Below are positions 1-32,853 of a stretch of 32,853 nt of DNA, one piece after another. The position numbers and the translations under genes were made by a program. The stretch's first letter is position 1. The number at the start of each line of letters is the position of its first letter. Below the pieces are notes generated by a model. That model ran no database searches. It worked only from the letters and a program-made list of their open reading frames with translations, and was not told the origin of the DNA. Source of the stretch: Rubrivivax sp. SCN 70-15 (GTDB taxonomy: Bacteria; Pseudomonadota; Gammaproteobacteria; Burkholderiales; Burkholderiaceae_C); contig MEGM01000119.1 in the NCBI GenBank assembly GCA_001725505.1, positions 1 to 32,853 on the forward strand, given 5' to 3'.

Positions 1-3
1 GTC

Positions 4-217
4 CGCCCCTCGAGGCACGCCACCGACGGACTCGCAGGGCGCTGGGGGTATCCGCGGGCGCAGGGCCTATTCGCGGTCGCCACTTTCCGTGGCACGGGAA
101 GAAGGCGTCGACGAGGTCACCGCGGCAGACACAAGTCGCTCGCCCGCGAGCGTGGACCGGAGAACGCACCCCCGGGCCACCGGCTCACGCTGAACCTTGC
201 GCAAGCGCAACGCGGCC
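4..217 (+). repeat. Interspersed ~200-bp repeat, left-end copy
   Basis: cctcgaggcacgccaccgacggactcgcagggc...cgcgggcgcagggcctattcgcggtcgcc...cgtggcacgggaagaaggcgtcgacgaggtcacc...gcgagcgtggaccggagaacgcacccccgggccaccggctcacgctgaa..cttgcgcaagcg recurs in reverse complement at 32524-32720. Confidence 0.85.
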
Positions 218-373
218 GAATCCGCGAACGGCTGAAACCGGCTAATTCGCATGCGAGCCAGCCGGGCGCGCAATTCCCTTCGGACCTGCGCGTCTGGGTC
301 CCGCCCGGTCGCCTGCCGCGCGCCCGGACCTTCGGCTGGCACGAACTGTCCTCAGGACGGTCCGTGTCCCGCC

Positions 374-2968
<2,595 letters not shown>

Positions 2969-2994
2969 CAAGGGAAATCCTCCGGTTGCGCTGC

Positions 2995-3022
2995 AGATGG
3001 GCGCAAGCGTCGGGTTTTCAAG
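2995..3022 (-). promoter_or_regulatory. Predicted sigma-32 heat-shock promoter of clpB
   Basis: Minus strand reads CTTGAAA (3022-3016), 13 nt, GCCCATCT (3002-2995); close to the sigma-32 consensus CTTGAAA-N(11-16)-CCCCATNT. Confidence 0.8.
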
Positions 3023-4376
3023 CCGGTGGCCGATTGCGCTGGATCAACTGCCGCGCCAACGCGGCGCGCTGCACCTTGCCCAGCGCCGTCTTCGGCAGCA
3101 CGTCGACGACGACGATCTCGCGCGGATGCTTGAAGCGCGCCAGCCGCGCGTCGAACAGCCGCTGCAGCGCTGCGCGATCGAGCGTCGATCCGGGCCGCTC
3201 GACGACGGCCAGCACCGGCACCTCGCCCCAGCGCGCGTCGGGCAGGCCGACCACCGCGCAATCGGCCACCTCGGGCCGCTCGGCGACGAGGCTCTCGATC
3301 TCGGCCGGGTGGATGTTCTCGCCACCCGAGATGATCAGCTCCTTCGAGCGGCCGACCACCTCGAAGCAGCCGTCCTCGTGCCGGACCGCTAGGTCGCCGG
3401 TGTGGAACCAGCCCTGCGCGTCGAAGCCGCTGCCGGCCTCGCGGTGGTAGCCGCGCATCAGGTTCGCGCCCTTGAGCAGGATCTCGCCGTCGGCCGCCAG
3501 GCGGACCTGCACGCCCGGCGCCGGCCGGCCCGCGTGGCCGGCATGGGCGAGGGCCTCGTCGGGGTGCAGCACGATCGAGACCGGCCCGGTCTCGGTCGCG
3601 CCGTAGACCTGGGCCACCGGCACGCCGCGCGCGTGGAAGGCGGCGATCAGCGAGCGCGGCACGATCTGCGAGCCGCTGTTGACGAACTGCAGCGACGACA
3701 GGTCGGCCCCGGCCCAGCGCGGATGCTCGACCAGCGCGCGCATCACCGCCGGCACGAGCAGTGTCGTCGTCGGCCGCCAGGAGGCCACGGCGTCGAACCA
3801 GAGGTCGGGGTCGAAGCGCGGGTGCAGCAGCACCTGGCCGCCAACGGCCAGCGCCGGCAGCGTCTGGATGCACAGACCGCCCATGTGGAACAGCGGCAGC
3901 ACCGACAGCACGCGGCTGCGCGCGTCCAGCCCCTGCGCAGCGATCGCGGCAACGGCGTTGGCCTGCATGCCGGCCGCCGTGTGCATCGCGCCCTTGGGCC
4001 GGCCGGTCGTGCCCGAGGTGTAGACGAGCAGCAGGTCGCCGGGCACGACGCCTGTGGCCGCGCCGGGCGTCAGCGCCGCCCGGGCCAGCACCTCGCCAGC
4101 CAGCGCCTCCATCTCGGGCGTGCCCATCAGGTGACCGGCGCCGGCGTGCTCGACGATCTGCGCCAGCTCGGCCGCGGCGAGGCGCCAGTTCAGCGGCAGC
4201 AGCACCGCGCCCAGGCGCTCGCAGGCCACCAGCGTGGCCAGCAGGTCCCAGCTGTTGTGGCCGAGCCAGGCGACGATCGCGCCACGCTGCACGCCGTCGT
4301 GCTGCAGGTGCTCGAGCGCGGCGTCGGCCAGCGCGGGCGGGACGATGCGCTCGAACATGTCGGCCGACGCCCTCAA
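3018..4376 (-). CDS. AMP-dependent acyl-CoA synthetase/ligase (ANL superfamily)
   Basis: [69 protein letters not shown] terminus appears short. Confidence 0.9.
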
Positions 4377-4451
4377 GGCCAGGCACGGAACCGGCCAGGC
4401 CGGGCCGTTGCAGCGCGCCGGCCGCCAGAGACGGCCGGACCTCGTGCCGCC

Positions 4452-4473
4452 CGAGTCCGCGCAGGCGGACTCG
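4452..4473. repeat. Intergenic hairpin repeat with GCAG loop, copy 1
   Basis: CGAGTCCGC-GCAG-GCGGACTCG, 9-bp perfect stem, followed by ctcggccccctcg. Confidence 0.7.
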
Positions 4474-4569
4474 GAGCCGCGGCACTCGGCCCCCTCGGGG
4501 GCGTGAGCCGCGCCGAGCGGGCGCGGGGCGCCCGCGAGTGGCTGCGACCGCCGGAGCGAGCCTGGGGGC

Positions 4570-5802
4570 TCATATTTCTTCGTCGCGCTCGCCGGCCTCG
4601 TAGAGGCATTCGCGCCCGAGCCGGTCCAGGCACAGCTCGGCCGTCCACGGCAGCATCAGCGAGCCGCAGCGCGAGTCGCGGTACAGCCGCTCCAGCGGCA
4701 GGCTCTTGAGCATGCTCTGGCCACCGCAGGTGCGGATCGCGAGGCGCGCGATGTCGTTCGCGTTCTCCATGATCGTGTAATGCGCGGCGTACAGGCGCAT
4801 GCGCGTGTCCTTGTCGGGGTCGACCGTCGCGTCGCGCGCGTTCTGCAGGAAAAGGGCTCGCGTCTGCTCGAGCCTGACGCGCATCTCGGCCACCGCGATC
4901 TGCTTGGTCGGGTACATGCGGCGCTTGACCGGCGGCATGCCCGGGACCTCGGCGCGCAGGTAGGCGACCGTGAAGTCGTAGGCCGCCTGCGCGATGCCCA
5001 TGTAGGTGGGCGAGAGCGTCGCGAACATGTGCGGGAAGCGCGCCGCGGCCTGGAAGTACAGTCCTTCGGGCATCAGGCGTGCGCTGTGCGGAACGAAGAC
5101 CTCGTGCAGCAGCAGCGTGCGGCTCACGGTGCCGCGCATGCCCAGCGGGTCCCAGTCGCCGACGACCTCGACGCCCTCGGCATCGGCCGGCACCGCGAGG
5201 TAGAGCGAATCGCGCTGGGTGGCCGCGGGGTGGTCCAGCGTGCACAGCACGCCGTAGAAGTCGGCCGCGCCGGCGAGCGACGCGAAGATCTTCTTGCCGC
5301 TGATGCGGTAGCCGCCCTCCACCGGGCGCGCCAGCGTGCCGAACGGCGCCTTGCCGGCGGCCGCGGCACCACCTTCGGAGAAGGGCTGCGAATAGACCTG
5401 GCCGCGCTCGACGATGTTGGCGTAGTGGATCCGGCGGTTCTTCTCGTGGTCGGCGCGCTGCTCGGCCGTCATCTCCAGCGCGTCGGCGATCATCCCCGAC
5501 CACAGGCACGACGAGACGTGCATGTTGTAGGACAGCGCCGTGGCGCCGCAGTGGCGCCCGATCTCGGCCGCCACCATCACGTAGGTGGCGAAGTCGGCGC
5601 CCAGGCCGCCGTATTCGCGCGGGACGCAGATCTTCAGGAAGCCGGCCTCGCGCAGGTCGGCGTAGTTGTCGAACGGGAAGCTCGCGTCGCGGTCGTGCTC
5701 GGCCGCGCGCGGCGCGAACTTCTCGCGCCCGAGCCGGGCTGCGGTGTCGATCAGCTCGCGCTGCAGCGGCGTGAGCCAGGCGGTGTTGCCGGCGATGTGC
5801 AT
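4570..5802 (-). CDS. Acyl-CoA dehydrogenase-family flavoprotein (atypical C terminus)
   Basis: CVPREYGGLGADFATYVMVAAEIGRHCGATALSYNMH, GGYRISGKKIFASLAG; ATG at complement 5800-5802; the longer ORF to 6486 is out-of-frame read-through of the neighbour. Confidence 0.88.
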   Translation of the reverse strand: MHIAGNTAWLTPLQRELIDTAARLGREKFAPRAAEHDRDASFPFDNYADLREAGFLKICVPREYGGLGADFATYVMVAAEIGRHCGATALSYNMHVSSCLWSGMIADALEMTAEQRADHEKNRRIHYANIVERGQVYSQPFSEGGAAAAGKAPFGTLARPVEGGYRISGKKIFASLAGAADFYGVLCTLDHPAATQRDSLYLAVPADAEGVEVVGDWDPLGMRGTVSRTLLLHEVFVPHSARLMPEGLYFQAAARFPHMFATLSPTYMGIAQAAYDFTVAYLRAEVPGMPPVKRRMYPTKQIAVAEMRVRLEQTRALFLQNARDATVDPDKDTRMRLYAAHYTIMENANDIARLAIRTCGGQSMLKSLPLERLYRDSRCGSLMLPWTAELCLDRLGRECLYEAGERDEEI

Positions 5803-5807
5803 GGACG

Positions 5808-6547
5808 TCAGCCTCCGGTGTCGAAACGGCGCTTCAGGAACGACAGCAAGGCGGCCTGGAACGCGGCCGGCTGCTCGATGTTGGCGATGTGGCCGGCGTC
5901 GGCCAGGCACTGATATTCGCCGCCCGGGATGCGCTGCGCCATGCGCTGCATCACCTCGGGCGGCGCGGTCCGGTCGTGCTCGGCGGCGAGGCACAGCGTC
6001 GGCACCGCGATCGAGGCCAGCGCGGCCCGGCGGTCGAACCCGGCGATGGATTTCAGCGCGACGCGGTAGCTTGCTTCTGGCACGCGCACCATCACGGCGA
6101 TGGCTGCCTCGCGCGCCGCGTCGCTCGCGCCGGGCGCCACCATCGCCGGCACCAGCTGCCGCGCCATGCCGGCCATGCCCAGGCCCGCGTCCAGCGGCGC
6201 CAGCCGCTCGGCGACGAACCTCGATTGCCACTCGCCGTCGGCCTTGCCGAACGATGCCGAGGTGCAGGCCAGCACCAGCCCTTGCACGCAACCGGGGTGC
6301 AGCGCGACCAGTTCCTGCGCCACCATGCCGCCCATACTGTGGCCGACGAGCACGGTGCGCGTGGCGCCCAGGCGCGCGACGAGCGAGCGCACGGCGTCGA
6401 CCATGGCCGCCAGCGTCGGCAGCCCCGGCGACTCGCCGTAGCCGCCAGCACCGGCACCGTCCCGGCCCAGATCGACTTTCCGCCACCGATGCCGTGCAGC
6501 AGCAGCACGGCGAGCTCGCCCTGGCCCTGTTCGACGAAGGCCGTCAC
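5808..6547 (-). pseudogene. Alpha/beta hydrolase, frameshifted (NicD-like position next to a NicX-like gene)
   Basis: N-terminal frame MTAFVEQGQGELAVLLLHGIGGGKSIWAGTVPVLAA (inside ORF 6092..7591) and C-terminal frame GYGESPGLPTLAAMVDAVRSLVARLGATRTVLVGHSMGGMVAQ...AEHDRTAPPE...DAGHIANIE (ORF 5808..6563) lie in different frames, meeting near 6437-6445. Confidence 0.8.
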
Positions 6548-7569
6548 GGCAGCCTCCCCGCATCGACCACCAACTGCCCGTCCAAGGCCACGCTGCAGCC
6601 GCGCAGCGGCAGGTCGAAATGGCCCAGCGTGTGGCGGCCGGCGACCTCGTTCGCGCCGGTCGAGTAGAGGAAGTTGCCGGCGAAGGCGCGCAGCTCGGTG
6701 CCGTTGAAGTCGCCCTTGTCGTAGAAGGCCATCGAGTCCCAGCGCGCGCGCCGGTTCAGGCCCCAGCCGAGGTGCGAGACGGCATACGCCGCCGGATCGC
6801 CCCAGGCCTCGAAGTGGCCGCGCATCATCTCGGCGTCGACGCCGTCGCCTTCGACGCCGACGGCATGGTCGTTCTCGATGCGCAGCGTCACCGGGTCCTG
6901 CAGGTAGCTCTTGAAGGTCAGGTTGACGTCGCCGCGGTCCAGCACCAGCCTGCCGTTGACGCTGCCGGCGGCGGGGAAGGCCAGCACCAGACCGCCGGGC
7001 CAGTGCGAGAAGCTGCCCGGCCGCGTCGTGAAGCCCCAGACGCCGCCGACGCGAGCGCCGGCGAGCGCGACGCGCAGGTCGGTGCCGGCCGCCGACGTGA
7101 CGCGCAGCTCGCGCGCCGCCTTCAGCCGGCGCATCGCGTCGCGCACCGGCGCTTCGTCCTCGGCCCGCGGCAGGCAGCGTTCGAGGATCTCGGGGTGCTC
7201 GTGGCTGACGTACAGGCCGCGCGCACCGCCGGCCAGGATGCGCGCCAGCTCGGGCGCGTGCATCAGCCCCTCGACCGTGCAGTCGGCGAAGAACGTGGTG
7301 CCGGCGAGCGCAGCGACCACCGGCTCGAGGCCGCCGATCGCATCCGACGCGCCGGTCGAGCGCACCGGCACCGGCGCCGCCAGCGGCCGCCCCGGCAGCA
7401 CCAGATGGAAAGGCCGCGCCCCGAGCCGCGCCAGCGCCAGTTCGGCGAGCTGCGGCAGCTCGGGCCGGGTGGCGTGCTCCGACAGCACGGCACAGACGTC
7501 GCCCGGCTTCACGCCGCACAGGCCGAACACCTGCTCGAACATCGCGATCCACTTCGCCTCGATCTTCAT
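6544..7569 (-). CDS. NicX-like (2,5-dihydroxypyridine 5,6-dioxygenase / M29 aminopeptidase-like fold) enzyme
   Basis: FSHWPGGLVLAFPAAGSVNGRLVLDRGDVNLTFKSYL, VSHLGWGLNRRARWDSMAFYDKGDFNGTELRAFAGNFLYSTGANE, HFDLPLRGC match the NicX family pattern as I recall it. Confidence 0.75.
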   Translation of the reverse strand: MKIEAKWIAMFEQVFGLCGVKPGDVCAVLSEHATRPELPQLAELALARLGARPFHLVLPGRPLAAPVPVRSTGASDAIGGLEPVVAALAGTTFFADCTVEGLMHAPELARILAGGARGLYVSHEHPEILERCLPRAEDEAPVRDAMRRLKAARELRVTSAAGTDLRVALAGARVGGVWGFTTRPGSFSHWPGGLVLAFPAAGSVNGRLVLDRGDVNLTFKSYLQDPVTLRIENDHAVGVEGDGVDAEMMRGHFEAWGDPAAYAVSHLGWGLNRRARWDSMAFYDKGDFNGTELRAFAGNFLYSTGANEVAGRHTLGHFDLPLRGCSVALDGQLVVDAGRLP

Positions 7570-7636
7570 CTCGACCTCTCCGCCGCGTCACGCCGGCCGC
7601 TCGCGCCGCCGAGGCCGGGACGGACGTGAGATCGGC

Positions 7637-8113
7637 TCACAGGATCTCCCCGAGCAGGTGGTAATGCCCGCCCTGGAACACGAGCGGCGGCACCGGCGCC
7701 TCGCTCATCGACAGCACGCGGCCGATGAAGAGCTCGTGGTCGCCTGCGGTCTGGTGCGAGTGGGCCTCGCACTCGAACACCGCGGCGCAGCCGGACAGCA
7801 CCGGCGCGCCGGTTGCGCCGGGCGCCCACAGCCCTTCGTCGAACTTGGCATCGCGCCGCGTCGCGAAGCGGCGCGACAGGTCGACCTGCGCCTCGCCGAG
7901 CACGTTGACGGCGAAATGCCGCGCCTGCTGGAAGGCCGCCAGGCTCGGGCTGATGCGGCGCAGCGACCACAGCACCAGCGGCGGCGACAGCGACAGCGAC
8001 TGGAACGAGTTCGCGGTCAGGCCGACGCGCTCGCCGCGCGCATCGACGCAGCTGACGATCGTGACACCGGTGGCGAAGCGGCCGAGCGCGCTGCGCAGCG
8101 CGGTCGTGTCCAT
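7637..8113 (-). CDS. Flavin reductase domain protein (FMN-binding split barrel)
   Basis: RFATGVTIVSCVDARGERVGLTANSFQSLSLSPPLVLWSL, HFAVNVLGEAQVDLSRRFA, HELFIGRVL. Confidence 0.9.
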   Translation of the reverse strand: MDTTALRSALGRFATGVTIVSCVDARGERVGLTANSFQSLSLSPPLVLWSLRRISPSLAAFQQARHFAVNVLGEAQVDLSRRFATRRDAKFDEGLWAPGATGAPVLSGCAAVFECEAHSHQTAGDHELFIGRVLSMSEAPVPPLVFQGGHYHLLGEIL

Positions 8114-8601
8114 CAGCCGCCGGGCGTCGAGTTGTCCGCTGCGATGCCCCAGCGGCGCAGCGCGTCGTCGTCGGCGACGCGCGCGTCGACCCAGCGCGCC
8201 CCCTCGGGCGTGAGCTCCTTCTTCCAGAACGGCGCCTGCGTCTTCAGGTAGTCCATCAGGAACTCGCAGGCCTGGAAGGCCTGACCACGGTGCGCCGACG
8301 AGACCGCGACGAGCACGATCTGGTCCTGCGGCAGCAGCCGGCCGACACGGTGGATCACGCGCGCGGCACGGATGTCGAAGCGCTGCATCGCGGCGTCGAT
8401 CATCGCCTCGATCGCGCGCTCGGTCATGCCCGGGTAATGCTCGAGCTCCATCTCGCGCACCTCGCCGGGCCCGGCGCCGTGGCGGTCGCGCACGGTGCCG
8501 ATGAAGCTCGCAACCGCGCCGACCCCGGCGTCGCCGGCGCGCAGCGCGGCGACCTCGGTCGAGAGGTCGAAGTCGGCGCTCTGGATCGCGACGCGGGACA
8601 T
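8113..8601 (-). CDS. moaE: Molybdopterin synthase catalytic subunit MoaE
   Basis: GAVASFIGTVRDR, MELEHYPGMTE, VIHRVGRLLPQDQIVLVAVSSAHRGQAFQACEFLMDYLKTQAPFWKKE. Confidence 0.97.
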   Translation of the reverse strand: MSRVAIQSADFDLSTEVAALRAGDAGVGAVASFIGTVRDRHGAGPGEVREMELEHYPGMTERAIEAMIDAAMQRFDIRAARVIHRVGRLLPQDQIVLVAVSSAHRGQAFQACEFLMDYLKTQAPFWKKELTPEGARWVDARVADDDALRRWGIAADNSTPGG

Positions 8602-8606
8602 GGGGC

Positions 8607-8858
8607 TCAGCCGCCGGTCACGGGCGGGAAGAAGGCGACCTCCGCACCGTCCTCGATGACCGTGGCCTCGTCGCTCATCACCTGGTTCAGCGCGCAGCGC
8701 ACGGCGCGCGTTCGCGCCAGCACCTCGGCGTGGCGGCCGCCGCGCTCGAGCAGGCGGTCGCGCAGCGCGCCCAGCGTCGTGCCGGCGGGCAGCTCCAGCG
8801 TCTCTGCCGGGCCGAGCGCCTCGCGCAGCGCGGCGAAGTAGCGCAACTGGATCTTCAT
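8607..8858 (-). CDS. moaD: Molybdopterin synthase sulfur carrier subunit MoaD
   Basis: 83 aa MKIQLRYFAALREALG...GAEVAFFPPVTGG with C-terminal GG; start overlaps the moeA stop. Confidence 0.95.
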   Translation of the reverse strand: MKIQLRYFAALREALGPAETLELPAGTTLGALRDRLLERGGRHAEVLARTRAVRCALNQVMSDEATVIEDGAEVAFFPPVTGG

Positions 8859-10108
8859 CAGCGGTTGATCAGTTCGGACGTCGGCAGGAAGCGTACCGTG
8901 TCGCCGGCGCGGATGGCCTGGCCCGCCGGGTTGTCCACCAAGCCGTCGGCCCAGACGACCGAGGTCAGCACGCCCGAGCTCTGGTTCGCGAACAGGTCGA
9001 GCCCACCGCGCTCGTTCAGGCGCACGCGCAGGAACTCGCGCCGCTTGTCGGGGCGCGGCCAGTCGAAGTCGGCGCGCAGCGGCAGCGCCGCCGGCAACGC
9101 CGATGCCGAGCCCTGCATCGCGCGCAGGACGGTGGTCACGCACAGCAGATAAGTCACGAAGCTCGACACCGGGTTGCCCGGCAGCCCGATCAGCAACGCC
9201 GAGCCGCCGTCGCCCGGGCGGCGGATCGTGCCGAACGCGAGCGGCTTGCCCGGCTTGATCGCGATCTGCCAATGCTCCAGCGTGCCTTCGGCCTGCGCCG
9301 CCGGCTTCAGGTGGTCCTCGTCGCCGGCCGAGACGCCGCCGCAGGTGACGATCAGGTCGTGCCCGGCCGCCGCCTCGCGCAGCGCGGCGCGCGTCGCGTC
9401 GAGGCGGTCGGGAACGATGCCCAGGTCGGTGACCCCGCAGCCCGCGGCCTGGAACAGCGCGCGCAGCGTGAAGCGGTTCGAGTTGTAGATCGCGCCGGGC
9501 TTGAGCGGCTCGCCGGGCATCATCAGCTCGTCGCCGGTGGAGAACAGCGCCACGCGCGGCCGGCGCACGACGGCGAGCGTGGCCGCCCCGACCGAGGCCG
9601 CCATCCCCAGCGCCTGCGGCGTCATCCGCGCGCCCTGGTGCAGCACGATCGCACCCTGGTGCACGTCCTCGCCACGGCGGCGAATCCACTGGCCGAACGC
9701 CGGCACGGTGTTGACGCGCACCGCACCCAGCCCGTCTCCGGGAACGGCTTCGCACTGCTCCTGCATCACCACCGCGTCGGCACCGGCCGGCACCTGGGCG
9801 CCGGTGAAGACACGCGCCGCGGTGCCCGGCTCCAGTTCGGAGCCGACGACGCCCGCCGGGATGCGCTGCGACACCGGCAGCACGGTGCCGGCGGACGGCA
9901 CGTCGCTGCTGCGCAGCGCGTAGCCGTCCATCGAAGTGTTGTCCTCGGGCGGCACGTGCAGCGCCGACAGCACGTCGGCGGCAAGCACTCGGCCGAGGCC
10001 GTCGAAGGTCGAGACCGACTCGGTCTGCCGGATGCGGTGCGGTGCCGCGCCTTCGACGAGGCGGGCCAGCGCGTCGTCCAGGCTGAGCAGCGGGCGGGTG
10101 TCTTTCAT
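8858..10108 (-). CDS. moeA: Molybdopterin molybdenumtransferase MoeA
   Basis: NTSMDGYALRSSD, RVFTGAQVPAGADAVVMQE, STGDEL, IYNSN, TCGGVSAGDEDHLK, GLPGNPVSSFVTY. Confidence 0.97.
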   Translation of the reverse strand: MKDTRPLLSLDDALARLVEGAAPHRIRQTESVSTFDGLGRVLAADVLSALHVPPEDNTSMDGYALRSSDVPSAGTVLPVSQRIPAGVVGSELEPGTAARVFTGAQVPAGADAVVMQEQCEAVPGDGLGAVRVNTVPAFGQWIRRRGEDVHQGAIVLHQGARMTPQALGMAASVGAATLAVVRRPRVALFSTGDELMMPGEPLKPGAIYNSNRFTLRALFQAAGCGVTDLGIVPDRLDATRAALREAAAGHDLIVTCGGVSAGDEDHLKPAAQAEGTLEHWQIAIKPGKPLAFGTIRRPGDGGSALLIGLPGNPVSSFVTYLLCVTTVLRAMQGSASALPAALPLRADFDWPRPDKRREFLRVRLNERGGLDLFANQSSGVLTSVVWADGLVDNPAGQAIRAGDTVRFLPTSELINR

Positions 10109-11517
10109 GCGGTGTGTGCCTCGATGAATCGCTTGACCTCGGCCGCGTCGGCCGCGACGACGGTGAAGCGGCGCGGCAGCGACTCGATGCCGCGCAATGC
10201 CGCCGGCAGCGGCGGCGGCGGCGCGTCCGGACCGAGCGCCTCGCGGATCGTCTGCGCGAACTTGGCCGGCAGCGCGGTCTCCAGGACGATCATCGGCACG
10301 CCGGGATCGAGGTGCTCGCGCGCGACCTTGAGCCCGTCGGCGGTATGGGTGTCGATCATCAGGCCGAAGCGCTGCCAGGTGTCGCGGATCGTCGCCAGCC
10401 GGTCGGCATGCGTGCTGCGGCCGGAGACGAAGCCGAAGTCGGCCGTGCGCGCGAGTTCGTCGGGGCTCACGCCGAAGCCGCCGTCGCGCGCCAGGCACTC
10501 GCCGAACAGTTCGCGCGTGCGCACGGCGTCGCGGCCGAGCAGGTCGAACACGAAGCGCTCGAAGTTGCTCGCCCGGCTGATGTCCATCGACGGGCTCGAG
10601 GTCTCGACCGCGCTCGTGCGCGCGCGGTAGCGGCCGGTGCGGAAGAATTCGTCGAGCACGTCGTTCTCGTTCGTCGCGAGCACGAGGCGCTGGATCGGCA
10701 GCCCCATCATGCGTGCGACGTGGCCGGCGCAGATGTTGCCGAAATTGCCCGACGGGACGGCGAAGCTGACGCGTTCGCCGTTGGAGGCGCTTGCCTGGAA
10801 GTAGCCGGCGAAGTAGTAGACCACCTGGGCCAGCAGCCGCGCCCAGTTGATCGAGTTGACGGTGCCGATGCGGTGCCGGCGCTTGAACTCGATGTCGTTG
10901 CTGACCGCCTTGACGATGTCCTGGCAGTCGTCGAACACGCCCTCGACCGCGAGGTTGTGGATGTTCGCGTCCTGCAGGCTGAACATCTGCGCCTGCTGGA
11001 ACGGGCTCATCCGGCCATGCGGGCTGAGCATGAAGACGCGCAGCCCGCGCTTGCCGCGCATCGCGTACTCGGCCGCGCTGCCGGTGTCGCCCGAGGTCGC
11101 GCCCAGGATGTTCAGCGTCTCGCCGCGCCGGCCCAGTTCGTACTCGAACAGGTTGCCGAGCAGCTGCATCGCCATGTCCTTGAACGCCAGCGTCGGGCCG
11201 TTCGACAGCGCTTCGAGGCAGACCCCGCGCTCGAGCGGCTTCAGCGGCGTGATCGCCCGGGTGCCGAAGACCGCCTCGGTGTAGGTGGCGTCGACCAGGC
11301 GCTTCAGGTCGGCGCCCGGGATGTCGTCGATGTAGAGCGACAGGATCTCGAACGCCAGCTCCGCGTAGGACAGCCCGCGCCAGCGCTGCAGCGTGGCGGC
11401 ATCGACCTTCGGGTAATGCGTCGGCAGGTACAGCCCGCCGTCGGGCGCCAGGCCTTCGAGCAGGATGTCCGAGAAGCCGCGCTCCGTCCGGTCGCCGCGG
11501 GTGCTGAGGTACTTCAC
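10105..11517 (-). CDS. thrC: Threonine synthase
   Basis: KYLSTRGDRTERGFSDILLEGLAPDGGLYLP (GTG start at complement 11515-11517), GPTLAFKDMAMQLL, GATSGDTGSAAEYAMRG, VPSGNFGNICAG. Confidence 0.96.
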   Translation of the reverse strand: MKYLSTRGDRTERGFSDILLEGLAPDGGLYLPTHYPKVDAATLQRWRGLSYAELAFEILSLYIDDIPGADLKRLVDATYTEAVFGTRAITPLKPLERGVCLEALSNGPTLAFKDMAMQLLGNLFEYELGRRGETLNILGATSGDTGSAAEYAMRGKRGLRVFMLSPHGRMSPFQQAQMFSLQDANIHNLAVEGVFDDCQDIVKAVSNDIEFKRRHRIGTVNSINWARLLAQVVYYFAGYFQASASNGERVSFAVPSGNFGNICAGHVARMMGLPIQRLVLATNENDVLDEFFRTGRYRARTSAVETSSPSMDISRASNFERFVFDLLGRDAVRTRELFGECLARDGGFGVSPDELARTADFGFVSGRSTHADRLATIRDTWQRFGLMIDTHTADGLKVAREHLDPGVPMIVLETALPAKFAQTIREALGPDAPPPPLPAALRGIESLPRRFTVVAADAAEVKRFIEAHTA

Positions 11518-11587
11518 GCGCCGATCTCCTCGCGGCAGGCAAGCGGCCACCGTGGAACCGGCTTCGCCGAACCACTGGCGGCGCCCG

Positions 11588-11617
11588 CGAGAAACAGTCC
11601 GCAGGGACTGCTTCTCG
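11588..11617. repeat. Intergenic hairpin repeat with GCAG loop, copy 2
   Basis: CGAGAAACAGTCC-GCAG-GGACTGCTTCTCG (13-bp arms, one mismatch), followed by ctcggccccctcgagagggagcgccgaaggcgctacgggggg. Confidence 0.75.
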
Positions 11618-11668
11618 TCGCTGCTCGGCCCCCTCGAGAGGGAGCGCCGAAGGCGCTACGGGGGGGGG

Positions 11669-13090
11669 TCAATTCAACTCCTCCTTGCGGATGCGGACGA
11701 TCGGCGCCAGCACCGTCGGCAGCGCCTGCATCTGCGCCAGCGCCGCGTTCATCCGTCCTTCGACGGTGTCGTGCGTGAGGATGATCAGGTCGGTCTTGCC
11801 CTCGCCCGCGGCGGGGGCCCCGAGGCCGTCGCCTTCGGTGCCGGGACGCTGCAGCACGGCATCGATCGAGATGTCGTTGTCGGCCAGGATCCCGGTGATG
11901 CGCGCGAGCACGCCCTTCTCGTCGGCGACCTGCAGCCGCAGGTAGAACGAGGTGACGACCTCGTCGATCGGCAGGATCGGCGTGTCCTGCAGCTCGCCGG
12001 GCTGGAAGGCCAGGTGCGGCACGCGGTGGTCGGGGTCGGCGCTCGCGAGCCGGGTGATGTCGACGAGGTCGGCGATCACGGCGCTGGCGGTCGGCTCGGC
12101 GCCGGCGCCCTTGCCGTAGTACAGCGTGGTGCCGACCGCGTCGCCATGCACGACGACGGCGTTCATCGCCCCTTCGACGTTGGCGATCAGCCGCGTCGCC
12201 GGGATCAGCGTCGGGTGCACGCGCAGCTCGATGCCGCCCGCCGGGTTGGCGGCGCTGCGCAGGTCGTCGCGGCGCTTCGTGATGCCGAGCAGCTTGATCC
12301 GGTAGCCGAGCTGCTCGGCGTAGCGGATGTCGGCCGCCTGCAGCGCAGCGATGCCTTCGACATGGGCACGGTCGAACTGCATCGGCACGCCGAACGCGAT
12401 CGCGCTCATGATCGTGGCCTTGTGCGCGGCGTCGACGCCCTCGATGTCGAAGGTCGGGTCGGCCTCGGCGTAGCCCAGCGCCTGCGCCTGCGCGAGCGCG
12501 GTCGCGAAGTCCAGCCCCTTGCTGCGCATCTCGGAGAGGATGAAATTCGTCGTGCCGTTGATGATGCCGGCGATCCACCCGATGCGGTTCGCCGTCAGCC
12601 CCTCGCGCAAGGCCTTGATGATCGGGATGCCACCCGCGACCGCGGCCTCGAACGCGACGATCACGCCCTGGTCGCGCGCGGCCTGGAAGATCTCGGTGCC
12701 GTGCACCGCGAGCAGCGCCTTGTTCGCGGTGACGACATGCTTGCCGGCGGCGATCGCCTCCAGCACCAGCTGGCGCGCGATGCCGTAGCCCCCGATCAGC
12801 TCGACGACGATCTCGATCGCCGGGTTCGCGATCACCTCGCGCGCATCGGCGACGACGCGGGCGTGGTCGCCGACGATGGCGCGCGCGCGCGCCGCGTCGA
12901 GGTCGGCCACCATCGTGATCGCGATGCCGCGGCCGGCGCGGCGCCGGATCTCGTCCTGGTTGCGGCGCAGCACCTCGAAGGTGCCGCGGCCGACGGTGCC
13001 GATGCCGAGCAGGCCGACCTGGATCGGACCGGCTTCGACATCGCGTCGCGCGGCGGGATCGGCCGGCGCCGGAGCGCTTCTTGTGTTCAT
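11669..13090 (-). CDS. hom: Homoserine dehydrogenase with C-terminal ACT domain
   Basis: VGLLGIGTVGRGTFEVL, VTANKALLAVHG, GIINGTTNFILSEM, EADPTFDIEGVDAAHK, FYLRLQVADEKGVLARITGILADNDISID. Confidence 0.97.
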   Translation of the reverse strand: MNTRSAPAPADPAARRDVEAGPIQVGLLGIGTVGRGTFEVLRRNQDEIRRRAGRGIAITMVADLDAARARAIVGDHARVVADAREVIANPAIEIVVELIGGYGIARQLVLEAIAAGKHVVTANKALLAVHGTEIFQAARDQGVIVAFEAAVAGGIPIIKALREGLTANRIGWIAGIINGTTNFILSEMRSKGLDFATALAQAQALGYAEADPTFDIEGVDAAHKATIMSAIAFGVPMQFDRAHVEGIAALQAADIRYAEQLGYRIKLLGITKRRDDLRSAANPAGGIELRVHPTLIPATRLIANVEGAMNAVVVHGDAVGTTLYYGKGAGAEPTASAVIADLVDITRLASADPDHRVPHLAFQPGELQDTPILPIDEVVTSFYLRLQVADEKGVLARITGILADNDISIDAVLQRPGTEGDGLGAPAAGEGKTDLIILTHDTVEGRMNAALAQMQALPTVLAPIVRIRKEELN

Positions 13091-13097
13091 GGGGGAT

Positions 13098-14324
13098 TCA
13101 GACGGAGTGACGCTTGCGGTAATGCGAGAGGAAGCGCTCGATGCGGCCGATGGCCTCGGTCAGGTCGTCCGAGTTCGGCAGGAAGACGAGGCGGAAATGG
13201 TCCGGCGCCGGCCAGTTGAAGCCGCTGCCCTGGACGATCAGCACCTTCTCCTCGGCGAGCAGCTCGTAGGCGAACTGCTGGTCGTCCTGGATCGGGTACA
13301 GCTTCGGGTCCAGGCGCGGGAACATGTACAGCGCCGCCTTCGGCTTGACGACGCTGACGCCGGGGATCTGCGTCAGCAGCGCGTGCGCGAGGTCGCGCTG
13401 CCGGCACAGGCGCCCGCCCGGCGCGACCAGGTCCTTGATGCTCTGGTAGCCGCCGAGCGCGGTCTGGATCGCGAGCTGGCCCGGCGTGTTCGAGCACAGG
13501 CGCATCGACGCGAGCATGTTCAGGCCCTCGATGTAGTCCTTCGCATCGCGTTTGTCGCCCGAGACCGTCATCCAGCCGGCACGGTAGCCGCAGCTGCGGT
13601 AGTTCTTGGACAGGCCGTTGAAGGTGACGAAGAGCAGATCGTCGGCCAGCGACGCGATGCTCGTGTGCGTGTTGTCGTCGTACAGCGTCTTGTCGTAGAT
13701 CTCGTCGGCAAAGACGATCAGCTGGTGCTGGCGCGCGATCTCGACGATGCCGCGCAGCAGGTCGTCCGGGTAGAGCGCGCCGGTCGGGTTGTTCGGGTTG
13801 ATGACGACGATCGCGCGCGTGTTCGGCGTGATCTTGCGCCGGATGTCGTCGAGGTCCGGCAGCCAGTCGGCGCCCTCGTCGCAGAGGTAATGCACCGGGC
13901 GCCCGCCCGACAGCGAGACCGCGGCCGTCCACAGCGGGTAGTCGGGCGCCGGCACCAGCACCTCGTCGCCGTTGTCGAGCAGCGCGTTCAGGCTCATCAC
14001 GATGAGCTCGGACGCGCCGTTGCCGAGGTAGACGTCGTCGACGGTGACGCCGGCGATCCCCTTCTCCTGCGTGTAATGGACGACCGACTTGCGCGGCGCG
14101 AACAAGCCCTTGCTGTCGGTGTAGCCGGCCGCGTGCGGCAGGTTGCGGATCATGTCCTGCACGATCTCGTCGGGCGGCTCGAGCCCGAACACGGCCAGGT
14201 TGCCGATGTTGAGCTTGATGATCTTGTGCCCCTCCTCCTCCATCTGGCGCGCCTTGTCGAGCACCGGTCCACGGATGTCGTAGCAGACGTTGGCGAGCTT
14301 GCTGGATTTGACGATGGGCTTCAC
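13098..14324 (-). CDS. alaC: Pyridoxal-phosphate aminotransferase, AlaC/YfdZ-like alanine aminotransferase
   Basis: MKPIVKSSKLANVCYDIRGPVLDKARQMEEEGHKIIKLNIGNLAVFG, VINPNNPTGALY, ADEIYDKTLYD, NGLSKNYRSCGYRAGWM; GTG start at complement 14322-14324. Confidence 0.92.
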   Translation of the reverse strand: MKPIVKSSKLANVCYDIRGPVLDKARQMEEEGHKIIKLNIGNLAVFGLEPPDEIVQDMIRNLPHAAGYTDSKGLFAPRKSVVHYTQEKGIAGVTVDDVYLGNGASELIVMSLNALLDNGDEVLVPAPDYPLWTAAVSLSGGRPVHYLCDEGADWLPDLDDIRRKITPNTRAIVVINPNNPTGALYPDDLLRGIVEIARQHQLIVFADEIYDKTLYDDNTHTSIASLADDLLFVTFNGLSKNYRSCGYRAGWMTVSGDKRDAKDYIEGLNMLASMRLCSNTPGQLAIQTALGGYQSIKDLVAPGGRLCRQRDLAHALLTQIPGVSVVKPKAALYMFPRLDPKLYPIQDDQQFAYELLAEEKVLIVQGSGFNWPAPDHFRLVFLPNSDDLTEAIGRIERFLSHYRKRHSV

Positions 14325-14363
14325 GGACGGGCACTCCGGCAGAGGAAATAGAATTATCCACGC

Positions 14364-14743
14364 ATGAAATTCCAGCCCGACAGCCTTGCCGGCGCGAACA
14401 TGATCTCGCGCCAGGAACCGGGCCGCGTGTGGGTCGGCACGACGATGCACGACAGCAGCGTGCTCGTGCCCTGGAGCGGCGAGGTGCTGCACTGGCCGGT
14501 GCCTCGGTTCGAGGCGCTGAACGCCGACCATTTCGAGCGCATCGTCGCGCTCGCGCCCGAGGTCGTGATCTTCGGCAGCGGCCGCCGGCTGCGCTTCGTG
14601 CACCCTTCTCTGCTGCGCGCGCTGATCGAGCGCCGCATCGGCGTCGAGACGACACGGCGGCCGCCTGCCGCACCTACAACGTGCTGGCCAGCGAGCGGCG
14701 CTCGGTGCTCGCGGCATTGCTGCTCGACGCCGACGCCCCGTAG
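14364..14743 (+). pseudogene. Mth938-like/DUF498 domain protein, frameshifted
   Basis: Frame 1 MKFQPDSLAGANMISRQEPGRVWVG...VVIFGSGRRLRFVHPSLLRALIERRIGVET; frame 2 TAAACRTYNVLASERRSVLAALLLDADAP; frame change at ~14650-14653. Confidence 0.82.
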
Positions 14744-14754
14744 GGCGGTCGATT

Positions 14755-14760
14755 TATAAT
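14755..14760 (+). promoter_or_regulatory. Candidate -10 box (TATAAT) upstream of the peroxiredoxin gene
   Basis: tcgatttataatctcg, ~50 nt upstream of ATG 14809; no good -35 recognised. Confidence 0.45.
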
Positions 14761-14808
14761 CTCGCGTTGCGCCGGCTTCGGCACGCCGCTTTGCCGAGAA
14801 AACCATCC

Positions 14809-15285
14809 ATGACGCCTGTCCTCAACAAAGCCCTCCCGGAATTCGAAGCCCTCGCCACCGGTGGCGTGAAGTTCACGCCCCAATCCCATCTGGGTCATGC
14901 CGTGGTGCTGTACTTCTACCCGAAGGACGCCACGCCCGGCTGCACGACCGAAGCGATGCAGTTCCGCGACCGCCACAAGGACTTCCTCAAGGCCGGCGCC
15001 GTGGTCTTCGGCGTCTCGCGCGACAACATGGCGTCGCACGAGAAGTTCAAGCAGAACCTCGAGCTGCCCTTCGAACTGATCGCCGACACCGAAGAGAAGC
15101 TCTGCCACATGTTCGGCGTCGTCAAGAACAAGATCATGTACGGCAAGAAGGTCAAGGGCATCGAGCGCAGCACCTTCTTGATCGACGCCGAAGGCGTGAT
15201 GCGCGCCGAGTGGCGCGGCATCAAGGTCGCCGGCCATGTCGACGAAGTGCTGAAGGCCGTCAAGGCGCTGAAGAAGGCGGCCTGA
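14809..15285 (+). CDS. bcp: Thioredoxin-dependent thiol peroxidase (Bcp/PrxQ-type peroxiredoxin)
   Basis: VVLYFYPKDATPGCTTEAMQFRD, FGVSRDNMASHEKFKQNLELPFELIADTEEKLCHMFGV, IERSTFLIDAEG. Confidence 0.95.
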   Translation: MTPVLNKALPEFEALATGGVKFTPQSHLGHAVVLYFYPKDATPGCTTEAMQFRDRHKDFLKAGAVVFGVSRDNMASHEKFKQNLELPFELIADTEEKLCHMFGVVKNKIMYGKKVKGIERSTFLIDAEGVMRAEWRGIKVAGHVDEVLKAVKALKKAA

Positions 15286-15343
15286 GATCGAACGAAGTTC
15301 CCTCCGGCGGCGCGCCCGACGTGCCGACCCCGACCACCCCCTG

Positions 15344-15380
15344 AAAGCCGCACAGCCGCCTGTGCGGCTTTTGTCTTTTT
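15344..15380 (+). terminator. Rho-independent terminator after the peroxiredoxin gene
   Basis: AAAGCCGCACAG-CCGC-CTGTGCGGCTTT, 12-bp perfect stem followed by TGTCTTTTT. Confidence 0.92.
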
Positions 15381-15399
15381 CCGACCGACACCCCGCCCC

Positions 15400-17058
15400 A
15401 TGCCCCTGCCCAAGCCGCCCTCCAGGAAAGCCGCTCTGCTGAGTGGCCACGATTTCGAATCGCAGGCCGCCCCGAAGGCCGAGAAGCGCAGCCTGAAGGC
15501 CCCGGCCGAGCCGGCACCGCTGGCGCTGCAGCGCGAAGCGACGGCCGTCGCGGCCCGGCCTGCGCCGCGCCCCCCCGTGCCGGCAGCACCGGTTCCGGCC
15601 CCGACGCCGGCCACCAGGCCGCGTGCGCGCGCGCCGCGCCACAGCGGCCCGGCCAAGCTGTTCGTGCTCGACACCAACGTGCTGATGCACGACCCGATGA
15701 GCCTGTTCCGCTTCGAGGAACACGACATCTTCCTGCCGATGATCACGCTGGAAGAGCTCGACGGCCACAAGAAGGGCATGAGCGAGGTCGCGCGCAACGC
15801 GCGCCAGGTCAGCCGCGACCTCGACGCGCTGGCCTCGTTCACCAAGGACGACGGCAGCCTGGACCCGAAGGTCGGCATCCCGCTGGCCAAGACCGGCCAC
15901 CGCGAGGCCGGCGGCAAGCTCTTCTTCCAGACCCAGTTGCTCGCGATCAACCTGCCCGCCGGCCTGCCGCAGGGCAAGGCGGACAACCAGATCCTGGGTG
16001 TCGTGCAGAGCCTGCGCGAGCAGCAGCAGAACTCCGCGACCCCGCGCGAGGTGGTGCTGGTGTCCAAGGACATCAACATGCGCGTCAAGGCACGCGCCCT
16101 GGGCCTGCCGGCCGAGGACTACCTGAACGACAAGACGCTCGAGGACACGGACCTGCTCTACACCGGCGTGCTGCCGCTGCCCGCCGACTTCTGGGAGCGC
16201 CACGGCAAGACGATGGAGAGCTGGCAGCAGGCCGGCCACACCTACTACCGCATCAGCGGCCCGCTCGTGCCGTCGCTGCTGATCAACCAGTTCGTGTATC
16301 TCGAGGCGCCCGGCGCGGCCCCGCTCTACGCGCGCGTGGCCGAGATCACCGGCAAGACCGCGGTGCTGAAGACGCTGCGCGACTACACCCACGGCAAGAA
16401 CGCGGTCTGGGGCGTGACGGCGCGCAACCGCGAGCAGAACTTTGCGCTCAACCTGCTGATGGACCCGGAGTGCGACTTCATCACGCTGACCGGCACCGCC
16501 GGCACCGGCAAGACGCTGATGACGCTGGCCGCCGGTCTGAGCCAGGTGCTCGACGACCGCCGCTACACCGAGATCATCGTCACCCGGGTGACGGTGCCGG
16601 TCGGCGACGACATCGGCTTCCTGCCCGGCAACGAAGAGGAAAAGATGGGCCCGTGGATGGGCGCGCTCGACGACAACCTCGAGGTGCTGTCCCGCAGCGA
16701 CAGCAGCGCCGGCGAGTGGGGCCGCGCCGCGACGAACGACCTCGTGCGCAGCAAGATCAAGGTCAAGAGCCTGAACTTCATGCGCGGGCGCACCTTCCTG
16801 AACAAGTTCGTCCTCATCGACGAGGCGCAGAACCTGACGCCCAAGCAGATGAAGACGCTGATCACTCGCGCCGGCCCGGGGACCAAGATCGTCTGCCTGG
16901 GCAACCTGGCGCAGATCGACACGCCCTACCTCACCGAGGGCAGCTCGGGCCTGACCTACGCCGTCGACCGCTTCAAGGGCTGGCCGCACGGCGGCCACGT
17001 GATGCTCGCGCGTGGCGAGCGCTCGCGGCTGGCGGACTTCGCGAGCGAGGTGCTCTGA
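15400..17058 (+). CDS. PhoH family protein: N-terminal PIN domain plus PhoH-like ATPase
   Basis: LFVLDTNVLMHDPMSLFRFEEHDIFLPMITLEELDGHKKG (PIN); TLTGTAGTGKTLMTLAAGL, VTRVTVPVGDDIGFLPGNEEEKMGPWM, FVLIDEAQNLTPKQMKTLITRAG, CLGNLAQID. Confidence 0.96.
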   Translation: MPLPKPPSRKAALLSGHDFESQAAPKAEKRSLKAPAEPAPLALQREATAVAARPAPRPPVPAAPVPAPTPATRPRARAPRHSGPAKLFVLDTNVLMHDPMSLFRFEEHDIFLPMITLEELDGHKKGMSEVARNARQVSRDLDALASFTKDDGSLDPKVGIPLAKTGHREAGGKLFFQTQLLAINLPAGLPQGKADNQILGVVQSLREQQQNSATPREVVLVSKDINMRVKARALGLPAEDYLNDKTLEDTDLLYTGVLPLPADFWERHGKTMESWQQAGHTYYRISGPLVPSLLINQFVYLEAPGAAPLYARVAEITGKTAVLKTLRDYTHGKNAVWGVTARNREQNFALNLLMDPECDFITLTGTAGTGKTLMTLAAGLSQVLDDRRYTEIIVTRVTVPVGDDIGFLPGNEEEKMGPWMGALDDNLEVLSRSDSSAGEWGRAATNDLVRSKIKVKSLNFMRGRTFLNKFVLIDEAQNLTPKQMKTLITRAGPGTKIVCLGNLAQIDTPYLTEGSSGLTYAVDRFKGWPHGGHVMLARGERSRLADFASEVL

Positions 17059-17065
17059 CCCGCGC

Positions 17066-17929
17066 TCAGGGCTCGCGCAGGCGCAGGTAGCTCGCGAAGC
17101 GTGGCACGCCCGCGGCCGTGGTGCCGCGGTAGGTGAAGGTCACCGTCGCGCCGATCGGCGGCGGGGCCGTGCGTTCAGCGTCGCTGAAGCCGGTGCCGAT
17201 CAGCATGTCGCGGCCGTCTCCCAGCCGCACGCGCAGCGCGCCGAGCCGCCCGGCGTGGCGGCCATGGCCGGCGAGATGACCGACGACCACCGCCTCGGCG
17301 TCGTGCAGCGGCTTGAGCTTGAGCAGGTCCGCGTTGCGGCCGGCGCGCCACGGCGCGTCGGCGCGGTGCAGCATCAACCCTTCGCCTCCACCGGCGACGA
17401 TCTCGTCGAGCCGGCGCTGCAGCTCGGCGCGGCTAGCGACGCGCTGCTGCGGCACGGCCACCAGCTGCGGCCAGGCCCGCTCGCGCGCGATCGCCTCGAT
17501 GCGCCGTGCGCGCTCGGCGAAGCGCCCGCCCTGGCCCGGCAGGTCGAACAGCTGGTAGCGCAGCGAGCGCCAGTCGGCATCCACCGGCACGGCCTTGCGC
17601 ACGATGCCCGACAGCGCCTCGAAGCGGCCGCGGGCGAGCCAGAGTTCACCGTCCAGCGCCAGCGGTGGCAGCCGGCGCGTGAACCAGGCCGGCGCCGGCA
17701 CCGGCAGGCCGCTGCGAAAGCGCAGCGTGTGGCCGTCCCAGACGGCGCGCACGCCGTCGTACTTCTCGCTCACCAGGAACCCGGCCGGGTCGATGTCGGC
17801 CGCCGCGTCGCGCGCCAGCATCACCGAAGGCGCCGACGGCCGCGCCCATCCCCAGCCTGGTGCCCAGGCCAGCGCCGCCATCCCGCCCAGCAACCGCCGC
17901 CGCATCGGGTTCGTCGTGTTCCCGTCCAT
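17066..17929 (-). CDS. ATP-dependent DNA ligase with N-terminal export signal (LigE-like)
   Basis: MRRRLLGGMAALAWAPGWGWA signal-like N terminus; motif I EKYDGVRAVWDG, LALDGELWLARGRFEALSGIVRK, GEGLMLHRADAPW, LLKLKPLHDAEAVVVGH. Confidence 0.9.
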   Translation of the reverse strand: MDGNTTNPMRRRLLGGMAALAWAPGWGWARPSAPSVMLARDAAADIDPAGFLVSEKYDGVRAVWDGHTLRFRSGLPVPAPAWFTRRLPPLALDGELWLARGRFEALSGIVRKAVPVDADWRSLRYQLFDLPGQGGRFAERARRIEAIARERAWPQLVAVPQQRVASRAELQRRLDEIVAGGGEGLMLHRADAPWRAGRNADLLKLKPLHDAEAVVVGHLAGHGRHAGRLGALRVRLGDGRDMLIGTGFSDAERTAPPPIGATVTFTYRGTTAAGVPRFASYLRLREP

Positions 17930-18040
17930 CGCTGCCTCCGTCGTTCGTGATGGCAGCCACTGTGGATCGCGAAAGGCGCCGGCACCATCGCCCGGCGGAA
18001 GGCCGCACACCCCACCGAACGGGGGCGTCCCGGCGCGGGG

Positions 18041-19885
18041 TCACTTCATCCCGGCCGCGGCGAGCGCCTTCTTCGGGTCGATCAGGTGACGCCGGCCGTC
18101 GGCGCTGGCATCCGCGGTGTCGACGATCAGCGCGATGACTTGCGTCGGCGTCAGCGTCGGGTTCACGGCCAGGATCTTGGCCGCCAGGTTGGCGACCTGC
18201 GGCGAGGCCATCGAGGTGCCCGACAGCGCGACCCGGTCGCCCCCGGGCAGGTAGCTCTCGACCTGGTAGCCGTCGGCGTGGACCTTGACGGTCGGCCCGT
18301 AGCTCGTGAACGGCGCCTCGTCACCGGCCTGGTCGACCGCGCCCACGGTGAGCAGGTTGGGCAGCACGATGCCGGCCGGGATGTCCTCGACGAAGCTGGC
18401 GTCCGAGTCGCTGTTGCCGGCCGCGGTGACGAACAGGATGCCGGGCGCGCCGGCGAAGGCGTCCTTCAGCGCCTTCGCGCCGATCTCGAAGTACTTGCGC
18501 GCGAGCGCCTTGCGCTCGTCCGGCGTCTTGCCGATGCCGCATTGCTCGAGGTCGCTCTCGACGCCCTTGACGCTGCCGCCCCAGCTCATGTTGACGACGC
18601 GCACCTGCTCGCGCTTGAAGAAGTCGACGTAGGCCTGCGAGGCCTTCGCGTCGGCCTTGGCCTGTTCCTCGCTCGGGCAGGGGTCGGGCTTGAGCGTCCA
18701 GCCGAACTCGATCCGGCCGACGACCAGGCGCGCGTAAGGGTTGCCGGCGAGCGCGATGCCGGCCACGTGCGTGCCGTGCTCGTAGTTGCCGGCCAGGCCG
18801 ATCTCCTCGATCGCCGACTTGTACCGGTCGGCCGGCAGCGTGGACAGGTACTGCTTGACCGCGCTCGCCTCGGGGCTGTCGATGTTCGACTGCAGGTCCG
18901 AGAATCCCTTCGTGCGCGCCTTCATCTGCGGCAGCTTGTCGCGCAGCGCCGGCGGCAGCGGCATCAGCTCGCCCGCCGCCGGGCGGCTGTACTTGTCGAA
19001 CGCGATCAGCGCCGGTTCGCCTTTCGCATCGCGCACGACGCGGTCGCCGTAGAGCCGGGTGTCGACGCCGCTGTCCCAGACCGCGATGCGCACCGGCGTG
19101 TAGGGCTTGCCGCTCGGCAGCGCCACGTCGCGCGCGGCCCAGATGTCGGGCTTGACGACCTGGTGCGCGGCCAGGTAGCGGCCGTAGGTGTCGACCAGCG
19201 TTGCCTTCAGCGGCAGCGTCGCGACGAGCGCGAACCGGACACCGACGAGACCGGGCGCGAAGTCCGAGCTGAGCGCACCGTTCGCGTCGACGATAGGCTG
19301 CCAGACCTCGCGCGGGCGACCGAGCACGAGCGCCTCGCCGATCAGCTCGGCGCCGGCCTTGGTCTCCTTGATGTCGTTCGCGATCACCGGGTAGGGCATC
19401 GCGTCGATCGCCTTCGTGATGCCCTCGGCCACCGCCTTGCGGTAGGCGGGCGTGTTCAGGCCGTCGGCCTGCGCCGCACGACTCATCACCTCGAGGCGCA
19501 CGCCCGAGAGCAGCTTGTCCGCCGGCTTGTCCTCGAGTTCGCGCAGGCTGGCCGCGCGCCGCGCTGCATCGGCGTAGCGCCCGTCCAGGAAGTCGAGCAG
19601 CGCCAGCGTCGTGATCAGGCCGCGCCGGGTCGCCTTGTCGGGGATGTCGTAGCCGTCGAGCACGGTCAGCGTGTCGCGCCGGATCGCCGCCGCGAGCGGC
19701 GCGAAGCGTTCGGGCGAACGCAGGATCTCGTCGAGCCGGCCGCTGACGGGATAGCTGAAGCGCGGCAGGTCGGCCGCCTTCTCGATGCGCGGCTTGGTCT
19801 CGGCGCCGGCGGGCAGCCAGGCGGCGGCACCGACGAACAGGGCAAGGGTCAGCGCCCCAAGGCGCCGGCGTGGCAGGTCGAACAT
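18041..19885 (-). CDS. Secreted S8 family serine peptidase (subtilisin-like)
   Basis: Signal-like N terminus; catalytic blocks VRIAVWDSGVDTRL, NYEHGTHVAGIALAG, LSGTSMASPQVANLAAKIL. Confidence 0.94.
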   Translation of the reverse strand: MFDLPRRRLGALTLALFVGAAAWLPAGAETKPRIEKAADLPRFSYPVSGRLDEILRSPERFAPLAAAIRRDTLTVLDGYDIPDKATRRGLITTLALLDFLDGRYADAARRAASLRELEDKPADKLLSGVRLEVMSRAAQADGLNTPAYRKAVAEGITKAIDAMPYPVIANDIKETKAGAELIGEALVLGRPREVWQPIVDANGALSSDFAPGLVGVRFALVATLPLKATLVDTYGRYLAAHQVVKPDIWAARDVALPSGKPYTPVRIAVWDSGVDTRLYGDRVVRDAKGEPALIAFDKYSRPAAGELMPLPPALRDKLPQMKARTKGFSDLQSNIDSPEASAVKQYLSTLPADRYKSAIEEIGLAGNYEHGTHVAGIALAGNPYARLVVGRIEFGWTLKPDPCPSEEQAKADAKASQAYVDFFKREQVRVVNMSWGGSVKGVESDLEQCGIGKTPDERKALARKYFEIGAKALKDAFAGAPGILFVTAAGNSDSDASFVEDIPAGIVLPNLLTVGAVDQAGDEAPFTSYGPTVKVHADGYQVESYLPGGDRVALSGTSMASPQVANLAAKILAVNPTLTPTQVIALIVDTADASADGRRHLIDPKKALAAAGMK

Positions 19886-19977
19886 GCGTGATTCCTCGCG
19901 ACGAAAGCGCGCATGGTACGCAGCCGCTGCGTCGGCTGGGTTCCGGTGCGACGAGTCGCACCGGCCGCGGCACGAAC

Positions 19978-20002
19978 GGCGGCCGGCCCGCGACCGGCCG
20001 CC
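19978..20002. terminator. Possible stem-loop downstream of prpE (no T tract)
   Basis: GGCGGCCGG-CCCGCGA-CCGGCCGCC, 9-bp perfect stem just past the prpE stop. Confidence 0.4.
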
Positions 20003-20012
20003 GCCCGCGGCG

Positions 20013-21953
20013 TCAGCCGAGCAGCGCCTTGATCTGCTGCAGCGTCGCCGGATCCTCGATCGTCGTCAGGTCGCCCGGGTCGCGCTGCTCGCAGACCGCC
20101 TGCAGCGCCCGGCGCAGCAGCTTGCCCGAGCGCGTCTTCGGCAGCGCCTGGACGAAGCGCACGCGCGCCGGCCTCGCGACGGCACCGAGCCGGCTGTCGA
20201 CGAGCTTCATGATCTCGCCCTCGAGCTTCAGCGCCGCGGCCGGATCGGCCGCGAGCGCGGCGTCCTTCAGTACCGCGAAGGCCATCGCGACCTGGCCCTT
20301 CAGCGCGTCGGCGACGCCGACCACCGCGACCTCGGCCACGTTCGGGTGGGCGGAAATGCTCTCCTCGATCTCGCGCGTTCCGAGCCGGTGGCCGGCGACG
20401 TTGATCACGTCGTCGGTGCGGCCGAGGATGAAGTAGTAGCCGTCCTCGTCGCGGATGCCCCAGTCGAAGGTGTTGTACAGCCAGCGGTCCGGTGCCGGCC
20501 GGCCGTCGGCCCGATCCGGCCCGGGGATCCTCTTCCAGTAGGTCTCGACGAAGCGCGCGTCGTCGCGCCAGACGGTCTGCATGCAGCCCGGCGGCAGCGG
20601 GCCTTCGATCATCAGCACGCCCTTCTGGTGCGCACCGGTCAGGGCCTGCCCGGTCGTCTCGTCGACCAGCTTGACGTCGTAGCCGTACATCGGCACGCCC
20701 GGGCTGCCGAACTTGCTCGGCGCCTTCTCGATGCCGTTGGCCAGGGTCAGGATCGGCCAGCCGGTCTCGGTCTGCCAGTAGTTGTCGACGACGGGCTTGC
20801 CGATCGCCCGGGCGATCCAGCTCGCGGTCGGCTCGTCGAGCGGCTCGCCGGCGAGGAACAGCGCTCGCAGCGACGACAGGTCGTGCCGCGTCAGCGCGGC
20901 CGGGTCCTGCTTCTTCAGCACGCGCACCGCGGTCGGCGCCGAGAACATCGCGGTGACCTTGTACTTCTCGACCAGGTGCCACCAGATCGCGGCGTCGGGC
21001 CGGGTCGGCAGGCCCTCGTACAGGATCGTCGCCATGCCGTGGATCAGCGGGCCGTAGACGATGTAGCTGTGGCCGACGACCCAGCCGATGTCGCTGGTGG
21101 AGAAATAGGTCTCGCCGGGTTCGCCGCAGAAGATGTGCTTCATGCTCGCCGCCAGCGCCACCGCGTAGCCGCCGGTGTCGCGCTGCACGCCCTTGGGCCG
21201 CCCGGTCGTGCCGCTGGTGTAGAGCGTGTAGCTCGGGTGGTCGGACTCGACCCAGGTGCAGGGCACCGGCGTGTCCGCATGGCCGTCGCGCCAGACCGCG
21301 TAGTCCTCGTCGCGCTCGGCGACGCGCTCGAACGGCGCCAGCCCGCGGTCGACCATCAGCACCTTGGCCGGCTTGTGCGCGGCCAGGCGGATCGCCTCGT
21401 CGAGCAGCGGCTTGTAGGGCACGACCTTGCCGCTGCGGCTGCCCGCGTCGGCGCTGACGACGACCACCGGCTCGGCGTCGTCGATCCGGCTCGCCAGGCT
21501 GTGGCTGGCGAAGCCACCGAAGACCACCGAGTGCAGCGCGCCGATGCGCACGCAGGCGAGCATCGCGAACACCGCCTCGGGAACCATCGGCATGTAGACG
21601 AGCACGCGGTCACCCTGCTTCACGCCCAGGCTCTTCAGCGTCGCCGCCATGCGCTGCACCTCGGCGTGCAGTTCGCGGTAGCTGTAGACGCGCTCCTGGT
21701 CGGTCTCGGTCGAGACGAAGATCAGCGCGTTCTGCTCGCCGCGCGCGGCGAGATGGCGGTCGACCGCGTTGTGGCACAGGTTGGTACGGCCGCCGACGAA
21801 CCAGCGCGCGAACGGCGGCCGGCTCGTGTCGCAGACCTGGGTGAAAGGCGCCTGCCAGTCGATCAGCGCCGCCTGCTCGGCCCAGAAGGCGTCGCGGTCG
21901 GCGAGCGAGCGGCGGTAGACGTCGGCGTAGCGGGTCGGGGCAGCAGGGTTCAT
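20013..21953 (-). CDS. prpE: Propionyl-CoA synthetase
   Basis: [99 protein letters not shown]. Confidence 0.95.
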
Positions 21954-22954
21954 CTCGGACCTCCTGCGCCAATGTGCACGACGAGCCGGCCGCGCAGCTT
22001 GCCGTCCATCAAGTCCTGCGCACGCGCGACCGCCTGTTCGAGCGGGATCTCGACCGCGATGCGCTCGAGCGCCGCCGGATCGAGGTCGCGCGCGAGCCGG
22101 TCCCAGGCCTGCTGGCGCAGCGCGCGCGGCGCCATCACGCTGTCGATGCCGGCCAGCGTGATGCCGCGCAGAATGAACGGCGCCACCGAACCCGGCAGGT
22201 CCATGCCCTGGGCCAGCCCGCAGGCGGCGACGACGCCGCCGTAGCGCGTCTGCGCGAGCGCGTTCACCAGCGTGTGGCTGCCCAGCGCGTCGACCACCGC
22301 GGCCCAGCGCTCCTTCTGCAGCGGCTTGCCGGGCGCGCCGAGTTCGGCACGGTCGATCACCGCGGCCGCGCCCAGGCCGGTCAGGTAGTCCGCCTCCTGC
22401 GTCTTGCCGCTGGCGGCGACGACGCGGTGGCCGAGCCGGGCCAGGAGCGCGATCGCGACGCTGCCGACGCCGCCGGTGGCGCCGGTCACCAGCACCTCGC
22501 CGTCACCGGGCTGCAGGCCATGGCGCTCGAGCGCCAGCACGCACAGCATCGCGGTGTAGCCGGCGGTGCCGATCGCCATCGCCTGGCGCGCCGTGAAGGC
22601 GGCCGGCAGCCGGACGAGCCAGTCGCCCTTGAGCCGTGCGCGCTCGGCCAGGCAGCCCCAGTGGGTCTCGCCGACGCCCCAGCCGTTGTGCACGAAGCGG
22701 TCGCCGGCGCGCCAGTCGGGGTGGCGGCTCTCGAGCACGACGCCGGCGCCGTCGATGCCCGGCACCATCGGCCAGACGCGCACCACCGGCGAGCGGTTCG
22801 TCAGCGCCAGCGCGTCCTTGTAGTTCAGCGTCGAGTACTCGGGCTGCACGAGCACGTCGGCGCGGTCCCACCCGGGAAGCCGCGCTTCGTCCAGTTCGGT
22901 CATCCCGGCACGAAAGCCGGCATCGTCCTTCTCCAGCAACAGGGCCTTGAACAA
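21950..22954 (-). CDS. acuI: MDR-family quinone oxidoreductase, AcuI/YhdH-like acryloyl-CoA reductase
   Basis: [107 protein letters not shown] start at 22954 with upstream GGAGA, ATG alternative further upstream. Confidence 0.88.
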
Positions 22955-22980
22955 GATCGTCTCCTCGCGGCAATGCTTCA

Positions 22981-23009
22981 TTGACAGCGCAGCGCCTCGC
23001 ACCTATGCT
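22981..23009 (+). promoter_or_regulatory. Predicted sigma-70 promoter for the NlpC/P60 gene
   Basis: TTGACA (22981-22986), 17-bp spacer, TATGCT (23004-23009). Confidence 0.65.
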
Positions 23010-23019
23010 GCGCCGCGCC

Positions 23020-23664
23020 ATGGGATCCTATCGACAAAACTTGCGCGACGCTTGCGCGATGCTGCTGCTCGCCGCGGCGTCGGCCGCCTGGGCCGCGCCC
23101 GACGCCGTGCCGGCGGCCGCGGCGCCGGCCTCGGCGCCGGACCCCGTGCTCCAGCTGCTGCAACGCAAGGGCCTGCTGCCGGCCGACGGTGCCGGCGACG
23201 CGCAGGCCTTCGCGCGCCAGGTGCGCGACAAGGCCTCGGACCTGGTCCTGTCGGCGATGAACTTCATCGGCGTGCCCTACCGCTGGGGCGGCGAGTCGGC
23301 GAGCGAGGGCTTCGACTGCAGCGGCTTCACGCGCCATGTGTTCGAGATGAGCCTGGGCCTGGTGCTGCCGCGCCGCGCAAACGAGCAGGCGCGCGACAAG
23401 GAGCTGATCAAGGTCGCTCGCAACGAGCTCAAGCCCGGCGACTTGGTCTTCTTCAACACGATGCGACGCGCGTTCTCGCACGTGGGCATCTACGTCGGCG
23501 ACGGCAAGTTCATCCACGCGCCGCACCGCGGCAGCGAGGTCCGCGTCGACGACATGGACAGCGCGTACTGGCTCAAGCGCTTCAACGGCGCCCGGCGCGC
23601 GGTGCAGGAAGCCGTGGGCGCCACCGCGACGCGGCTCACCGAGGCGGCGCCGGCAAGCCCCTGA
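23020..23664 (+). CDS. Exported C40 family (NlpC/P60) peptidase
   Basis: Signal-like [82 protein letters not shown]. Confidence 0.92.
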
Positions 23665-23701
23665 CCCCGGCGCCCCCGGGCGCAGGCGGCACAATCGCCG
23701 C

Positions 23702-24830
23702 ATGGGCGAGAACCACATTCCACTGGTCGACCTGCGCTACGCCGCGCAGGTGCCGCGCATCCCCGACGCCCCGCCCGCGCCCGACGGCCTGCTCGTCGAC
23801 CGCCACGGCCGGCCGCTGCACGACCTGCGCATCTCGGTCACCGATCGTTGCAACTTCCGCTGCAGCTACTGCATGCCCAAGGAAGTCTTCGACAGGCAGT
23901 ACACCTTCCTGCCGCAGAGCTCGCTGCTCAGCTTCGAGGAGATCACGCGCGTCGCGCGGCTGTTCGTCGCGCATGGCGTCACCAAGCTGCGGCTGACCGG
24001 CGGCGAGCCGCTGCTGCGCCGCCATCTCGAAGGCCTGATCGAGCAGCTCGCGACGCTGCGCACCGCCGACGGCGAGCCGCTCGACATCACGCTGACGACG
24101 AACGGCTCGCTGCTCGAACGCAAGGCCGAGGCGCTGCATCGCGCCGGACTGCGCCGCGTCACGGTGAGCCTGGACGCGCTCGACGACGCGATCTTCCGGC
24201 GCATGAACGACGTCGACTTCCCGGTCGCCGACGTGCTGCGCGGCATCGATGCGGCGCTGCGCGCGGGGCTCGCGCCGATCAAGATCAACATGGTCGTCAA
24301 GCGCGGAACGAACGACCATGAGATCGTGCCGCTGGCGCGCCACGTGCGTGACGCCTACGGGCCGGCGGTGATCCTGCGCTTCATCGAGTACATGGACGTC
24401 GGCGCGACGAACGGCTGGCGCATGGACGAGGTGCTGCCGTCGGCGCAGGTCGTCGAGCGCCTGTCGGCCGCGTTCGCGCTCGAGCCGCTGCAGCCCAACG
24501 CCAGCGGCGAGACCGCGCAGCGCTGGCGCTACCGCGACGGCGGCGGCGAGATCGGCGTCATCAGCAGCGTCACGCAGGCCTTCTGTCTGCCGCGACTGCA
24601 ACCGCGCCCGCCTGTCCACCGAAGGCAAGCTCTTCCTGTGCCTGTTCGCATCGAAGGGCCACGACCTGCGCGCGCTGCTGCGCGGTGGCTTCTCGGACGA
24701 GCAGATCGCGGGCGCGATCGGCCTGATCTGGACCGATCGCGACGACCGCTACTCCGAGCTGCGCAGCGCGCTCCAGGCCAGCCCGTCCGACGGCGCGCGC
24801 CGGGTCGAGATGCACTACATCGGCGGCTAG
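23702..24830 (+). pseudogene. moaA: GTP 3',8-cyclase MoaA, frameshifted near the C-terminal Fe-S motif
   Basis: Frame 1 [17 protein letters not shown]...[15 protein letters not shown]...[14 protein letters not shown]; continues in another frame as [44 protein letters not shown]...[16 protein letters not shown] duplication at 24582-24589. Confidence 0.9.
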
Positions 24831-24853
24831 CCGAGCCACCCCCGAAGCGCCTT

Positions 24854-24880
24854 CGTCGCTCCCCCTCGAGGGGAGCGACG
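24854..24880. repeat. Intergenic inverted repeat between convergent moaA and rnhA
   Basis: CGTCGCTCCCC-CTCGA-GGGGAGCGACG, 11-bp perfect stem; next to a second hairpin acgccgga..ccggcgaagccgg..tccggcgt. Confidence 0.75.
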
Positions 24881-24928
24881 CCGGAAGACCGGCGAAGCCG
24901 GATCTCCGGCGTCCGCCGGGCGGGGAAG

Positions 24929-25369
24929 TCATCGGCCCGAACTGCCGCTGACGCCGCGATTCGCGAGCAGATCGGCGCGTTCGTTGCCGGGGTCGCCGGC
25001 ATGGCCCTTGACCCAGCGCCAGGTCACGTCGTGGGTCGCGGCCAGCGCGTCCAGTCGCTGCCAGAGCTCGATGTTCTTGACCGGCTTGCGGTCGGCGGTC
25101 TTCCAGCCGCGCGCCTTCCAGCCGTGGATCCAGCTCGTGATGCCGTTGCGCACGTACTCGCTGTCAGTGTAGAGCGTCACGTGGCAGCGCTTCTTCAGCG
25201 ATGCCAGCGCCTCGATCACGGCCGTCAGCTCCATCCGGTTGTTCGTCGTCAGCGGCTCGCCACCCCAGAGCTCCTTCTCGTGCTCGCCGCTCTTGAGCCA
25301 GGCGCCCCAGCCTCCCGGACCGGGGTTGCCCTTGCAGGCGCCATCGGTATAGATCACCACCTCGGGCAT
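24929..25369 (-). CDS. rnhA: Ribonuclease HI
   Basis: [72 protein letters not shown]. Confidence 0.98.
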
Positions 25370-26205
25370 CAACACTCCAGTTCGGCCGGCTCGCGGTTGG
25401 CGATCACGACCGGCGCTGCCTTCAGCTTGCGCCTGTCGTGCCGGACCAGCCCGACCCGGTGCATGCCGCGCACGCGCTTGACCGCGACCAGGAAATAGAC
25501 CGCGCCGAGCACCGGCCACCAGCGGTCGCCGACGCGGTCCATCCAGCCGAAGCGCTCGAGCCAGGTCGGCGACATCAGCGGCGGCCGGTAGCAGCCGAAG
25601 CGCCCGCCCTCGACCTCGAAGCCGAGCAGGTGCAGCCAGTCGCGCAGCCGCCAGTAGCCGATGAACTCGCCCGCGCGCGGCAGGTACAGCGGCGCGTCGC
25701 GGCCGAAGCCCATGCCGCGCCGCGCGCGCCCCGCGCGCTGGCGCAGGCCCCACAGGCTGGCCGGGTTGAAGCCCGCGATGACGACCCGGCCCTCGGGCAC
25801 GAGCACGCGGTCGACTTCGCGCAGCGTGCGGTGCGGGTCGCGTGCCAGCTCGAGCGAATGCGGCAGCACGACGAGGTCGATGCTGTTCTCCGGGAAAGGC
25901 AAGGCGTCGAACTCGCAATACAGCGCGATCGGCGCATCGGTGAGCTGGCTCGCGATCAGCTCGTCGCTCGGCGGCGGCAGCGGCAGCACCTCGTGGCCGA
26001 CGAGCGCGTCACACGCGACCCAACGGTGCGGCATCCGGTTCGCGCGCAGGCCCTCGAGTTCGGGCAGGCCGAGCTGCAGCGCGTGGAAGCCGAAGGCGTC
26101 GGCGACCGCATGGTCGAGCCGGTCCTGTTCCCATTCGAGCAACACACGGCCGGGCGCGGTCTGCAGCCAGGATCCCAACTCTATAATCGACTCGTCCCTG
26201 GTCAT
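25369..26205 (-). CDS. Class I SAM-dependent methyltransferase-like protein
   Basis: [53 protein letters not shown] at complement 26203-26205, alternative upstream start at 26241. Confidence 0.82.
26182..26187 (+). promoter_or_regulatory. Candidate -10 box (TATAAT) for gloB inside the methyltransferase 5' coding end
   Basis: aactcTATAATcgac, 17-20 nt upstream of the gloB start. Confidence 0.45.
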
Positions 26206-26206
26206 G

Positions 26207-26989
26207 ATGAAACTGGTCGCCCTACCCGCCTTCTCCGACAACTACATCTGGATGCTTCACGACGGCCGACGCGCCGTGGTGGTGGATCCGGGGGACGCGG
26301 CACCGGTGCAAGCCGCACTCGAGCACGATGACCTCGTGCTCGCGGCGATTCTAGTGACCCACCATCACCCGGACCATGTCGGCGGCGTCGACGCCTTGCG
26401 CGCGCTGCTGAAGGGCCCCGTCTACGGGCCGGCGCGCGAGGCCATCCCGCGCCCTTTCACGCCGCTGGCCGGCGGCGAGCACGTCGACGTGCTCGGGCTG
26501 GACTTCGAGGTCATCGACGTCCCCGGCCACACCGCCGGTCACATCGCGTATGCGCAGCGCGGCGGCGCGGCAGCGCCTATCCTGTTCTGCGGCGACACCT
26601 TGTTCTCGGCCGGCTGCGGCCGGCTGTTCGAGGGCACGCCGGCGCAGATGGCCGATTCGCTCGCGCGGCTGAACGCGCTGCCCGGCGACACGCAGGTCTG
26701 CTGCACGCACGAGTACACACTGTCCAACCTGCGCTTCGCGGCCGCGGTCGAGCCCGGCAATGCCGACATTGCTGCCTACGCCGAGACCTGCCGCCGACTG
26801 CGCGAGGCCGGCCGGCCGACGCTGCCGTCGTCGCTGGCCCTCGAGCGCCGCGTCAACCCTTTCCTGCGCTGCTCCGTTCCGGAAGTCGCCGCCGCCGCGC
26901 GGTCGCACGACGGCCGGCACGACGCCACGGGCCGCGATGCGGTCGCCACCCTTGCCGCCTTGCGCGAATGGAAGAACCACTACCGATGA
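26207..26989 (+). CDS. gloB: Hydroxyacylglutathione hydrolase (glyoxalase II)
   Basis: MKLVALPAFSDNYIWMLHDG, VTHHHPDHVGGVDAL, PGHTAGHIAY, FCGDTLFSAGCGRLFEGTPAQM, CCTHEYTLSNLRFA. Confidence 0.97.
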   Translation: MKLVALPAFSDNYIWMLHDGRRAVVVDPGDAAPVQAALEHDDLVLAAILVTHHHPDHVGGVDALRALLKGPVYGPAREAIPRPFTPLAGGEHVDVLGLDFEVIDVPGHTAGHIAYAQRGGAAAPILFCGDTLFSAGCGRLFEGTPAQMADSLARLNALPGDTQVCCTHEYTLSNLRFAAAVEPGNADIAAYAETCRRLREAGRPTLPSSLALERRVNPFLRCSVPEVAAAARSHDGRHDATGRDAVATLAALREWKNHYR

Positions 26990-28593
26990 CGACTGTCCAG
27001 CCTTTCGTCCGGCGCCTGTGCGCCCTTGCCACGGTGCTGACGATGGCCGCTTTCGCGGGCTGTGCGAGCCTTCCCGCGGGGCAGGTCGCCACCACGCCGG
27101 CCGCGGCGCCACCGGTGGACCTGAGCGCTGCGCCCGCGGTCGCGCCGCCGCAGGCCCAGGCCGAGGCCGAACCCGCCGCCCTGCCGCCGCCGCTGAGCGT
27201 CCCGGTGCGCAGCCTGACCGACCCGACGCCCGACCCCGCCCGCACCGACCTCTGGGCCCGGGTGCGCAGCGCCTTCGCGCTGCCCGACATGGACAACGAG
27301 CGCGTGCGCAAGTGGGAGCAGTGGTATTCGTCGCGCCCCGACTACGTGCAGCGCATGACCGACCGCGGCGGGCGCTACCTGTTCCACATCGTCGAGGAAG
27401 TCCAGCGCCGCGGCATGCCGGTCGAGCTCGCGCTGCTGCCCTTCATCGAGAGCGCATTCAACCCGCAGGCGAAGTCCTCTGCGCGCGCGGTCGGCATGTG
27501 GCAGTTCACGCCCGGCACCGGGCGCGATTTCGACCTGACGCAGAACGTCTTCCGCGACGACCGCCGCGACGTGCTCGCGTCGACGCGCGCGGCGCTCGAC
27601 TACCTGCAGCAGCTGCACGACCAGCTCGGCGACTGGCAGCTCGCGCTCGCGGCCTACAACTGGGGCCAGGGCAACGTGCAGCGTGCGCTGGCCTACAACC
27701 GGCGCCACGGTCTGCCGACCGACTACGAGAGCCTGCGCATGCCCGAGGAGACGCGCGACTACTACCCCAAGCTGCAGGCGGTGAAGAACATCATCGAGCA
27801 CCCGGACCAGTTCGCGATCACGCTGCCGCCGCTGCCCAACCACCCGTTCTTCCAGAGCGTCGCGATCGAGCGCGACATCGACGTCGCGCTCGCCGCGCGC
27901 CTCGCCGGCATGCCGCTGCACGATTTCCAGGCCCTGAACCCGCAGATGAACAAGCCGGTGATCCTGGCCGCGGGCACGCCGCAGATCCTGCTGCCCTACG
28001 ACAACGCGAACCAGTTCTTGCGCGAGCTGGCGCGGCACAAGGGGCCGCTCGCGACCTGGACCGCCTGGGTCGCTCCGAAGACGCTCAAGCCGGCCGACGC
28101 CGCGCGCCGCGTCGGCATGTCCGAGTCCGAGCTGCGCGAGGTGAACCTGATCCCGGCGCGCATGCTGGTAAAGGTCGGCTCGACGCTGCTCGTGCCGCGC
28201 AGCGCGCACGACAGCGAGGACGTCGACGCGCATGTCGCCGACAACGCGACGATGGTGCTCGCGCCGGACCGGCCGCCGCTGCGCCGCGTCGCACTGCGCG
28301 CCGGCAAGCACGGCGACAGCGTGGTTGCCGTCGCGCGCCGCTACCACGTCGCCACCGCGCAGGTGGCCGAATGGAACCGGGTCGCTCCGCATGCGCGCTT
28401 CCGGCCCGGGCAGACGATCTTCGTGATGCTGCCGCCGAGCACCCGGCATGTCGCGGTGCGGCGCAGCGCGCATCCGACGAAGATCGTCGCCAAGCGCCAC
28501 ACGGCGCCGGTACGGCGGGTCGCGAAGCGCCACGCGGCACCGCACCTGCGCGTCGCCGCGCACAGGCCGGCCGAGCGCGTCGCGGAGCGCTAA
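26986..28593 (+). CDS. mltD: Membrane-bound lytic murein transglycosylase D-like lipoprotein with LysM-type repeats
   Basis: Lipobox-like AFAGCASL; ELALLPFIESAFNPQAKSSARAVGMWQFTPGTGRDFDL, LALAAYNWGQGNVQRA, GDSVVAVARRYHVATAQVAEWN; ATGA overlap with gloB. Confidence 0.93.
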   Translation: MTTVQPFVRRLCALATVLTMAAFAGCASLPAGQVATTPAAAPPVDLSAAPAVAPPQAQAEAEPAALPPPLSVPVRSLTDPTPDPARTDLWARVRSAFALPDMDNERVRKWEQWYSSRPDYVQRMTDRGGRYLFHIVEEVQRRGMPVELALLPFIESAFNPQAKSSARAVGMWQFTPGTGRDFDLTQNVFRDDRRDVLASTRAALDYLQQLHDQLGDWQLALAAYNWGQGNVQRALAYNRRHGLPTDYESLRMPEETRDYYPKLQAVKNIIEHPDQFAITLPPLPNHPFFQSVAIERDIDVALAARLAGMPLHDFQALNPQMNKPVILAAGTPQILLPYDNANQFLRELARHKGPLATWTAWVAPKTLKPADAARRVGMSESELREVNLIPARMLVKVGSTLLVPRSAHDSEDVDAHVADNATMVLAPDRPPLRRVALRAGKHGDSVVAVARRYHVATAQVAEWNRVAPHARFRPGQTIFVMLPPSTRHVAVRRSAHPTKIVAKRHTAPVRRVAKRHAAPHLRVAAHRPAERVAER

Positions 28594-29093
28594 GCGCCCA
28601 GGTAGTCGCGCTTGCCCAGTTCGACCCCGGCGTGCCGCAGCAGTGCGTAGGCGGTGGTCGCGTGAAAGTAGAAGTTGGGCAGCACGAAGTGCAGCAGGTA
28701 GTCCTGGCCGCTGAAGCGGACCTCGCCCTGACGCATCGCGAGCACGATCTCGCGCTGCTCGCTGCCGTCGACCTGTCCGGCCGGCACCGACTGCACGTAG
28801 TCGAGGGTCCTGCGGATGCGCGCGCGCAGCTCGTCCAGCGTGACCTCGGTGTCGTCCCATTTCGGCACGTCCTGGCCGGCGAGCCGCGCGACGCAGCCCT
28901 TGGCGCCGTCGCTCGCGATCTGGATCTGCTTGACGAAGGGCAGCATGTCCGGCGCCAGGCGCAGCGCGAGGTAGTTGTTCGGATCGAACTTTCGCGCCTG
29001 CGCATGGGCTTCGGCCTTGTCCAGCCACTTCAGCATGTTGCCCAGCATCCGGGCGAAGACCGGCACGCTGGCGGTGTGCATCGAGACGCTCAT
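28590..29093 (-). CDS. DUF1993 domain-containing protein
   Basis: MSVSMHTASVPVFARMLGNMLKWLDKAEAHAQARKFDPNNYLALRLAPDMLPFVKQIQIASDGAKG, LPNFYFHATTAYALLRHAGVELGKRDYLG. Confidence 0.88.
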   Translation of the reverse strand: MSVSMHTASVPVFARMLGNMLKWLDKAEAHAQARKFDPNNYLALRLAPDMLPFVKQIQIASDGAKGCVARLAGQDVPKWDDTEVTLDELRARIRRTLDYVQSVPAGQVDGSEQREIVLAMRQGEVRFSGQDYLLHFVLPNFYFHATTAYALLRHAGVELGKRDYLGA

Positions 29094-29183
29094 GGATTGT
29101 CTTTCGGTAACAGTTGAACCGGCCCGGATGCTAGCGCCGGCGGCCAAGCGCTGCAGGACGCGGCAGAATGCCGGGCACCGACC

Positions 29184-30191
29184 ATGAACATCATCATCCT
29201 CGACGACTACCAGGACGCGGTGCGCAAGCTGCGTTGCGCGGCGCTGCTGGAGCCGCTCAACGCGAAGGTCTTCACGAACACGGTGAAGGGCATCGGCCAG
29301 CTGTCGGTGCGGCTGCGCGACGCCGAGGTGCTGGTGCTGATCCGCGAGCGCACGCAGTTCCCGCGCGCGCTGCTCGAGAAGCTGCCCAAGCTGAAGCTGA
29401 TCTCGCAGACCGGCAAGGTCGGCTCGCATGTCGACGTCGAGGCCTGCACGCGGCTGGGCATCGCGGTCGCCGAGGGCACCGGTTCGCCGGTGGCGCCGGC
29501 CGAGCTGACCTGGGCGCTGATCATGGCGTCGATGCGCCGGCTGCCGCAGTACATCGGCAACCTGAAGCATGGCGCGTGGCAGCAGTCGGGGCTGAAGTCG
29601 GCGTCGATGCCGCCGAACTTCGGCATCGGCATGGTGCTCGAGCGCAAGACGCTCGGCATCTGGGGCTACGGCCGCATCGGTGCGCTCGTCGCCGGCTACG
29701 GCCGCGCGTTCGGCATGAAGGTGCTGGTCTGGGGACGCGAGGCGTCGCGCGCGCGCGCGGTCGCCGACGGCTACCTCGCGGCGTCGTCGCAGGCCGAGTT
29801 CTTCGAGCAATGCGACGTGATCAGCCTGCACCTGCGGCTCAACGATGCGACGCGCGCGATCGTCCACCTCGACGACCTGCTGCGCATGAAGCCGACCGCG
29901 CTCTTCGTCAACACCTCGCGTGCCGAGCTGGTCGACGAAGGTGCGCTCGTCTCGGCGCTGAACAAGGGCCGGCCCGGGATGGCGGCCGTCGACGTCTTCG
30001 AGAGCGAGCCGATCCTGCAGGGCCACCCACTTCTGCGCCTGGAGAATGCGGTCTGCACGCCGCACATCGGCTACGTCGAGCAGGACAGCTACGAGATGTA
30101 CTTCGGCGCGGCGTTCGAGAACGTCGTCAACTTCGTCAACAAGCAGCCGACGAACATCGTCAACCCCGAGGCGCTGAAGGTGCTGCGGTGA
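29184..30191 (+). CDS. D-2-hydroxyacid dehydrogenase family protein (NAD-binding)
   Basis: LGIWGYGRIGALVAGYGRAFGMKVLVWG, VNTSRAELVDEGALVSAL, AAVDVFESEPILQGHPLLRLENAVCTPHIGYVEQDSYE. Confidence 0.93.
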   Translation: MNIIILDDYQDAVRKLRCAALLEPLNAKVFTNTVKGIGQLSVRLRDAEVLVLIRERTQFPRALLEKLPKLKLISQTGKVGSHVDVEACTRLGIAVAEGTGSPVAPAELTWALIMASMRRLPQYIGNLKHGAWQQSGLKSASMPPNFGIGMVLERKTLGIWGYGRIGALVAGYGRAFGMKVLVWGREASRARAVADGYLAASSQAEFFEQCDVISLHLRLNDATRAIVHLDDLLRMKPTALFVNTSRAELVDEGALVSALNKGRPGMAAVDVFESEPILQGHPLLRLENAVCTPHIGYVEQDSYEMYFGAAFENVVNFVNKQPTNIVNPEALKVLR

Positions 30192-31364
30192 GCACGCGCG
30201 CGGCCGGCTGGGCGCTGCTGGCCGGCAACTTCGCGATCGGCTGCGGCGTGATGGTCACCGCCGGCGCGCTCAACGATCTCGTCCGTTCGCTTCACGTGTC
30301 GGTCGCGGCGGGCGGCCAGCTGATCACGGTGGCCGCCGTCGTGATGGCCGTCGGCGCGCCGCTGCTCGCCGCCGCCGTGTCCGGCTTGGACCGGCGCCGG
30401 CTGCTCACCGCGGCGCTGGTCTGGTACGCGCTCGGCCACGCGCTGAGTGCGCTCGCACCCGGCTACGCCTGGCTGCTGCCGGTGCGCGCCGCGACCGTGC
30501 TCGGCGCCGCGGTGTTCACGCCGCAGGCGGCGGCCGCGATGGCGACGCTGGCCGCCCCCGCCGAGCGCGGACGCGCGATCACCTTCATCTCGCGCGATCA
30601 CCTTCATCTTCCTCGGCTGGTCGCTGTCGTCGGTGATCGGGATGCCGATGCACGCGTGGATCGGCGAGACCTTCGGCTGGGCCGTGGCCTTCGGCGTCGT
30701 CGCGCTGCTCAGCGCCGCGGCAGCGCTCGCGGTCTGGCGCGCGCTGCCGGACGGCATCCGCCCTGCGGCGCTGTCGCGCCAGGACTGGCGCGGCACGCTG
30801 ACGCACCCGCTGCTGATGGGCGTGGTCGGCGTCACCGCGCTCAGCGCCGCCGGCCAGTTCACGCTGTTCTCCTACTTCGCGCCCTACTACCGCCAGGTGC
30901 TCGGCGCCGATGCCGCCGGCGTGAGCTTCCTGTTCCTCTGGTTCGGCGCCTTCGGCCTGCTCGGCAACCTGCTGCTGCAGCGGCTGATCGACCGCTGGGG
31001 CGCAGCGTGCTGCGCCACCGTCACGCTCGGCGCGATGGCCGCGTCGCTGCTCGCCTGGCCGCTCGCCGCGAGCGTGCCGGCGATGGCATTGCTCGTCACG
31101 CCCTGGGCGCTGGGCTGCTTCGCGTCGAACTCGGCCCAGCAGGCGAGGCTGGGCGGCGCGGCGCCGGCGTTGGCGTCGGCACTGATGGCGCTGAACACCT
31201 CGGCGATGTACCTCGGCCAGGCGGTCGGCGCGGCCGGCGGCGGCGCCCTCCTCGCGGTGGGCGGCTGGGGCAACCTGAACCTGGCCGCCACCGGCTGGAT
31301 GCTCGCCGCGATCGCGCTCAGCGCCCTGCTCGCCCCGCGCATGCGCGCGCCCGTCCATGTCTGA
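30188..31364 (+). pseudogene. MFS transporter, frameshifted by a 19-bp tandem duplication
   Basis: GTG start overlapping the previous stop; frame 1 ...AAMATLAAPAERGRAITFI, frame 2 ...FIFLGWSLSSVIGMPMHAWIGETFGWAVAFGVVALL...LSALLAPRMRAPVHV; duplication 30572-30590 / 30591-30609. Confidence 0.9.
30572..30609. repeat. Perfect 19-bp tandem direct duplication
   Basis: cgcgcgatcaccttcatct x2; removing one copy restores GRAITFIFLGWS. Confidence 0.97.
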
Positions 31365-31923
31365 CCCGACGCTGCGCCCGGGCGCGCCGCGCGACCTGTT
31401 CCGCGTCTTCCACCGGATGGCGCTGCAGGGTTTCGGCGGCGTGCTCGCGGTGACGCAGCGCGAGCTCGTCGAGCGCGAACGCTGGCTCACGCGCGAGCAG
31501 TTCGTCGAGCACCTCTCGATCGCCCAGGTGCTGCCGGGGCCGAACGTGATCAACCTCGCACTGATGATCGGCGACGGCTTCTTCGGCTGGCGCGGCGCGA
31601 TGGCCGCGCTCGCGGGGCTGCTGCTCGCGCCGCTCGCGATCGTGCTGTCGCTGGCGACGATCTACGCGCGGCTGTCCACGGTGCCCTTCGTCGCCGGCGC
31701 GCTGCGCGGCATGGGCGCGGTGGCCGCCGGGCTCGTGATCGCGACCGCGCTGAAGGTCGTGCCGACGCTGAAGAAGAACCCGATGGGGCTGCCGCTGTCG
31801 GCGGCGTTCGCTACCGTGACCTGGGTCGCGATCGGGCTGCTGCACTGGCCGCTGGTGTGGGTCGTGCTCGGCCTGGGCGCGCTCGCGATGGGCATCGCCT
31901 GGACCCGGCTGCGCGAGCGATGA
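31357..31923 (+). CDS. Chromate transporter family, N-terminal-type half protein
   Basis: FHRMALQGFGGVLAVTQRELVERERWLTREQFVEHLSIAQVLPGPNVINLALMIGDGFFGWRGA. Confidence 0.92.
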   Translation: MSDPTLRPGAPRDLFRVFHRMALQGFGGVLAVTQRELVERERWLTREQFVEHLSIAQVLPGPNVINLALMIGDGFFGWRGAMAALAGLLLAPLAIVLSLATIYARLSTVPFVAGALRGMGAVAAGLVIATALKVVPTLKKNPMGLPLSAAFATVTWVAIGLLHWPLVWVVLGLGALAMGIAWTRLRER

Positions 31924-32492
31924 ACCTGCACCTGCGTTCGATGCTCTGGGGGCCGGTCGGCATCGGCGCGCCAGGGCTGGTCGCGCTGTTCCTGCACTTC
32001 CTGCTGCTGTCGCTGCTGGCGGTCGGCGGCGCGATCACGACCGCGCCCGACATGCACCGCTTCGTCGTCAGCGAACGCCACTGGCTCAGCGACGCGCAGT
32101 TCACGACCTCGGTCGCGCTCGCGCAGGCGGCACCGGGGCCGAACGTGCTCTTCGTTGCCGTCCTCGGCTGGAACGTCGGCGGGCTGGCCGGCATGTTCGC
32201 GACGATGGTCGGCACGCTGCTGCCGTCGACGACGCTCGCGCTGGCCGCGACGCGCTGGGGCAATGCGCGGCGTGACTCGATCGGCGTGCGCGCCTTCACC
32301 GCCGGGATGGCGCCGCTGACGATCGGCCTGCTGCTCGCGACCGGCTGGGTGCTTACCGACCCGGCGCGCCACCATGCCGGCGCGATCCTGCTCGTTGCGC
32401 TCACCGTGATCGTGATGCTGCGCACCCGGATCAGCCCGATCTGGCCGATCGCCGCCGGCGCGGTGATCGGCGCGCTCGGCTGGGCCGGCTGA
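31920..32492 (+). CDS. Chromate transporter family, C-terminal-type half protein
   Basis: LLLSLLAVGGAITTAPDMHRFVVSERHWLSDAQFTTSVALAQAAPGPNVLFVAVLGWNVGG; ATGA overlap with the previous gene. Confidence 0.9.
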   Translation: MNLHLRSMLWGPVGIGAPGLVALFLHFLLLSLLAVGGAITTAPDMHRFVVSERHWLSDAQFTTSVALAQAAPGPNVLFVAVLGWNVGGLAGMFATMVGTLLPSTTLALAATRWGNARRDSIGVRAFTAGMAPLTIGLLLATGWVLTDPARHHAGAILLVALTVIVMLRTRISPIWPIAAGAVIGALGWAG

Positions 32493-32523
32493 GAGCCGGC
32501 CCGCTGCGGCCGTTCTCGGGCTC

Positions 32524-32720
32524 GGCCGCGTCTCGCTTGCGCAAGTTTCAGCGTGAGCCGGTGGCCCGGGGGTGCGTTCTCCGGTCCACGCTCGCGGGCG
32601 ACCGGCCTGGGTCCACCACGGTGACCTCGTCAACGCCTTCTTCCCGTGCCACGGGGAGCGGCGACCGCGAATGGGCCTTGCGCCCGCACCCCCGGACCAC
32701 CGTCTCCTGCCACCCCCGAG
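32524..32720 (-). repeat. Interspersed ~200-bp repeat, right-end copy (inverted relative to 4-217)
   Basis: Reverse complement reads ...gcgggcgcaaggcccattcgcggtcgcc...cgtggcacgggaagaaggcgttgacgaggtcacc...gcgagcgtggaccggagaacgcacccccgggccaccggctcacgctgaaacttgcgcaagcg. Confidence 0.88.
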
Positions 32721-32723
32721 GGC

Positions 32724-32803
32724 CGCCCCCTCGAGGCACGCCACCGACGGACTCGCAGGGCGGTGGTGGTCCCCGCGGGCGCAGGGCCCATTCGCGGTCG
32801 CCA
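32724..32803 (+). repeat. Partial direct copy of the same repeat, forming a large imperfect inverted repeat with 32660-32701
   Basis: cgccccctcgaggcacgccaccgacggactcgcagggcggtggtggtccccgcgggcgcagggcccattcgcggtcgcca, near-identical to 4-82. Confidence 0.85.
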
Positions 32804-32853
32804 GGGCGTGAGCACGACGACGGCGGTGTTGAAGCCCCCGGGACAAGCCTGCC

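Follow-up and report, generated by a model that had tools for sequence, protein, structure and literature searches.

Does the broken moaA gene in the draft genome of Rubrivivax sp. SCN 70-15 mean that the organism has lost the GTP 3',8-cyclase MoaA, or was the gene broken in the assembly? The window analysed here is the entire contig C119 (32,853 nucleotides) of a 4.03-Mb draft, which consists of 267 contigs and is 89.98% complete and 4.01% contaminated. The genome was sampled as stretches, covering about 1.1-1.2 Mb of the 4.03 Mb.

The lesion is a tandem duplication of four bases. The sequence TCTGTCTG, read directly in the window, occupies positions 24582-24589, exactly as an earlier note on this DNA had reported. 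The moaA open reading frame starts with the ATG at 23702 on the forward strand, and the duplication shifts it by +1 within the C-terminal CX2CX13C motif. In the assembled frame, the translation runs through SVTQAFC and then into CLPRLQPR. Because the DNA is rich in G+C and stops are scarce, this wrong frame remains open until the stop at 25496-25498. The proper continuation, which ends with VEMHYIGG and a stop at 24830, was found one frame over, where the note had expected it. The profile TIGR02666 splits into two pieces that meet at the duplication. Profile positions 1-260 match the 5' part with the radical-SAM domain (23702-24587, forward strand, 304.9-305.5 bits), and positions 253-336 (60.1 bits) or 259-336 (62.3 bits) match the 3' part in the other frame (24588-24830, forward strand), which carries the rest of the second-cluster motif. 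A scan with the genome's own codon usage, performed without prior knowledge of the site, placed the frame switch at 24585. The profile split and this switch bear out the claim of a frameshift inside the Fe-S motif.

The 5' part alone scores 304.9 bits, above the TIGR02666 cut-off of 284.05, and the N-terminal radical-SAM motif CX3CX2C is present as CNFRCSYC at 23849-23872 (forward strand). The C-terminal features of MoaA are not in frame: the assembled frame reads FCLPRLQPR in place of CX2CX13C, with the remaining cysteines one frame over, and the terminal Gly-Gly lies in the other frame as HYIGG before the stop at 24830. The locus resembles the GTP 3',8-cyclase MoaA of TIGR02666 in that CX3CX2C, profile positions 1-336 (in two pieces), CX2CX13C and the GG are all encoded in the DNA, but it differs in that, as assembled, the C-terminal motif and the GG are out of frame with the rest. 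The assembled MoaA keeps one of the three cysteines of the C-terminal cluster and has lost the GG. The motif of the second cluster is CX2CX13C, and both clusters have been described as essential for activity (PMC5352715). The product of moaA as assembled is thus predicted to have lost its function.

The earlier note considered a lone dead moaA biologically odd, and this holds in the wider genome. Three later genes of the pathway are intact on the reverse strand of the window, as the note had said. moeA (8858-10093) matches positions 2-398 of the 401 of NF007960 with 360.6 bits (cut-off 440), moaE (8113-8601) matches NF007959 over nearly its full length with 162.6 bits (cut-off 175), and moaD (8607-8858) is an open reading frame of 83 aa with a GG end, located between moeA and moaE. 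Profiles also named genes for molybdoenzymes in the genome: narG (nitrate reductase alpha), a formate dehydrogenase alpha subunit, a CO-dehydrogenase-type large subunit, xdhB and soxC; these profiles were run on fragments, and some scores are below the full-length cut-offs. There are five molybdenum-hydroxylase-type loci and several PF00384 proteins, one of which is NuoG-like and has no need for the molybdenum cofactor (Moco). Since moaD, moaE, moeA and several molybdoenzymes are encoded, the genome is expected to need MoaA. A second moaA, one of the ways out that the note had offered, was sought across the draft by profile search and none was found; a match on contig C75 reached only 25 bits.

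Tandem pairs of 4 bp are common per se: this genome has about 3,360 of them per Mb, and its relatives have 3,307 per Mb. The pair at 24582-24589 is therefore ordinary by frequency, and the lesion is shown by comparison with relatives instead. Whole-genome search and alignment gave a net 4-bp gap at the duplication site in all 29 same-genus relatives. The extra TCTG copy was also found in none of 80 further Burkholderiales loci, among which the closest named relative is the assembly KLAP34 (84% protein identity); two distant loci of the 80 show, slightly further along, an additional gap of 2 bp. Together, 109 of 109 related loci carry a single TCTG, and none is intact with the duplicated sequence; the 29- and 80-member sets may overlap, so 109 is a number of loci, and the number of separate genomes may be lower. 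The exact lesion sequence had no match in other genomes and viral contigs, and the window had no match in Rfam. The ratio of nonsynonymous to synonymous differences from relatives was 1.27 for the part of moaA 3' of the lesion, 3.56 for the wrong frame and 1.0 for the upstream part. This protein-like ratio gives no sign that moaA has decayed.

A second gene on the contig is broken as well. The MFS transporter gene at 30188-31363 (forward strand), whose N-terminal part matches MFS efflux families, switches frame at 30591. The cause is a perfect 19-bp tandem duplication, CGCGCGATCACCTTCATCT twice, at 30572-30609, 6 kb from the moaA lesion. This duplication is absent in 19 of 19 relatives, and among the perfect tandem repeats of more than 11 bp in the 806 kb of this genome that were scanned, it alone is out of frame. 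The extra copies are thus private to this assembly at both genes (0/109 at moaA and 0/19 at the MFS gene).

The state of the draft bears on how these duplications are read. Unexplained coding-frame switches numbered 20 in 1.116 Mb of the draft (17.9/Mb) versus 3 in the 0.493 Mb of contigs from relatives (6.1/Mb); the counts are small and the control contigs belong to other drafts, so these rates do no more than lend support. Of the 20 switches, three lie at long N runs and one at NNN. Another is at L251:3673, where 10 bp are tandemly duplicated out of frame within a repetitive autotransporter-like gene (L251:3400-4250). The N gaps give the strongest evidence. At several short ones, flanks of 11-28 bp are duplicated: 28 bp recur on both sides of NNN in a transport-ATPase-like gene (L074:796), 13 bp are shared across 8 N (L235:1588), an exact 20-bp overlap flanks 7 N (L248:1789), and an exact 11-bp suffix/prefix overlap flanks 6 N (L075:18643). 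Shared flanks of at least 12 bp occurred at 3 of the 13 N gaps in 1.2 Mb, versus 1 of 300 shuffled pairs. Duplicated flanks of short N gaps are the expected result of joining overlapping ends unmerged.

From these comparisons, we believe it probable that the duplicated TCTG is an artefact of assembling a fragmented draft and that the organism has no such lesion. Under the proposed mechanism, two ends sharing a few bases would have been joined with their overlap left unmerged. The bases common to both ends would then stand in the assembly as a tandem pair and throw the gene out of frame, and the TCTG copy would have arisen at such a join. The organism itself would carry an ordinary intact moaA, which would feed its encoded molybdoenzymes. 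We infer the step from the duplicated ends at N gaps to the 19-bp and 4-bp duplications of the window, which are free of N. The absence of an N run at either of these sites counts against an artefact. An overlap of four bases is also short for an assembler to have left unmerged, and one real slippage event could yield the identical sequence. In addition, long perfect tandem duplications free of N were not in excess across the genome (806 kb scanned), which weakens the simple version of the artefact; such duplications are rare elsewhere in the draft, and two on this contig are not plain genome-wide background.

False duplications are known from vertebrate assemblies, where a naturally single sequence appears twice, sometimes as neighbouring copies separated by a gap (PMC9516828). 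The likeness ends there: those duplications are large and mostly driven by haplotypes, whereas the ones considered here measure 4-28 bp and would have arisen at joins of a fragmented bacterial draft by the mechanism proposed above. A literature search for exactly such an artefact in metagenome-assembled genomes found no direct description. Short tandem duplications at joins can make conserved genes look like pseudogenes in draft genomes, and caution is needed when such genes are interpreted. These artefacts can be recognised by private out-of-frame tandem copies and by duplicated ends around short gaps.

The earlier note had left assembly error and real mutation side by side. It is unlikely, though the strongest of the alternatives, that replication slippage or end-joining produced a real, recent 4-bp duplication and so knocked out moaA in the strain or a fraction of its population. 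In favour of this are the sequence as assembled, a site free of N and ambiguity, the lack of a second moaA in the draft and the reported need for both clusters (PMC5352715). Of the three cysteines of the C-terminal cluster, MoaA would keep only one; it would also lack the GG and carry some 300 residues unrelated to it, and the Moco pathway would halt at its first step. The strain would then be unable to make the cofactor despite its genes for nitrate reductase, formate dehydrogenase, CO dehydrogenase, xanthine dehydrogenase and SoxC. Against this stand the intact later Moco genes and several intact molybdoenzyme genes, as well as the 3' part of moaA, which shows no sign of decay. The other private frameshift by tandem duplication, 6 kb off, and the duplicated ends at short gaps implicate the assembly, and on these two grounds an assembly error is favoured over a real mutation; the interpretation in the note is partly supported.

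Some MoaA would still be made if the lesion were reversible through phase variation by slippage, a reversible lesion being what the note had also suggested, or if programmed +1 frameshifting read through the site. A +1 shift there would bring translation back into the downstream frame at the cost of one added residue, and that frame retains its coding character. Phase-variable short tandem repeats likewise have a tandem unit within a coding sequence, here one of 4 bp. However, there are just two units, private to one assembly, in the gene of a housekeeping enzyme; every relative has one unit, and no variation in copy number was seen that would make this a phase-variable tract. Programmed frameshift sites are normally conserved, but this one is shared with no relative, and it has no stop or other evident shift signal. 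The 19-bp duplication would still need a separate explanation. We regard this reading as very improbable, and the suggestion of a reversible lesion was not supported.

The search for moaC gave a further gap in the pathway. The gene is present in 42 of 43 good-quality genomes searched, but it was not found in this draft, which is about 90% complete. Nor does any part of the draft show synteny with the 14.4 kb around moaC in a close relative (G027). Because the whole neighbourhood is missing as well, the absence of moaC is best read as an unassembled region. The match of contig C7 (L040/L243, ~21900) to the moaC neighbourhood of another relative (G026, L224) ends about 2.5 kb short of moaC, beyond which the sequences diverge. 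This divergence was considered as evidence of a deletion and dropped, as the gene order around moaC varies among relatives. The least credible reading, that the first Moco step has been lost with moaA broken and moaC absent, while cPMP or another pterin intermediate is taken from neighbouring cells and the later steps are kept, draws on the missing moaC but is countered by the equally missing 14-kb neighbourhood and the incompleteness of the draft, and we know of no cPMP importer.

Several other features of the draft were observed. At L037:7993, the soxC frame meets no stop and continues into the beginning of a soxD-like cytochrome gene, which is possibly a further frame error or a fusion. More apparent coding-frame breaks, with no clear long duplication, lie at L085:2987, L087:5140, L254:6302, L074:8142 and L257:8418. 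The two ends of the contig (1-420 and 32450-32853) share a repeat, with an inverted pair of 218 nt (85%) and a direct pair of 77 nt (94%). The repeat recurs in several other stretches of the genome, in part at the starts of contigs, and is absent from the relatives' sampled stretches; it is a dispersed family that probably breaks the assembly. The G+C-rich intergenic spacers at 24831-24945 and 11540-11680 are a short dispersed spacer repeat, which recurs in 7-8 of 59 sampled stretches of the genome and once in relatives.
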